From contig PMUI01000070.1 in assembly GCA_003166955.1 (NCBI GenBank), positions 1 through 64,000 of the forward strand: a stretch of DNA of 64,000 bases, given 5' to 3'. Under the pieces are notes generated by a model, which was given only the letters and a program-made list of their open reading frames with translations, was not told the DNA's origin and did not search any database. This document shows, in pieces, positions 1-64,000 of the stretch. Position 1 is the stretch's first letter, and each line of letters opens with the position of its first letter. A program made the translations under genes and the position numbers. The stretch is from Acidobacterium sp. Its GTDB lineage: Bacteria > Acidobacteriota > Terriglobia > Terriglobales > Acidobacteriaceae.

Positions 1-1591
1 CGTAGAGGCCCATGTCGAAGACGTTGACGGCGATGGCGGGATGGCCGGTGGTTTGGGTGAAGAGGCTGGGGCCACCACCGGCAGCGGCGATCTGCGCGGG
101 GGTCCAGCCATTGGCGATGCCCTGCTCGGTGATCTGGTAGGCGGTGAGGGAAGGGAAGATGTACTCGCCGTTGAAATTTGCGGTTGAGGTGTTGGAGTCG
201 CGCGTGTCGCGCAGGCGAATGCCGAAGGCGGCGGTGTGGCGGCCGCGAGTGGTCTGGGCGTAGTTCTGCAGCTCGTAGTGATCCTGGGCGTCGTTGTTGA
301 GGCCGAGGTTGGAGCCGCCGCCGGTGAATCCGCCCTGGACGACGATGGTAGGGCCGAAGGTTTGCGGGGTTTGGCGGTTGCGGTTGCGGATGTACTGGAA
401 GCGGGTTTCGTTGAGGAATTTTGGGCCGTAGGTCTGCGAGTCGCTCAGCTGGAGGGACTGCTCGGTGTCGTTGCTGTTGAAGGCCTGGGAGGCGAGCGAG
501 AACTGGCCGACGCCGCCATTGGTCTGGGTTTCCTGATCAAGGTGATAGCGGACGGTGAGGGTCTGGATGGCTCCGATGGAGAGGTCGTAGCGGGTGGAGA
601 AGTCGGTTTCGCCGCGGGTGTTGGGGAAGACCTGGGTGATGGGCGTCTGGTTGAGGGAGGAGTCGAGGATGAACGCGTTGACGATGGAATCGTCGGAGGA
701 GCCCTGGTGCCAAACCTCGGTGAACTCGGAGGAGTGCTTGGTGAGAGGACCGTTGAGGTCGCCCCAGATCTCGATGGAGTTGTAGGGGGGCTGGGTGGTG
801 ACGAAGGGATTGCGGGAGTTGAAGGCGGAGTCGTTCGCCTGGGCGTAGAAGTCGGCGTGCCAGGTGTCGGCGCCGGGCTTGGTGAAGATCTCGACGCGGC
901 CGAAGCCGACCTGGTCGTACTGCGCTGAGTAAGGATTTTGGTTCATCCGGATTTCGCGGATGGCGGATTTGGGGGGAAGGCGGCCGCCGGAGAATCCGTC
1001 GATGTAGAACTGCGTGCCGATGTCGGGGTCGGAGCCGGCGATCATCTGGAGCTGCTCGGTGAGTTCGTCGGGATCGTCGGGGAGGGCGTCGAGGTCGGAG
1101 CCCTTGAAGATAATGGCGTCACCGTTTTTGTCAGGGCTGGCGTCGAGGGTGTTCGCGCTGACGAGGACCTGCTGCTGCTGGATCTGGATGATGAGGGTGA
1201 GGGTGAGGCGACGGGTTTGGCCGGGCTGGAGGGCGACGCGATCGAGGCGGACGGAGCGGAAGCCGGGCGCGGTGGCGGCGATGGACCAGGCGCCGGTGGC
1301 GAGGTTGGGGACGGTGAAATTGCCCTGCGCGTCTGATGTGGCGGTGATGGGAGCGGCGGCGGAGCTTGAGTTGGCGCGGGTGATGGTGAGCGCTGCGCCG
1401 GGAATGACGGCTCCGGTGGGGTCGACGACGGTGCCGGAGAGGGTGCCGGTGGTTGGGGGATTGGTTCGGGGGGCGCTCGCGGGGCGCGGGGACGCGGATT
1501 GTGGGCGGGCCGGCAGTGGCACAGACAGAACCAGAGCGAGAGCGATGGCAGGAATCGCGCAGAGTCGCCGGGTTCCGCGGTGACGCGACAT
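1..1591 (-). CDS. TonB-dependent receptor with N-terminal carboxypeptidase-regulatory-like domain (partial)
   Basis: This is the N-terminal part of an outer-membrane receptor; the frame stays open to the window edge and the C-terminal barrel lies outside. From the ATG at 1591 the protein has a signal peptide (LALVLSVPLPARPQS region), then a CarboxypepD_reg Ig-like domain (GTLSGTVVDPTGAVIPGAAL), then a plug-like domain (IIFKGSDLDALPDDPDEL, FYIDGFSGGRLPPKSAIREI), then barrel strands (FGRVEIFTKPGADTWHADF). This arrangement is typical of the large acidobacterial receptor family presumed to take up oligosaccharides or other large nutrients. The substrate cannot be told. AGGAG lies about 12 bases upstream of the start. 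Confidence 0.85.
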   Translation of the reverse strand, partial: MSRHRGTRRLCAIPAIALALVLSVPLPARPQSASPRPASAPRTNPPTTGTLSGTVVDPTGAVIPGAALTITRANSSSAAAPITATSDAQGNFTVPNLATGAWSIAATAPGFRSVRLDRVALQPGQTRRLTLTLIIQIQQQQVLVSANTLDASPDKNGDAIIFKGSDLDALPDDPDELTEQLQMIAGSDPDIGTQFYIDGFSGGRLPPKSAIREIRMNQNPYSAQYDQVGFGRVEIFTKPGADTWHADFYAQANDSAFNSRNPFVTTQPPYNSIEIWGDLNGPLTKHSSEFTEVWHQGSSDDSIVNAFILDSSLNQTPITQVFPNTRGETDFSTRYDLSIGAIQTLTVRYHLDQETQTNGGVGQFSLASQAFNSNDTEQSLQLSDSQTYGPKFLNETRFQYIRNRNRQTPQTFGPTIVVQGGFTGGGSNLGLNNDAQDHYELQNYAQTTRGRHTAAFGIRLRDTRDSNTSTANFNGEYIFPSLTAYQITEQGIANGWTPAQIAAAGGGPSLFTQTTGHPAIAVNVFDMGLY

Positions 1592-1969
1592 GGGAGCGCA
1601 CTTCTCCTGTTGGCCGGAGCCGGAGGTTCGACAACGCAGGGTCCGCTGTTTGGTTGAAAAAACAGATTAGCAGGGGAAGGTGAAGGGCCTGTGATGACGC
1701 GGTCTTTGCCGCGTTACCCGTGTAGACGAAGGGTACACGGAAAGTGTTCGGGGAAAAAGACAGGGAGTAGCCGGTAGCCCGTAGCAGACAGAGGACTGTG
1801 GACAGAGGTCGGAGATCGGGAGACAGAAGACTGGAGCGAGGAACGGTCGACCGCGAGGGGCTATAGGCGCTACTTCGGGGGGGTGACGGGTGGTTCGTTT
1901 GGGGGAGTGCGAAAAGTAACGGGCGGCGCGTAGGTTGGTGTTGCTTTTTTTCGATGGAAGGCAGATTGT
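1592..1969. other. Intergenic gap, no gene seen
   Basis: This gap lies between the start of the receptor and the end of the ASCH gene. Open frames across it have no recognisable protein character. It contains the heptad repeat array at 1768-1837. No clear promoter or terminator was identified. Confidence 0.5.
1768..1837. repeat. Degenerate 7-bp tandem array, about 10 units
   Basis: Consecutive 7-base units can be read without a slip: TAGCCGG, TAGCCCG, TAGCAGA, CAGAGGA, CTGTGGA, CAGAGGT, CGGAGAT, CGGGAGA, CAGAAGA, CTGGAGC. The unit drifts along the array while the period is kept. It belongs to the dispersed heptad family seen throughout this window. Confidence 0.6.
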
Positions 1970-2272
1970 TTAGGGCCGGAGAAGCCTGGATCGGCGCGGC
2001 GCTATGTAGTGGAAGCGGATCAGGTAGATGTTTTGACCGTGACCGTGCTTTGCGACTTTGAGGAGATCGAGTACTCCGAGAAAGCCGGAGGCGCGGGCGA
2101 GCTGAGGAGTGATGTCGGGGAGGCCGATGGGATCGATGGAGTCGATTTCGATTTCGCCTTCCTCCATGGGGTAGCGAGCGCCGACGCGGACGTGAGGGCG
2201 CATCCAGATGCGGACCGAGCAGGTGATCTGGCCGCTGCGGACGCCATCGTGGAGACGCCGGGTGAAGAGCAT
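1970..2272 (-). CDS. ASCH-domain protein, 100 aa
   Basis: A small basic protein starting MLFTRRLHDGVRSGQITCSV. The ASCH fold (PUA-like) is expected to bind RNA or nucleic acid. Visible hallmarks are the N-terminal LHDGVRSGQITCSVRIW segment, the GARYPMEEGEIEIDSI strand pair, and the DLLKVAKHGHGQNIYLIRF C-terminal half. It resembles stand-alone bacterial ASCH proteins in length. The start is the first methionine of the conserved region; no purine-rich ribosome site precedes it, so initiation may be leaderless or lie elsewhere. The longer open frame upstream is without protein character. The function is unknown beyond presumed RNA binding. Confidence 0.7.
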   Translation of the reverse strand: MLFTRRLHDGVRSGQITCSVRIWMRPHVRVGARYPMEEGEIEIDSIDPIGLPDITPQLARASGFLGVLDLLKVAKHGHGQNIYLIRFHYIAPRRSRLLRP

Positions 2273-2659
2273 GGAGGAAGGATAGCCGGTTCTAATGGAA
2301 GTAAAGGCGGCGGTTTTTTGGTGGGGTTTTACAGCGCTACGAAAGTCGAGGCGGGACACAAAGACAAGGCAGTTGCAGTGAGAGGCAAGATACGTGGCGG
2401 AGGTTGGCCGAACAGCCTTCAGAGTGCATGACGTCATCTCAGAGATTGTGCGTTTTCCGCAGGTGGATGCTTGTTGAGGGATTCGGCACTTTGGTTTGAT
2501 TGGGGCCCGTTTGTTGTGATTAATGTCACACCCGCTCAGCGTAGAGCGGGTGGAGACTGATGCGGATCGGCAGAGTTTGCTGGTCTGGCGCGCTTTGCAG
2601 CGATGCGGGCGCAGGCAGTGGAAAGGGCCGCCCCCGTCCGGCGGCCGAAGGAGGACAAC
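2273..2659. other. Intergenic gap upstream of the SEL1 gene
   Basis: This gap lies between two divergently transcribed genes. It should hold promoters for both, but no convincing -35/-10 pair was picked out. It contains one strong hairpin (2529-2552). Long open frames here are shadows with no family resemblance. Confidence 0.4.
2529..2552. other. Perfect 9-bp hairpin in the leader of the SEL1 gene
   Basis: CACCCGCTC and GAGCGGGTG flank a 6-base loop. No T-run follows on the + strand, so it is not a standard terminator. It lies about 108 bases before the GTG start at 2660 and could be a leader-RNA structure or an operator. Confidence 0.4.
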
Positions 2660-3802
2660 GTGCGATCCTCGCATTCCCTGGTACAGATGAGTGATGTGCG
2701 CCGGAGCCTTGCGCAGACTCCAGCGTGGGTTGCGGTAGTGGTAGCGGCCGCAATGACGGCAACGCTGCATGGGCAGATGAACCCGGTGGTGGGGAGTCCC
2801 GCGGCGATGGATGCTCCGGTGGTGAATCCGGTGGCGTCGCAGATCCAACAGGAGCTGCGGATGGCGGGAAACTACCTGGCGGGCAAAGGCGTGCCGAAGG
2901 ATGCAGTGCAGGCGGCGTACTGGTTCCGGAAGGCGGCAGACCTGGGCGACCCCGGCGCGCAGAACGAGCTTGGATATTTGTATGTGTGGGGGATCGGCGT
3001 GGAGCGGAGCCCGGAGCAGGCGTTCCGTTGGTTCGCGCGCGCGTCGGGCGAGGGCTCGCAGCAGGCCAAGCTGAACATGGCCGTGATGTACATGAAGGGG
3101 ATGGGAGTAGCGCGGGACCCGAAGTTCGCGGTGACGCTGCTGGAGGATCTGGCGGAAAAGAGGAGCGCACGCGCGGAGGATTATCTGGGCTTGCTGTACC
3201 TGGACGGGGTCGGCGTGGAGCGGGACAGCCGCGCGGCGGAGGAGTGGTTCAGCCGGTCGGCGAAGGACAAGAATCCGGAAGGCGAGTTTGCGATGGGGCA
3301 GTTGTATTCGGTGGGGGAGGATCACGAGCACGATTACGCGAAGGCGGCGAAGTTTTTGAGGGATTCGGCGCGCGCGGGGTATGTGCCGGCGATGTACACG
3401 CTGGGGGTTCTGCTGGCGGATCATCCGGAGGTAGGGCAGAAGGGATCGGGCGAGGCGATCAGGTGGCTGGGGCGCGCGGCGGAGGCAGGGACGTGGCAGT
3501 CGTCGGCGACGCTGGGGATGATGGCCCGCGATGGACGAGGAACGCGGCAGGATATGGGCGAAGCGTTCCGGTGGTTCACGATTGCGGCGAAGCAGGGCGG
3601 GGCAGAGGCGCAAGAGCACACGCGCGGGAACCTGGCGATGTGCCGCGCGGCACTGGCGGCGGCCGAGCAGGATGAGGAGCTGCGGGCGGCGGAGAGCTGG
3701 ATGGAGCTGCATCCACACACGGATCTGTTTATGTTCAGCGACAGGCACTCGGAGGTTACGGTTGGGGAAGTGTTTGTAATGCGGGCGAGCGGGATGGAGT
3801 GA
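2660..3802 (+). CDS. SEL1-repeat (TPR-like) secreted protein, 380 aa
   Basis: The protein is a chain of SEL1-like repeats, about 36 residues each, with the usual pattern (AAYWFRKAADLGDPGAQNEL, AFRWFARASGEGSQQAKLNM, AIRWLGRAAEAGTWQSSATL, AFRWFTIAAKQGGAEAQEHT). Such solenoids act as protein-interaction scaffolds. A hydrophobic N-terminal segment (AWVAVVVAAAMTATLHGQ) suggests export to the periplasm. The GTG at 2660 is chosen because AAGGAGG sits five bases before it; the in-frame ATG at 2603 has no such site. It is monocistronic by spacing. The partner is unknown. Confidence 0.85.
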   Translation: MRSSHSLVQMSDVRRSLAQTPAWVAVVVAAAMTATLHGQMNPVVGSPAAMDAPVVNPVASQIQQELRMAGNYLAGKGVPKDAVQAAYWFRKAADLGDPGAQNELGYLYVWGIGVERSPEQAFRWFARASGEGSQQAKLNMAVMYMKGMGVARDPKFAVTLLEDLAEKRSARAEDYLGLLYLDGVGVERDSRAAEEWFSRSAKDKNPEGEFAMGQLYSVGEDHEHDYAKAAKFLRDSARAGYVPAMYTLGVLLADHPEVGQKGSGEAIRWLGRAAEAGTWQSSATLGMMARDGRGTRQDMGEAFRWFTIAAKQGGAEAQEHTRGNLAMCRAALAAAEQDEELRAAESWMELHPHTDLFMFSDRHSEVTVGEVFVMRASGME

Positions 3803-3846
3803 GGCTGGGTTTGGAATTGATGCGGCGGTGTTGTAGCATCGGCGCG

Positions 3847-4305
3847 ATGAAGAGCAAGGGGGCTGGGACTGGGAAGTACGCGGGGAAGAAGCGGGCTGGG
3901 CGGGTTGCGGGCGCGGGGCGTAGCTCGGGCTTGGGCGCGGGCCTGGACAAATCAGGAAAACAGATTGAGGAATACATCGCGGGAATTCCGGAGAGCAGCC
4001 GGAAGACGTTCGACGCGCTGCGCGCGACAGTGCTGCAGGCTGCGCCTCGGAACGCCGTCGAAGTGATCAGCTATGGAATTTTGGCTCTGAAGACGGAGCG
4101 CGTGCTGGTCTGGTATGCCGCGTTCGCGAAGCACTGCAGTTTGTTTCCCTCGGCGTCGGTGCTGGCGGCGTTCAGGGATGAACTGAAGGGCTTTGTTGTG
4201 TCGAAGGGGACGGTGCAGTTTCCGCTGGACCGGCCGCTGCCGGTGGGGCTGGTGAAGAAGCTGGTACGGGCTCGGGTGGCGGAGGGAGGCGCGAAGCGGA
4301 AGTGA
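3847..4305 (+). CDS. DUF1801-family protein, 152 aa
   Basis: After a lysine/glycine-rich N-terminal tail (about 35 residues) comes a DUF1801 (YdhG-like) domain: QIEEYIAGIPESSRKTFDAL, then AVEVISYGILALKT and a C-terminal GTVQFPLDRPLPVGLVKKLV. The family is small and cytosolic with a YjbR/iron-chaperone-like fold and no firmly established reaction. The ATG at 3847 starts the basic tail; a start nearer the domain is possible. It lies 44 bases after the SEL1 gene and might share its transcript. Confidence 0.75.
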   Translation: MKSKGAGTGKYAGKKRAGRVAGAGRSSGLGAGLDKSGKQIEEYIAGIPESSRKTFDALRATVLQAAPRNAVEVISYGILALKTERVLVWYAAFAKHCSLFPSASVLAAFRDELKGFVVSKGTVQFPLDRPLPVGLVKKLVRARVAEGGAKRK

Positions 4306-4319
4306 GCGCGAACGCGGGC

Positions 4320-5036
4320 TCAGGGCTTTTGGGTTGGGCGCATCAGGACTTCGCTGATGAAGGATTGCGGGGCCTGGGTGACGATGGATTCCACGACTGC
4401 GGCTACGTCTTCGGGCTGGAGTTTTTTGTTGGGGTCCTTGCCGGAACTGGGGTCGCCGAATTTGGTGTTGATGGAGCCGGGGGCGATCGCGCAGACGCGG
4501 ATGTTGTACTGGCGGAGTTCTTCAGCGACGGAGTAGGTGAGGCCGTTGAGTCCCCACTTGGAGGCAGCGTAGGCGGCGTTGTTGGGGAGCGGATTGCGGC
4601 CGGCGAGCGACGAGATGTTGATGATGTGGCCGGAGCGGGCGGCGATCATGAGCGGGGCGAGGGCGCGGATCATTAAGTAAGGAGCGCGGAGGTTGGTGGC
4701 GAAGAGGCGGTCCCAGTCTTCGGGGGCGACTTCGTGGAGGGGTGCGCTGGGGAGGGCGATGCCTGCGTTGTTGACGAGGATGTCGCAGCGGTGGAAGTCG
4801 CGGGAGACCTGCTCGCCGAGGCGCGCGATGGCGGCGGGGTCGGTGAGGTCGCAGGGGAGGACAGTGGCGTGGCCTCCGGCGTTTTGGATTTGGTCGCGGA
4901 CATCGTTGAGGCGCTCGGTGTCGCGGGCGGTGAGGAGGACATGGGCGCCGAGGGAGCCGAGGCGGAGGGCGATGGCCGCGCCGACTCCGCGGGCGGCGCC
5001 TGTGACGAGGGCGATTTGGGATTGGAGCGGGGGCAT
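4320..5036 (-). CDS. Short-chain dehydrogenase/reductase, 238 aa
   Basis: A classical SDR oxidoreductase. It shows the nucleotide-binding TGAARGVGAA motif near the N-terminus, NNAGI, the INISSLAG serine segment, and the catalytic YAASK (Tyr-x-x-x-Lys). Classical SDRs use NAD(P)H to reduce carbonyls or oxidise alcohols; the substrate cannot be inferred. The start at MPPLQSQIALVTG gives normal SDR spacing; an ATG nine codons upstream (5063) is the alternative. It converges on the DUF1801 gene, with only 14 bases between the stops. Confidence 0.85.
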   Translation of the reverse strand: MPPLQSQIALVTGAARGVGAAIALRLGSLGAHVLLTARDTERLNDVRDQIQNAGGHATVLPCDLTDPAAIARLGEQVSRDFHRCDILVNNAGIALPSAPLHEVAPEDWDRLFATNLRAPYLMIRALAPLMIAARSGHIINISSLAGRNPLPNNAAYAASKWGLNGLTYSVAEELRQYNIRVCAIAPGSINTKFGDPSSGKDPNKKLQPEDVAAVVESIVTQAPQSFISEVLMRPTQKP

Positions 5037-5173
5037 GGCTCTATTATCGATGCGCGATCCCATGTCCCAACACCAGGGAGCCGTTCGACTCGCCTCGCGT
5101 CGCTCTGCGTTCGCTCATGGCGGGCTATGGAGTACTCGGCGTATTTGCGGATGGAATTGGAGAGACTGAAACG

Positions 5174-5755
5174 ATGACACGCGGATCGAAACAGCGATGC
5201 GGATGGGCGGAGAGCGATCCGGTGATGCGGACGTATCACGACGAAGAGTGGGGAGTGCCGGAGTTCGACAGCCGCACGCTTTGGGAATCGCTGATGCTGG
5301 AGGGATTTCAGGCTGGCCTCGCTTGGATTGTGGTGCTGCGGAAGCGGGAGGCATTTCGGAAGGCGTTTTGTGGGTTCGATCCGCAGAAGGTGGCGCGGCT
5401 GGGCTCGAAGGATGTGGAGAAGATGCTCGAGAATCCTGGGATCATTCGTTCGCGGGCGAAGATTGAGGCGACGATTGGCGGGGCGCGGTCGTTTCTTGCG
5501 ATGCAGGATGCGGGGCTGGATTTTTCAAAGTGGGTTTGGGAGATGGCGGGCGGGCAGCCGTTGCAGAATTCGGGGCCGGTGCCGGCGAGTACGCCGCTGG
5601 CGGAGAAATTTTCGAAGGAGCTGAAGCAGAGGGGGTTTAAGTTTGTGGGGCCGGTGATTGTGTACGCGTGGATGCAGGCGATGGGAGTGGTGAACGATCA
5701 CGCGGCGGATTGTTTTCGGCGGGGGTTTTGCGGGCGGATTAAGAGGAAGGTTTGA
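5174..5755 (+). CDS. tag: DNA-3-methyladenine glycosylase I
   Basis: A base-excision repair enzyme that removes 3-methyladenine from alkylated DNA. The sequence shows the Tag signature: RCGWAESDPVMRTYHDEEWG at the N-terminus (Cys and His zinc ligands), FQAGLAW, ILRKREAFRKAF-like segment, and the C-terminal VNDHAADCFR with the second zinc pair (His-x3-Cys). At 193 aa it has the usual family length. The ATG at 5174 places the zinc cysteine near residue 8 as expected; GGAGAG lies about 10 bases upstream. It stands alone between convergent neighbours. Confidence 0.93.
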   Translation: MTRGSKQRCGWAESDPVMRTYHDEEWGVPEFDSRTLWESLMLEGFQAGLAWIVVLRKREAFRKAFCGFDPQKVARLGSKDVEKMLENPGIIRSRAKIEATIGGARSFLAMQDAGLDFSKWVWEMAGGQPLQNSGPVPASTPLAEKFSKELKQRGFKFVGPVIVYAWMQAMGVVNDHAADCFRRGFCGRIKRKV

Positions 5756-5784
5756 GGGACGAATCGGCGCACTGTACGGAAGGA

Positions 5785-7713
5785 TCAAGGGGCGCGGTCG
5801 ATTTCTAAAACCTGGATGGCGTATTTGGGGACTGTGTGGCGGAAGGTGGGTGCTGCGTTGGTGGCGTGCGTCACGACGGGGACGATGTGTTTTGGGTTGG
5901 TGATGGAGTTGGTGTCTTTGGTGGTGGCGCCGGCGAGGGTCGTGATGGTCATGGCGGGGCGGATGCGAGTCGCGCCCTGGATTTTGATGTCGATGGGCTG
6001 GGGCTCCGATGACGCGTTGACGAGCTTGAGGTAGAGGCGGCCGGTTTTTGCGTCGGCGGTGACGGATTCGAAGAGGCGCGGGTTGCCGGCCGTGAGAGTT
6101 GAGGCCAGGATCTGGTCGCCGAGGTGGGTGCTGAACAAGACCTGCGCGTAATAGCTGGGCGAGCCGTAGCTCGAGAGCGCGTCGAAGCCGATGAGGTCGC
6201 CTTCCCACTGCATAGCGAAGGGGTTGACGTTGACGAACAGCGGGGCGTAGGAAGCCATAACGACGATATCGGAGTTGCGCTCGAGGCCGGTCATCCAGGC
6301 CGCATCGCCGAGGGCTGCGCCGAGGTTGGTGGTGGGAGTGCCTTCACGCGTGGCCCACTCGCCGACGAGAATTTTGGGGCCGGTACGGTCGTAGGTGTCG
6401 TAGCGGTGGACGTCGTGGAAGAACTGAGTCGCGGTGCGATAGAAGTGGCGGTTGGCTTCGTGGTCGTTGTCGTCAATCATGTCCGGTCGGACGGAGGCGA
6501 CGGGGCGAGTGGCGATAATTTGTAACTGTTGGTGATCTTGTTTGATGGCTTTGTAGAACTGAGCGAAGCGCGCGTCGTAAGTGCCGGAGGGATCGTGGTA
6601 TTCCTCGTTGCCGATTTCGACGTAATGGAGGTGGAAGGCGGCGGGGTGGCCGTCGCGGGCGCGCTGGGCTCCCCATTTGGTTGAAGTGTCGCCGGTGACG
6701 TACTCGATTTCGTCGAGGGTATCCTGGACGTACGGTTGGAGGTCTTTGCCAGGATTGATGTGAGTTTGGTCGAGGGCGTAGCCGGAGAAGACAGCAAGGA
6801 GCGGCTCCATGTGGAGGTCTTCGCACCAGGTCAGCATTTCAAGCAGGCCCATGCCGTCGGTGGAGCGATACATCCACGGGGCCTGATGGCCGGGGCGGTC
6901 GACGAGAGGGCCGATGGTCTGCTTCCAGTCGAAGTGCTCGTTGAGGTGCTGGCCTTCGAGGTAATTGCCGCCGGGGAAGCGCAGAAATTTTGGGTGGAGG
7001 GCGGCTAGCTTGTCCATGAGGTCGGGGCGGAACCCGTTGGGCTGATCGTGCCAGGTAGGCGGGAAGAGAGAGAGGAGCGTGAACCAGGCGGAGCCGGGAT
7101 GGGCGACGAGGAATTCAAGACGGTAGTTGGCAGAGGGTTGGAGGGCAGGGGCGGTTTTCAGGGTAAACGTGTACTGCTTCCACGCGGAATCGAGAGCGAG
7201 GACAGTGGTGGAGGTGGCGACGGCTCCAGTTTGGTTCTGGACGAGACGGACGGTGATGGCTCCGAGGGCGGGCGTGTCGGATTTGGCGTAGAAGGAGCCG
7301 CGGTACGTGGTGGAGGGGCGGACGGCGATGCCCCAGTAGCCGGTATTGAAGAATCCGGCGGTGGAATGGGGGTCGGCAGAGGTGACGTCGAGCTTGAGGC
7401 TGGCGGGGAGTGCGGTGCTGGGACCGCTGGCGGGGTCGATGGCGATGGCGGCGGAGGAGGCGCCGTGTTCAACGAGGATCCAGTTGTTGGGTGGGCGGCC
7501 GGGGCGGCGAGGTGGCTGGAAGGTGCGGGGGTTGACGAGTTCGGCGTAGAGGCCGCCGTCCCAGGCGTGGTTAATTTCCTCGCTCATGATGCCGTAGAGG
7601 GTGGGGCTAACGGGGGTGGCGGGGTGGGAGGCGTCGATGGAGAGGGTGGCGGTTTGCGCGTGGGCGGTGAGGGTGGAGGCGAGGAGGATGAGGGCGGGAA
7701 GGACGAGGCGCAT
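5785..7713 (-). CDS. Secreted GH51-type alpha-L-arabinofuranosidase, 642 aa
   Basis: Cleaves terminal alpha-L-arabinofuranosyl groups from plant polysaccharides. It has a signal peptide (residues 1-19, cleaved near AHAQ), a carbohydrate-binding-like beta-sandwich at about 60-215, then a (beta/alpha)8 catalytic barrel. The general acid/base is E370 in EIGNEE and the nucleophile is E452 in VGEWATREG. FRFPGGNYLEG-type segments match GH51. It starts at MRLVLPALILLAS; the longer open frame upstream is spurious. A LacI-type palindrome lies 19 bases upstream of the start, which would fit carbohydrate-responsive control. Its location suits a plant-litter degrader. Confidence 0.9.
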   Translation of the reverse strand: MRLVLPALILLASTLTAHAQTATLSIDASHPATPVSPTLYGIMSEEINHAWDGGLYAELVNPRTFQPPRRPGRPPNNWILVEHGASSAAIAIDPASGPSTALPASLKLDVTSADPHSTAGFFNTGYWGIAVRPSTTYRGSFYAKSDTPALGAITVRLVQNQTGAVATSTTVLALDSAWKQYTFTLKTAPALQPSANYRLEFLVAHPGSAWFTLLSLFPPTWHDQPNGFRPDLMDKLAALHPKFLRFPGGNYLEGQHLNEHFDWKQTIGPLVDRPGHQAPWMYRSTDGMGLLEMLTWCEDLHMEPLLAVFSGYALDQTHINPGKDLQPYVQDTLDEIEYVTGDTSTKWGAQRARDGHPAAFHLHYVEIGNEEYHDPSGTYDARFAQFYKAIKQDHQQLQIIATRPVASVRPDMIDDNDHEANRHFYRTATQFFHDVHRYDTYDRTGPKILVGEWATREGTPTTNLGAALGDAAWMTGLERNSDIVVMASYAPLFVNVNPFAMQWEGDLIGFDALSSYGSPSYYAQVLFSTHLGDQILASTLTAGNPRLFESVTADAKTGRLYLKLVNASSEPQPIDIKIQGATRIRPAMTITTLAGATTKDTNSITNPKHIVPVVTHATNAAPTFRHTVPKYAIQVLEIDRAP

Positions 7714-7731
7714 GGGCGGTCCGGGATTTGA

Positions 7732-7743
7732 GATAACGTTTAC
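7732..7743. promoter_or_regulatory. Candidate LacI-family operator
   Basis: The imperfect dyad GATAACGTTTAC has a central CG and an AACGTT core, as in many LacI/GalR-family sites. It sits just upstream of the arabinofuranosidase start. No LacI regulator is in the window. Confidence 0.4.
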
Positions 7744-7836
7744 TGAACGCTCCCCACAGTAGGCGGAGCGAGGCTGCGGCGTCAAGCGTGGGAAGTTGCG
7801 CGCCGTATACTTTTCTGTTTGTTGCGAGGTGAAGAG

Positions 7837-9213
7837 ATGAGTGCTGGGGCGGTTGGGTATGCGAAGGAGAATGCGGGGCGGTTTCTGGAGGAGTTGAAGA
7901 CTCTGTTGCGGATTCCGTCGGTGTCGACGACGCCGGAACATAAGGGCGATGTGGAGAAGGCGGCGGAGTGGGTGGCGGCGGAGCTGCGGCGGATTGGGAT
8001 GGAGCATGTAGAGGTGATCCGGGCGGCTGAAGGGCACCCGCTTGTATATGCGGATTGGCTGAAGGCTGCGGGGAAACCGACGGTTCTTTGCTATGCGCAT
8101 TTCGATGTGCAACCGCCGGATCCGCTCGACGAGTGGGTGTCGCCGCCGTTTGAGCCGACGGAGCGGAATGGGAACTTGTACGCGCGCGGGGCGGTGGATG
8201 ACAAGGGGCAGCTGTGGTCGCAGGTGAAGGCGCTTGAGGCGCTGATGAAGAAGGACGGCAAGCTGCCCATCAATGTGCGCGTGATTTATGAGGGCGAGGA
8301 GGAGGTGGGCGGGGAGCGGATTGCTGCGTTTGTGCGGGATCATCCTGAGCGGCTGAAGGCGGACTTCGCTCTGATTTCGGATACGGAGATGTTTGCGCCG
8401 GAGCTGCCTACGCTGTGCGTGGGGCTGCGGGGGATGATCTACACGGAACTGGAGGTGCGGGGGGCGAAGACGGATCTGCACTCGGGAATGTATGGCGGGG
8501 CGGCGCCGAATCCGTTTGTGGCGCTGGCGCAGATTATCGCGGGGCTGAAGGATCGCGAGGGGAAGATTTCGATCCCTGGTTTCTATGACGATGTGAAGGC
8601 TCCGAGCGCGGAGGAGCTTGCGGCGTGGAAGAAACTTCCGTTCGATGAGGAGGAGTATCGGGAGAAGGAGGTCGGGGCTTCGAAGCTGGTCGGCGAGAAG
8701 GGGTATTCAGCGATTGAGCGGACGTGGGCGCGGCCTACTCTCGACGTGCATGGGATTGTGGGCGGGTTTATCGGCGCGGGGGCGAAGACGGTGATTCCGG
8801 CCAAAGCTACGGCGAAGGTTTCGATGAGGCTGGTGCCTGACATGACGCCGGAGAAGAGCTTTCGGCAGTACAAGGAGTATGTCGAGAAGATCAAGCCGGA
8901 GGGCGTGACGGTGGAGGTGCGGCTGATCCACTCAGGCGAAGCGATTGTGATTGGGACGGACAATCCCTACGTGAAGGCGGCGACGAAGGCGCTGAAAAAA
9001 GTGTGGGGGAAGGACACGGTCTTCATCCGCTCAGGCGGATCGATTCCGATCGTGGGGGATTTCGAGAGGTTCCTGAAGATTCCTTCGGTGATGATGGGGT
9101 TTGGATTGCCGGACGACGGGCTGCACGCGCCCAATGAGAAGTTTCATATCGCGAATTTTCATCGGGGGATTGAGAGTCTAATTGAGTTCTTTGACGAAGC
9201 CGGTAGCCTGTAG
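7837..9213 (+). CDS. M20-family dipeptidase/metallopeptidase, 458 aa
   Basis: A zinc peptidase of the M20 (ArgE/DapE/carnosinase-like) family. Metal and catalytic residues are visible: H88 and D90 in AHFDVQP, bridging D121 in GAVDDKG, the glutamates of YEGEEEVGG (154-156), ALISDTE, and a C-terminal His in DDGLHAPNEKFH. The long dimerisation insert is present (LHSGMYGGAAPNP region). The ATG at 7837 is preceded by GAGGTG six bases away. The last codons and the TAG stop lie inside a heptad repeat (9198-9225), so the natural C-terminus may have been changed by the repeat. The peptide substrate is not predictable. Confidence 0.9.
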   Translation: MSAGAVGYAKENAGRFLEELKTLLRIPSVSTTPEHKGDVEKAAEWVAAELRRIGMEHVEVIRAAEGHPLVYADWLKAAGKPTVLCYAHFDVQPPDPLDEWVSPPFEPTERNGNLYARGAVDDKGQLWSQVKALEALMKKDGKLPINVRVIYEGEEEVGGERIAAFVRDHPERLKADFALISDTEMFAPELPTLCVGLRGMIYTELEVRGAKTDLHSGMYGGAAPNPFVALAQIIAGLKDREGKISIPGFYDDVKAPSAEELAAWKKLPFDEEEYREKEVGASKLVGEKGYSAIERTWARPTLDVHGIVGGFIGAGAKTVIPAKATAKVSMRLVPDMTPEKSFRQYKEYVEKIKPEGVTVEVRLIHSGEAIVIGTDNPYVKAATKALKKVWGKDTVFIRSGGSIPIVGDFERFLKIPSVMMGFGLPDDGLHAPNEKFHIANFHRGIESLIEFFDEAGSL

Positions 9214-9225
9214 CCGGTAGCTGGT
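9198..9225. repeat. 7-bp tandem array that contains the stop codon of the dipeptidase gene
   Basis: The units are AGCCGGT, AGCCTGT, AGCCGGT, AGCTGGT. The TAG stop (9211-9213) of the dipeptidase gene is part of units two and three. Confidence 0.65.
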
Positions 9226-9233
9226 TACGGTGC

Positions 9234-9280
9234 AAAAAGGGGGAAGCGGTATGGGGAGGATTGGGGGGAGACCGCTTCCC
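9234..9280 (-). terminator. Rho-independent terminator for the TPR gene
   Basis: On the minus strand, GGGAAGCGGT and ACCGCTTCCC form a perfect 10-bp stem with a 20-base loop, followed by CCTTTTT. It lies about 40 bases past the TPR-gene stop at 9319. Confidence 0.7.
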
Positions 9281-9318
9281 AATGGATCATAGGCTGGGTT
9301 CGGCAAACTCGCTTGTGT

Positions 9319-10107
9319 TCACCGCTTCGCGATTTCGCCTTGCGGCTTCACGATTTCGGCCAGACGTGGATCCTTCCAGAGCGGGGTGAAGGCGGGATCG
9401 GTGTAGACGCTGGCGAGTTCTTTGTAGTGCTGCTCTTTGGCCTGGCGCAGGTAGTCGAGGGCTCCTTCGATGTTGCCGCGCTTCACGTAGGCCCTGGCGA
9501 TCATGAAGGAGACCAGGGCTTTCTGTTCGGGCGTGGAGACCTGGGCGAAAACACCTTCCTTGTCGGTGCTGTTGAGGATGTCGGCGTCCAGCTCGAGCGC
9601 TCGGGCATACTCGGTCATGGCGCGATCCATTTGCTTTTGGCCAGCCCAGGCTTCGGCCAGGTTGAGGTGCGTGGCGGCCTTGGACTCATCGAGGGCCAGC
9701 GCCTCTTTCAGATAGCGGACGGCGGGGCGATATCTGCGCTGCAGCGTGTAGACGGCGCCGAGGTTGTTGAGCGCGTCGACGTTGGAGGGGTCGTGTTTGA
9801 CGGCCAGGGCGAAGTCCTTGCGGGCCGTGTCCATATCACCGATTTTCATTTCGGTGATACCAAGTTTGATGTAGAGGGAGGGGTTGGCAGCGTCGTAGCG
9901 AAGCGCGGCGATATACCAGTTGGCTGCGATGTAGTACTGTTCGCGCGCGCGGGCGACATCGGCCTTCAGTTCGAGGTTACGGGCCAGCTGCTGCCGGGTG
10001 TCGGCGGCGAGCGAAGTGGGGAGAGCCGGGGGGACCTCGGCGCGGGCCGCGGCAATAGGGATCGCCAAGGTGGCTGCGGTGGCGAGGGTGAGGATCAGGG
10101 ACTTCAT
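9319..10107 (-). CDS. Periplasmic TPR protein, 262 aa
   Basis: A signal peptide (MKSLILTLATAATLAIPIAA) is followed by at least four tetratricopeptide repeats (AANWYIAALRYDAANPSLYI, ARKDFALAVKHDPSNVDALN, AVRYLKEALALDESKAATHL, AMTEYARALELDADI) and a final helical pair (RGNIEGALDYLRQAKEQHY). Such proteins serve as interaction scaffolds in the envelope. AGGAGG lies about seven bases before the ATG, supporting the start. It is followed by its own terminator, so it is probably monocistronic. The partner is unknown. Confidence 0.85.
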   Translation of the reverse strand: MKSLILTLATAATLAIPIAAARAEVPPALPTSLAADTRQQLARNLELKADVARAREQYYIAANWYIAALRYDAANPSLYIKLGITEMKIGDMDTARKDFALAVKHDPSNVDALNNLGAVYTLQRRYRPAVRYLKEALALDESKAATHLNLAEAWAGQKQMDRAMTEYARALELDADILNSTDKEGVFAQVSTPEQKALVSFMIARAYVKRGNIEGALDYLRQAKEQHYKELASVYTDPAFTPLWKDPRLAEIVKPQGEIAKR

Positions 10108-10454
10108 AAACTACCTCCTGCGGAAGGCTGTGTGGGCAGTTGGGGGAGCACTTCCGCTTTCGAGCTTGAGTAGACAACCGGGGGCAGGGCCGCACAACGC
10201 TATTCCTGCTACATCGGGGCTGGTCGGGGGTTACGGCGGCGGGGCTGCGCTGGATGACGGGAATCATTGGAGTTCGGGGCGGGTTGTAACGGGCGGGTGG
10301 GCAAGCCGGGAGAGCGCGGGTGGGGGTTAAATCCCGTTACATGCGGCTGCGGGTTGAAATGTCACGGGTTAAGCGGCCCTGGCAGCGAGGCGCGAGCGTA
10401 TAAAGAGAGCGGAAGAGAGCGACCGGACAGGAAAGCGCGGGGGGCGGTACGGCG
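10108..10454. other. Intergenic gap between two divergent genes
   Basis: The gap separates the TPR gene (minus) from the malectin regulator-like gene (plus) and should carry both promoters. It is GC-rich; no repeat, hairpin with T-run, RNA gene or clear promoter hexamers were picked out. Confidence 0.4.
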
Positions 10455-12010
10455 ATGGCGGTGATCGAACACCCAGAGCCGGTGGAACGGGAAGCGTGGC
10501 GCGAGGAGCTGCGGGCGGTGCTGGAGTCGCGCGGCTTCCGGCAGGCGCCCACCCTGGCGCACCTGCTGCGCTATTTGTGCGAGAAGCTGTTTGCCGGCGA
10601 GAGCAGCCAGATCAAGGAATATTCGATTGGGGTGGAGCAGTTCCGGCGCGGGGATTCGTTCGATCAGGAGACCGACTCGATTGTGCGCGTGGAGGTAAAC
10701 CGGCTGCGGAAGCGGCTGGCGGATTACTACGCGGGCGAGGGCTCGGGGCACAGACTGCGGATCGTGATTCCTGTGGGGCAATATGTGCCTGGCTTTGTTA
10801 CGAATGCCGTGGCGGAGGCAGTTGCTCCAGCGGCGGTGGAGTTGGCGCCGAAGGTGGGGACGCCCTGGTTCCGGCGGCGGTGGGTTTGGACTGCTGGGAT
10901 CGGCGCGCTGGTGCTGGTTGGTGGCGCGGTGGGTTGGTGGTGGTTCGCGCTGCGGCCGAAGCCCTTGCCGCGGGTCGCGATGACGGGTGTGCCGGCGCAG
11001 CTGGCGTCGGAGCCGCTGGTGGGGCCGCCGCCGGGCGATGAGGTGCGGATCCTGGCGGGATCGACGCGGAGTTATGTGGATCACGCGGACAAGATGTGGA
11101 GCGCGGACGCGTGGTTTGCGGGCGGGACAGCGGTGAAGAACGAGGCGCGGCATATTGGGCGGACGCAGGATGAGAGTTTTTATCGGACCAGCCGTGAGGG
11201 GCAGTTTCGGTATGACATTCCGCTGAAGGCGGGCGGGTACGAACTGCATTTGCATTTTGCCGAGACGGAGTACGGGCCGGAGAACACAGGCGTGGGCGGC
11301 GAGGGAAGCCGGCTGATGACGGTGCGCGCGAATGGCGTGCCGCTGCTGAGCCATTTCGACGTGACGGCGGATGCGGGCGGAGAGCGGATGGCGGATGACC
11401 GCGTGTTTCCTGGGCTGCGGCCGGCGAAGGATGGGCGGCTGCATCTGGAGTTCGCGGGCGAGAACGGGGCGAACGCGACCTTGTCGGCGATTGAGATTTT
11501 GCCTGGGTTGGGAGTTGGGCCGGATGTGCGGATGCGGCCGGTGCGGCTGCTGGCGCGGCAGACTCCGTACTACTCCAATGACAGCCACTGGTGGGGCCCA
11601 GACGATTATTTCGATGGCGGACAGCTGGCGACGTATTCGGAGCCGGTCAGCGGGACGACGATCCCGAGTTGTATGAGACGGAGCGGTGGGGAAATTTCTC
11701 GTATGCCATTCCCGCGGCGCCGGGGCGGTACACGGTGGTGCTGCATTTTGCGGCGCGGCACCGGGGTTGGGATCAGCCGCTGGCGGCGGAAGAGGGCGAG
11801 ACGACGCGGGTGGAGCACATCTTTAATGTGTTCGCGAATGGGAAGGCGGTTTTGGAGAATTTCGATCTGGCGAAGGAAGCGCGCGGGACCGATGTGGTGG
11901 TGAAGCGGGCTACCGGTTTGGAGCCGAACGCTCAGGGGAAGTTGATGCTGAGTTTTGTTCCGGTGAAGGGGTATGCGTCGGTGACGGGGATTGAGGTTGT
12001 GGAGGAGTAG
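10455..12010 (+). pseudogene. Membrane-anchored helix-turn-helix-like protein with two malectin domains, interrupted by one frameshift
   Basis: The first frame (from 10455) gives an N-terminal acidobacterial domain (about residues 12-115, with QIKEYSIGVEQFRRG and DSIVRVEVNRLRKRLADYY), often seen as a presumed DNA-binding module. One transmembrane helix follows (about 143-166), then a first malectin-like carbohydrate-binding domain (198-350) and the start of a second (HWWGPDDYFDGG). At the GGG of 11652-11654 the family-like reading moves to another frame: PELYETERWGNFSYAIPAAP to the stop at 12010. One base appears to be missing, or ribosomes slip by -1. The combined product would be about 518 aa. 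This is either a true mutation or a sequencing error. Confidence 0.65.
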
Positions 12011-12032
12011 CGGGAGGCGAGCTGGAAGCGAA

Positions 12033-12060
12033 AAGGCGGTCACACCGCTTTAGATTTTTT
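12033..12060 (+). terminator. Rho-independent terminator after the malectin gene
   Basis: AAGGCGGT, loop CAC, ACCGCTTT form an 8-bp stem with one G-U pair, followed after AGA by six T. It lies 22 bases past the stop at 12010, which indicates that the second reading frame is the real gene end. Confidence 0.65.
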
Positions 12061-12227
12061 CGGCCGCTGCGCGACCGATTCCCCTCCGCGTCAAGACCCA
12101 GGCTGACACACTGCTCGCTGCTACGTGGGGTCCTTCCACTCCGCGCGGATTGAGTTTCATGCACCGCTGGAAAGATTTTTGGCCGCGCTCCCGTTAGGAT
12201 GACAGTTCTTTTCCGCGCCACACTGCG

Positions 12228-12734
12228 TTATTTGCCGTAGAGGTCTTCTTCGGAGACGACTGGGGAGCTTGTGTTGGCGCCGGCGGCTCGGTGGGCGGCG
12301 GTGAACATGCTGCCGCGGGCGGGGATGATGGGCGCAAAGCTCATGAAGCCGATCTTTGGGGCGATGTCGTCGTAGATGGCTTCCATGCCTCCGCGGAGGG
12401 TGTAGGTTTCGTGCCAGAAGCCGGTCCCCCCGGAGTCGCGGAGGAAGTTCTTCCACCAGAGGCGATGCGGTTCGGAACGGGTCCAGGCGAGCAGCGAGTC
12501 CATGTCGCGCCAATACTGGCGCATGCCGGCGTGCATGGGGAAAAGCGAGAAGAGGAAGTTCTCATGGCGGAGAAGCCCGTCGGGCTGGGCTTCGACGGAT
12601 TTGGAAATCTTCGGACCAAACCCGATGAGGGTTTTGAGGCCCGCGATGCGGTTGACGCGCATGCCGAGGTAGATCACGACGAGGTCGGGGTAGGAGGAGA
12701 GGTTGACGGTGCGGCGGTTGACGCGGGTGGGCAT
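12228..12734 (-). CDS. DUF4188-family protein, 168 aa
   Basis: The protein begins MPTRVNRRTVNLSSYPDLVV and shows the DUF4188 pattern: YLGMRVNRIAGLKTLIGFGP, LLRHENFLFSLFPMHAGMRQ, then YWRDMDSLLAWTRSEPHRLW and a C-terminal HETYTLRGGMEAIYDD. The family is related to small heme/antibiotic-monooxygenase-like ferredoxin folds, but no reaction is established. GGAGGT lies about seven bases before the ATG at 12734, which settles the start; the longer upstream frame is shadow. It is divergent from the DUF427 gene. Confidence 0.8.
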   Translation of the reverse strand: MPTRVNRRTVNLSSYPDLVVIYLGMRVNRIAGLKTLIGFGPKISKSVEAQPDGLLRHENFLFSLFPMHAGMRQYWRDMDSLLAWTRSEPHRLWWKNFLRDSGGTGFWHETYTLRGGMEAIYDDIAPKIGFMSFAPIIPARGSMFTAAHRAAGANTSSPVVSEEDLYGK

Positions 12735-12773
12735 GGGCTGGACCTCCGATTCACTGAAGGGTAGCGCAAGCCT

Positions 12774-12801
12774 GGCGTTCGGCGCACGGCGCTCGGCGTT
12801 C
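12774..12801. repeat. 7-bp tandem array, 4 units
   Basis: The units are GGCGTTC, GGCGCAC, GGCGCTC, GGCGTTC, in the divergent gap between the DUF4188 and DUF427 genes. It resembles the AGCGTTC/GCGCCCG arrays inside folC. Confidence 0.55.
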
Positions 12802-12941
12802 CGAAGAGCCGACAGCGGATAGGAGGCCCGAGCCTGGTTTGGTTCGGCGCTCACGTTTGCGATGGACGCGTCGTTGGCGGGGGGTCGCGCATCTGGTAAT
12901 GTGGTAGGTCGGGCGCGAAAGAGGCGAAGGAAGAGAGAACG

Positions 12942-13226
12942 ATGGCGAAGGCGGTGTGGAACGGGAAAGTGCTTGCAGAAAGTGAGACTTACGAGACGGT
13001 TGAGGGGAACGTGTACTTTCCGGATGGCGCGGTGAAGCGGGAGTTTCTGCGACCGAGCTCGACGACGTCGACCTGCCCGTGGAAGGGACAGGCGCGATAT
13101 TACAGTCTTTTGGTGGATGGACAGGAGAATCAGGACGCTGCCTGGTACTATCCGAATCCAAATCCTGCGGCGCGGAACATCAAGAATCATATAGCGTTCT
13201 GGCGTGGTGTTGAGGTGGAGAAGTAG
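12942..13226 (+). CDS. DUF427-family protein, 94 aa
   Basis: A small cytosolic protein matching DUF427: AVWNGKVLAESETYETVEGN, VYFPDGAVKREFL, then the conserved STCPWKGQARYYSL and a C-terminal AWYYPNPNPAARNIKNHIAFW. The family fold is known but its biochemical role is not. Length equals the usual single-domain form. It starts at MAKAVWNG (12942), after a purine-rich stretch (GGAAGAGAG). The TAG stop opens a long heptad repeat array. Confidence 0.85.
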   Translation: MAKAVWNGKVLAESETYETVEGNVYFPDGAVKREFLRPSSTTSTCPWKGQARYYSLLVDGQENQDAAWYYPNPNPAARNIKNHIAFWRGVEVEK

Positions 13227-13461
13227 CCGGTAGCTGAGAAGCGGGCAGTTAAGAACCGGTCAGCGATAAAACCGTCAGCGGAAACGGGTCAGCTGAGATG
13301 CGGGCAGGGTAGCGTTTAGCGAATAGCCCTGGCCACGGAAAACCGGCTGGCACGCTTTCCGCTGACAGAGCTTTCTGCTGGCCGGTTCTAGCTGGCAGGT
13401 TATTTAGCTGACCGGTTCTTAGCTGACCGCTCTTTAGCTTGCCGCTTCTCCAGCTAATGGC
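13224..13461. repeat. Two opposed 7/14-bp repeat arrays in a convergent gap
   Basis: The first arm (13224 to about 13330) runs from the DUF427 stop in 7-base steps, often as 14-base pairs (TAGCTGAGAAGCGG, GCAGTTAAGAACCG, GTCAGCGATAAAAC). The second arm (about 13361-13461) carries the same kind of unit on the other strand and ends at the galE stop. TAAGAACCGGTCAGC at 13250-13264 is perfectly complementary to 13407-13421, so a large imperfect hairpin is possible in transcripts from either side. It may act as a bidirectional 3'-end element. Confidence 0.65.
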
Positions 13462-14427
13462 TTAACGATAGCGGATTTGGTGCCATTCCCAGGCGCTTTC
13501 GATGATCATGTCGAGGGTAGTGTGGCGGGGTTTCCAGCCTAGTTCGCGGGCGATCTTTTCAGAACTGGCGATGAGGACGGCGGGGTCTCCGGGGCGGCGG
13601 GGCTGGATTTCGATGGGGATGGGGTGGCCGGTGACGCGGCGGGCTGATTCGATAACCTCGAGGACGGAGAATCCGGCACCGTTGCCGAGGTTGTAGATGA
13701 GCTGCTCGTGGTTGGCAAGTGCCTCAAAGGCGAGGAGATGGGCGTGAGCGAGGTCCTCGACGTGGATGTAGTCGCGGACGCAGGTACCGTCTGGGGTGGG
13801 GTAATCGTCACCGTAGATCCTGATATGGCCGCGACGGCCTAAAGCGACCTCCAACACAAGAGGGATAAGGTGTGATTCGGGTTCGTGTGCTTCGCCGCGG
13901 CCGCCCATGGCACCGGCCACATTGAAGTAACGCAGACTGGCGTAACGCAGACCGTGTACTCGGTACATCCAGCTGAGCATTTTTTCCACCAGAAGCTTGG
14001 ACTCGCCGTAGGGGTTGGTGGGGCGGAGAGGCGCGTCTTCGGGGATGGGAGTTACGTCCGGTTCGCCATAGACGGCGGCGGTGGAAGAGAAGACAAGGCG
14101 AAGGACGCGGGCGGTGAGCATGGCCTCGAGAAGGGTGAGCGTGGAGGCGCTGTTGTTGCGGAAGTAGAGCTCGGGTTTCTGCATGCTGTCGCCGGCTTCG
14201 ATGAGCGCGGCGAAATGCATGACCCCGTCAAAGCCGGAGGCGAGGAGTTTTTCGAGGGCGGAGCGATCGGCGAGCTCGCCGTGGACGAAGTCGACGCCAG
14301 CGGGAAGCAGTGCGCGGGTGGCGTGGCAGAGGTTGTCGTAGACGACGACGGCATGGCCCTGTCGTGCCAGTGTTAGCGCAACCATCCCCCCAATGTACCC
14401 AGCGCCGCCAGTGACCAGAATTCGCAA
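13462..14427 (-). CDS. galE: UDP-glucose 4-epimerase
   Basis: Interconverts UDP-glucose and UDP-galactose (Leloir pathway; also supplies galactose for surface polysaccharides). An extended SDR: the NAD-binding TGGAGYIGG at the N-terminus, the catalytic serine/threonine region SSTAAVYGE, and NPYGESK with the Tyr-x-x-x-Lys pair, then LRYFNVAGA and GTCVRDYIHVEDLAHAH. At 321 aa it has normal length. It appears to start with TTG at 14427, preceded by GGAGGAAGAG; no in-frame ATG lies upstream near enough. It converges on the DUF427 gene through the repeat block. Confidence 0.93.
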   Translation of the reverse strand: MRILVTGGAGYIGGMVALTLARQGHAVVVYDNLCHATRALLPAGVDFVHGELADRSALEKLLASGFDGVMHFAALIEAGDSMQKPELYFRNNSASTLTLLEAMLTARVLRLVFSSTAAVYGEPDVTPIPEDAPLRPTNPYGESKLLVEKMLSWMYRVHGLRYASLRYFNVAGAMGGRGEAHEPESHLIPLVLEVALGRRGHIRIYGDDYPTPDGTCVRDYIHVEDLAHAHLLAFEALANHEQLIYNLGNGAGFSVLEVIESARRVTGHPIPIEIQPRRPGDPAVLIASSEKIARELGWKPRHTTLDMIIESAWEWHQIRYR

Positions 14428-14957
14428 GCTTCTCTTCCTCCAATCCTCTATGCTATTTGAGTCTCTGCTGCGTCTGACTTTTTATAGTCCATCGGGAAAA
14501 GTCCCTCGACAGCGGTAATCGTCGGCGGTGGCAAATGACTCCCGGGTCCATCCGAGGAAAGGCTGATCGGCTATCGGTAAGGACTTGCGAATGCACACCG
14601 CGAGAGGGTAGAGAAAGTGAACGAAGAAGGGCTGGGACGCGTCGTTCACACCATGGCAAGACCCAAAATGGGCACGCTTCTGCCTCGTTCGTGTGACTGT
14701 TGGAGGTAATCCACAGGAGTACCTTCAAGTCACCACTTGTGCGAGTAGAAGTACCTATAGGAAGATCAAAATGGTAACCCCACTTTGCAGGAGAGATCAT
14801 TTGGGAAAGGGGTCCCGCCGCTTTGAGGAAAAGATGTCTGGAATCGGGCCACCTCGGAAAATCGCTGGTCATCAAAGTGCATAGCACCAGGGATGCACTC
14901 AAACAAGAACAAAGAGTCGCAACTTCTTTTCGCGGGTGATGTTGGAGATACAGGGCA
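14428..14957. other. 530-bp intergenic region between galE and the TonB-like gene
   Basis: Divergent promoters for galE and the envelope cluster must lie here. The 202-codon open frame on the minus strand (14453-15061) has no protein character and runs into the TonB-like gene, so it is rejected. The composition is less GC-rich than the flanking genes. No tRNA, riboswitch or repeat was recognised; a small RNA cannot be excluded. Confidence 0.4.
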
Positions 14958-16034
14958 ATGGCGACAGATAATTCATTGAAGCGCGGAACGTTTGGACTGC
15001 TCCCCGAGCCTGAGGGCCGGATGGGCTCATTCGGCATGAGCATGGTCATCAACGTGACCATAGCAGCTTTGATGCTGCTGCTGACGATCGCGCAGGTGCA
15101 TCAGGTAGCGGAACACAGATACCAGACGACGCAACTGATCTTCCCGGTGGAGCAGCCAAAGCCGTACGAGCCGCCGGTGCCGAAGATCAAGATCATTCCG
15201 CCGCCGCCCATGGTGAAGCTGGATCAGCCGAAGATCGAGATGCCGAAGCCGCTGCCTCCGCCGCCGAAGATCGCGGAGATTAAGCTGCCGACGCCGGTGA
15301 TGCCGAAGATGGAAGCGGCGCCGCCGAAGAAGTTCACGCCTCCGCCGCAGCCGAAGCTGGGGCTGTTCAAGACGGAGTCGCCGACGAATGTGGCGAACAA
15401 TATGTCCGCGCCGACGCCCAGGACTGGTGGGTTTGGAGATCCTCTGGGCGTGAAGCCGAATCCGAATGCGACGCGGACGGCGACGGTACCCGCGGTGGGC
15501 GCGTTCAACGCAGCGCCGGGCGTGGGCGCAGGCGCAGGGGCCGCTCGGCAGGGATCAGTGAAGGGCGTGGACTTTGGGTCTGGCGTAGCGAACGGCGTGC
15601 CGGGCGGGAAAGACCGCAACGCTACGGTGGCCTCGGCGGGATTCGCCAACGGAGTGCTGGGCGGAACGGGGCAGCCAGGGAGCAAAGGAACAGTCGCGAA
15701 GGGGAGTTTTGGCGACAACCTGTACGGGCCGGCATCGGCACCGCCGGCGCGTCAGCAGGCGCCGACGGAAACGCCTATCGTCGTATTGGCGAAACCTCTT
15801 CCGGGGTACACCGCGGAAGCTCGCCAGTTGAAGATCGAAGGGGATGTGACGCTGCAGGTCCGCTTCCTGGCGACGGGACAGGTGGAAGTGCTGCGAGTGA
15901 TTGCGGGATTAGGGCATGGGCTGGACGAGCAGGCGAAGCTGGCGGCAGCGAGGATTCAGTTCAAGCCGGCAACAAAGGACGGCCACGCGGTGGATCAGGT
16001 GAGCATCATTCACGTGACGTTCCAGATGGCGTAA
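14958..16034 (+). CDS. TonB-family energy-transducer-like protein, 358 aa
   Basis: TonB proteins span the inner membrane and pass proton-motive energy to outer-membrane receptors. Here a cytoplasmic N-terminus (about 28 aa) precedes one transmembrane helix (about 29-47), a proline/lysine-rich periplasmic stretch (60-140, many PPP and PKP), a glycine-rich linker, and a C-terminal TonB-type domain (about 270-358: PLPGYTAEARQLKIEGDVTL, VRFLATGQVEVLRVIAGLGH). The final FKPATKDGHAVDQ strand is typical. CAGGG precedes the ATG. It is followed after 78 bases by the M48-like gene, probably on one transcript. Confidence 0.85.
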   Translation: MATDNSLKRGTFGLLPEPEGRMGSFGMSMVINVTIAALMLLLTIAQVHQVAEHRYQTTQLIFPVEQPKPYEPPVPKIKIIPPPPMVKLDQPKIEMPKPLPPPPKIAEIKLPTPVMPKMEAAPPKKFTPPPQPKLGLFKTESPTNVANNMSAPTPRTGGFGDPLGVKPNPNATRTATVPAVGAFNAAPGVGAGAGAARQGSVKGVDFGSGVANGVPGGKDRNATVASAGFANGVLGGTGQPGSKGTVAKGSFGDNLYGPASAPPARQQAPTETPIVVLAKPLPGYTAEARQLKIEGDVTLQVRFLATGQVEVLRVIAGLGHGLDEQAKLAAARIQFKPATKDGHAVDQVSIIHVTFQMA

Positions 16035-16112
16035 GGCAAGGGGCTGCGACGTGGCGCAGGGACGTTGCGCCTGGCAAGGCAAAAAATTTTCAGGCATGGA
16101 GTCAGGAGTCAT

Positions 16113-17891
16113 ATGTATCGCAAGATTTTGATGCTGGGCATTACATTGTTGCTGGGCGTTCCGGCGTCCCAGGCGAAGGAACCTCGTGGAGCGGCGCCAA
16201 TCCCGCTCTCACCGCAGCAGCAGCGCCTGGTGCAACAGGCGATCGCGCGGGAGAAGGTGATCATCAAGCAGATCCAGAAGAGCACGCCGGTGGTGCAGTC
16301 GTACATCCAGGACCTGCGTCCGGACGTGAAGCTGTACCAGGTTCCGGTGTCGGACCAGTACATGCTCGGGCGCGTGGATTTCGGCAAGGCGTTTTCGGCC
16401 GATGAGTACGCCCAGGTGGAGCGCGGTGGGAAAAAGCACGGCTGGTTCGCGGGATCGTTCAGCTTCATGCAGGACCTGACGAAGGCGTTTCATCTGGAGA
16501 ACTCGCCGACGGGCTTCATGGCGATGATGTTCATCGACCCGACCGGGTTCGACCTGCAGCACTATCAGTTTGCGTTTGTGCGGCGTGAATTTCTGGGTAC
16601 AGTGCGGACCTGGGTCTTCGACGTCCAGCCGAAGGAAAAGGGCTCGGGGCGGTTCTTCGGGCGCATCTGGGTTGAGGACGAAGACGGCAACGTGGTGCGC
16701 TTCAATGGCACATACATCTCGAACGCGAACGACGAAGCCTCCCATTATTTCCATTTCGACAGCTGGCGCATGAATGTGCAGCCCGGAGTCTGGGCGCCGG
16801 CGTCGGTTTACATCGAGGACACCCTGAAGAACCAGGTCGCGCACGCGACGAGCTTCAAGGGACAAACGACGTACTGGGGCTACTCGCTGAAGCTGCCGAC
16901 GAAGGAATCGGACGCGGAATCGATGGAGATCGAGAACGCGCAGGACCAGAGCGACAACTCGACGGACGTGAGCCCGCTGCAGGCCGAGCGGGAGTGGATT
17001 TCCCAGGCTGAGGAGAACGTTCTGGACCGGCTGACGCAGGCCGGACTGGTGGCGCCGCCCAGCGATTTCGACAAGCAGCTGGAGCAGGTGACGAACAATA
17101 TCATCATCGGAAACAACCTGCAGCTGCCCAGCGACATTCATTGCCGGGTGATCCTGACGACGCCGCTGGAGTCATTGGCGGTGGGCAACACGATCCTGCT
17201 GAGCAAGGGCCTGGTGGATGTTCTGCCGACCGAAGAGGATCTGGCAGCGGTGATCAGCTTCCAGCTGGCGCACATCGTGACGGGGCACCACATCGACACG
17301 CGATATGCGTTCAACGACCGGCTGCTCTTCCCGGATACGGCGACGTTCCGGCGGATCACGATGAATCACTCGACGCCGGATAACGAAGAGGCGGCGAAGA
17401 AGGCAGTAGAGCTGTATAACCACTCGATCTATCACGACAAGGCGGCGAGCGTGGGGTTGTTCTTCCAGCAGCTGCAGGTGAGGGAGAAGGATCTGCCTTC
17501 GCTGTTTACCCCGCGGCTGGGCGACTCGCTGGTGCGGGCCGATGGGCAGCCGTGGCTGGCAGGGCTGACGCAGGGAGCGCCGAAGCTGGACATGGATAAT
17601 CTGACGCAGGTTGCGGCGCTGCCGCTGAACAGCCGGCTGAAGATCGATCCGTGGGACGACAAGGTATTCACGCTGAATGTGAAGCCTGCGCCGTTACTGA
17701 ACGCGCGGGACAAGATGCCGCTGGAGCTGACGCCGGTGTACTACCGGTTGCAGCGTTATTCGGACGCATCGCCTGCGGCGCCGGCACCGGCGAACGCGGC
17801 GCCCGCAGCAAGCGCGCCACCTTCGGCGGATGCCGGAGCGCAGCAGCCGTCGGCGAGCGCACAGGCTCAACCACAGGCGGGGCCGCAGTAA
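16113..17891 (+). CDS. Secreted M48-like protein with degenerate metalloprotease motif, 592 aa
   Basis: A signal peptide (MYRKILMLGITLLLGVPASQ) leads into an N-terminal domain rich in beta-strands (about 70-260: FVRREFLGTVRTWVFDVQPK, GRIWVEDEDGNVVRFNGT) resembling lipoprotein-sorting LolA-type folds. A second domain (about 295-490) resembles M48 peptidases, but the zinc motif HExxH reads FQLAH (383-387): the first His is Phe and the catalytic Glu is Gln. The tail (570-592) is Ala/Pro/Gln-rich. It is therefore probably a non-catalytic binding or chaperone protein. AGGAG precedes the ATG at 16113. It lies downstream of the TonB-like gene. Confidence 0.75.
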   Translation: MYRKILMLGITLLLGVPASQAKEPRGAAPIPLSPQQQRLVQQAIAREKVIIKQIQKSTPVVQSYIQDLRPDVKLYQVPVSDQYMLGRVDFGKAFSADEYAQVERGGKKHGWFAGSFSFMQDLTKAFHLENSPTGFMAMMFIDPTGFDLQHYQFAFVRREFLGTVRTWVFDVQPKEKGSGRFFGRIWVEDEDGNVVRFNGTYISNANDEASHYFHFDSWRMNVQPGVWAPASVYIEDTLKNQVAHATSFKGQTTYWGYSLKLPTKESDAESMEIENAQDQSDNSTDVSPLQAEREWISQAEENVLDRLTQAGLVAPPSDFDKQLEQVTNNIIIGNNLQLPSDIHCRVILTTPLESLAVGNTILLSKGLVDVLPTEEDLAAVISFQLAHIVTGHHIDTRYAFNDRLLFPDTATFRRITMNHSTPDNEEAAKKAVELYNHSIYHDKAASVGLFFQQLQVREKDLPSLFTPRLGDSLVRADGQPWLAGLTQGAPKLDMDNLTQVAALPLNSRLKIDPWDDKVFTLNVKPAPLLNARDKMPLELTPVYYRLQRYSDASPAAPAPANAAPAASAPPSADAGAQQPSASAQAQPQAGPQ

Positions 17892-17917
17892 TCGGGCCTG
17901 GGCTTTGATCGGGGATG

Positions 17918-17949
17918 GCTTTGCGGCTCAAAAAAAAGAGCCGCGAAGC
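17918..17949. other. 12-bp hairpin with an eight-A loop
   Basis: GCTTTGCGGCTC and GAGCCGCGAAGC pair (one G-U) around a loop of eight A. It lies 27 bases past the M48-like stop. No T-run follows on the + strand, so it may protect the 3' end or act together with Rho rather than as a classical terminator. Confidence 0.45.
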
Positions 17950-18036
17950 GCAACGCCTGAGGTTAAAAGAGGGTTCTAAATAATTGCGGTCTTGAATTTG
18001 CGGAGGGCCGGCAAGCTTTAAGTTCGGAGACAGACC

Positions 18037-18654
18037 GTGGTCAAGAAGATCGCATTCATCGCTCTATTATTCCTTCCTGCGGCGTTAGTCGCGCAAAACC
18101 CGGAGTCAGCCACTGGTGGCGAAACTTCGATGACGGTGGGCGCGGAGTTCTCGTCGTTTAACCCGGACTGGGGATGCGCGAACATTAGCCCATTCGGCTG
18201 CACGGCCCAGCTGTACGGTCCTACAGCACTGTTCGACGCCGACTGGCACAGTCGGTTTGGCGTGGAAGGGGAAGCTCGCTTTTTGCACTTCCATGGACAG
18301 GGCGGCGAGGTCGAATCGAATTACCTGGCCGGCCCGCGCTACCGGATGTTCCGGATCCAGCGTTTCGATGGCTGGTTCAAGGTGCTTCTGGGCGGGGGAT
18401 GGATCACGACCCCCAATTACCCGGCTGCGGGCAGCCTGAAGGGAAGCTACTTTGTCTACGCTCCGGGCGGAGCGTTCGACTATCGGCTGACGCGGCATCT
18501 CTTCGCTCGCGCCGACTATGAGTACCAGATCTGGCCGTCGTTTGCCGGACCACCCGCTTATAATTCGACGACCGGGAAGGTGGTACAGAACAACAGCGGA
18601 CTGACACCGAACGGACTGAGCTTCGGTGTGGCTTACAGATTCCTCGGATACTAG
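18037..18654 (+). CDS. Outer-membrane beta-barrel protein, 205 aa
   Basis: A signal peptide (MVKKIAFIALLFLPAALVAQ) is followed by alternating amphipathic strands (TSMTVGAEFSSFNP, FGVEGEARFLHFHG, FKVLLGGGWITT, FVYAPGGAFDYRLTRHLFAR) and a C-terminal aromatic strand ending GVAYRFLGY, which fits an OmpA/OmpW-like eight-stranded barrel recognised by the BAM complex. The start is GTG at 18037 with GGAGA upstream. It sits downstream of the TonB/M48-like pair and ends at a bidirectional terminator. The ligand is unknown. Confidence 0.8.
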   Translation: MVKKIAFIALLFLPAALVAQNPESATGGETSMTVGAEFSSFNPDWGCANISPFGCTAQLYGPTALFDADWHSRFGVEGEARFLHFHGQGGEVESNYLAGPRYRMFRIQRFDGWFKVLLGGGWITTPNYPAAGSLKGSYFVYAPGGAFDYRLTRHLFARADYEYQIWPSFAGPPAYNSTTGKVVQNNSGLTPNGLSFGVAYRFLGY

Positions 18655-18674
18655 CCGGGAAACGGGAAAGAGGA

Positions 18675-18704
18675 ACGGGCTGGGCAATGCGCCCAGCCCG
18701 TTTT
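18675..18704. terminator. Bidirectional Rho-independent terminator
   Basis: ACGGGCTGGGC and GCCCAGCCCGT form a perfect 11-bp stem with a 5-base loop, followed by T residues on the + strand. It lies between two convergent barrel genes. The T-run is short and is poorer on the minus side. Confidence 0.8.
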
Positions 18705-18726
18705 GCGTTTGGGAGACCACCAGGTT

Positions 18727-19329
18727 TCAGAAGTGGTACGCGATTCCGACGACCGGATCGTAGATGTTGTAGTAGACGTTTGTGTTGAGGTCATGGCTGG
18801 CGTAGTTGAAGGTGGGGGTCTTCATGAGGAGGCCGCGATATTCGGCGCGAATATCGAAGCTGGGACTGATCTCGTAGGCGAAGCCGGCGCCATACATGGC
18901 CCCGACATTCGTGACGCGGCTGAGGCCGAAGGTGTCGGTCTTTGCGTCGTCGATGGGCGAAAAGATAAAGCCAGCGGCGCCAGCCTCGATAAAGGGGTTC
19001 CAGTTCTTGAAATTGAAGCTGTAAACGTAGGCTCCGGAGAACTCCTGAAAGCGGTCGTGGATGCGGTAGGAGCCGAACGAGCAGCAGAAGTGCTGGATGT
19101 TCTGGTTGTACTGGTAGTTGATCTCCAGACCACCATGAGGAGTGAGTAAGTAGCGATAGCTGACGAGCGCGCCCGCGTATCCGACAGTAGCGTGGAGCTG
19201 GACAGCGTTTCCTGAAGCAAAAGGCGGGATGATGGCGGTACCGCTAACGCTGACATCCTGGCGGCTTTCCTGGGCGAAGACGGGAATGGCCAGCAGGGGC
19301 AACAAAAAAAGCAACAACGATTTCTTCAT
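18727..19329 (-). CDS. Outer-membrane beta-barrel protein, 200 aa
   Basis: A signal peptide (MKKSLLLFLLPLLAIPVFAQ) precedes strand-turn-strand segments (NAVQLHATVGYAGALVSYRY, GGLEINYQYNQNIQHFCC, YVYSFNFKNWNPFIEAGAAG, FAYEISPSFDIRAEYRGLL) and the aromatic C-terminal strand VVGIAYHF. It is an eight-strand-type small porin-like barrel similar in length and design to the convergent gene at 18037. An adjacent cysteine pair (HFCCSF) in the second hairpin region is unusual for a barrel. The function is unknown. Confidence 0.8.
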   Translation of the reverse strand: MKKSLLLFLLPLLAIPVFAQESRQDVSVSGTAIIPPFASGNAVQLHATVGYAGALVSYRYLLTPHGGLEINYQYNQNIQHFCCSFGSYRIHDRFQEFSGAYVYSFNFKNWNPFIEAGAAGFIFSPIDDAKTDTFGLSRVTNVGAMYGAGFAYEISPSFDIRAEYRGLLMKTPTFNYASHDLNTNVYYNIYDPVVGIAYHF

Positions 19330-19488
19330 TCTTCGGTCAACCTCTTTACAACGCCCTTCGGAATTTTCCGGCGTCAGCCGCAGACTGGCGCCTTAGAAGC
19401 TCGGGCTCCCTGAAATAGCAAACATCGGGGGGATGTCCACCTGGTCATTGTACCTGCCGCGGGGTGTTTCGACAGCTTGCGGCGGGAG

Positions 19489-20439
19489 TTAATGCTTGGA
19501 CGAACGAGAGGGGCGGATGGGAAGTTGTTCGGTGCGAAATGCGAAGGGGTGGCCATGAGAGGAGGCCAGAGCGCGGACAATGGCGAGGAAAGCCAGACCG
19601 GCGTGGGAGGAGGTGGCGCGGGCGCGATGGACCAGCCAGAGACGGCGGGCGATTTTCAGCTCGGGGACAGCGACCTGGACCAGTTCGCCGCGGGCGAGTT
19701 CGGGCTGAACGGTGAGGCCGGGGACGAGCGCGACGCCGTTGCCGCGGGCGACGAAGCGCTTGATAGCTTCGAGGCTGGGGAGCTCGACGGCCATATTGAG
19801 GGGGGTCTGATGGCGAGCGAAGGTTTCGATGACGCGCTGGCGCAACGGCGAGGCGACGGTGTGGGCGATGAAGGTTTGCGCGCCGAGTTCGCGGATGGAG
19901 ACCTGCTTCTGTTTGGCCAGGGGATGTTTGGGGTCGACGACGAAGGTGACAGAGTCGGTGTAGACGGCGATGGCGTGGAGGCGGGCGTCCTCGGGACGGA
20001 AGGAGAGGATGCCGAACTCGACGGCGCGTTCGAGAAGCTGGTCGGGAATCTGGCTGGCAAGCGAGCGCTGGACCGTTACACCGATGTGGGGGTAATCGCG
20101 ACGGAAGGCGTCGAGCACAGGGAGGAGCCAGAGGCAGGTGTATTCGTTGGCGGCGAGCGTGAGGCGGCCGCGCTCAAGGGAGCGGAGCTCTTCGAGGGCG
20201 GTGACGGTTTCGGTGCGGAGACGCAGCAGCCGTTCCGCGTAGCCGCGCAGGAGCTTGCCTGAGGCGGTGAGGGTGCCGTCGCGGGAGGAGCGTTCGAAAA
20301 GAGGCTCGCCAATCTCCTCTTCGAGTTTGCGAATGGCATGGCTGATGGCTGGCTGGGTGCGGCGCATGCGCGCAGCGCCACGGGAGAAGCCTTTTTCTTC
20401 GACGACGGCGAGGAAGGTTTCAAGTTGGTAAAGGTCCAT
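19489..20439 (-). CDS. LysR-family transcriptional regulator, 316 aa
   Basis: N-terminal winged helix-turn-helix (residues 1-60: MDLYQLETFLAVVEEKGFSR, RTQPAISHAIRKLEEEIGEP) and a C-terminal periplasmic-binding-like effector domain (about 92-295). The start at MDLYQLE gives the standard LysR N-terminus; the ATG 14 codons upstream (20481) is less likely. It is divergent from leuA with a 180-base gap that contains AT-rich dyads, the usual place for autoregulation and for control of the facing operon. Regulation of the leu-ilv genes by this protein is inference; the C-terminal 25 residues are basic and atypical. Confidence 0.88.
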   Translation of the reverse strand: MDLYQLETFLAVVEEKGFSRGAARMRRTQPAISHAIRKLEEEIGEPLFERSSRDGTLTASGKLLRGYAERLLRLRTETVTALEELRSLERGRLTLAANEYTCLWLLPVLDAFRRDYPHIGVTVQRSLASQIPDQLLERAVEFGILSFRPEDARLHAIAVYTDSVTFVVDPKHPLAKQKQVSIRELGAQTFIAHTVASPLRQRVIETFARHQTPLNMAVELPSLEAIKRFVARGNGVALVPGLTVQPELARGELVQVAVPELKIARRLWLVHRARATSSHAGLAFLAIVRALASSHGHPFAFRTEQLPIRPSRSSKH

Positions 20440-20478
20440 AGAAGCAGGCGGAATCGGGTGCTGGAAGCCAGTATGAAT

Positions 20479-20513
20479 CAAATTTATGTAAATGCAAACA
20501 ATTACAAATTTGC
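20479..20513. promoter_or_regulatory. AT-rich dyad in the LysR-leuA gap, candidate LysR operator
   Basis: CAAATTT at 20479-20485 is mirrored by AAATTTG at 20506-20512, and GCAAA (20494) by TTTGC (20509-20513). The stretch is strikingly AT-rich against its surroundings and overlaps the expected promoter zone of the LysR gene. Confidence 0.45.
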
Positions 20514-20619
20514 TTTATGAAGAGCGCTTTGCCAAACTAATTACGTACGAAGCAAGATGGCTGTTGAGGACGTGTGCGACGGATCGCACACGCAGGCTTG
20601 ACTCAAGAAAGACATTCGT

Positions 20620-21813
20620 ATGCCTCAGGACCGAATCTATTTCTTCGATACGACGCTGCGGGATGGCGAACAGTCGCCAGGCTGCAGCATGACCCACCAC
20701 GAGAAGCTGGCGCTGGCGCATTCGCTGGCCGATCTGGGTGTGGACATTCTCGAGGCGGGGTTCGCGATTGCGTCGGATGGGGATTTCGCGGCCATTTCGG
20801 CGATTGCGCAGGAAGTGCGCGGGCCGAAGGTGGCCTCGCTGGCACGGGCACGGCAGGAAGACATTGAGCGCGCGGCGAAGGCGGTGGAGAAGGCGGCGCG
20901 GCCGAGGATTCATGTGTTCCTGGCGAGCTCGGATATTCATCTTGAGTACAAGCTGAAAATCACGCGGGACGAGGCGCTGGAGCAGGCGGCGAAGATGGTG
21001 GCGCTGTCGAAAACGTATGTCGACGATGTGGAGTTTTCGCCGGAGGATTCGACGCGAACCGATCCTGAGTTTCTGTGTCAGTTTGTGGGAGCTGCGATCA
21101 GCGCGGGGGCGACGACGATTAATCTGCCGGACACGGTGGGATACGCGACCCCGGAGGATTATGCGGGGATGTTCCGGAACATTCTGGCGAAGGTGCCGGG
21201 CGCAGATCGGGTGATCCTGTCGACGCATTGCCACGATGACCTTGGGTTGGCGGTGGCGAATACGCTGGCGGCGATTCGCGCTGGGGCTCGGCAGGTGGAG
21301 TGCACAATCAACGGGATCGGCGAGCGCGCAGGGAATGCGGCGCTCGAAGAAATTGGCGCGGCGATGCGGGTGCGGGCGGATGTCTTCCCTTACGAATGCA
21401 ATTTGAACCTGGAGAAGCTGTATCCGGTGAGCCAGCAGCTGGCGGGGACGATCAGCTTTGGCGCGGCGCCGAACAAGGCTGTTGTCGGGTCGAATGCATT
21501 TGCGCACGAGGCGGGGATTCATCAGCACGGGGTGCTGTCGAATCCGCTGACGTACGAGATCATGACCCCGGTGTCGGTGGGCGTGCCGGCGAATCGCATG
21601 GTGCTGGGCAAGCATTCGGGGCGGACGGCGCTGCGGTCGCGGCTGCATGAGCTGGGGTATCGGCTGTCGGCGGCGGATCTGGACATCGCGTATCGGGCGT
21701 TCACGGAGCTGGCGGATCGCAAGAAGGCGATCTACGACCAGGACCTGATCAATCTGGTGGCGCATCATCAGCGGCACGAGGATTTGATCTCGACGGAGCC
21801 GGCGGTCAACTGA
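20620..21813 (+). CDS. leuA: 2-isopropylmalate synthase, short form without the C-terminal regulatory domain, 397 aa
   Basis: Condenses acetyl-CoA with 2-oxoisovalerate, the first step of leucine synthesis. The HMG-CoA-lyase-like barrel is complete: [54 protein letters not shown], and the linker [18 protein letters not shown]. It ends shortly after, with about 70 residues of the helical subdomain, so the leucine-binding LeuA dimer domain present in forms of about 510 aa is missing. Homocitrate or citramalate synthase activity is possible, but the operon argues for LeuA. Start at [12 protein letters not shown]. Confidence 0.88.
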
Positions 21814-21818
21814 CCACG

Positions 21819-21853
21819 GCAGCCGGTAGCCAGCAGCGGGTAGCTGGTAGCAA
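21819..21853. repeat. 7-bp tandem array between leuA and leuB
   Basis: The units are GCAGCCG, GTAGCCA, GCAGCGG, GTAGCTG, GTAGCAA. It begins six bases after the leuA stop. Confidence 0.65.
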
Positions 21854-21893
21854 GTTGAATGGAGACCGCAGCGGAACTGCCGCAGGGAAATTC

Positions 21894-22997
21894 ATGACGA
21901 AAAAGCTAAAGATTCTAGTTGTGGCCGGCGATGGGATCGGGCCCGAAGTGACGGGCGAAGCGGTGCGCGTGCTTCAGTCCGTGGCGGAGCTGGGCGGGTA
22001 CGACTTTCAGTTTCGCGAAGAGCTGATTGGCGGCGTGGCGATCAAGGCGAAAGGGTCGCCGCTGCCGGAGGACACGTTGAAGGCGGCGCTCGAAAGCGAC
22101 GCGGTGCTGCTGGGCGCGGTGGGCAGCAACGAGTTCAATGCGCTGCCGCCGAGCGAGAGGCCGGAAGCGGGTCTGCTGAAGATTCGCTCGGAGCTGGGTG
22201 GGTTTGCGAATCTGCGGCCCTCGTTTGCGTGGCCGGGGTTGAGCCAGAATTCGCCGCTCAGGCCGGAGATCGTGGAAGGGGCGGACATTTTGTTTGTGCG
22301 CGAGCTGCTGGGCGGGCTGTATTTTGGCGCGCCACGCGAGTGGGACAAGCGCGTGAATGCGGCCTGGAACACGATGCGCTATACACGGGACGAAGTGGTT
22401 CGCGTGTCGAAGGTGGCGTTTGAACTTGCCGCAAAGCGGCGGAAGAAGGTCACGTCGGTGGATAAGGCCAACGTGCTGGAAGTTTCGCAGCTGTGGCGCG
22501 CGACGGTGACCGAGGTGGCGAAGGATTATCCCGATGTTGCGCTGGAACATCAGTACGTGGACGCAATGGCGATGCACCTGATGAATCAGCCGCGGAATTA
22601 CGATGTGGTGCTCACAGAAAACTTGTTCGGCGACATCTTGTCGGATGAGGCTGGTGTGATCACGGGGTCGTTGGGGATGCTGCCTTCGGCAACAATCGGT
22701 GGGAAGGTGAATTTGTATGAGCCGGTGCACGGGTCGGCTCCGGATATTGCGGGAAAAGGAATTGCGAACCCGCTGGGCGCGATTTTGACGGCCGCGATGC
22801 TGCTACGGTATTCGGCGGGTCTCGAGGATGAGGCTGCGGCGATTGAAGCGGCAGTGAAGCAGGTGGTCGCGGATGGGGTTCGCACGGCGGATTTGGCGCG
22901 CGCCGACAAGAGCGTGGAGGTGTCGTCGACGACAGAAGTGGGGAGTAAGGTTCGCGAAGTTTTGGTCGGTGCTCGTGCGAGCGCTGCGGCGCGTTAA
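21894..22997 (+). CDS. leuB: 3-isopropylmalate dehydrogenase
   Basis: NAD-dependent oxidative decarboxylation of 3-isopropylmalate in leucine synthesis. Hallmarks are GDGIGPEVTGEAVRVL, the substrate-loop LLKIRSELGGFANLRP, RELLGGLYFG, and the metal/NAD site NLFGDILSDEAGVITGSLGM and EPVHGSAPDIAGKGIANPLG. At 367 aa it is normal length. The ATG at 21894 (MTKKLKILVVAGDG) follows CAGGGAAA and is preferred over an ATG 13 codons upstream. It is second gene of the leu-ilv operon, separated from leuA by a heptad array and from leuC by 27 bases. Confidence 0.95.
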   Translation: MTKKLKILVVAGDGIGPEVTGEAVRVLQSVAELGGYDFQFREELIGGVAIKAKGSPLPEDTLKAALESDAVLLGAVGSNEFNALPPSERPEAGLLKIRSELGGFANLRPSFAWPGLSQNSPLRPEIVEGADILFVRELLGGLYFGAPREWDKRVNAAWNTMRYTRDEVVRVSKVAFELAAKRRKKVTSVDKANVLEVSQLWRATVTEVAKDYPDVALEHQYVDAMAMHLMNQPRNYDVVLTENLFGDILSDEAGVITGSLGMLPSATIGGKVNLYEPVHGSAPDIAGKGIANPLGAILTAAMLLRYSAGLEDEAAAIEAAVKQVVADGVRTADLARADKSVEVSSTTEVGSKVREVLVGARASAAAR

Positions 22998-23024
22998 GTT
23001 TCGACAAAAGTTGTGGGAGTAGAG

Positions 23025-24458
23025 ATGGCGGGAAGTCCGAAGACATTATTCGAGAAGGTTTGGGAAACGCATGTTGTGGCGGAGCCTGCGAATGAGCCGG
23101 CGCTGATCTACATCGATCTGCATTTGATCCATGAGGTGACTTCACCGCAGGCGTTTGAGGGGCTGCGGCTGGCGGGGCGCAAGGTGCGGCGGCCGGATCG
23201 TTCGGTGGCGACGGTGGATCACAATGTGCCCACGACAGCGAATCGGCTGGTGATTGAGGACCCGATCGCGGCGAAGCAGATTGAGACGCTGCGCAGGAAC
23301 TGCGCGGAGTTTGGGATCGAGTTGTACGACGTGCAGTCGCCGCGGCAAGGCATTGTGCACGTGATTGGGCCGGAGCTGGGGCTGACCAAGCCGGGGATGA
23401 CGATTGTGTGCGGGGACTCGCACACGTCGACGCATGGTGCGCTGGGCGCGCTGGCGTTTGGGATTGGCACGTCGGAAGTGGAGCACGTGCTGGCGACGCA
23501 GTGTTTGCCGCAGGGGAAGCCGAAGACGTTTCGCATTTCAATTGAGGGCGAGCTGCCGGAGGGAGTGGGCGCGAAGGACATCGTGCTCGGGATTATTGGA
23601 CGCATCGGGACCGACGGCGCAACGGGCCACGTAATCGAGTACGCCGGGTCGGCCATTCGGTCGCTGAGCATGGAAGGCCGGATGACGATTTGCAACATGA
23701 GCATCGAGGCCGGCGCGCGGGCGGGGATGATTGCTCCTGATGAGACGACATTTGCGTGGCTCAAGGGGCGGCCGTATGCGCCGCAAGGCGCGGCGTGGGA
23801 CGAGGCGGTTCGGGAGTGGCGGAAGCTGGCGACCGATCCCGGAGCGAAATTCGATCGCGAGCTGACGATTCCGGCTGTGGAGATTGAGCCGTTCGTGACG
23901 TGGGGGACGAATCCGGGGATGGTGGTATCTGTAACAGCCACGGTGCCAGATCCGGCGAGAGCGCGGAACGATGCGGATCGGCGGGCGTATACGCGGGCTT
24001 TGGAGTACATGGATTTGAAGCCGGGGACCCCGATGGAAGAGATTGCGGTCGATCGGGTGTTCATTGGGTCGTGCACGAATTCGCGCATTGAGGATCTGCG
24101 GGCTGCGGCCAAGGTGGTGGCCGGGCATCGTGTGCACAGCACTGTGCGGGCGATGGTGGTGCCGGGATCGCAGCTGGTCAAGGCGCAGGCCGAGAAGGAA
24201 GGCCTGGACGCGATATTCAAAGAGGCGGGATTTGAGTGGCGGGAGCCGGGATGCTCGATGTGCCTGGGGATGAATCCTGACATTTTGCAGCCGGGCGAGC
24301 GGTGCGCGTCAACGAGCAATCGGAATTTTGAAGGACGGCAGGGGCAGGGCGGACGGACGCACCTGGTGAGCCCGATGATGGCCGCGGCTGCGGCGGTGAT
24401 GGGGCACTTCACCGATGTAAGGACGTGGGAGTTCAGGAAGGCTGAGGTGCTGGCGTAA
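23025..24458 (+). CDS. leuC: 3-isopropylmalate dehydratase large subunit
   Basis: With LeuD it isomerises 2- to 3-isopropylmalate through a [4Fe-4S] cluster. The aconitase-type cluster cysteines are visible in [10 protein letters not shown] and in [33 protein letters not shown] and [19 protein letters not shown] are also typical. At 477 aa it is the usual bacterial length. The ATG at 23025 follows GGGAG by six bases; the upstream GTG at 23013 is the alternative. Its stop overlaps the leuD start by one base (TAATG), which indicates translational coupling of the two subunits. Confidence 0.95.
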
Positions 24459-25072
24459 TGGAAAAATTCCGGACTCTCACTTCAGGCGTCATGCCGCTGG
24501 ATCGGGTCAATGTGGATACCGATCAGATTATTCCGAAGCAGTTTTTGAAGCGGATTGAGCGCACGGGGTATGAGGATTTTCTGTTTTTTGACTGGCGGAA
24601 GGATCCTGCTTTTGAGTTGAACAATCCGCGGTACAAGGGCGCGAAGATTCTGGTGGCTGCGAAGAATTTCGGATGCGGGTCGTCGCGGGAACATGCGGCG
24701 TGGGCCCTGAGCGACTACGGGTTCCGGTGCGTGATTGCTCCTTCGTTCGCGGATATTTTTCATTCGAACGCAGGGAAAAATGGGATTTTGCTGGTCACGC
24801 TGCCGGAGGAGCAGGTGCAGACGCTGCTGGATCGTGCAAGTAGCCGCGACGGTTACAAATTAACGGTGTCGCTCGAGGAAAACACGATCAGCGGCTCTGA
24901 AGGGTTCAAAACGAGTTTCGCGATTGATCCTTTCCGGCGGGATTGCCTGCTGGAGGGGTTGGACGATATTGGGCTGACGCTGCGGCACGCGGCGGAGCTG
25001 GATCAATTTGAGAAGCAGCACGATGCGGCGTTCTGGGTGAAGCCGCGGGCGGGAGAAGGCGCGCAAGCATGA
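24458..25072 (+). CDS. leuD: 3-isopropylmalate dehydratase small subunit
   Basis: The swivel-domain partner of LeuC. It shows [18 protein letters not shown], the catalytic-loop segment [15 protein letters not shown] and [20 protein letters not shown]; residues [17 protein letters not shown] follow. At 204 aa it is typical for the LeuD class that pairs with this LeuC. It overlaps leuC by one base and ilvD by four (ATGA), so leuC-leuD-ilvD form one translationally coupled block. Confidence 0.95.
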
Positions 25073-26772
25073 ACGGGAAGAACGGGAACGGAACGGGAAC
25101 GAGTTCAGGAAAGCTGTATTCGATTGCGCTGACGGAAGGGCCGAGCCGCGCGCCGGCGCGGGCGATGCTGCGGGCGGTGGGATTTACGCCGGAGGATTTG
25201 AGCAAGCCGATTATCGGAATCGCGAATACGTGGACGGAGATTGGGCCGTGCAATTTTCATCTGCGTCATATCGCTGAAGCCGTTAAACAAGGTGTGCGCG
25301 AGGCGGGCGGGACGCCGATGGAGTTCAACACGGTGACCATTTCGGACGGTATCACGATGGGCACCGAGGGGATGAAAGCGTCCCTGATCAGCCGCGAGGT
25401 GATTGCTGACTCCGTCGAACTCGTCACGCGCGGGAATCAGTTTGACGGGCTCGTGGCGATTGCCGGATGCGACAAAAATATGCCGGGGACGGTGATGGCG
25501 CTGGCTCGGCTCGATATTCCTGGCCTCATGCTGTACGGGGGATCGATTGCGCCGGGACATCTGAACGGAAAAGATCTGACGGTGCAGGACGTGTTTGAGG
25601 CCGTGGGCGCGCATGCGGCGGGCAAGCTGGACGATGCGGGGCTCGAGGCTGTCGAGGCGAATGCGTGTCCCGGTGCGGGCGCGTGCGGCGGGCAGTTCAC
25701 GGCGAACACGATGGCGATGGCGTGCGAATTTCTGGGGATTTCGCCCATCGGGTTGTCGGGCGTACCGGCGTTTCTCGAGGAGAAGCTGGCGGCTTCGCGC
25801 GAGGCGGGACGCCTGGTGATGGAGTTGGTGCGAGCGGGCAGGAAGCCTTCGCAGTTCATTACGGCGAAGGCGATCGAGAATGCGATTGCGAGCGTGGCGG
25901 CGAGTGGTGGGTCGACGAATGCGGTGCTGCACTTCCTGGCGATTGCGCATGAGGCGGGGATTCCGCTGACGGTGGATGATTTTGACCGCATCAGCACGAA
26001 GACGCCGCTGCTGGCCGATCTGAAGCCGGGCGGGAAGTATGTGGCGGCGGATTATCAGGCGGCGGGCGGGAGCCGGTTGCTGGCGAAGCGACTGCTTTCA
26101 GCCGGGCTGCTGCATGGTGAGTCTCTGAACGTTTCGGGCAAAACGCTGGCCGAAGAGGCGGCGGCGGCCGAGGAGAAGGCGGGGCAGGATGTGATCCATG
26201 CGCTCGCGAATCCGTTGAAGCCGACCGGGGGGCTGGTGATCCTGAAGGGGAATCTCGCGCCGGATGGATGTGTGATTAAAGTGGCGGGGCACAAGCGGCT
26301 GGAGCATCGCGGGCCAGCGCGGGTGTTTGATTCCGAGCACGCGGCGTTTCATGCGGTGGAGGTGGGAAAGATTAAGCCGGGCGATGTAATGGTGATTCGG
26401 TATGAGGGTCCTGTGGGCGGGCCGGGTATGCAGGAGATGCTGGCGGTGACGGGCGCGGTGGCGGGGATTCCTGAGCTGAGCGACACGGTGGCGCTGCTGA
26501 CGGATGGAAGATTTTCCGGGGCGACGCGCGGGCTGATGGCGGGACACGTGGCTCCTGAAGCGGCGGTGGGCGGGCCGATTGCGGCGGTGCGCGAGGGGGA
26601 CACGATTCATTTCGATATTCCGAACCGGAAATTGGATGTGGAGATTCCTGATGCGGAATTGAAGGCGCGTTTGGGTCAGTGGAAGAAGCCGGAGCCGAAG
26701 TATAAGCGCGGCGTTTTCAAGAAGTATGTGGATACGGTTTCTTCGGCGTCGCAGGGTGCGGTGACGAACTAG
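25069..26772 (+). CDS. ilvD: Dihydroxy-acid dehydratase
   Basis: Dehydrates 2,3-dihydroxy-isovalerate and -methylvalerate to the 2-oxo acids, using an iron-sulfur cluster. Cluster cysteines appear in [18 protein letters not shown] and in [20 protein letters not shown]; further hallmarks are [18 protein letters not shown], the [12 protein letters not shown] segment and [13 protein letters not shown]. At 567 aa it is close to the family norm. It starts at MNGKNGNG, an acidic-free low-complexity tail of about 12 residues before the conserved region. The TAG stop is the first triplet of a heptad array. Confidence 0.95.
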
Positions 26773-26811
26773 CTGGAAGTCGGAAGTCAGAAGTAGACAA
26801 GCAGGTAGAAG
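26770..26811. repeat. 7-bp tandem array starting at the ilvD stop codon
   Basis: Reading on from the ilvD stop TAG, the units AGCTGGA, AGTCGGA, AGTCAGA, AGTAGAC, AAGCAGG follow in register. The array lies in the gap before ilvB. Confidence 0.6.
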
Positions 26812-26848
26812 CGCGTTTCCCAGAGCGTGCAAAGGAAAGGGAGCAAAT

Positions 26849-28651
26849 ATGGGAACGGCAAAGAAGAATCCATCGCAGAGTACGAGTCATGCGGGGAACA
26901 CGACTGCTTCGGGTCGGGTGGGGAATGCGACTCGACTTACGGGGTCGGAGATGATTTGGGCGACGCTGGAGGGTGAGGGCGTCGATGTGGTGTTTGGGTA
27001 TCCGGGCGGGGCGATTTTGCCGGCGTACGATGCACTGCGGAAGTTTCCCATCCGGCACGTGCTGGTGCGGCATGAGCAGGGCGCGGCGCACATGGCCGAT
27101 GGGTATGCGCGCGCGTCGGGCCGGGTGGGCGTGTGCGTGGCGACGTCGGGGCCGGGCGCGACGAATCTGGTGACGGGGATCGCGACGGCGATGCTCGATT
27201 CAGTGCCGATTGTGTGCATCACGGGGCAGGTGTCGAGCAAGGTGCTGGGGACGGATGCGTTCCAGGAAGTGGACATCACGGGCATCACGCTGCCAGTAAC
27301 GAAGCACAATTATGTGGTGACGCGCGCGGAGGATGTGGCGCGGACGATTCGCGAGGCGTTTCTGGTGGCGAAGTCGGGCCGGCCGGGGCCGGTGCTGGTG
27401 GACATCACGAAGGACGCGCAGCAGGCGACGGCGGAATTTGATTTTGCGGCGGCGGCGCCGAAGCCGCATCGTCCGCACCCGATGCTGAAGACGGAGTCGG
27501 CCTCGATACTTGCGGCGGCGGAGCTGATTCGCAATGCGAAGAAGCCGGTGATTCTGGCAGGGCACGGCGTGCTGCAGTCGCGGGCGGGTGCCGAGCTGCG
27601 GACGCTGGCGGAGAGAATGCGGATTCCGGTGGCGTCGACGCTGCTGGGGCTGGGTGGATTTCCGGCTTCGCACCCGCTGTCGCTGGGCATGATGGGGATG
27701 CACGGCGAGGCGTGGGTGAATCATGCGATCCAGCAATCGGATTTGCTGATCGCGTGCGGGATGCGCTTCGACGATCGCGTGACGGGAACGCTGGCGACGT
27801 ATGCGCCGGATGCGAAGAAGATTCACATCGAGGTGGATCCGGCGGAGATTAACAAGAACGTGAAGGTGGATGTGGCGCTGATCGGCGATTTGAAAGAGGC
27901 GCTCGAGGCGCTGCTGCCGCATCTGGCTCCGCGCGATACGAAGGGCGAGAGCGCGTGGGTGAAGGAGATTGAGGCGAGCAAGGGCGAGTGCGCGGTGCGG
28001 GATATTCGCAACTTGCCGGACAGCGGGCACTTGTATGCGGCGCATGTGATGCACGATTTGTGGAAGGCGACCGAAGGCAAGGCGATTGTCGTGACGGACG
28101 TGGGGCAGCACCAGATGTGGGAGGCGCAGTATTACAAGCACGATGAGCCTCGGACGCTGATCACGTCGGGCGGGTTGGGGACGATGGGGTTTGCGCTGCC
28201 GGCAGCGATTGGGGCGAAGATCGCTTGTCCTGACAAGGAAGTGTGGGTGGTGGCTGGCGATGGCGGGTTCCAGATGACGGCAGCGGAGCTGGCAACGGCG
28301 GCGCAGGAAGAGCTGGACCTGAATATCGCCATCGTGAACAACGGGTATCTGGGGATGGTGCGGCAGTGGCAGGAATTCTTCTACGAGAAGAATTATCAGT
28401 CGACGCCGCTGCTGAGCCCGGATTTTGTGAAGCTGGCCGAGGCGCATGGGATTCGTGGGAAAGCCGTGAAGACGCGGGCGGAGGTGCTGCCTGCGGTGGC
28501 GGAGGCGCAGAAGCACAAGGGGCCGTTCGTCATTAACTTTTTGGTGGAGAGGGAAGATTCGGTTTATCCGATGATTCCGGCGGGGTCGGCGCTGCATGAG
28601 ATGATTCGCCGGCCGAATAATCCGTTGGTGGAGACGGCGCACGACAAGTAA
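26849..28651 (+). CDS. ilvB: Acetolactate synthase large (catalytic) subunit
   Basis: ThDP-dependent condensation of pyruvate with pyruvate or 2-oxobutyrate, the first common step of valine and isoleucine synthesis. The order of domains is ThDP Pyr (VDVVFGYPGGAILPAYDAL, HEQGAAHMADGYARASG), central FAD-type domain, ThDP PP (VTDVGQHQMWEAQYYK, GLGTMGFALPAAIGAK, VAGDGGFQMTAAELATAAQE with NNGYLGMVRQWQ). A 30-residue Ser/Thr/Gly-rich extension precedes the first domain and looks dispensable. At 600 aa it is slightly long for that reason. It sits directly upstream of the small subunit gene. Confidence 0.95.
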   Translation: MGTAKKNPSQSTSHAGNTTASGRVGNATRLTGSEMIWATLEGEGVDVVFGYPGGAILPAYDALRKFPIRHVLVRHEQGAAHMADGYARASGRVGVCVATSGPGATNLVTGIATAMLDSVPIVCITGQVSSKVLGTDAFQEVDITGITLPVTKHNYVVTRAEDVARTIREAFLVAKSGRPGPVLVDITKDAQQATAEFDFAAAAPKPHRPHPMLKTESASILAAAELIRNAKKPVILAGHGVLQSRAGAELRTLAERMRIPVASTLLGLGGFPASHPLSLGMMGMHGEAWVNHAIQQSDLLIACGMRFDDRVTGTLATYAPDAKKIHIEVDPAEINKNVKVDVALIGDLKEALEALLPHLAPRDTKGESAWVKEIEASKGECAVRDIRNLPDSGHLYAAHVMHDLWKATEGKAIVVTDVGQHQMWEAQYYKHDEPRTLITSGGLGTMGFALPAAIGAKIACPDKEVWVVAGDGGFQMTAAELATAAQEELDLNIAIVNNGYLGMVRQWQEFFYEKNYQSTPLLSPDFVKLAEAHGIRGKAVKTRAEVLPAVAEAQKHKGPFVINFLVEREDSVYPMIPAGSALHEMIRRPNNPLVETAHDK

Positions 28652-28653
28652 AG

Positions 28654-28681
28654 CAGCCGGTAGCCGGTAGCTGGTAGCCAG
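28654..28681. repeat. 7-bp tandem array between ilvB and ilvN
   Basis: The units are CAGCCGG, TAGCCGG, TAGCTGG, TAGCCAG, starting two bases after the ilvB stop. This is the cleanest example of the TAGCCGG subtype. Confidence 0.7.
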
Positions 28682-28697
28682 AAAGAGTGGGCGATTT

Positions 28698-29297
28698 ATG
28701 CTGCACACATTTGTTGCACTGGTGGAAGACAAGCCGGGCGTGCTGACGCGGGTGGCGTCGCTGTTTCGGCGGCTGAATATCAATATTGTTTCGCTGACGG
28801 TGGGGCATTCGGAGCGGGTGGGGGTGTCGCGGATGACGATTGTCTGCGACGCGTCGCCGACCGCCGGGCACCGGATCGCGGCGAGTCTCTATAAACTGGA
28901 GAATGTGCTCGAGGTCGATGACGTCGGGCAGCTGTCGCACGTGGCGCGCGAGCTGGCGCTGATTAAAGTGGCGGCGACTCCGAAGACGCGGTCGATGGTG
29001 TTTGAGCTGGTGGAGGTTTTCCGGGCGCGGATTGTGGATTTGGCGCCGGAGTCGATGATGATTGAGATCACGGGCGTGGAGAGCAAGATTGAGGGACTGA
29101 TCCAGGTGCTGAATGAGAACGGGGATCGAATTCTCGAGATTTCGCGCACGGGGCGGATGGTGATGCGGCGCGGGCAGCATACGAGCCGGGTGCTGGAGGC
29201 GATGCGGGTTCCGGGGATCGAATTGCCGGAGGACAAGATTGTGGATGACGGCGCGGCTCCGAGCGATGTGCTGATGGCGGAAGAAACAGGCCTGTAA
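28698..29297 (+). CDS. ilvN: Acetolactate synthase small (regulatory) subunit
   Basis: The ACT-domain subunit that activates IlvB and confers valine feedback. The N-terminal ACT domain is clear (HTFVALVEDKPGVLTRVASL, FRRLNINIVSLTVGHSE), followed by the C-terminal ALS_ss domain (RELALIKVAATPKTRSMVFE, ARIVDLAPESMMIEITG, LEISRTGRMVMRRG). At 199 aa it is longer than the usual 160-170, with about 25 extra acidic residues at the C-terminus. The gene is also known as ilvH in other species. It lies 46 bases after ilvB. Confidence 0.93.
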   Translation: MLHTFVALVEDKPGVLTRVASLFRRLNINIVSLTVGHSERVGVSRMTIVCDASPTAGHRIAASLYKLENVLEVDDVGQLSHVARELALIKVAATPKTRSMVFELVEVFRARIVDLAPESMMIEITGVESKIEGLIQVLNENGDRILEISRTGRMVMRRGQHTSRVLEAMRVPGIELPEDKIVDDGAAPSDVLMAEETGL

Positions 29298-29385
29298 GGG
29301 CAGGCAGTAGGGAACAGGCAATAGCAAAAGCAGGTCCCTCCGCTTCGGTCGCTGCGGCGACCTCCGGTCGGGATGACAACATTTT
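29298..29385. repeat. Heptad array plus palindromic GGATGACA-type element in the ilvN-ilvC gap
   Basis: Starting right at the ilvN stop, 7-base units (GGCAGGC, AGTAGGG, AACAGGC, AATAGCA) run to about 29330. They are followed by a GC-rich stretch with GGTCGC and GCGACC around TGCG, ending GGTCGGGATGACA. The second part resembles a stretch at 12130-12215. Confidence 0.5.
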
Positions 29386-29431
29386 TGTAATGCTCCCGAT
29401 AACGACAATTTTGCAATCGAGAAGAGGATAA

Positions 29432-30481
<1,050 letters not shown>

Positions 30482-30485
30482 GGCC

Positions 30486-30513
30486 AGGTGACAGGTTGCA
30501 GGGTAGGGTGAAC
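30486..30513. repeat. Short 7-bp tandem array after ilvC
   Basis: The units are AGGTGAC, AGGTTGC, AGGGTAG, GGTGAAC, beginning four bases after the ilvC stop. It is weaker than the others. Confidence 0.4.
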
Positions 30514-30579
30514 GGTACTGGCCCTGCGCCTTCACTTCCGGCTCATAACTGGCGTCCGCATGTTGGTGAAGCGAGATCG

Positions 30580-31065
30580 ATGAGTGGACGGCTTTTGATC
30601 GGCGCAGTGGTTATGGCCCTGGTGGGGGCGAGAGGCTACTCTCAGGCGAAGCCGACGTGCGCGGTGGTGCCGAAGTCGCTGGCGGCGATGAAGGATTGTT
30701 ATCGGCCGCTGCTGGTGTTCAGCGCGAACGGCGACGATTTGCGGCTGAAGCGGCAGGTGGAGATCCTAGATAAGGCCGCCGATGACATGATGGACAGGTT
30801 TGTGCTGTTCACGCCGGTTGTGCCGGACGGGCGGCGGGTTTCGACGCCGGCGGATTCGCCGTACACGATCCTGAGTGGCGAGCAAATGAGTGCGATGCGG
30901 AGTCTGTTCCACATAGCCACAGGGGAATTTGTTGTGCTGTTGCTGGATGAGGACGGGAGTGTGCTGTTGCGCGCGACGGGTCCGGTGGATGCGGACCGTC
31001 TGAACGCGCTGATCGACAAAACACCGCGACGACAGCAAGAGGCGGCGCGGCCGCACGCCAATTAG
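30580..31065 (+). CDS. Secreted DUF4174-family protein, 161 aa
   Basis: A signal peptide (MSGRLLIGAVVMALVGARGY) precedes a thioredoxin-like DUF4174 domain: YRPLLVFSANGDDLRLKRQV, then RFVLFTPVV, a short loop, and the C-terminal FVVLLLDEDGSVLLRATGPV with VDADRLNALIDKTP. The family has a thioredoxin-like fold but no CxxC is present here; the cysteines at CAVV and DCYRP are outside the usual active site. The start at 30580 is preferred because it begins the signal peptide. It is 98 bases after ilvC and probably separate from the operon in function. Confidence 0.7.
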   Translation: MSGRLLIGAVVMALVGARGYSQAKPTCAVVPKSLAAMKDCYRPLLVFSANGDDLRLKRQVEILDKAADDMMDRFVLFTPVVPDGRRVSTPADSPYTILSGEQMSAMRSLFHIATGEFVVLLLDEDGSVLLRATGPVDADRLNALIDKTPRRQQEAARPHAN

Positions 31066-31181
31066 TCACACAGAAACACACGCACAGACGGGTTCGTTTA
31101 GCATCGAAGAATCGGGACTACCCTCCCTTCCTGCCTCAGCGACTTGGTTTTGGGGCGTGTCGGGCATCCCCAGGAGGGCAT

Positions 31182-32627
31182 ATGGAGTCATCGACGGCGA
31201 CCGTAATGGCGGTTCCAGGCACGGCGCTCGTAACGCCGCTGCCGGAAATTGTGGAAGTGCTGAAGCGCGTCCAGGCGCTGCAGGGGTTGACGGACGGCGA
31301 ACTGGAGTGGCTGGCTACGCATGGCGAGGAGGTTTCGGCTCCGGCGGGCACGGCGCTGTTTCGCGAAGGCGATCCGGCGACGAAGATGTGGATCCTGCTG
31401 AAGGGCGAGGTGCACGTGAGGCGCTCGCAGGGCGGGCTGGCGCTGTTTGTGGGGCGCTCGGGGCAGATTACGGGACTGCTTCCCTTCTCGCGGATGAAGA
31501 CGCATGGCGGCCAGGGGTTCGCGGCGTCGGATTTGTGGGCGCTGCAGATCGATCGCGACGTTTTTCCGGAGATGCTCGATGCGATTCCGTCGATGGGACA
31601 GCGGTGCGTTTCTGTACTGCTGGATCGCGTGCGGGAAATGACACGCCTGGAACAACAGGCGGAGAAGCTGAACGCGCTGGGCAAGCTGGCTGGGAATCTG
31701 GCGCACGAGCTGAACAATCCCGCGTCGGCCGCGCAGAGGGCGGCGTCGGGCCTGATCGAGGAACTGAAGACTTACGGACATCAGAAGTTTTTGTTGGGGA
31801 GTTTGTGTCTCGACAGCGCTCATCTGGAAGCGATTCGCGCGTGGCGATGTCGCATGGAAGAACAGACGAAGCAGCGGCCGGCGAATTCGGTGACGCAGGC
31901 GCAGCGCGAGGATCTGCTGCAGCGGTGGCTGCGCGAGCGCGGGGTGGAGAAGACCTGGCAGATTGTGCCGGATCTGGCGGAGTTGGGGATCACGATTGAG
32001 AATCTGGACGAACTGTCGGACCTGCTGGGCGGCGAGCATCTGGACGTGGTGCTGTCGCAGTTCGCGTCGTCGGCGCGAACGGAGCGGATGGCGCAGGCGA
32101 TGCTGGATTCCACGAGCCGGATTTTCGAGCTGATTGGCGCGGTGAAGGATTATTCGTGGATGGATCAGGCGCCGATTCAGGAAGTCGATTTGCCGCAGTC
32201 CCTGGAGACGACGCTGACGATGCTGCAGTCGCGGCTGGAGAACGTGAAGATCGAGCGGGAGTATGGGCCGGGGCTGCCGCGGATTTCGGCATACGCGAGC
32301 GAACTGAATCAGGTGTGGATGGCGTTGCTGGAAAACGCGCTGGATGCGATGAACGACGACGGAAAGATCACGCTCAAGGTGGAGCTTTCCGGGGAGTTTG
32401 TCGTGGTGGAGATCTGGGACAATGGGGCAGGGATTCCGGCGGAGTTGCAGGCGCGCATCTTCGAGCCCTTCTTCACGACGAAGGCGCCAGGAAGCGGGCT
32501 GGGACTGGGGCTGGACACGGCGCAGCGGATTGTGCGGCGGCATCGCGGGTACATTCACGTGCAGTCGAAGCCCGGCGCGACCTGCTTCCAGGTGCGGCTG
32601 CCGATCGAGCCGCTGCAGGCGTACTAG
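31182..32627 (+). CDS. Sensor histidine kinase with N-terminal cyclic-nucleotide-binding-type domain, 481 aa
   Basis: The N-terminal half (about 30-150) is a CNB/CRP-like domain (VSAPAGTALFREGDPATKMW, ILLKGEVHVRRSQGG). A dimerisation helix follows with the phospho-acceptor H175 in GNLAHELNNPASAA, and the HATPase domain shows the N-box (VWMALLENALDAMNDD), G1 (WDNGAGIP), F-box (FEPFFTTK) and G2 (GSGLGLGLDTA). There are no transmembrane helices, so it is cytosolic. No response regulator is adjacent. AGGAGGG precedes the ATG. The CNB domain may bind a cyclic nucleotide, but the canonical ribose/phosphate-binding arginine motif is not clear. Confidence 0.9.
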   Translation: MESSTATVMAVPGTALVTPLPEIVEVLKRVQALQGLTDGELEWLATHGEEVSAPAGTALFREGDPATKMWILLKGEVHVRRSQGGLALFVGRSGQITGLLPFSRMKTHGGQGFAASDLWALQIDRDVFPEMLDAIPSMGQRCVSVLLDRVREMTRLEQQAEKLNALGKLAGNLAHELNNPASAAQRAASGLIEELKTYGHQKFLLGSLCLDSAHLEAIRAWRCRMEEQTKQRPANSVTQAQREDLLQRWLRERGVEKTWQIVPDLAELGITIENLDELSDLLGGEHLDVVLSQFASSARTERMAQAMLDSTSRIFELIGAVKDYSWMDQAPIQEVDLPQSLETTLTMLQSRLENVKIEREYGPGLPRISAYASELNQVWMALLENALDAMNDDGKITLKVELSGEFVVVEIWDNGAGIPAELQARIFEPFFTTKAPGSGLGLGLDTAQRIVRRHRGYIHVQSKPGATCFQVRLPIEPLQAY

Positions 32628-32630
32628 ATT

Positions 32631-33041
32631 TCAGGCCGATTTGCGAAGGTCGAGCCAGTCGACAGCGGCGTCTGACCAGGAGTGGTCGGAGGCTGGCCAG
32701 CTGCTGCGATTGTGCCGGACCGGTGCCTGAAGCCGTGTGCGGGAGAAGCCGCGCCGGGCTTCGAAGTCGAAGGCGGCTTGGGGAGCGCCATCGATGAGCA
32801 AGGCGCACTTGTGGCCGTCGGGCGACCAGACGATGGACAGCGAGGCGTGACGCCTGTGCCGGGGACGGTTCGCAGCGTCATAGACGTGGACAGCGTCGAG
32901 GATCAGGTCGTCGGAGTCCAGGTCGAGGGCGTAGAAGTACGCCGCTTCGCCGTCGTCGTCGAAGAATGCTCCGTATCGGCCGTCAGGAGCAGCGGTAGCG
33001 GCAAAGAGGTCGTTCCCGGGCAGAAAAATCTGTTGCGCCAT
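32631..33041 (-). CDS. DUF2251-family protein, 136 aa
   Basis: A small cytosolic protein: MAQQIFLPGNDLFAATAAPD, then GRYGAFFDDDGEAAYFYALD, DAVHVYDAANRPRH and SIVWSPDGHKCALLIDGAPQ, with a short basic C-terminus. This fits DUF2251, a beta-sheet protein of unknown function. The start at 33041 begins the conserved region; an in-frame upstream start at 33122 adds 27 residues without family similarity. It ends three bases from the convergent kinase stop. Confidence 0.75.
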   Translation of the reverse strand: MAQQIFLPGNDLFAATAAPDGRYGAFFDDDGEAAYFYALDLDSDDLILDAVHVYDAANRPRHRRHASLSIVWSPDGHKCALLIDGAPQAAFDFEARRGFSRTRLQAPVRHNRSSWPASDHSWSDAAVDWLDLRKSA

Positions 33042-33210
33042 GGGGTTTGGCTCCGGTTCAGTGTCAATCGTGCGCAAAGTCGATCCCGTGGGGCGGAGGT
33101 CTGGCCCGCGCGAAATCTCCACCTATAGTGTTCGTCGCGGGCAGGAAGTTTCATCCATCATGCCACAATCTGGGTGACGCTGAACCGGGGAAATTGCACA
33201 GCCCGAAATC

Positions 33211-34461
<1,251 letters not shown>

Positions 34462-34602
34462 GAATCACCTGCGGTGAGCTTTCGAGGAGGGAATTTGAAT
34501 CAGGAAGGATGCGGAACGAGGAGCGGGAGTCAGCAACAATCTTAACTGAGAACGGGAGCGGCGGGAGAGAACACGCCGCACCCAGGCAGCGCAGCGCCGG
34601 GA

Positions 34603-34830
34603 TTACGCGGCGCGGCGCTGGGGGTGCTGCGGGATCGAAATCGGTTCCTGACGGACGGGTGCTGCCGCCGCCGGGCTGTTCTCCCGGAAGCGGACAAGCA
34701 CGTCGTTCATGGTGTCCTGGAGCCGAGTATTCGGCTTATGCAGCTTGCGAGTCGCCTTGGAGGCGAGTTGGCAGAGCTGGTAACGATTGCTGATATGAGT
34801 GAGTGCACCAAAAATCAATTCTGAACGCAT
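34603..34830 (-). CDS. rpoZ: DNA-directed RNA polymerase omega subunit-like protein, 75 aa
   Basis: Omega assists assembly of RNA polymerase around beta-prime. The sequence MRSELIFGALTHISNRYQLC, then QLASKATRKLHKPNTRLQDT and MNDVLVRFRE, matches the conserved N-terminal core (NRY-x-L then basic ASK-x-A-R helix). The proline/alanine-rich C-terminus is not conserved. The start at 34830 is preferred over 34860 because AAGGAG lies nine bases upstream. Omega is short and divergent, so this call rests on motif memory. It lies upstream of rho. Confidence 0.7.
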   Translation of the reverse strand: MRSELIFGALTHISNRYQLCQLASKATRKLHKPNTRLQDTMNDVLVRFRENSPAAAAPVRQEPISIPQHPQRRAA

Positions 34831-35468
34831 GGTAGTAGTCTCCTTGCTTTTGGCTTTCAACTAGTAAGATGTTCCGACCGCTTTCGATCACAGAAAAACT
34901 GCTGAACCAATGCCGGCCCGAAGCAGATTTTTGGAAGAAGTGATCCCAGGGAAAGCTCAGTTGGTTAGACGCGGCAACCCGGAATTTCGATCAACTTTTT
35001 CCCTTTCTGAAAAGCGTTTTGTGCAGTGCGGATGTCTTTTTCGTACTCCTGAGACTCACCGGTCGATGCAGACGAGAGAGGGTGCGCTCCTGGGGAGTGA
35101 ACTTCTCTTCTGCGTGATCGGATTGCAATTCAGGACGGCCGAGGCCCAGAAGGTCAAAATCGACAGCTTTGAAAATAACCTTGGAGGGGGATTGGGTCAA
35201 CTATTTTTTTCATAGGGGGGTAACTGCGGTTACCAAAAATAGAAACGTCGACGTAACTGATTGATCGGCTGGTCATTGGAGGGGCGGTGTGGTAACCAAA
35301 GTAGGCACGTGCCATCTTTTGTCACTTCCAAAAGTCATAGTACTGGCACGAATGACGGGAGAAGTGATCAACTAGCGATAAGGTTTTTGTTTATATGGAG
35401 ATTGTGGATGTTCATTTTCGGACAGCGAACGCGAAATGGAGGGTTTTTCCTTTTTTCTCCCACATTGT
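34831..35468. other. 638-bp non-coding island of lower GC
   Basis: This is upstream of rpoZ and downstream of the permease end. The open frames here (for example 34910-35215 +) lack protein character. Visible structure: a GGTAAC...GTTACC palindrome with a nearby GGTAACC, a GGCACGTGCC palindrome near 35304, and long T-runs. The AT-richness and lack of codon pattern suggest decayed or laterally derived DNA. The rpoZ promoter should lie at its left edge. Confidence 0.5.
35219..35234. promoter_or_regulatory. Perfect 6-bp inverted repeat, possible operator
   Basis: GGTAAC, TGCG, GTTACC. The same core recurs as GGTAACC at 35291-35297, and both are followed by CAAA and a short AT stretch. No gene is obviously controlled. 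Confidence 0.4.
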
Positions 35469-36707
35469 TTACTCATAGCGCAACGCCTCGATGGGGTCGA
35501 GGTTGGCTGCCCGGACGGCGGGAATCATGCCGCTGACGAGGCCGACGACGCCGAGGATGATCGTGGAGAGGAGGATGGAGCCCGGGGAGATGAGGAGACG
35601 GATGTCGGCGTTTTCCGCATGCTGGGCCATGGCGCTGTAGAAGGTGATGCTGCCGACACTGAAAGAGACAACGTAGGCGAGGAGTATCCCGAGGACGCCG
35701 CCGGCGGCGGCAATGACGAGGGCTTCAGAGAGGAACTGGAAGAGGATGTGGCGGCGGCGGGCGCCGAGGGCCTTCTCGATGCCGATCTCTTTGGTGCGCT
35801 GCTGGACGGCGACCAGCATGATGTTCATGAGGCCGATGCCTGCGATGCCGAGGGTGAGTGCGCCGATAAAGAGCAGCAGGGCTTCAAGCGCGATGGTGAT
35901 GACCTCGAACTGCTTCATCTGGTGCATCAGGTTGGCGACGAAGATGGCGTTGCGGTCCGAGGGCAGGAAGTTGTGCATAGCGGCGAGGGTGTTGCGGACG
36001 GCCTGCTCGACGACCTGATTGTCGCCGTGGTAGGTGAGCCAGATGCCGCCGAGGTATTTGAGGTCGCCGAAGTCCTGGAAGGTGTTGAAGGGGATGTAGA
36101 CCTGGCGGTTGACGTCGTCGTCGCCCTCCTGCATTTTGGGGTCGAGGACGCCGATGACGGTGAAGCCGATGCCGTTGAGGCGGATGCGCTGGCCGAGGGC
36201 GTAGCGGCCGCCGAAGAGCTTGGTCTTGGCTTCGGAGCCGAGCACGGCAACGTGAGCACGGTCCTCGTCGTCCTTGTCGGAGAAAAAGCGCCCCTGGTCG
36301 ATATCGAGCTTGAGCACGCTGGAGATTTCGGCGCGATAGCCGTTGATCCACCACGAGTACAGGTGCTCATCGCTGGCGACGTTGACCTGCTTAAACATTC
36401 CCGGCGAGATGTGCGTGACACCGGGCACAGTGGCCCAAAGGCGGTCGACGTCTTCCTGAGTGAGGCGAACCTGCACGCCGGCTTTGGAGCCGCCGACCTG
36501 CTCGGAGGTGCGGCCCGGGAAGACGCCGATGAGGTAGGTGCCCCACTCCGCGAAGATGGCCTGGATGGCCTGGCCGAAGCCGGCGCCGTAGGCCAGGAGG
36601 AGCACCACGGTGGCGATGCCCCAGGCCATTCCGATGACGGTGATGAAGGTGCGGCGGCGGTTGTAGACCATCGCTTCCCAGGCCTGGCCCCAGATGTCAC
36701 GGATCAT
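35469..36707 (-). CDS. MacB/FtsX-type ABC transporter permease, 412 aa
   Basis: An inner-membrane permease with the MacB architecture: a first membrane helix (about 20-45, RRRTFITVIGMAWGIATVVL), a large periplasmic MacB_PCD domain (about 50-270), and three C-terminal helices (around 285-395, including LLLFIGALTLGIAGIGLMNI and VIAAAGGVLGILLAYVVSFS). The KALGARRRHILFQFL coupling segment and the final DPIEALRYE are typical. It is preceded by another permease of the same type. No ATPase or membrane-fusion gene is in the window, so the partners must lie elsewhere. Confidence 0.88.
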   Translation of the reverse strand: MIRDIWGQAWEAMVYNRRRTFITVIGMAWGIATVVLLLAYGAGFGQAIQAIFAEWGTYLIGVFPGRTSEQVGGSKAGVQVRLTQEDVDRLWATVPGVTHISPGMFKQVNVASDEHLYSWWINGYRAEISSVLKLDIDQGRFFSDKDDEDRAHVAVLGSEAKTKLFGGRYALGQRIRLNGIGFTVIGVLDPKMQEGDDDVNRQVYIPFNTFQDFGDLKYLGGIWLTYHGDNQVVEQAVRNTLAAMHNFLPSDRNAIFVANLMHQMKQFEVITIALEALLLFIGALTLGIAGIGLMNIMLVAVQQRTKEIGIEKALGARRRHILFQFLSEALVIAAAGGVLGILLAYVVSFSVGSITFYSAMAQHAENADIRLLISPGSILLSTIILGVVGLVSGMIPAVRAANLDPIEALRYE

Positions 36708-36730
36708 TGGGAGCCTCCAGCAATTCCAGC

Positions 36731-36777
36731 AATAAAGTGGGCAGCTAAAAGGCGGTCAGCTGAGAAGCGGTCAGTGA
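36731..36777. repeat. 7/14-bp array between the two permease genes
   Basis: The units alternate as GGGCAGC, TAAAAGG, CGGTCAG, CTGAGAA, GCGGTCA. It shares the CAGCTGAGAAGCGGT unit with the block at 13224-13461, which ties the two loci to one repeat family. Confidence 0.6.
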
Positions 36778-36796
36778 TGTGGCGGAGATTCATGGT

Positions 36797-38053
36797 CTAT
36801 TCCTTGCGCAGGGCTTCTACAGGTTCCATGGCGGCGGCCTGAGCGGCGGGGTAGAGTCCTGAGACGATGCCGCAGATGGCGAGGGAGAGGATGGCCAGAG
36901 CGGCGGACCAGGGCTGGAGGCGGGGTGGATCGAATCCTTCGACGTTTTGGCCTAAGGCACGCTGCAGGAGCCACATGAAAAACGCTGAACCGAGAATGCC
37001 GATGAGGCCGCTGACGCCGGTGAGGGTGAGGCCTTCGAGGAAGAACTGAACGAGGATGCTGCGTTTGGTGGCGCCGAGGGCCTTGCGGAGGCCGATCTCG
37101 CTGGTGCGCTCGGTGACGGAGACGAGCATGATGTTGACGATGCCGACCGCGCCGAGGGCGAGGGTGACGAGTCCGACACCGCCGAGGAAGATGTCCATGG
37201 CGTCGAAGATTTTGCCGACCATCTGCTGGGACTGAATGGAGTCCCACTCATTGAAGGCCTCGGCATCGTCGGGATTGAAACCGTGGCGGCGGGCGATGAT
37301 CTCGTGGACTTCGTGCAGGGCGGCTGCGTGCTGCGTGGCAACGGTGGGCTGGTACTGGATGGTGTTGACGGTGTTCTGCGGATTGTGGCCCCAGTTGAGG
37401 GCAAACATGTCCATCATGACGGTGAGCGGGATGTAGACCTGCTGGCTGCGGTCGTCGTTGTCGCCGTGGCCCACGTGGTCGGCGACGCCGATGACGGTGA
37501 AGCGGGTGCCGTTGAGGGCGACCCATTCGCCGAGGGCGGGATGACCGGGAAAGAGGAGTCGCGCGCTTTTCTGGCCGAGGACGATGACGTGGTTCTTGTC
37601 GATGAGGTCGTTGGTCTGGATGAAGCGGCCCTGGCCGATGGGCAGGTAGCGAATGGTCTGGAACTGGGGCTCGACGCCCAGCACCTGGCCGCCGGCGGTT
37701 TCCCAGATGCTCTGCTGCTTGATGTCGCTGCGGTTGAGGATGGCGGTGGCGTCACGAACGTCGGGGGCCTGGGTGCGGACAGCCTCGGTATCGGCAAGGG
37801 TGAGGTAGTAGGGCCGCATGTTGGAGTGCTGGCCAGGGACGGCTGGGATGTTGCCGTTCCACATCATGATGACGTCGTTGCCGAGCTCGGCAAACTCGCG
37901 CTTTTGGCCGGAGCGGAAGCCTTCGCCGACGGAGATGAGCAACAGCATGGAGCCGACACCCCAGGCGATGCCGAACATGGTGAGGAACGAGCGGAGCTTG
38001 TTGGCGCGGATGGCCAGAAAGACCTGCCCGAAGGTGTCGCCGAGACTCTGCAT
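36797..38053 (-). CDS. MacB/FtsX-type ABC transporter permease, 418 aa
   Basis: The same architecture as the next gene: first helix (about 20-42, LRSFLTMFGIAWGVGSMLLL), periplasmic domain (to about 285, with GVADHVGHGDNDDRSQQVYI), then C-terminal helices (ALGAVGIVNIMLVSV, LTGVSGLIGILGSAFFMWLL, ALAILSLAICGIVSGLYPAA) and the KALGATKRSILVQFF coupling segment. Being paired with a second permease implies a heterodimer, or two related transporters for lipids, peptides or toxins. The two genes are separated by 89 bases holding a repeat array. Confidence 0.88.
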   Translation of the reverse strand: MQSLGDTFGQVFLAIRANKLRSFLTMFGIAWGVGSMLLLISVGEGFRSGQKREFAELGNDVIMMWNGNIPAVPGQHSNMRPYYLTLADTEAVRTQAPDVRDATAILNRSDIKQQSIWETAGGQVLGVEPQFQTIRYLPIGQGRFIQTNDLIDKNHVIVLGQKSARLLFPGHPALGEWVALNGTRFTVIGVADHVGHGDNDDRSQQVYIPLTVMMDMFALNWGHNPQNTVNTIQYQPTVATQHAAALHEVHEIIARRHGFNPDDAEAFNEWDSIQSQQMVGKIFDAMDIFLGGVGLVTLALGAVGIVNIMLVSVTERTSEIGLRKALGATKRSILVQFFLEGLTLTGVSGLIGILGSAFFMWLLQRALGQNVEGFDPPRLQPWSAALAILSLAICGIVSGLYPAAQAAAMEPVEALRKE

Positions 38054-38265
38054 GGTCTGTACTCAGATACGCGGATCGAGGGTGCTGGGTTCCCGGGCCG
38101 GGGGCTATCGGATAGACGATGCTGGCTGCGGATGGGGATCGAAATAAGGGTTGGGCAGGGGAGTTTGTGATGAATGGACCCGGAAACGCGGCGGGCGGCA
38201 GGCCGAGTGCAATGGGCCCGATCCGGTGGCGTAGCGTGAACCGCAGCGTAGCCGGGACGAGTGCG

Positions 38266-38451
38266 CTACTTCGTGCTGGAAAGTGCGGCCTGCACCTGCT
38301 CGGCGCCCGGCTCGGACTGTTTCAGGTACTCGCTGACGCGCTTCTTTTCGTCGGGCGGGAGGGAGGGGATGAGAGCGATCATGCGGCGCATCGTGGTCGC
38401 CACGTCATCCACGAGATTCATTACACGAATAGCTTCGCCGGAAAGGGGCAT
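38266..38451 (-). CDS. Small predicted helical protein, 61 aa
   Basis: MPLSGEAIRVMNLVDDVATT, then MRRMIALIPSLPPDEKKRVS and EYLKQSEPGAEQVQAALSST. It is amphipathic and helical throughout, with balanced charge and a plausible codon pattern. No family was recognised. The ribosome site is weak (TGAAG), and it is upstream of the permease genes by about 210 bases. It could be a real short gene or a fortuitous frame. Confidence 0.45.
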   Translation of the reverse strand: MPLSGEAIRVMNLVDDVATTMRRMIALIPSLPPDEKKRVSEYLKQSEPGAEQVQAALSSTK

Positions 38452-38557
38452 AAAGCTTCAGTTGACCTCTGCAGCCATTTTCGGCGATCCGGGGATTTCG
38501 GTAAAGCAGGGGGGGTGCGAGGTGCGGGGCGAGTGCCCGGAGTGAGAAGATGCCGTC

Positions 38558-39016
38558 ATGAATTACTTGGATGCGGCGCGGGATTTGCGCGAGGTGGTCG
38601 GGGAGTGCGAGCGGAAGTTTCTGGCGATTAAGGATGCAGAGGCCGGCCGCGCGGCCGGGCTGGAGAAGTGGTCGCGGAAGCAGATTCTGGGGCACCTGAT
38701 CGATTCAGCGGCGAACAATCATCAGCGGTTCATCAGGATGCAGCTGACGCCGGAGCTGAAGTTTCCTGGATACGAGCAGAACGAGTGGGTGCGGCTAAAT
38801 CACTACGCGAAGCGACCGTGGAAGGAGCTGGTGATTCTTTGGGCTGCTTACAATCGGCATCTCGCTGAGGTGATCGAGCGTATTGCGCCAGAGACGCTGG
38901 GGCATGTGTGGGACAAGAGCGGGGAGCAGGGCGACGCGCGCTACGATCTGGAATTTGTGGCGACGGATTATGTGGCGCATCTGCGGCATCACGTTTCGCA
39001 GATTGAGCGCGGCTGA
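38558..39016 (+). CDS. DinB-family protein, 152 aa
   Basis: A four-helix-bundle DinB-like protein of the YfiT/metal-dependent hydrolase type. Candidate metal histidines lie in ILGHLIDSAANNHQRF and in the C-terminal YVAHLRHHVSQI. The R-WSRKQILGHLIDSAANNH stretch is the usual signature. Relatives include thiol S-transferases and hydrolases, so the reaction is open. At 152 aa it is complete. It starts at MNYLDAARDLREVVGE and is followed by the convergent gamma-carbonic anhydrase gene. Confidence 0.8.
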   Translation: MNYLDAARDLREVVGECERKFLAIKDAEAGRAAGLEKWSRKQILGHLIDSAANNHQRFIRMQLTPELKFPGYEQNEWVRLNHYAKRPWKELVILWAAYNRHLAEVIERIAPETLGHVWDKSGEQGDARYDLEFVATDYVAHLRHHVSQIERG

Positions 39017-39035
39017 TTCGATTTCCTGAGACGGA

Positions 39036-39596
39036 TTACTTCGCGATTTTCATTTCCTCGAGAAACCCCTTGACGTGCGCGGGCTCGGACTCGCCAAGGT
39101 AAATCTTGACGTAGTCGAGGTAGTTGCGCGCGTACTGGAGGATGTCCTCGCGGTCGTCGGAGGTGAGGTCGCGGCGGATTTTGCCCGGGACACCGGCGAC
39201 GAGCGAGCGGGGCGGGACGACCATGCCTTCAGGGATCACCGCGCCGGCCGCGATGATGGAGCCTTCGCCGATGACGGCGCCGTTGAGGATGGTCGAGCCG
39301 ATGCCGATAAGGCAGACGTCTTCGACCACGCAGCCGTGAACGGTGGCGTTGTGGCCGATGGTGACCCAGTCGCCGACGATGACGGGATATTTGTAGCGCA
39401 TGCCGTGGAGGACAGCGCAGTCCTGCACGTTGGAGTGGGCGCCGATACGGATGGAGTGCACGTCGCCGCGGACAACGGCGTTCATCCAGACGCTGGCGTG
39501 CGGGCCGAGGACGACATCGCCGATGACCTGGGCCGAGGGATCGACGTAGCAGGTGGCGGGGATGGTCGGCGTGTGACCCTGGTAGGTGCGGATCAT
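39036..39596 (-). CDS. Gamma-carbonic-anhydrase-family hexapeptide-repeat protein, 186 aa
   Basis: A left-handed beta-helix of hexapeptide repeats (VDPSAQVIGDVVLGPHASVW, AHSNVQDCAVLHG, GHNATVHGCVVEDVCLIGIG, NGAVIGEGSIIAAGAVIPEG). The histidines in GAHSNVQD and IGHNATVHG are where the trimer's metal ligands sit in CamH/YrdA-like proteins. The acidic loop of the archaeal enzyme is absent, as in most bacterial YrdA-type members whose activity is unproven. It ends in a helical C-terminus (DDREDILQYARNYLDYVKIY). Confidence 0.88.
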   Translation of the reverse strand: MIRTYQGHTPTIPATCYVDPSAQVIGDVVLGPHASVWMNAVVRGDVHSIRIGAHSNVQDCAVLHGMRYKYPVIVGDWVTIGHNATVHGCVVEDVCLIGIGSTILNGAVIGEGSIIAAGAVIPEGMVVPPRSLVAGVPGKIRRDLTSDDREDILQYARNYLDYVKIYLGESEPAHVKGFLEEMKIAK

Positions 39597-39647
39597 GAAA
39601 TTAGTCTAGTCTGCAGCATTATGGCTCTTTCTGTTGAGCGGAAAACA

Positions 39648-39860
39648 ATGAAATTTGCTGCGGTTTTCGAGCATACGGAAACCGGGTGGAGCGGGTGGGC
39701 TCCGGATCTGCCCGGCTTAGGTGTGGCTGGGGAGACCTTTGAGGAAACCGAGCACCTCATGCGCGAAGGGATTGAATTCCATATCGAGGGCCTGCGGGCG
39801 GATGGCGAACTGGTTCCAGAGCCGACGACGCGCGTCGGGGAGATTGCGGTTTCAGCCTGA
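39648..39860 (+). CDS. Solitary HicB-like protein, 70 aa
   Basis: MKFAAVFEHTETGWSGWAPD, then LPGLGVAGETFEETEHLMRE and GIEFHIEGLRADGELVPEPT match the HicB antitoxin core. No HicA toxin is next to it, and no C-terminal DNA-binding domain is present. It could be an antitoxin remnant or a member of the solitary HicB-like proteins. The ATG at 39648 begins the conserved core; the ATG at 39621 adds nine residues. It is 24 bases after the divergent gamma-carbonic anhydrase start by the longer form. Confidence 0.8.
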   Translation: MKFAAVFEHTETGWSGWAPDLPGLGVAGETFEETEHLMREGIEFHIEGLRADGELVPEPTTRVGEIAVSA

Positions 39861-39886
39861 ATTCTGCGAGACCAGTCGAGTTTCGG

Positions 39887-39935
39887 GCACTTCTGTGGTC
39901 TGTGCCCTGCACCCTGTGCCCTGTTTTGTGATTTA
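39887..39935. repeat. 7-bp tandem array between the HicB-like gene and pheS
   Basis: The units read TCTGTGG, TCTGTGC, CCTGCAC, CCTGTGC, CCTGTTT. It begins 26 bases after the HicB-like stop. Confidence 0.55.
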
Positions 39936-39949
39936 TCCTCAAAAGAATC

Positions 39950-41053
39950 ATGCAGAATGACGAAATTCCCCCGCTCAGTGGCTGGAGCGAGGCGGAGCTG
40001 GACCGGGCGTTTGCCGCTGTCGCCGCTGAAGTCGAGAAGTCGGCTGCATCGATCCGGTCGCCCGACGACAAGGAGCAGTTTCGACTGGCGTGGCTGGGGC
40101 GGAAGCAGGGTCGTCTGAAGGCGATCAGCGACGCATGGCTAAAGTCTGCGCCGGCTGAGGCGAAGAAGCAGATCGGGCAGCGGTTCAACACGCTGAAGGC
40201 CGAGATTGAGCAGCGGCTGGAGCAGGCCGGCGCAGGGTCGTCGGACAGTGCGCTCAATGCCGAGGCGATCGACATTACGCTCCCCGGGACGCGCCGCAAG
40301 CTGGGCGCGGAGCATCCGCTGATCAAGACGTGGAATGAGATTGTCGCGGTCTTTCAGCGCATGGGGTACTCGGTCGGCGTGGGGCCGGAGGTCGAGACCG
40401 ACTACTACAACTTCGAGTCGCTGAATTTTCCTCCAGGGCATCCGGCGCGCGATACGCAGGACACACTGGTGATCGTGGGACAGGAACGGAAGCCGCTGCG
40501 CGACCGGCTGCTGATGCGCACGCACACGTCGCCCGTGCAGATTCGCACGATGGAGCAGCAACCGCCGCCGGTGCGGATCATTATTCCGGGCAAGGTACAC
40601 CGCAACGACGCGGCCGATGCGACGCACTACCCGATCTTTCACCAGGTGGAGGGACTGTGCGTCGACACGAACATCACGTTCGGCGATCTGAAGGGGACGC
40701 TCGATGCGGCGATGAAGGCGTTCTTTGGGTCGAGCGTGAAGACGCGCTTCTTTCCATCCTTCTTTCCGTTCACGGAGCCGAGCGCGGATGTGCAGATCAG
40801 CTGTCCCTTCTGCGGCGGGTCGGGATGCCGGAAGTGCAAGCAGTCCGGATGGATTGAACTGCTGGGCTGCGGCATGGTGGACCCTGCGGTGTTTGGGTTC
40901 GTCTCTCAGAAGCAGTCCTTATACGATCCGGCGCGCATTAGTGGATTTGCATTCGGCATGGGGATCGATCGGATCGCGATGATGAAGTACGGCATCGGAG
41001 ATATCGGATTGCTCTACTCGGGAGATCAGAGATTTTTGGAGCAGTTCGCGTGA
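39950..41053 (+). CDS. pheS: Phenylalanyl-tRNA synthetase alpha subunit
   Basis: Class II aminoacyl-tRNA synthetase subunit. An N-terminal coiled-coil (about 20-100: AEVEKSAASIRSPDDKEQFR, AEIEQRLEQAGAG) is followed by the catalytic domain with motif 1/2 (GYSVGVGPEVETDYYNFESL, RTHTSPVQIRTM, KVHRNDAADATHYPIFHQ) and motif 3 (FAFGMGIDRIAMMKYGI). A CPFCGGSGCRKCKQSG cysteine cluster, which could bind zinc, sits before motif 3. Stop and pheT start overlap (GTGA), so the subunits are co-translated. Confidence 0.95.
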   Translation: MQNDEIPPLSGWSEAELDRAFAAVAAEVEKSAASIRSPDDKEQFRLAWLGRKQGRLKAISDAWLKSAPAEAKKQIGQRFNTLKAEIEQRLEQAGAGSSDSALNAEAIDITLPGTRRKLGAEHPLIKTWNEIVAVFQRMGYSVGVGPEVETDYYNFESLNFPPGHPARDTQDTLVIVGQERKPLRDRLLMRTHTSPVQIRTMEQQPPPVRIIIPGKVHRNDAADATHYPIFHQVEGLCVDTNITFGDLKGTLDAAMKAFFGSSVKTRFFPSFFPFTEPSADVQISCPFCGGSGCRKCKQSGWIELLGCGMVDPAVFGFVSQKQSLYDPARISGFAFGMGIDRIAMMKYGIGDIGLLYSGDQRFLEQFA

Positions 41054-43134
41054 AGATTCTTTCGAGTTGGTTGCGCGAATATGTTCCGGGGATTGCGGTT
41101 TCCGATCGGGAACTCGCCGATGATCTGACGCTGCGCGGGATTGCGGTCGAAGGTGTGTTCGATCTAGGGGCGCACGGGTCGCTGTTCGAGATGGACATCA
41201 CGACCAATCGCGTCGATGCGATGAATCACTACGGCATTGCGCGTGAGGCGGCGACGATCTACGGGCTCGAGTTGAAGCTGCTCGATACGAGTCTGCCGGC
41301 AGCGAGGGTCGCAGCACGGCCCGTGTCTGTGTCGATCGAAGAGCCGAAGCTGTGCGGGCGGTTCACGGCGCGGGTGCTGCTCGATATTCGGCTTACGCCG
41401 TCGTCGGGCGTGGTGGCGGAGCGGTTCCGGCTGCTGGAGCAGAAGCCGATTTTCAACGCTGTCGATGCGACCAATTATGTTGTGCTGGCGATGGGGCAGC
41501 CGACGCACGCGTTCGATCTGGACAAGCTGGAGGGCGGGATCATTGTCCGCCGCGCGCGCAACGGCGAGAAGCTGCGCACGCTCGATGGCGTGGAGCGCCT
41601 TCTCGATGCGGATGATCTGGTGGTCGCCGATGAGAAGAAGGCGCTGGGCCTTGCTGGTGTGATGGGCGGCTGGGACACGATGATTACGCCTGAGACCAGG
41701 AATGTTCTGGTGGAGGCGGCGTGGTTCGATCCGGGCGTGGTGCGGCGTTCGTCGAAGCGGCATTTGCTGCACACGGATGCTTCGCATCGGTTTGAGCGCG
41801 GGGCGGATTTCAATGCTCCGCCGGTAGCGTCAGCGCTGGTGAGCCGGATCATTCTCGAGGCTGGCGGTCATCCTGAAGGCGAGTTGGTGGATGTGGTGGT
41901 CGAGGAGGCTGTCGCGCGGACGGCGAAACGCGCCAGCGTGAGCTTCAGTCTCGGTGAAGTGCGGCGGATGCTGGGGCCGACCGAGGATGCGGAGGGAATT
42001 TTGGCTGGGACGGCGGAAGGGATTTTGTCTGGGCTCGGATGCGGGATGGCGAATGCCGGCGCGGAATCCTGGAGCGTGACGCTGCCAAGCTGGCGGCTGG
42101 ATCTGGAGCGCGGGATCGATCTGGTGGAGGAGATTGCGCGCGTCTACGGCTACAACCGATTCCGGAATACGGTGCCGGCGTTTTCCGGAACAGTGGTGGA
42201 GTTGCCGTGGGCGGGGAAAGAATCGGCGGTTCGCGCGACGCTGCTCGCGCTGGGTTGGAATGAGGCGATCTCGTCGAGTTTTTGCGCGTCGGAGGACGCG
42301 GCGCGGTTTGTGCGCGAGCCCGGAGCCGCGGTGGCGATCGGGAATCCGCTGAGCGAAGAGGCCGGGATGCTGCGGCCGTCGCTGCTGCCGGGGATGCTGG
42401 ACATGCTGGCGCTGAATATTAGCCGCGATGTGGAAGGCACGGCGCTTTTCGAGATGGGGACTGTCTTCAGTGGAGGGCCGGAACGCGTGGACGAGCGGCC
42501 GTCACTGGGATTCGGCGCGACGGGGCAGGCGTTCGGCAAGCAGGATGTTGATTTCTACGAGCTGAAAGGGACGGTGGAGGCGCTGTTGGGGAAGTTTGCG
42601 TCGCGGTCGGCTTACTTCGATCACTTCCCTGCTGCTTCGGGCCCCGCTGCTTTGCGATTGACGCCGGCGTGGCTGCATCCGGGGCGGAGCGCGCGTGCGG
42701 TGCTGGATGGCGCGACGGTCGGGTGGTTCGGGCAACTGCATCCGGCGGAGGCCGAGCGACGGAAGCTCAAGCAGGCAGTATGGATCGGGGAGCTGTGGCT
42801 GGATCGGCTGTACAGGCAGGGGCTGCGGCAACCGGTGGTCGAGGAGCTGTCGCGATATCAGCCGGTGCGTCGGGATTTTTCACTGATGTTGCCGGACAGC
42901 GTGGCGTACGCGAAGGTGGCCGAGGCACTGGAGGGGCTGGCGATTCCGGAGCTGCGGATTTTTGAGCCAAAGGAAGTGCTGCGGGGAAAGATGGCGGCTC
43001 CTGCGCACTACTCGCTGCTGCTGGGCGTAGTGTTCCAGTCGCACGAGCGGACACTGCGGGAAGAGGAAGTGCAGGGGTGGTCGCAGCAGGTGGTTGCGGC
43101 GCTGGAGGCGTTGGGGGGAAAGCTGCGGGCCTGA
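41050..43134 (+). CDS. pheT: Phenylalanyl-tRNA synthetase beta subunit, short form, 694 aa
   Basis: The partner of PheS in the alpha2-beta2 enzyme. It starts with GTG overlapping the pheS stop. After the first helices (MKILSSWLREYVPGIAVSDR) the sequence goes directly to FEMDITTNRVDAMNHYGIAR; the EMAP-type tRNA-binding domain (about 110 residues in E. coli PheT) is missing. The B3/B4 editing domain (about 90-270), B5, the catalytic-like core and the C-terminal FDX-ACB domain (YQPVRRDFSLMLPDSVAYAK) are present. The short length is therefore a domain loss, not a truncation. Confidence 0.93.
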   Translation: MKILSSWLREYVPGIAVSDRELADDLTLRGIAVEGVFDLGAHGSLFEMDITTNRVDAMNHYGIAREAATIYGLELKLLDTSLPAARVAARPVSVSIEEPKLCGRFTARVLLDIRLTPSSGVVAERFRLLEQKPIFNAVDATNYVVLAMGQPTHAFDLDKLEGGIIVRRARNGEKLRTLDGVERLLDADDLVVADEKKALGLAGVMGGWDTMITPETRNVLVEAAWFDPGVVRRSSKRHLLHTDASHRFERGADFNAPPVASALVSRIILEAGGHPEGELVDVVVEEAVARTAKRASVSFSLGEVRRMLGPTEDAEGILAGTAEGILSGLGCGMANAGAESWSVTLPSWRLDLERGIDLVEEIARVYGYNRFRNTVPAFSGTVVELPWAGKESAVRATLLALGWNEAISSSFCASEDAARFVREPGAAVAIGNPLSEEAGMLRPSLLPGMLDMLALNISRDVEGTALFEMGTVFSGGPERVDERPSLGFGATGQAFGKQDVDFYELKGTVEALLGKFASRSAYFDHFPAASGPAALRLTPAWLHPGRSARAVLDGATVGWFGQLHPAEAERRKLKQAVWIGELWLDRLYRQGLRQPVVEELSRYQPVRRDFSLMLPDSVAYAKVAEALEGLAIPELRIFEPKEVLRGKMAAPAHYSLLLGVVFQSHERTLREEEVQGWSQQVVAALEALGGKLRA

Positions 43135-43147
43135 GGAGCCCCCTGAG

Positions 43148-43750
43148 TCAGAGGACTTCGGCGAGGCGGGGATAGAGACCGGCGTGGCTGGTCTGATAGA
43201 GGGCGAGGAGGCGCTGGCGCATGAGGTAGTAGGAGGAGGCGGCCTCGTGCAGATGGAAGGGAATAAGAGTGGCGGAGCGGCGCGCGACGATATGGAAGGT
43301 GAGGGCCAGCTCGATGCGACGGATGGAGCTGCGGAGACGGACGGCATCGCGGCGCATGCGCTCGGTAACGATGACGCCCTCGTCGAAATTCCAGCGCTGG
43401 GCGTGGGCGGCGAGGACGAGCATGAGCTTCGCATTCTCGCTCATGCGGCGCAGGCCTTCGCGGCCGCCGAGCATGAGCCACATGTCGGTGGGCTCGAGGG
43501 AAATTTGCCCTTCTTTTGGTTCAAGATAGTCGCGGGCGACGGAGGTTACGCGCTCAAATTCGATGCGCTTTAACTGGGAGACTAAGTCCTGCCAGCTGCG
43601 GCGCTCGACACGAATGGCGGATAACTGAGACTTGAGGGCGGCTGCGAGGAGACCACCTACAATTGCACCCAGGAGGAGGTAAGCCAGCACCGCGACGGCC
43701 TTTCTTATGAAGGAGCCACCTGGCTCCCCGAATCCGGAACGACGGGACAA
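43148..43750 (-). CDS. Unknown protein with one N-terminal membrane helix, 200 aa
   Basis: A membrane anchor (KAVAVLAYLLLGAIVGGLLA) is followed by a cytosolic or periplasmic helical domain rich in Arg/Glu (SWQDLVSQLKRIEFERVTSV, RRMSENAKLMLVLAAHAQRW, RMRRDAVRLRSSIRRIELAL). No family was recognised. The start is TTG at 43750, immediately after the stop of the upstream gene; a GTG 20 codons in is possible. Gene adjacency without a gap suggests that it is co-translated with the membrane protein and acts with it. Confidence 0.6.
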   Translation of the reverse strand: MSRRSGFGEPGGSFIRKAVAVLAYLLLGAIVGGLLAAALKSQLSAIRVERRSWQDLVSQLKRIEFERVTSVARDYLEPKEGQISLEPTDMWLMLGGREGLRRMSENAKLMLVLAAHAQRWNFDEGVIVTERMRRDAVRLRSSIRRIELALTFHIVARRSATLIPFHLHEAASSYYLMRQRLLALYQTSHAGLYPRLAEVL

Positions 43751-44542
43751 TTAATGTCGTGCGTCAAGTCTGCGAAGATCGTACTCGACGCGCCTGTGGA
43801 GCGCAAGGATATATTCCTGTAAATCGGCAGAAATTGGCTTCCGCTCGGGTTCGTCCCTCCAAAGTTGCAAAGTCATCCAGGTAACTGCAGCGATATAGGC
43901 CAATCCGCGTGCGTGGTCGAGGCCTAGGTAGTAGCGCTTGGTTCCCAGGAAGCTCTGGAGCGCTGTGGTAACCACCATGAGGCTGGTCCAGGCAGTTAGT
44001 CCCTGACCGACGGCGATAACATGATTGCGCCAGCCGAGGCCGAGGCGATTGGCGGTTAAAGCCATAGCCACGAACAGCTCGCAGATGACGAGGCTGGTGA
44101 AGAGGTCCCCGCGAATCTGCCAGGCATAGCGAGCACTCCAGGCGGGGGGAGAGACCAGCCAGGCAACAAGAGCGGCAAGGGCGATACCTCCGAATCCCGC
44201 AGCCGCAAATTGCGCTCGGGCGTCGCGTGCCCAGGTACCGGTGGGACGGAGAACGATGCGGGCTATCTCGAAGACGAGGCCGAGTTGCAGGATAAAGTCG
44301 ATCCACCCTCCCACAACGTAGACGCGGGTATACCAGAGCCACGTAAGGTACGAAGAGAGGTGCATAGGGCTGCTCTGGTAGATGAGAAAGAGCAGGACGG
44401 AGCGGAGCAGCAGGAAAGCCATCCATGCTGTGAGGATGGGGAAGGTGCGCCAGCGGCGACGGAAGAGCAGCACAAAGAGAAGAGCGAGGTTCAGGAAGAA
44501 GACCGCTCCCCAAAAAATCTTGTCGACTACAGAGAAATGCAT
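43751..44542 (-). CDS. Multi-pass membrane protein of unknown function, 263 aa
   Basis: At least six hydrophobic segments are visible (IFWGAVFFLNLALLFVLLFR, AWMAFLLLRSVLLFLIYQSS, YVVGGWIDFILQLGLVFEIA, AAGFGGIALAALVAWLVSPP, LFTSLVICELFVAMALTANR, LTAWTSLMVVTTALQSFLG), then a soluble basic/acidic tail (LQLWRDEPERKPISADLQEY). No conserved family motif was identified. It starts at MHFSVVDKIF and is followed directly by the 200-aa gene. The pair is convergent with pheT. Confidence 0.65.
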   Translation of the reverse strand: MHFSVVDKIFWGAVFFLNLALLFVLLFRRRWRTFPILTAWMAFLLLRSVLLFLIYQSSPMHLSSYLTWLWYTRVYVVGGWIDFILQLGLVFEIARIVLRPTGTWARDARAQFAAAGFGGIALAALVAWLVSPPAWSARYAWQIRGDLFTSLVICELFVAMALTANRLGLGWRNHVIAVGQGLTAWTSLMVVTTALQSFLGTKRYYLGLDHARGLAYIAAVTWMTLQLWRDEPERKPISADLQEYILALHRRVEYDLRRLDARH

Positions 44543-44632
44543 GCGCCCGCCCAGCCTCTACAATACGACACACCTCAGGCTTCGGCGCAATTGCCGAAGC
44601 TCGAGGGGGTCGCACGGGCAAAATGCGGTTGC

Positions 44633-44758
44633 TTAGAAGCCGAGGGAGGCCGGGGGTGGCGGAGGTGGCGGATCGTCGCCGCCGGGGCCGGCGAAGGCTG
44701 GGGCTACAGAAAGGGCGAACACCGCGGACAGGACGGCGATACGAAGCGTTTTGGTCAT
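44633..44758 (-). CDS. Very short secreted proline-rich protein, 41 aa
   Basis: A predicted signal peptide MTKTLRIAVLSAVFALSVAP cleaved after AFA leaves only about 18 residues: GPGGDD, seven prolines, then ASLGF. AAAGGA lies about 12 bases before the ATG. The tail has no known family. It may be a small exported peptide or a spurious frame; the strong signal peptide and poly-proline favour a gene. Confidence 0.45.
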   Translation of the reverse strand: MTKTLRIAVLSAVFALSVAPAFAGPGGDDPPPPPPPASLGF

Positions 44759-44989
44759 GGGTGGCAAGGGTCCTTTTGGCGTCATTCGACGCAGACCCGA
44801 GCCTAACCCGGAAGTGGGAGTGCCATACCACCAAAGATTTCCAGACTTGGTAAGCCGAAAATGAGTACGAAAGTCGAAAAGCAGCGGTCGAGATATAACT
44901 ACTTGTAGGTTCAACCTCGATGTTACTTAAGTCGCCTATCTGTACTACTAATGGGCAGTAAATCTCATCAAAACGATTTATCCGGCGAC

Positions 44990-47062
44990 TCACCAAACTC
45001 GGCAGCTCTTAACCGGAGCCATCGGCTGGCCCTGCTTGCAACCGAAAGCCTGAGAGAACTCCGGCATGTTGACGATGACGCCGCGGACGCGGATCGCATC
45101 GGGAGAGTGGGGGTCGGTCTGGGCTAACATCCGGAGCAGCTCCGGGCGCTCGTTGGTGCACCAGTTCTGGGCCCAGCCGATGAAGAGCTGGCGCTGCGGG
45201 GAGATGGACTGCTCGGCCTGTTGCTCGGCGCCTGATGCGGTGGGCGCACCGGCGGCGAGGCGCGCCATCAGGGCGATGTAGGCGAGACGCAGGCCGCCAT
45301 TGTCGGCGGTGTTTTCGCCAAGGGTGAGTTTGCCGTTGACCTTGACGTCGTCGACCGCGGTGAATCCGCTGTATTCGGCATCGATGCACCCGGTCTTCTC
45401 TTCGAATTTCTTCTTGTCTTCCGGCGTCCACCAGTCGTGAAGGTTGCCGGCGGCGTCGAACTTCGCGCCCTGGTCGTCGAAGCCGTGGGTGAGTTCGTGG
45501 CCGACGACCGCGCCGATGTGTCCGTAGTTGGTGGCGTCGGTCGCGTCCTTGTCATAAAAGGCTGGCTGCAGGATACCGGCCGGGAAGTTGATGTCGTTCA
45601 TCGACGGATCATAGTAGGCGTTGACGGTGGGCGGAGTCATCTGCCATTCCTGGCGATTGACGGGCTTGCCGATTTTGTTCAGCTGGTAAGCGGTCTCAAA
45701 TTCGCGCGAGCGCATGGAGTTGCCGAGTGCGTCGCCAGGCTTCATGTCGAGTTTGGAGTAATCGCGCCATTTATCCGGGTAGCCGATCTTGTCGGCGACC
45801 GCGTGCAGCTTCTCTTTGGCCTTGACCTTGGTTTCGGGACTCATCCAGTCGATCTCGTCGATGTCCTTGCCCATGGCGGCCTCGATGTCGTGAACCTCGC
45901 GCAGCGTCGCGGCTTTCATATCGGGAGTGAAGTACTGGGCGGCATAGAGTTTGCCGAGCGCTTCACCGAGGGAGCCGTCGGTGCCCTGAACGCAGCGTTT
46001 CCAGCGCGCCTGCTGCTCGGGAGTACCGGTGAGCTTGCGGCCATAGAAGTCGAAGTTTTCGTCGTCGAAAGTGTGCGGCAGGCGCATGGCGAAGGAGTCC
46101 GCGAGGTGGGCGCGCATGTAGGCCTGGAGGGTGGCGAGGTCGGTATCGGCGATGACCTTGTTGAGCGCGGGGAAGAAGCCGGGCGAGACGACGTTGAGGT
46201 CGGTGACGGAGGGTGAGCCCATCAGTTCGATGAATTTCGCGGTGTCGATGGCAGGCGCAGTGGCGGAGAAGGCGGTGAGCGCCATCGGGTGGTAGATATT
46301 CGCGGGATCGCGGCGTTCAACATTGCCCTGGGAGGCTTTGGCCAGCGCGGTTTCCAGATCCAGGATCTTCTGCGCTTCGGCCTGGGCGGCGTCGGGCGAA
46401 TCACCGAGGAGCTTGAGGACATTGACGAGGTGGGCGACGTACTGCTTGCGAGTCTCGACGGACTTGTCGTCGGTGCGAAGGTAGTAGTCCTTTTCAGGCA
46501 GGCCCAGGCCGCTCTGGTCGATGTAGGCGATCTCGCGGGTCGCGTCTTTGTAATCCTGCATGGATCCGTAGTCGAAGAAGACACCCACGGCCATGCGGTC
46601 CAGGTGAGCGATGAGAGCCGGGAGATCCTGTTTGGATTTGAGTGCGGCGATGCGGTCGAGTTCGGCCTGGATGGGAGTGAGGCCCTGTTTGTCGATGGCG
46701 TCGGTGTCCATGCAGCTGGAGTAGTAGTCGCCGATCTTTTGCTCATTGGTGCCGGGAGCAGCGTGGGCGGCGGCGGTTTTTTGGACGATTTCGTGGAGGG
46801 CCTGGGTATTGAACTCGAAGAGATTCACGAACTGATCGAACTCCGGCATGTCGGAGGGAATGGGGTGCACCTTGGCGAAGTTGCCGCATGCGTATTGATA
46901 GAAGTCGGTGCACGGGTCGGCGGAGGTGTCCATCACCGAGGTGTCGTAGCCGGGCATGGGCTTGTACTGCTGTGCGTCCGCGGCGGGGGCGGGGGTTTGC
47001 GCCGAGCAGGCGACACCGGTGGCAAGCAAAAGGCAGGCGGCGGCAAAGAGGGAAATGCGCAT
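44990..47062 (-). CDS. M13-family (neprilysin-like) zinc endopeptidase, secreted, 690 aa
   Basis: A gluzincin peptidase of the bacterial PepO/neprilysin type. A signal peptide (MRISLFAAACLLLATGVACS) precedes the N-terminal M13 domain (PCTDFYQYACGNFAK) and the catalytic M13 domain with HELTH in AVVGHELTHGFDDQGAKF, GENTADNGGL (second zinc Glu region) and the C-terminal CRVW typical of the family. NAYYDPSMNDINFPAGILQP is the usual segment upstream of the zinc motif. GGAGG before the ATG at 47062 settles the start. It degrades peptides in the periplasm or outside. Confidence 0.93.
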   Translation of the reverse strand: MRISLFAAACLLLATGVACSAQTPAPAADAQQYKPMPGYDTSVMDTSADPCTDFYQYACGNFAKVHPIPSDMPEFDQFVNLFEFNTQALHEIVQKTAAAHAAPGTNEQKIGDYYSSCMDTDAIDKQGLTPIQAELDRIAALKSKQDLPALIAHLDRMAVGVFFDYGSMQDYKDATREIAYIDQSGLGLPEKDYYLRTDDKSVETRKQYVAHLVNVLKLLGDSPDAAQAEAQKILDLETALAKASQGNVERRDPANIYHPMALTAFSATAPAIDTAKFIELMGSPSVTDLNVVSPGFFPALNKVIADTDLATLQAYMRAHLADSFAMRLPHTFDDENFDFYGRKLTGTPEQQARWKRCVQGTDGSLGEALGKLYAAQYFTPDMKAATLREVHDIEAAMGKDIDEIDWMSPETKVKAKEKLHAVADKIGYPDKWRDYSKLDMKPGDALGNSMRSREFETAYQLNKIGKPVNRQEWQMTPPTVNAYYDPSMNDINFPAGILQPAFYDKDATDATNYGHIGAVVGHELTHGFDDQGAKFDAAGNLHDWWTPEDKKKFEEKTGCIDAEYSGFTAVDDVKVNGKLTLGENTADNGGLRLAYIALMARLAAGAPTASGAEQQAEQSISPQRQLFIGWAQNWCTNERPELLRMLAQTDPHSPDAIRVRGVIVNMPEFSQAFGCKQGQPMAPVKSCRVW

Positions 47063-47299
47063 GGATCCTCCGGAAAACAACCCAGGAAAACAAACCATGA
47101 TACGCGAGTGGCGAGGCGGGGGTTCGCATCGTGGGCGGTTCGGCGGGCGATTTGTGGTGAGCCGGGCTCAGGCGGCGATGAATGAGGCGGATGGCCGCGA
47201 ATCGGGCCGGATCAGGGGCGCGGGAGGTCCGCCGGCGAGGGCTCGCGCGGCACGAGGGACTGATCGCGGAAGGGAGTTGCTGGTAGGCTGCGGATAACG

Positions 47300-48013
47300 A
47301 TGACCGCGGAAGCCAAATTCGCGCCCGGGCAGACGCTGCTGATCGACGCCGACGACACGCTGTGGGAGAACAACATCTACTTCGAGCACGCGATCGCGGC
47401 GTTTATCTCGTATCTCAACCACCAGGAGTACTCGCGCGAGCAGGTGCGCGAGAAGCTGAACGAGGTGGAGCGCGAGAACGTGCGGCTGCACGGGTACGGG
47501 CTGGTGAGTTTCCGGCGCGCGCTGGTGACGTGCTTTGAGGGGCTGACGACGGGGCCGATCACGCCGGAGAAGCATGATCGGATCATGAGCTTCGCGCAGT
47601 CGATCGCGGACCAGGAGATGGAGCTGCTGGAAGGTGTGGCGGAGACGCTGCCCGTGCTGGCGTCGCGCCACAAGCTGATCCTGATGACGAAGGGCAACCA
47701 GACAGAGCAGGCCGACAAGCTGGCGCGGTCAGGATTGGCAAAGCATTTCGCGGCGGTCGAGGTCCCGAAGGAGAAGGATCCGGACGCCTACCGCGAAGTC
47801 TGCGGGAAGTACGAGCTCACACCGCACACGACCTGGATGATCGGCAACAGCCCGAAGTCAGACATCAATCCGGCGCTGGCCTGCGGCCTGCATGCGGTGT
47901 ATATCCACCATCCCCACACCTGGGTGCTGGAACATGAGACGCGCGATGAGGCACCCCCTGGGCAGCATTTGCTGGAGGTGGAGAATTTCGGGGATTTGCT
48001 GAAGTGTTTCTGA
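47300..48013 (+). CDS. HAD-superfamily phosphatase, 237 aa
   Basis: HAD-type hydrolase. Motif I is LLIDADDTLWENN (nucleophile Asp and the Asp two residues on); motif II is LILMTKGN; motif III is the Lys of VPKEKDPDAY and motif IV GNSPKSDINPALACG. A helical cap lies between residues 25 and 100. A phosphatase on a small phosphorylated metabolite is likely; the substrate is unknown. The stop TGA abuts the mfd stop with no gap, so the two genes converge tightly. Confidence 0.87.
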   Translation: MTAEAKFAPGQTLLIDADDTLWENNIYFEHAIAAFISYLNHQEYSREQVREKLNEVERENVRLHGYGLVSFRRALVTCFEGLTTGPITPEKHDRIMSFAQSIADQEMELLEGVAETLPVLASRHKLILMTKGNQTEQADKLARSGLAKHFAAVEVPKEKDPDAYREVCGKYELTPHTTWMIGNSPKSDINPALACGLHAVYIHHPHTWVLEHETRDEAPPGQHLLEVENFGDLLKCF

Positions 48014-51568
<3,555 letters not shown>

Positions 51569-51657
51569 GCTGTGCTTAGTTTAGCAGTCGTGGAAACAGC
51601 GTGAGTGCGCGGGGAAGGTGACGATTGTCACCATCGGAATTGGCCTAGAATCGAGGA

Positions 51658-53064
51658 ATGTCCTACGCGTCGGCGCTCGACGGTCTTCATGCGCGTGCGG
51701 GTGAGTTGTATGTGGCGCCGGGGCAGCCGAGGCGGAAATTTCGGCTCGAAGAGATGCGGGCGCTGGTGGAGGCGCTGGGGCATCCGGAGCAGCGATTCAG
51801 GTCGGTTTTGATTGCGGGGACAAACGGCAAGGGATCGACGGCGGCGACGCTGGCGTCGATTGTGCAGAGCGCCGGTTATCGCTGCGGGCTGTACACGTCG
51901 CCGCACCTGGAGCGGGTGAACGAGCGGATCCGCATCGATGGGGAGCCGATCGGCGATGAGGATTTTGCGAGACTTTATTTTCGGGTAGACGACTGCGCGC
52001 GGAAGCTGGTGACCGACGGAAAGCTGCCCGGGCATCCGAGTTTTTTTGAGACGCTGACAGCGGTGGCATTTGAAGCGTTCGCCGATGCGCAGGTGGATCT
52101 GGCGGTGCTGGAAGTCGGGATGGGCGGGCGGCTGGACGCGACGAATGTCGTGGAGCCGCTGGTTTCGGTGATCACTGATATTTCGCTCGATCATACGGAG
52201 TGGCTCGGTGAGACGATTCCGCTGATCACGCGCGAGAAGGCGGGAATTCTGCGACGCAATGGCGTGCTGGTGACGTTGCCGCAGCATCCGGAGGCGAACC
52301 AGACGATTGGAGAGGTGGCGGCAGAGCTGGATGTGCGCGGGGTGAATGCGGCGGGTTACGTTCCCAGCGTTCAGCGTTCAGGGTTCGGCGTTCCGGAAGA
52401 ACAGCTTCGGAACCGATATTCGCTCGAAGTGATGGGCGAGACGATTGAGGTGGATTCGCCGCTGGCCGGGGTCCATCAGCAGCGGAATATTGCGCTGGCG
52501 ATTGCGGCTGCCGTTGAGATTCGTAACAGCCACGGTTTCAAAATCACGCCGGCGCAGATTGAGGAAGGGATCAGGAAGACACAGTGGCCGGGAAGGCTGG
52601 AGCGGGTGCGGGTTCCGGGAAGAGCGGATGTGCTGATGGATGTGGCCCACAATCCGGCAGGAGCGTGGGCGCTGCGAGCGGCCCTCTCTGCCCTGGCAGA
52701 ATCCTCTGATCGCGCTTCCGCCGAATCTCCCCGGAGCCCGGCGCCCGGTGCCCGGCGCTCGGTCCTCGTATTCGGGTGCATGAAGGACAAGGCGTACGAA
52801 GAAATGGCGCAGATTCTTTTTCCGCTGTTCGACCTGGTGGTGGCGACGCCGGTCGAGTCGCCGCGCTCAGCGACGGCGGAAGAGCTGTTAAAAGCCGCCG
52901 CAAAGACCGGCGTGCGCGCGATCGCCGCGACGGATGGGCATGCGGCGCTGGAGATGGCCTGGCGTGAGGTTGGTGATGACGGCCTCATGGTGGTCGCCGG
53001 GTCGGTGTATCTGGTGGGCGAAGTGCGACCGCTGTTGGAGCGGGTTGCGGTGGGCGCGCGATGA
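51658..53064 (+). CDS. folC: Folylpolyglutamate synthase/dihydrofolate synthase
   Basis: Adds glutamate to dihydropteroate and to folates. It has the Mur-ligase-like ATP site (VLIAGTNGKGSTAATLASIV), YTSPHLERVNERIRIDGEPI, AVLEVGMGGRLDATNVVEPL, GILRRNGVLVTLPQH and MDVAHNPAGAWALRAALSAL. Two in-frame stretches (around residues 235-246 and 359-370) are encoded by 7-bp repeat arrays and look like inserts in surface loops (PSVQRSGFGVPEE and SPRSPAPGARRS). At 468 aa it is slightly long for that reason. It overlaps the next gene by four bases (ATGA). Confidence 0.93.
   Translation: MSYASALDGLHARAGELYVAPGQPRRKFRLEEMRALVEALGHPEQRFRSVLIAGTNGKGSTAATLASIVQSAGYRCGLYTSPHLERVNERIRIDGEPIGDEDFARLYFRVDDCARKLVTDGKLPGHPSFFETLTAVAFEAFADAQVDLAVLEVGMGGRLDATNVVEPLVSVITDISLDHTEWLGETIPLITREKAGILRRNGVLVTLPQHPEANQTIGEVAAELDVRGVNAAGYVPSVQRSGFGVPEEQLRNRYSLEVMGETIEVDSPLAGVHQQRNIALAIAAAVEIRNSHGFKITPAQIEEGIRKTQWPGRLERVRVPGRADVLMDVAHNPAGAWALRAALSALAESSDRASAESPRSPAPGARRSVLVFGCMKDKAYEEMAQILFPLFDLVVATPVESPRSATAEELLKAAAKTGVRAIAATDGHAALEMAWREVGDDGLMVVAGSVYLVGEVRPLLERVAVGAR
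52360..52395. repeat. 7-bp tandem array inside folC (loop insert 1)
   Basis: The units are CGTTCCC, AGCGTTC, AGCGTTC, AGGGTTC, GGCGTTC. With period 7 all three frames rotate, yet the folC frame stays open. Confidence 0.6.
52734..52768. repeat. 7-bp tandem array inside folC (loop insert 2)
   Basis: The units are GAGCCCG, GCGCCCG, GTGCCCG, GCGCTCG, GTCCTCG. It encodes a Pro/Arg/Ala-rich loop. Confidence 0.55.
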
Positions 53065-53939
53065 AGGGGACAGTCCCGACCGGGCCCAGGCCCGATCCGC
53101 TGCCACTGCACGAGCGGCTGGTGAGCCACTGGTATCAATTGCCGGCGTTCGTTGTGGCGACGGCGTTTTTCGGAAGTTTGGCGCTGCTGGTGTCACTCTT
53201 TGAGAAGAGCGGGCGCCGGCAACACAGCATCGCGCAGGCGTGGGCGCGTGTGAGCGTGCTGATCAGCGGCACGCGGGTGACGGTTCTCGGACGAGAGCGG
53301 CTTAGCGGCAAACCGGCGGTGTATGTCTGCAATCACCTGTCTTATATGGATACGCCGGTGATCTTCAGTTCCCTGCCCTTTCAGTTTCGGATCGTGGCGC
53401 GGAGCGGGCTTTTCAAGTTGCCGTTCATCGGCTGGTGGCTGGGCCGGTCGGGTCAGGTGTCGGTCGACGTTGGCAATCCGCGCGCGTCGATTGCGAGCCT
53501 GGCCAGCGCGGCGCGGACGCTGAAAGCGGGGATGCCGCTGTTTATTTTTCCTGAGGGCGGACGGACGGAGAGCGGGGAGATGGCGAAATTCATGCAGGGG
53601 CCGGCATTCATGGCGATCCGCGCGCAGCTGCCGGTAGTACCGATGGCGCTGATCGGGACGCATGAGCTGCTGCCGATTCACGCGAACACGATCCACAAGG
53701 TTCCGGTGACTTTGACGGTGGGCGAAGAGATCGAAACCCGGGGTATGACCATGAAGCGGGTAAACGAATTGACAACGCTACTGGAGGAACGCGTCGCGGC
53801 GCTGTATTATGAGCACTCCTGGCGGAAAAAAGCTGAGGCTCCGGCTGCGACGCCCACGAGCACTGCGGAAGTTGGGAATCTGGAGGCGGTAACAATTTCT
53901 CGGGACCTGCAAGAAACCGAGGAGGCGCGGAGAAGATGA
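53061..53939 (+). CDS. plsC: 1-acyl-sn-glycerol-3-phosphate acyltransferase
   Basis: Transfers an acyl chain to lysophosphatidate in phospholipid synthesis. The HX4D catalytic motif is in VYVCNHLSYMDTPVI, the second conserved block is RSGLFKLPFIGWWLGRSGQV, and the substrate-binding FPEGGRTESG follows. A membrane helix is at about 30-45 (FVVATAFFGSLALLVSL). The C-terminal 30 residues are variable. It is sandwiched between folC and the amidotransferase gene, with four-base overlaps on both sides, so the three genes are one coupled unit although their roles differ. Confidence 0.92.
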   Translation: MKGTVPTGPRPDPLPLHERLVSHWYQLPAFVVATAFFGSLALLVSLFEKSGRRQHSIAQAWARVSVLISGTRVTVLGRERLSGKPAVYVCNHLSYMDTPVIFSSLPFQFRIVARSGLFKLPFIGWWLGRSGQVSVDVGNPRASIASLASAARTLKAGMPLFIFPEGGRTESGEMAKFMQGPAFMAIRAQLPVVPMALIGTHELLPIHANTIHKVPVTLTVGEEIETRGMTMKRVNELTTLLEERVAALYYEHSWRKKAEAPAATPTSTAEVGNLEAVTISRDLQETEEARRR

Positions 53940-54682
53940 AAGCACCACGCATAGCGATTCCGGAACCGAACTTCGGCGATAAGGAATACAGCGAGCGGTC
54001 GTGGCCACAGTATGCGCGCGCGGTGCAGTTCGCGGGCGGAGAGCCGGTGAAGGTGGCGCTGCGGGATTCTCCGGCAAAGGTGGCGCAGCTGGTGGCGTCG
54101 TGCGAGGGCGTGCTGCTGCCGGGAAGTCCGGCGGATGTGAATCCGCAGAAATATGGCGAAGAGGCGGAGCCGGATTGCGCAGCCGCGGACGCCGCGCGAG
54201 AAGCGGTGGACGAGTTGCTGCTGCAGGACGCGTCGAATTTGTACAAACCGCTGCTGGGAATTTGCTACGGATTTCAGTCGCTCAATGTGTGGCGCGGCGG
54301 AACACTGTTGCAGCATCTGAAGACCACTGTCGATCACGCGGCGGGACGGGGCGTGGCGGAGGCGCACGCGATCGAAGTGGAAGCACGGTGTCGACTGCGG
54401 CGGATTCTGGGAATGGGAACGCGGCCGACCATCATGGTCAACAGCAGTCATCATCAGGCGGTTGGGATTCTGGGCGATGGGCTGGTCAAAGCAGCATGGT
54501 CGCCGGATGACGGCGTCGTCGAGGCGGCCGAGGGCCACGGCGATCAGTTTCTGATGGGTGTGCAGTGGCATCCGGAGCGAGTGCTCGATGAGAACAAAGC
54601 GGCGCAGTGCCTGTTCCAGTCGTTTGTGGATGCGGCAGCGGCATGGGAGCCGCGGATGATCAGCGAGTCCGTCGCGGACTGA
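53936..54682 (+). CDS. Class I glutamine-amidotransferase-like protein (PuuD family), 248 aa
   Basis: Resembles gamma-glutamyl-gamma-aminobutyrate hydrolases. The nucleophile cysteine is in LLGICYGFQSLNVWRGG, the later catalytic pair is in MGVQWHPERVLD (His and Glu), and VNSSHHQAVGIL is the usual family block. It starts at MKAPRIAIPEPNFGDKEYSE. The substrate is not known; PuuD removes glutamate from gamma-Glu-GABA, but neighbours give no polyamine pathway. It overlaps plsC by four bases. Confidence 0.87.
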   Translation: MKAPRIAIPEPNFGDKEYSERSWPQYARAVQFAGGEPVKVALRDSPAKVAQLVASCEGVLLPGSPADVNPQKYGEEAEPDCAAADAAREAVDELLLQDASNLYKPLLGICYGFQSLNVWRGGTLLQHLKTTVDHAAGRGVAEAHAIEVEARCRLRRILGMGTRPTIMVNSSHHQAVGILGDGLVKAAWSPDDGVVEAAEGHGDQFLMGVQWHPERVLDENKAAQCLFQSFVDAAAAWEPRMISESVAD

Positions 54683-54749
54683 AGGACAGGGCACAAACTG
54701 AGTTCTGTCGTTTGGCGAGGGACCTGCATTCCGTCGACATTCTTGAGCA

Positions 54750-55358
54750 ATGAAAAAAGCGAGCGAGAATCGGTTCAGCCTTGGGGGTGCGGGGCTGGAT
54801 GCGCTGGCTGTCGAGCGGTTTGAGGCTTATCTCGTGCTGATCGTGAAGTGGAATGCGCGGATCAATCTGACGGCGGTGCGTAAGCCGGAGGAGATTGTCC
54901 GCAGACATTTCTTTGAGTCGATTTTTGCAGCGGGGCAAATTCCGAAGAAGGTCAAAACGCTGCTGGATTTTGGATCGGGCGCGGGGTTTCCCGGGATTCC
55001 GATTGCGATTTGCCGGCCGGAGATCGGGGTGACGCTCGCGGAATCGCAGGGAAAGAAGGCGGCCTTTTTGCGCGAGGCGGTGAGGACGCTCGGACTGAAG
55101 ACGGAAGTGTGGGCGGGACGCGTGGAGGAGATGGAGCAAGGGCGCGTATTCGATGCGGTGACACTGCGCGCTGTGGACAAGATGGCGAATGCGTGCGGGG
55201 CGGCAGTGGAGCGGCTGGCCCCGAAGGGTTGGATCGCTGTTTTCGCGACGCGAAAGACAGAAACCGCGCTGGAAAAGGTCAAGGGGATCCGGTGGGAAGC
55301 GGCGTTGGAAATCCCAGGGACGGAGCAGGAGATCCTCAAGACAGGCAACAGGCTGTAG
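54750..55358 (+). CDS. rsmG: 16S rRNA (guanine-527-N7)-methyltransferase
   Basis: Methylates G527 of 16S rRNA using S-adenosylmethionine. It shows KWNARINLTAVRKPEEIVRR, the SAM-binding LLDFGSGAGFPGIPIAICRP, LAESQGKKAAFLREAVRTLG and the C-terminal RVEEMEQGRVFDAVTLRAVD. At 202 aa it is normal. The gene, also called gidB, is commonly found near the chromosomal origin with parAB, which are not in this window. The C-terminal residues and the TAG stop are within a heptad array. Confidence 0.93.
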   Translation: MKKASENRFSLGGAGLDALAVERFEAYLVLIVKWNARINLTAVRKPEEIVRRHFFESIFAAGQIPKKVKTLLDFGSGAGFPGIPIAICRPEIGVTLAESQGKKAAFLREAVRTLGLKTEVWAGRVEEMEQGRVFDAVTLRAVDKMANACGAAVERLAPKGWIAVFATRKTETALEKVKGIRWEAALEIPGTEQEILKTGNRL

Positions 55359-55370
55359 GCAACAGGAACC
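55344..55370. repeat. 7-bp tandem array including the rsmG stop
   Basis: The units are GGCAACA, GGCTGTA, GGCAACA, then GGAACC. The rsmG stop TAG straddles the second and third units. Confidence 0.55.
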
Positions 55371-55481
55371 GGGCGTGCTCGAAAGCGCTCCGCCAGCGGC
55401 TCTATACTTGAGGTCCAAACCTTGGCCGAATCGAGCATTTTCAGGCTCGTGAATCGCAAGGTTGCAGGAGGACCCCGCTCC

Positions 55482-57416
55482 ATGCGAAGTGAAAAGCAAA
55501 GAGTGCTCAGCTGGCTGGCCGTGCTGGCAGCAGCGCCGGTTCTCGCCGGTTGCGGAGCGAGTTCTGTTGTAGCGGCCGCGAAGCCGGATTTTTCACTGAC
55601 GTCGAGTCCTGCGAGCATTACCGTGACGGCGGGCGGCGGGGCGCAGACGGTCTCGCTCTCTGCAACGGCGCTGAACAAGCTTTCCGGGATGGTACAGGTC
55701 ACGGTGAGCGGTGTTCCGGCGGGCGTGACGGCGGCGCCGACGACTCTGAACCTTGCGCCGGGAACGCCGTCGCAGGTGAGCTTTGCGGCTGCGGCAAATG
55801 CGAGCGCGACGACGGTCACGGTGCAGTTCACGGGGACCGCGGCCGGCATGACGCATACGACGACGGTGACGCTGACGGTGAATGCGGCGGTGACCACGAC
55901 GCCGGGCGTGGATGTCACGACGTATCACTACGACATTGGCAGAACGGGCCTGAACGCCAGCGAGACGACGCTGACGCCGAGCAACGTCACGCAATCGAAG
56001 TTTGGATTGCTGCGGATTCTGCCCGTGGATGGGAAGGTGGACGCGCAGCCGCTGTACTTGTCGAGCGTGATGGTGGGCGGGCAGCTGCACAACATCGTGT
56101 ATGCGGTGACGGAGCACGACAGCGTTTACGCCTTTGACGCCGATACCGGAGCGCAAATCTGGAAGACGTCAATTCTGGGCTCGAATGAGCTGACCAGCGG
56201 GGATCACGGGTGCTCGCAGATCTCGCCGGAGATCGGCATTACGTCAACGCCGGTGATCGATCGGAAGGCGGGGGCGAACGGAACGATTTTTGTGGTCGGC
56301 ATGTCGCTGGATGGGGGCGGAGCCTATCACCAGCGGCTGCACGCGCTGGATGTAACAACGGGCGCCGAGCAGACGGGGAGTCCGACGGAGATTCACGCAA
56401 CGTATCCGGGCACGGGCGCAAACAGCTCGGGCGGCAGCGTGGTTTTCGATCCGGCCCAGTATGCGGAGCGCGTGGGATTGCTGTTGATGAACGGGACAAT
56501 CTACATGGGGTGGACATCGCACTGCGATCAGGACCCGTACACGGGATGGCTGATGGCGTATAGCGAGTCGTCGCTGGCGCAGACGAGCGTGCTGAACCTG
56601 ACGCCGAATGGGAGCGAGGGGTCGATCTGGATGGCGGGCTCGGGACTGGCTGCGGACTCCAGCGGAAATATTTATTTTCTGGACGCGAACGGGACCTTTG
56701 ACGGCACGCTCGACGGAAGCGGGATGCCGGTGAATCGCGATTTCGGCAACGGGTTTCTGAAAGTGTCGACGGCGGGCGGGAGCCTGGCGGTGGCGGATTA
56801 CTTCGAGACGAACAACACGATGGCTGAATCGAATGGAGACGAGGATCTTGGATCCGGTGGTGTGCTGGTGCTGCCCGACGTGACCGACACCGCGGGCACA
56901 GTGCATCACCTGGCGGTTGGAGCGGGCAAGGACTCGAACATCTACGTGGTGAATCGGGATTCGATGGGCCATTACAACGCGCAAAACAACAGTGCGCTGT
57001 ACCAGGAGGTCGATGGGGCGATCGACGGAGTCTTCTCGATGCCCGCGTATTTCAACAACACCGTGTACTACGCCGCGGTAGACGATAACGTGAAAGCCCT
57101 GCCGATCACGAATGCGAAGCTGGCGACGAGCGCCCCGGTGCAGAGCGTGAACCAGTATGGGTATCCGGGAATGACGCCTGCCATCAGCGCCAACGGAACA
57201 GCGAACGGGATCGTGTGGACGGTGGAGAACGCTTCGACGGCGGTGCTGCATGCTTTCGACGCGGGCACGCTGCAGGAGCTCTACAACAGCAGCCAGGCGG
57301 CGGGGGAGCGGGATCAGTTTGGCGCGGGAAACAAATTCATCACGCCGATGGTGACCGCGGGGAAGATATTTGTGGGGGCGCCGAGCGGAGTTGCGGTGTT
57401 TGGATTATTGCAGTAA
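55482..57416 (+). CDS. Lipoprotein with Ig-like and PQQ-type beta-propeller domains, 644 aa
   Basis: The lipobox LAGC (AAAPVLAGCGASS) indicates an outer-membrane or periplasmic lipoprotein. An Ig-like/BACON-type repeat (FSLTSSPASITVTAGGGAQT) at about 38-145 is followed by a beta-propeller with PQQ-dehydrogenase-type blades (YAVTEHDSVYAFDADTGAQI, RLHALDVTTGAEQTGSP, DSSGNIYFLDANGTFDGTLD). AGGAGG precedes the ATG at 55482. No catalytic residues or cytochrome partner were seen, so a binding or assembly role is as likely as an enzyme. It is not coupled to rsmG. Confidence 0.8.
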   Translation: MRSEKQRVLSWLAVLAAAPVLAGCGASSVVAAAKPDFSLTSSPASITVTAGGGAQTVSLSATALNKLSGMVQVTVSGVPAGVTAAPTTLNLAPGTPSQVSFAAAANASATTVTVQFTGTAAGMTHTTTVTLTVNAAVTTTPGVDVTTYHYDIGRTGLNASETTLTPSNVTQSKFGLLRILPVDGKVDAQPLYLSSVMVGGQLHNIVYAVTEHDSVYAFDADTGAQIWKTSILGSNELTSGDHGCSQISPEIGITSTPVIDRKAGANGTIFVVGMSLDGGGAYHQRLHALDVTTGAEQTGSPTEIHATYPGTGANSSGGSVVFDPAQYAERVGLLLMNGTIYMGWTSHCDQDPYTGWLMAYSESSLAQTSVLNLTPNGSEGSIWMAGSGLAADSSGNIYFLDANGTFDGTLDGSGMPVNRDFGNGFLKVSTAGGSLAVADYFETNNTMAESNGDEDLGSGGVLVLPDVTDTAGTVHHLAVGAGKDSNIYVVNRDSMGHYNAQNNSALYQEVDGAIDGVFSMPAYFNNTVYYAAVDDNVKALPITNAKLATSAPVQSVNQYGYPGMTPAISANGTANGIVWTVENASTAVLHAFDAGTLQELYNSSQAAGERDQFGAGNKFITPMVTAGKIFVGAPSGVAVFGLLQ

Positions 57417-57535
57417 CGAAATTCGGGGCGGTCCCACCAACGGGTCATCGACAATCGAGCCCGGCGAGTGATGTTGTATGCAGAGTAGTAACTGGAGATC
57501 AATAACTCCGCACCGTCAGGCAAGTCCCCCTCCCT

Positions 57536-58801
57536 ATGCCCAACGCGAGGAAAGAGCCGATAGAGAAGGCCTCGGCTGCTGAACCGATCCGCGAACTGTT
57601 GGCCAACGAAATTGGCTACGCAGGCGTCGGCCGCGTTTTGAGAACCGTCCGCAAATATCTCGGCATGGACGTTGCGTTCATTACGCAGTTCCGCGAGGCA
57701 GACCGCATCTTTGAAACCGTGGATGCGGAGCCGGGCGCGCCGTTGCAGGCAGGTTTCACCATGCCGCTCGACGAGGGCTACTGCCTGAAGGTGGTGCGCG
57801 GCGAGATTCCGCAGGTGCTGCCGGACACATCGCAATCGCCGGCGGCAATGGCGATTCCCGAAACAGCGATGGTGCCGATCGGTTCGCATCTGGGCGTGCC
57901 GATTGTGCTGGAGGGCGGGGAGATTTACGGCACGCTGTGCTGCTTCAGCTATCGGCCCGATCCCACGCTGGGTGAGCGCGAACTAAAAATGCTGCGCGCC
58001 TTTGCGGAAGTGATGGCGACGCGGATTTCGGAATCGCGAGGAATCCAGAAGAACCGTGCGCGGCGGGTCGGGGAGATCCGCAACGCGATAGCGGGAGACG
58101 CACCGCGCATGGTCTATCAACCGGTCTACCGGCTGCGCACGGGCGAGATTGCTGGGTTCGAGTGCCTTTCCCGCTTCGACATGGAGCCGTACCAGTCGCC
58201 GGAAAAATGGTTCGCGATGGCGCAGGAGGTGGGCCTGGGCCGCGAGCTGGAGCTTCTGGCCATCGAGAAGGCGCTTGCAGCTCTGCATCGCCTACCGGGC
58301 GGGCTATTTCTGGGGATCAACAGCTCGCCGGAGCTGATCGTGTCGGGGGCGTTGGCCGCGGTGCTGGAGGGCGTGGATCTGAGCCGCATCCTGCTGGAGA
58401 TCACCGAGCACGCGGTGGTGGCCGATTACGAACGCCTCGTTTCCGCATTGCAGCCTTTGCGGGAACGCGGCCTGCGAATAGCGATCGACGATGCGGGCGC
58501 GGGATACGCGAGCATGCTGCACATCGTGAACCTGCATCCGGACCTGATCAAGCTGGACGTGAGCCTGACGCAGCACATCGACACGGACCCACGGCGGCGC
58601 GCGCTGGCGCGAGCGATGATTGCCTTTGCGCGGGAAATCGGGAGCCTGATTTGCGCAGAAGGCGTTGAGTCGGAGAAAGAACTCGAGATGCTGCGGATCC
58701 TGGGCGTCGAAAAGGCGCAGGGCTATAACCTCAGCAAGCCTCTCTCTCTTGAGGACGCGATGCGTCTGCTGGACCGGCAGACGCTGGCGCCGACAGCGTG
58801 A
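57536..58801 (+). CDS. GAF-EAL cyclic-di-GMP phosphodiesterase, 421 aa
   Basis: GAF domain at about 26-165 (DVAFITQFREADRIFETVDA, MVPIGSHLGVPIVLEGGEIY) and EAL domain at about 180-415. Catalytic residues are present: the ExL motif reads ECL (209-211) followed by Arg, N262, E288, D318 and D319 in AIDDAGAGYASM, K339, E375 and Q395 in KAQGYNLS. It should therefore hydrolyse cyclic-di-GMP, lowering it, under control of the GAF ligand. No GGDEF domain or membrane helix is present. The ligand is unknown. Confidence 0.92.
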   Translation: MPNARKEPIEKASAAEPIRELLANEIGYAGVGRVLRTVRKYLGMDVAFITQFREADRIFETVDAEPGAPLQAGFTMPLDEGYCLKVVRGEIPQVLPDTSQSPAAMAIPETAMVPIGSHLGVPIVLEGGEIYGTLCCFSYRPDPTLGERELKMLRAFAEVMATRISESRGIQKNRARRVGEIRNAIAGDAPRMVYQPVYRLRTGEIAGFECLSRFDMEPYQSPEKWFAMAQEVGLGRELELLAIEKALAALHRLPGGLFLGINSSPELIVSGALAAVLEGVDLSRILLEITEHAVVADYERLVSALQPLRERGLRIAIDDAGAGYASMLHIVNLHPDLIKLDVSLTQHIDTDPRRRALARAMIAFAREIGSLICAEGVESEKELEMLRILGVEKAQGYNLSKPLSLEDAMRLLDRQTLAPTA

Positions 58802-58809
58802 AACCAGAA

Positions 58810-59319
58810 TTAGTCCACGCCGGATGGATTCTGCGTTAGGTTGCGGGCGTTGGTAACGTTCTCGGGCTCGCCGTTAAATGTCTGGCCTTCGCGGTAGGCG
58901 AACTTCTTGAACTGGCCGCCAACCTTGCGGAGGCAGTCCTGCCATCCGTCGTCCCAGGTGACCTGGGCTTCGCCATTCACATACTGCCACGTGCCGTGCT
59001 CGTGCTCGAGAGTGTCCATCGTGCGCAGGGCGTTGCCGTCTTCGCGCAGGGTAATGTAAAAATTGTCGCCATTGCCTTCGCCGACTTCCCACTTGCCGAG
59101 AAAGCGCGACCGCGAAGGGCCCGGGGTGCTGATGAGGCCCGCCGGAACGGCGCCGGGAAATTCGAGGCGCTGAATGTCGTTGAGGTTGACGCTCTGGCGA
59201 TGGCCGTTCTTAAAAACGATGACGAGGGTATTAGGCCGCGTGCCGGTCTGGGCCTGCGCAGCGGGCAGCGCGAAAAGAATCGCGATGGCAAGGGCCGCGG
59301 CGCTGATGAATTTGTGCAT
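58810..59319 (-). CDS. Secreted protein of unknown function, 169 aa
   Basis: A signal peptide (MHKFISAAALAIAILFALPA) is followed by a short beta domain (TLVIVFKNGHRQSVNLNDIQ) and a second domain with FLGKWEVGEGNGDNFYITLR and HGTWQYVNGEAQVTWDDGWQ, which resembles small beta-barrel or heme/lipid-binding-type repeats of acidobacterial secreted proteins. AAAGGAG lies before the ATG. It ends eight bases from the convergent GAF-EAL stop. No function is assigned. Confidence 0.75.
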   Translation of the reverse strand: MHKFISAAALAIAILFALPAAQAQTGTRPNTLVIVFKNGHRQSVNLNDIQRLEFPGAVPAGLISTPGPSRSRFLGKWEVGEGNGDNFYITLREDGNALRTMDTLEHEHGTWQYVNGEAQVTWDDGWQDCLRKVGGQFKKFAYREGQTFNGEPENVTNARNLTQNPSGVD

Positions 59320-59412
59320 GGTGGGTCTCCTTTACATCAGCGGCGCGGCGGGGGAGGGCAAGTAGACCGCGCTGTAGTGAAGTACGCGAAGGGAGGGGAG
59401 TTGGTTCCCTGG

Positions 59413-59485
59413 GCGCCAGCGTACAGCGGTTAGCGGACAGCGGATAGAACAGAGTTTAGAGTTTAAAGTTCAGGGATCAGGGGTC
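59413..59485. repeat. 7-bp tandem array in the divergent gap before the VOC-SpoIIE gene
   Basis: The units run CAGCGTA, CAGCGGT, TAGCGGA, CAGCGGA, TAGAACA, GAGTTTA, GAGTTTA, AAGTTCA, GGGATCA. The array ends 18 bases upstream of the GTG at 59503. Confidence 0.6.
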
Positions 59486-59502
59486 GGAACCGGGAGGCAG
59501 AC

Positions 59503-60747
59503 GTGGCGAGGAAGGCGAAGAACCGCGCTGGGGCAGTTGCTGTGGCGAGCCATACAGCGCCCACTGCGGGGCGGCAGAATCCCTACCTGCGGATTTTCAA
59601 ATCGAATGTGTATGTGCGCGATCACGACCGCAGCCTGCCCTTCTACGTGGATCAACTGGGATTCTGCGTCGTGGCGGACAGCCGTTTTGAGTTTGGGCGC
59701 TGGGTTGCGATTGCGCCACCGGATGGCAGCGCGATTCTGGCGCTGATCGCCCCTCGGCGTGGCACGGAAAACTACAAGCTGATTGGCCGAACCACGAACA
59801 TTGCGTTCATCGCCGAGGACATCAACGCGACCTTTGAATTGTGGCGGAGCCGCGGCGTGAAGTTCCTGCGTCCGCCGCAGCCGCAGTTGTGGGGCGGTAC
59901 GTTCGCGACCTTCGCCGACATCGACGGCAATGTGTTTGAGCTGCTCGGCTCCGATGAGATGAGCCGCGAGATTGAGGCGCAGCGGCGGGCCGCGAACGAG
60001 CGCTCGGAGTCAGAGCGGCGCGTGGCGCAGGAGCTGGAGATCGCCAAGCAGGTGCAGGCGCGGCTGTTTCCGCAGACCGCTCCGGCGCTGAAGACGCTGG
60101 ATTATGCGGGGGTCTGCATTCAGGCACGGCACGTGGGCGGCGACTACTACGACTTCCTGTCCTTCGGGCCGGATCGCCTGGGCTTGGTGCTCGGCGACAT
60201 TTCGGGCAAAGGCATCGCGGCTGCGCTGCTGATGGCGAACCTGCAGGCGAATTTTCGGAGCCAGCTGGCGTTGGCCGGCGATTGTCCAGAGACATTTCTA
60301 CGGACGGTGAACCAGACCTTCTTCGACAACTCAGTCGAGAGCGCGTATTCGACGGTCTTCTTCGCGGAGTACTGCGATGAGGCGCGGCGGATGCGCTACT
60401 CGAATTGCGGGCACTTGCCAGGACTGCTGTTGCGCGCCGATGGCCGCGTCGAGGAGCTGGCGTCGACCGGAACGGTGCTGGGACTCTTTCGCAACTGGGA
60501 CGGGCACATGGGCGACTGCGCGCTCGAGCCTGGCGATGTGTTGGCGCTCTACACCGACGGCGTGACGGAGGCCTGCGACGCGCAGCATGAGGAGTTTGGA
60601 CAGAAGAGATTGCTTGCGGCGCTGAAGCGGCGCAAGAAGCTCGGCGCGAAGGCCATGGTGGATGCAGTGCTCGACGAGGTGCAGCAGTACAGCGCCGGCG
60701 AGCAGGAAGATGACATCACGCTGATTGTGGCGAAGTGCGTGGGTTAG
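59503..60747 (+). CDS. Fusion of a VOC (glyoxalase-fold) domain with a SpoIIE-type PP2C phosphatase, 414 aa
   Basis: Residues about 31-150 form a VOC/glyoxalase-type domain (FKSNVYVRDHDRSLPFYVDQ, WGGTFATFADIDGNVFELLG); a charged coiled-coil (152-190, REIEAQRRAANERSESERRV) links it to a PP2C/SpoIIE phosphatase (200-413) with metal aspartates in VGGDYYDF, GDISGKGIAAALLMANL, GDVLALYTDGVTEA and EDDITLIVAK. It probably dephosphorylates an anti-sigma-antagonist. The VOC part may sense a small molecule; metal-binding His/Glu residues of glyoxalases are not clearly conserved. GGAGG precedes the GTG start. Confidence 0.9.
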   Translation: MARKAKNRAGAVAVASHTAPTAGRQNPYLRIFKSNVYVRDHDRSLPFYVDQLGFCVVADSRFEFGRWVAIAPPDGSAILALIAPRRGTENYKLIGRTTNIAFIAEDINATFELWRSRGVKFLRPPQPQLWGGTFATFADIDGNVFELLGSDEMSREIEAQRRAANERSESERRVAQELEIAKQVQARLFPQTAPALKTLDYAGVCIQARHVGGDYYDFLSFGPDRLGLVLGDISGKGIAAALLMANLQANFRSQLALAGDCPETFLRTVNQTFFDNSVESAYSTVFFAEYCDEARRMRYSNCGHLPGLLLRADGRVEELASTGTVLGLFRNWDGHMGDCALEPGDVLALYTDGVTEACDAQHEEFGQKRLLAALKRRKKLGAKAMVDAVLDEVQQYSAGEQEDDITLIVAKCVG

Positions 60748-60774
60748 ATTCGGGATTTCAGATTTGGATCGGTT

Positions 60775-60807
60775 GAGAAAAGGCCCTCGTTGCGAGGGCC
60801 TTTTCTC
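60775..60807. terminator. Strong bidirectional Rho-independent terminator
   Basis: GAGAAAAGGCCCTCG and its exact complement flank a three-base loop (15-bp stem), with four T in the 3' arm on the + strand and four A on the 5' side. It serves the convergent VOC-SpoIIE and NmrA genes. Confidence 0.85.
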
Positions 60808-60816
60808 TGCTCGGAA

Positions 60817-61656
60817 TCAGGCGAAGCGGGCGGCGTGCTCTTGCGCCCACTGCTCGAAGGTGCGTGGCGGCCGGCCGGTGACGCTCTGAACCGTGTCAGT
60901 AAGTTGGGTGACGCGGCCGGCGCGGATGGCCTCAAAAGACTGACCCAGCGCCGCGGCGACATGTGCGGGAATGCCGTTGGCTTTCAGGCCTTCGACCGCC
61001 TTCTCGGGCGCGACGTCGATGGTGCGGATCGGCTTGCCGACGTACTTCTCGAGGATGCTCACCTTCTGCGCGGCCGTCAGCAGCGCGGGGCCCGTAACTT
61101 CGAAGACGGTCTCGGTGAGGACCGGCGCGGTGAGCGCGTGGACCGCGACTGCGGCGATGTCCTCGGGGTCGGTGGAATTGGTGGTGCCGTCGCCCATGGC
61201 GTTGTAGACCGCGCCTTCAGCCTTGATCGTGCCGATCCACTGGTAGGCGTTGCTCATGAACCCGCCGGCGCGCACGATGGCGTACGGCAGACCAGAGCCG
61301 CGGAGCGCTTCTTCTTTGTCTTTGTGCAACTGGCCGATGCGAAGATCGGGGTCATTGGCAAAAAGGCTGGAGAGAAAAACAACGCGCGGGCTGCCGGCGT
61401 CTTTGACGATGCTCATGAGCTGGCGGAAGAGCTGTCCGTCGAGGGCGCCGTTCATCATGAAGACGGCATCGACGCCGGTGACCGCCTTGGCGAAGGTGTC
61501 CGGTTGGGTGAAGTCGCCTGGCGCGAGCTCGACCTGTTTGAGTTGGGCTACCCTAGCGGCGTCGCGGGTGAAGACGCGGACCTTGTGGCCCTGGGCCAAA
61601 AGCTGGTTGACGATCTGGCTGCCTACATTGCCTGTTGCTCCTGTAACGAGAATCAT
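60817..61656 (-). CDS. NmrA/atypical-SDR NAD(P)-binding protein, 279 aa
   Basis: An atypical short-chain dehydrogenase fold of the NmrA/QOR2-like type: MILVTGATGNVGSQIVNQLL at the N-terminus, then LKQVELAPGDFTQPDTFAKA, VFLSSLFANDP, and YAIVRAGGFMSNAYQWIGTI. The YxxxK catalytic pair is absent, so it may be a redox sensor or quinone reductase. AAGGAGG before the ATG at 61656 decides the start. It is divergent from a LysR gene, the common arrangement of a regulator and its target. Confidence 0.85.
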   Translation of the reverse strand: MILVTGATGNVGSQIVNQLLAQGHKVRVFTRDAARVAQLKQVELAPGDFTQPDTFAKAVTGVDAVFMMNGALDGQLFRQLMSIVKDAGSPRVVFLSSLFANDPDLRIGQLHKDKEEALRGSGLPYAIVRAGGFMSNAYQWIGTIKAEGAVYNAMGDGTTNSTDPEDIAAVAVHALTAPVLTETVFEVTGPALLTAAQKVSILEKYVGKPIRTIDVAPEKAVEGLKANGIPAHVAAALGQSFEAIRAGRVTQLTDTVQSVTGRPPRTFEQWAQEHAARFA

Positions 61657-61745
61657 GGGTGTTTCCTCCTTCACGGCAGCAGATTCGGGAACGTATTAGC
61701 AGGTTTCTCGAAACAAAGCGTCCCTCAGCGATACACTGTTGCTCT

Positions 61746-62654
61746 ATGGGAACAATGCCTCCGGATTTGAACGAACTGCTCTATTTCACTGCCGTGGCCG
61801 CGGGGCGTAGTTTCACCGAAGCGGCTCGAAACCTGGGCGTGCCGAAGTCGACGGTGAGTCGGGCTTTGCGGCGGCTGGAGGGGCGGCTCGGGGTTCGGTT
61901 GGTCGAGCGAACGACGCGGCGCGTTTCGCTGACCGAGGTGGGGGCGCTCTACTTGGGCCACTGCCGGCGGGTGATGGAGGAGGCCGAGGCGGCCGATCTC
62001 GCCATCGGAGCGCTGCTGGCGGAGCCGCGGGGGCGGCTCCGTGTCGGAGTGTCAGTCCCCCTTGCCCGGATGATCGCGGGGCCGCGGCTGGCCGAATTCC
62101 TGGCAAAGTACCCGAAGGTCCAGGTGCAGCTGGACCTTGAGGGCGACGATGTCGCGGTGCGCGAAGGCCGGCTGGATCTGATGATTCGGGCCGGGGCGCT
62201 GGGTGAATCAGGTCTGCTGGTCAAGCCGCTGATGCAGGTGCTGCCATGGGTGGTGGCGAGCCCGGCGTTTCTCGAGGGGAAGCAACGGCCGGAGACTCCG
62301 GCGGAGCTGCGGCGCTTGACCTCGATTGCGACAACCTGCGATTCCGTCGCCGGTGAGGCTGGAGGGACGACAACCTGGCGGCTACTGCGGGGGCACGAAG
62401 TGGCGGAAGTCCAGATGGAAGTGCGGGTTGCGGTGCCGGATCCAGAGATGAACCGGCAGCTGGCGTTGGCCGGGGTTGGCGTGGCCATGCTGTCGCGGGG
62501 GATGGTCCGGGCGGATGTAGAGGCTGGGCGGCTGGTGCACTTGCTGCCCGAGTGGGAGCCGGAGCCGGTGGCGCTGCACGCTTTTTATCCGACGCGCCTG
62601 GGGTCTTCGCCGAAGGTGCGGGCGTTTTTGGAGTGGTTGAAGAGCAGCCAGTAG
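61746..62654 (+). CDS. LysR-family transcriptional regulator, 302 aa
   Basis: Winged helix-turn-helix at about residues 6-65 (NELLYFTAVAAGRSFTEAAR, VPKSTVSRALRRLEGRLGVR) and a substrate-binding domain at 90-295. It likely controls the divergent NmrA-type gene; the 89-base gap between starts would hold its operator. A T-N11-A box was not confirmed. The start at 61746 is chosen over a second ATG three codons on. Its TAG stop is in a heptad repeat. Confidence 0.88.
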   Translation: MGTMPPDLNELLYFTAVAAGRSFTEAARNLGVPKSTVSRALRRLEGRLGVRLVERTTRRVSLTEVGALYLGHCRRVMEEAEAADLAIGALLAEPRGRLRVGVSVPLARMIAGPRLAEFLAKYPKVQVQLDLEGDDVAVREGRLDLMIRAGALGESGLLVKPLMQVLPWVVASPAFLEGKQRPETPAELRRLTSIATTCDSVAGEAGGTTTWRLLRGHEVAEVQMEVRVAVPDPEMNRQLALAGVGVAMLSRGMVRADVEAGRLVHLLPEWEPEPVALHAFYPTRLGSSPKVRAFLEWLKSSQ

Positions 62655-62676
62655 GCAGTAGGCGGTAGCCTGTAGT
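62646..62676. repeat. 7-bp tandem array including the LysR stop
   Basis: The units are AGCCAGT, AGGCAGT, AGGCGGT, AGCCTGT, followed by AGTT. The LysR stop TAG (62652-62654) straddles the first two. Confidence 0.6.
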
Positions 62677-62910
62677 TAAACGGCTGCTAACAGGTGGCTT
62701 GTGTTCCACAGTGAAACCTTATCCTGCGCCCTGCGCCCCGCCAAAGTACTTCCGTACCGCCCCGCCCCACGATCCTCCTTGTATTGCTCCCGGCCCGACT
62801 GCACCCTATACGTAGCGGGGATTCCCTGCCTTGGGCGGGAAGAATCCCCATCGGCGTTTTCGCAGCCAAATCGGCGCTCCTGAGCACTGGATCGAGAGCA
62901 GCTCCGAGTC

Positions 62911-63050
62911 AGATCTCGAAGTCGCCTGTAATGAATGGGATCAGGTCTAAACCAAGTCGAATCAAACGGCGGGTGCCTCAAATCCCGAAAAGTGCGGCTA
63001 ACTCCTTGCATTTTCTGCTGCTTGAGATCTAAATAGCCCGTAATGAATGG
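62911..63050. repeat. Direct repeat AGATCT...GTAATGAATGG
   Basis: Two copies, 62911-62939 and 63025-63050: AGATCT, a variable 8-10 bases, then GCC(T/C)GTAATGAATGG. The spacing is about 112 bases. No function is known. Confidence 0.45.
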
Positions 63051-63152
63051 ATTACCGCAAGGCCGATTCGGCAAGTCCATTCAAATGAAACACTTACAGA
63101 AAAATCCCGACACCCCCCCTGAAAAAGGCCCGCTGCGATTCACCACCAGGAA

Positions 63153-63168
63153 TGTTCCACGTGAAACA
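63153..63168. promoter_or_regulatory. parS: parS-like ParB-binding site 1
   Basis: TGTTCCACGTGAAACA differs from the near-universal parS consensus TGTTTCACGTGAAACA at one base. It is in a non-coding gap, where real parS sites are common, 85 bases before a second site. Confidence 0.8.
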
Positions 63169-63252
63169 CTGCCCCTGCTTTCCCGCTCCTGTCCCCTCTT
63201 CCCGGCTCACCGACTCCCTGCTTTTAGGAGGCCTGCGATCATCGTTGGAAAA

Positions 63253-63268
63253 TGTTCCACGTGGAACA
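63253..63268. promoter_or_regulatory. parS: parS-like ParB-binding site 2
   Basis: TGTTCCACGTGGAACA is a perfect 16-bp palindrome and a known parS variant form. It has the same NTTCCACGTG left half as site 1. It lies six bases before a heptad array. Confidence 0.8.
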
Positions 63269-63274
63269 CCGCCC

Positions 63275-63365
63275 AGCTCCCAGCTCCCAGCTCCAAGCTC
63301 CTTGCTTCCCGCATCCCGCTTCCCGCTTCCTGCTCCCTGCTTCCTGCTTCCTGCTTCCTGCTTCA
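63275..63365. repeat. 7-bp tandem array, 13 units, beside parS site 2
   Basis: Read on the + strand the units run AGCTCCC, AGCTCCC, AGCTCCA, AGCTCCT, TGCTTCC, CGCATCC, CGCTTCC, CGCTTCC, TGCTCCC and then TGCTTCC repeated. On the minus strand it begins at the TGA stop of the RMD1-family gene (63363-63365). It is the longest and most regular array. A looser one lies at 63170-63227. Confidence 0.75.
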
Positions 63366-64000
63366 GGACGGATGCCCGCGGAACAGATAGAACAGCTCGA
63401 TCAGCAGGATCAGGACCACGACCACTTCGAGGAAAAAGGCTCGGCTTTGGTTGAATTGCTCGACCATGTAGTCGTAGAGCTCTTCGGCAGTGCGAAGTTT
63501 TTGGGTGACGAGGTTCTTGTAGTCGGGCACGCCGACTTTGCCTGCGGCGAGACGGTAGAGGCGGGCAGCATACATGTCACTGAGGAACTTGATAGCGTTG
63601 TCGGCGTGCTCGGTGAGCTCGGCCACTTCGAGCAGAACTGTGTGGAGGTTGTTGGCGGATCGCGCAAGACGCCAGCGGGCCAGCCGTCCGTGCTTTTGGT
63701 CGAGACTGTCATAAACGCCGTCGAGAACGCCGGTGAGCAGCTCGTCGTAGTGGCGGAATTCGAGGAGCTGGGAGTTGGCATATTCAAGGAGCTGGATAGC
63801 CGTTTCGGCGCCGGCGCTCGAGTCATAGAGGAGAGCGGCGTTCCAGCCGATGACGGCTACGTCGCTGGCGTAGTAGGAGATCTGGGAGTTGAGAATTTCG
63901 GCGCACTCGCCGGCTGATAGCGGGTTGCGGTCGCCGCGGACGACCTGGGCGATCTGGCTGCGGTAGTCGCGGGTCAGGTCGGCGGCCGGAGGCTGGCCGG
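63363..64000 (-). CDS. RMD1/DUF155-family membrane protein (partial, C-terminal part)
   Basis: The start lies beyond the window. The visible 212 residues are mostly helical (LLEFRHYDELLTGVLDGVYD, VAELTEHADNAIKFLSDMYA, KVGVPDYKNLVTQKLRTAEE, LYDYMVEQFNQSRAFFLEVV), ending with one C-terminal transmembrane helix (VVVLILLIELFYLF) and a short tail RGHPS. This matches the C-terminal half of the RMD1/YagE family (DUF155), whose eukaryotic members are mitochondrial RMND1/RMD1 proteins. The bacterial function is unknown. It ends at the heptad array next to parS. Confidence 0.75.
   Translation of the reverse strand, partial: GQPPAADLTRDYRSQIAQVVRGDRNPLSAGECAEILNSQISYYASDVAVIGWNAALLYDSSAGAETAIQLLEYANSQLLEFRHYDELLTGVLDGVYDSLDQKHGRLARWRLARSANNLHTVLLEVAELTEHADNAIKFLSDMYAARLYRLAAGKVGVPDYKNLVTQKLRTAEELYDYMVEQFNQSRAFFLEVVVVLILLIELFYLFRGHPS

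Follow-up and report, generated by a model that had tools for sequence, protein, structure and literature searches.

Why does the short gap between two convergent genes of a soil bacterium hold two arrays of one repeat unit on opposite strands, and does this arrangement serve the gene pair or point to something more widespread? We addressed this question in a window of 64,000 nt, the whole stretch of Acidobacterium sp. DNA analyzed (contig PMUI01000070.1 of GCA_003166955.1). The initial annotation had described two opposed arrays of a 14-bp unit filling the gap between a DUF427 gene and galE, forming a giant hairpin from either transcript, and had raised the question of whether such paired arrays are limited to convergent gaps. 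In the following, genomes, contigs, and fetched loci are labeled G, C, and L with a number, and the draft genome of the window (5.41 Mb) is G000. Genes were called with our own codon-model caller, so start positions are rough.

Structure of the opposed arrays

The described arrangement was confirmed. The 235-nt gap between the two stop codons holds an array of a ~15-bp unit on each strand, each starting shortly after the stop codon of its own gene (Table 1). The period is 15 bp with occasional 14- and 16-bp steps, so that the annotated 14 bp was slightly wrong, while the annotated perfect complementarity of a 15-nt segment in the two arms was correct. Because the 55 nt between the arrays are not made of the 15-mer, the description of the gap as filled was nearly right. 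The longest inverted repeat is 52 nt at 77% complementarity. The annotated recurrence of the unit elsewhere in the window was also found.

RNA folding predicted a long hairpin for both transcripts, with a minimum of -133.1 kcal/mol on the + strand (z = -8.8) and -110.9 kcal/mol on the - strand (z = -6.7); none of 200 dinucleotide shuffles was as good for either strand. A bidirectional intrinsic terminator would need a GC-rich stem followed by a T run on each strand; four weak terminator-like sites were found in 12900-14500 against 1.3 expected, three of them within the arrays and none of them the long hairpin. No Rfam family matched the window at gathering thresholds.

Table 1. Positions of the features in the 64,000-nt window.
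Position	Strand	Feature	Details
12942-13226	+	DUF427 gene (PF04248)	TAG stop at 13226 anchors the left array
13227-13461		Gap between the two stop codons	
13222-13466		Predicted long imperfect hairpin of either transcript	
13232-13305	+	Left array	Five ~15-bp units; 5' end 5 nt after the DUF427 stop; sense to that gene
13250-13264 and 13407-13421		Exact reverse complements	
13306-13360		Loop region	Includes a short 7-bp array, TAGCGTT/TAGCGAA/TAGCCCT; too short for an IVP gene
13361 (approximate)-13454	-	Right array	Three high-scoring units (13410-13454); five copies at 13373-13449 by direct-repeat search; more degenerate ones beyond; 5' end 7 nt after the galE stop; sense to galE
13462-14427	-	galE-like NAD-dependent epimerase gene (PF01370)	Stop at 13462 anchors the right array
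14428-14957		Divergent gap upstream of galE	Long conserved blocks across five congeners, such as GCAAGACCCAAAATGGGCA; no Rfam family at gathering thresholds
36728-36772	+	Single three-unit array of the same family	Between two tandem - strand genes
9198-9225, 28655-28679, 63272-63364		Other 7-bp arrays	AGCCGGT, CCCAGCT/TGCTTCC

Abundance and polarity of the arrays

We next asked whether the unit occurs more often than expected by chance. Inside the window alone, single units were barely above chance (43 against 30.1 expected, largest shuffle 41). Genome-wide, however, a 17-mer pattern of the unit with up to 2 mismatches gave 212 matches against 35 for the reversed control, and a weight matrix with array chaining gave 31 arrays at a score of 20 or more in 1.26 Mb against 1 on reversed sequence, excluding chance. 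At the same threshold, 69 arrays were found in a 1.84-Mb sample of the genome: 51 in tandem gaps (34 sense, 17 antisense), 9 in convergent gaps, 7 in divergent gaps, 1 inside a gene, and 1 at a contig edge. Most of them are single. The array inside a gene (L164 3323-3457, on contig C56) consists of nine 15-bp units running in frame through a loop of a membrane protein, taken to be of the M56 type, and gives LADRF-like repeats; of five orthologous loci fetched, two could be aligned (L245 and L253, identical there), and these have other sequence in the loop.

The arrays follow a rule of polarity in which they start at gene edges and point away from the gene. For this analysis, 6 of the 69 arrays were left out (one inside a gene, one at a contig edge, two single units, and two in a gene-poor stretch). 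Of the 63 scored intergenic arrays, 53 have their 5' end nearer a gene, 9 show the reverse, and 1 is a tie (p = 1e-8). All 40 arrays that face a stop codon in sense orientation begin -6 to +24 nt from it. Away from stops, the rule is weak for 15-mers (13 versus 9 overall), with 8 versus 7 and 1 tie in antisense tandem arrays and 5 versus 2 in divergent gaps.

The gaps of this genome also hold many 7-bp arrays, and triplet autocorrelation at lag 7 was 3.2% in gaps against 1.8% in coding sequence. We identified 132 heptamer-period arrays in 121 of 1,020 gaps; leaving out 18 ambiguous arrays and 1 tie, the purine strand starts nearer a gene in 89 against 24, with 50 stop-proximal sense against 11 antisense arrays and 19 against 10 start-proximal ones. 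Heptamers are in register with the stop codon: after TAG stops (n = 328), NAG triplets peak at +7, +14, and +21, and after TAA stops (n = 232) at +6, +13, +20, and +27, whereas after TGA stops (n = 387) there is no clear phase. For 10.0% of TAG stops, the heptamer beginning at the stop is repeated at +7, against 2.0% for TGA and 2.8% for TAA, so a TAG stop is sometimes itself a repeat unit. TAG accounts for 328 of 947 stops before gaps of 45 nt or more but for 36 of 227 before gaps under 10 nt in the 1.84-Mb sample, as if arrays supply stop codons.

From this polarity, a gap with arrays at both edges should show inward-facing arrays. All 4 gaps (of 944) with 15-mer arrays on both strands show this arrangement, where 1.05 two-strand gaps were expected (p = 0.02). 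The opposed arrangement in the window follows from each array starting at the stop codon of its own gene.

Pairing between the arms

To test whether paired arrays are tied to convergent genes, we compared the two halves of gaps of 80-450 nt. Strong complementarity (alignment score of 24 or more; not all of these are arrays) occurred in 5 of 105 convergent gaps (swapped control 7 of 622), 8 of 427 tandem gaps (7 of 2,560), and 0 of 159 divergent gaps (3 of 953), with p = 0.15 for convergent versus tandem. Of the 4 gaps with 15-mer arrays on both strands, one is convergent (that of the window) and three are tandem. A simpler comparison by 7-mer sharing gave an inverted excess only in convergent gaps, but the alignment score showed it in tandem gaps too. 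The galE/DUF427 gap of the window is the top scorer, yet its arms rank only 12th of 66 in mutual match (the other three pairs rank 19, 66, and 10), so many other arrays of the family would pair as well, and a special co-adaptation of the two arms was rejected. The interpretation in the initial annotation was therefore only partly supported: the hairpin from either transcript is right as a prediction, but the reading as a device of convergent gaps is not supported. The refuting observation named in the annotation, paired opposed arrays occurring equally often between tandem genes, was met in part.

A 7-mer-sharing analysis of gap ends was blunted by a second abundant intergenic repeat, CCGGGTGCCCCATTCTG (e.g., C97:111293-111503), one 8-mer of which occurs in 39 gaps. 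In that analysis, same-gap sharing was 26 of 849 against 83 of 4,070 within 3 kb and 1.3% between contigs, so part of the same-unit excess is regional, and outward-outward sharing exceeded outward-inward sharing only slightly (37,584 versus 32,160).

We also examined the ribosomal protein operon of this species and nine congeners, in which 68 of 133 gap-by-species cases carry a repeat array after the stop (shuffled null 0.8% for heptamers). The analysis was run without the rplE-rpsH gap, whose constant length near 355 nt suggests an uncalled S14 gene, and left out three other gaps with unsure gene calls. Paired arms occurred in 9 of 105 cases, against 10 of 602 for the same gap with the arm of another species and 24 of 1,096 for another gap of the same species (p = 0.0006 and 0.001). 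The medians of own and swapped arms did not differ (p = 0.36 and 0.12), and only the high tail did. In such cases both arms carry the same unit although it differs between species, for example TTTAGGGATTAG/CTAAACCC in one species and GGGTATAGGGTG/CTATACCC in another at rplR-rpsE. Array presence clusters by gap (p = 0.0065).

Turnover and distribution among genomes

The hairpin is not conserved at this position. In five congeners, the same galE/DUF427 gap carries a single 15-mer array (L033, L034), a heptamer array (L037), or no array (L035, which has an N gap there, and L059). The neighboring divergent gap has CAGGGTA-type heptamers in four congeners and GGCGTTC-type heptamers in the window.

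A 17-mer pattern had 129 matches in the window's genome, 1 to 74 in 11 congeners, and 0 to 2 in 49 other genomes, which at first suggested a genus-restricted repeat. This reading was ruled out by a 27-bp two-unit pattern, which was found in 8 of 150 family genomes (5 of 79 genera), with no control hits in all 150. These comprise four genomes of this genus (G003 of the genus has none) and one each of four other genera (42, 61, 7, and 7 hits), while two sister species of the 61-hit genome have none. Among 299 class genomes, only 4 have a match, three of them with 1 to 3 hits. In 20 loci fetched from five genomes with the pattern, 15 of 15 neighboring opposed arrays face inward (13 in the four other genera and 2 in the congener G004), and 35 of 41 arrays have the 5' end nearer a gene; 7 of the 20 loci had been chosen because both strands were already seen. 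All 19 opposed 15-mer pairs seen in this study thus face inward.

Association with IVP genes

To investigate whether the arrays belong to a mobile element with a conserved interior, we compared 19 interiors of opposed pairs. In general such an interior was rejected: the best match (score 59) was a single pair of loci from different genera (L275 and L284), and three weaker matches (31, 30, and 25) exceeded the shuffled maximum of 24. The best pair encloses a gene of PF05635, the 23S rRNA-intervening sequence protein/four-helix-bundle protein family (IVP).

We then took the best PF05635 match of 30 of the 43 genomes searched and compared the 300 nt upstream with the 300 nt downstream. Complementary flanks (score of 24 or more) were found in 22 of 30 loci, against 83 of 870 swapped pairs (p = 1e-15) and 12 of 359 ordinary genes of the window's genome (p = 5e-21). 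Two of the 30 are the loci that suggested the idea, and a third, L305, was known to have a 15-mer nearby. Twenty further loci gave 16 of 20 against 35 of 380 (p = 2e-12), for a total of 38 of 50 genome loci (swapped flanks 9%, ordinary genes 3%), whereas five more loci already at hand gave 2 of 5. In 20 of the 22 paired loci the upstream flank is the more purine-rich (in four of them by 0.06 or less), which is the polarity of the window. IVP genes lie inside pairs of the window's own unit in L275, L284, three congeners (G004, L305; G010, L310; and G011, contig C1), and L278, which has one weak flank.

The IVP genes of the window's own genome fit less well. Of seven matches, with the C90 copy broken into two pieces, only 2 of 6 loci reach the threshold (scores 44 and 34; the others 23, 23, 18, and 18), although the C67 copy shows matching heptamers on both sides by eye. 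None of the six has 15-mer flanks, so a cognate IVP for the window's unit is missing in this genome.

In public plasmids, 9 of 12 IVP genes fetched (of 35 hits; eleven cyanobacterial records and one from Gemmatimonadota with 8-bp repeats) lie between matching opposed repeats, against 25 of 132 swaps (19%; p = 1e-4). These include two flanked by heptamer arrays between cas6 and cas4 on two cyanobacterial plasmids (L325, L327) and one between ribonucleotide reductase subunit genes. Clear pairing was lacking in 12 of 50 genome loci and 3 of 12 plasmid loci.

Across 36 genomes, IVP matches correlated with the summed counts of three heptamer patterns (TAG, the reversed control GAT, and CAGG), with rho = 0.75 without correction for kinship (TAG alone 0.70, CAGG alone 0.64, genome size 0.44; outside the genus 0.76, n = 24). 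All 22 genomes with 3 or more IVP matches have 30 or more heptamer hits, and 13 of 14 with 2 or fewer have 9 or fewer; the exception, G057, has 38 hits and no IVP. A prediction written down beforehand for seven other genomes fitted six of them, although 38 of the 162 hits in G100 come from one long array, and missed G069, which has 3 IVPs and no TAG heptamers but 42 15-mer hits.

Interpretation of the arrays

Our preferred reading, to which we give a probability of about 0.5, is that the gap holds a gene-less copy of a dispersed element family, with two short-tandem-repeat arrays facing each other, each starting at a stop codon. Our data establish that the unit is genome-wide, that arrays start at gene edges with the purine-rich strand reading away from the gene, most strictly at stop codons, that the 15-bp unit is patchily present in other genera of the family, that IVP genes often sit between matching opposed repeats of 7-, 8-, or 15-bp units in records of three phyla, and that IVP copy number tracks 7-bp array abundance. 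It is inferred, by analogy with the intervening sequences of 23S rRNA, that IVP plus its two arrays is the complete form, an insertion element of gene edges, and that array-only pairs such as this one are copies without the gene, as REPINs are to RAYT transposases. The association does not prove that IVP makes the arrays, and on present evidence no insertion with a clean empty site supports this view. Excision is likewise inferred: the transcribed hairpin is probably cut by RNase III, as the IVP-bearing inserts of 23S rRNA are (PMC4990558), or else tolerated, so that insertion right behind a stop codon would do little harm. Help in spreading from a polymerase or reverse transcriptase is only a guess from the kinship of IVP with Avd, which serves a reverse-transcriptase system (PMC10053308).

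The strongest alternative, which we consider unlikely, is that the arrays are neutral simple-sequence repeats made by replication slippage, with template switching across the gap making the second arm, selection removing only those that damage genes or promoters, and IVP genes unrelated. The fast unit turnover at fixed gene edges, the absence of hairpin conservation, and the near absence of 15-mer arrays from coding sequence (1 of 69, the exception sitting in frame in a protein loop that a relative builds differently) agree with this view, and slippage is one hypothesis for heptamer abundance given in PMC4692102. However, the same 15-bp unit recurs in five genera while sister species lack it, which independent slippage would hardly give, and the polarity, the stop phase, and the IVP association and correlation remain unexplained.

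Slightly less likely, the arrays come first and the IVP gene is a passenger that inserts preferentially into the loop of existing opposed arrays. Array-only gaps far outnumber IVP loci in this genome, and IVP flanks carry different units at each locus. This does not by itself explain why array abundance tracks IVP copies across genomes, unless abundant arrays simply offer more landing sites.

A paired-array device for the convergent gene pair, such as a bidirectional terminator or 3'-end stabilizer, is improbable. In its favor are the strong predicted hairpin on both strands and the finding that in this genome complementary gap halves occur only in gaps with a stop codon (13 of 532 convergent plus tandem versus 0 of 159 divergent, p = 0.047). 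However, pairs were also found between ribosomal protein genes of one operon, the hairpin is not conserved at this gap, the arms are not co-adapted, and in other genera paired 15-mer arrays also lie in gaps called divergent (L254, L255, L264). Finally, although GGG-bearing heptamers could form G-quadruplexes, as shown in vitro for Xanthomonas repeats (PMC4692102), a role of the units as DNA- or RNA-protein binding sites or quadruplex-forming regulatory sequence is very unlikely, because the consensus of the 15-bp unit has no GGG run, units change between species at the same gene end, and the Xanthomonas study found no regulatory role (PMC4692102).

Our data also leave room for a broader but doubtful possibility, namely a class of bacterial mobile elements whose ends are opposed tandem-repeat arrays and whose only gene is an Avd-like four-helix-bundle protein (IVP). 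Such elements would insert at gene edges in Acidobacteriota, Cyanobacteriota, Gemmatimonadota, and probably Xanthomonas, rewrite their repeat unit from copy to copy while keeping both arms matched, and leave gene-less arrays and hairpins in many intergenic gaps, so that the long-known heptamer repeats of cyanobacteria and Xanthomonas would be their traces. Heptamer repeats lie in many gaps of Nostoc, Xanthomonas, and, as found here, a number of Acidobacteriota, without a known agent or function, and IVP genes are a common family for which no role is known. The two appear to be parts of one system, which gives each a testable partner and suggests a kind of mobile DNA built from a retroelement-accessory-like protein and self-matching repeat arms.

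Comparison with known systems

Our literature searches, in which subscription journals were mostly not covered, revealed no paper that reports such arrays in Acidobacteria or links PF05635 to flanking tandem repeats. Two IVP proteins scored weakly, below the curated cut-offs, with the bAvd and DivGenRetAVD models of the diversity-generating retroelement accessory protein Avd, a homology noted in PMC10053308, but no PF00078 reverse transcriptase match was found in this draft genome, and PF00078 does not track the 15-mer. The TAACTGA direct repeats of Beggiatoaceae are likewise abundant intergenic heptamer arrays that are patchy across phyla (PMC4679880), but they consist of one fixed heptamer and in the main species lie mostly just upstream of start codons.

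REP/REPIN elements with RAYT transposases (PMC3116915) offer a further parallel. They combine dispersed intergenic inverted pairs with a rarer copy flanking a protein gene. Here, however, the Y1 transposase (PF01797) does not track the 15-mer, since G069 has the 15-mer and no PF01797 match, whereas G003, G100, and G150 have PF01797 and no match to the two-unit pattern, and the protein is a small four-helix bundle.

In the intervening sequences of 23S rRNA with an S23/IVP ORF, as in Coxiella, an IVP-family gene is bordered by complementary ends that form a stem cut by RNase III (PMC4990558). That system is a single stem inside an rRNA gene, whereas the present arms are tandem repeats in protein-gene spacers and are dispersed also without the gene. 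The window copy has complementary ends but encloses no IVP ORF, only the 55-nt loop, while other pairs of the same unit do enclose an IVP.

Among the GGGAATC/GGGGA(C/T)T heptamer repeats of Xanthomonas and Nostoc, inward-facing intergenic heptamer pairs themselves are already known from Xanthomonas, with 70 and 75 such pairs in two genomes (Rehm et al. 2015, PMC4692102). The arrays described here share the position near the 5' neighboring ORF with downstream-coding or upstream-noncoding polarity, although for 15-mers this is weak away from stops. The nearest solved structure to IVP is XCC0516 (2gsc), and XCC is the locus prefix of Xanthomonas campestris, which belongs to the genus with the best-described inward-facing heptamer pairs; the terms xcc0516, ribosomal protein, 23S, and four-helix do not occur in the main text of that study. 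The window's unit, at ~15 bp and without a GGG run, is not a G-rich heptamer, though 7-bp arrays exist elsewhere in the genome. Whereas one heptamer family per genome was studied there, here we found many heptamers plus a 15-bp unit shared across genera, in phase with stop codons, and linked to IVP genes.
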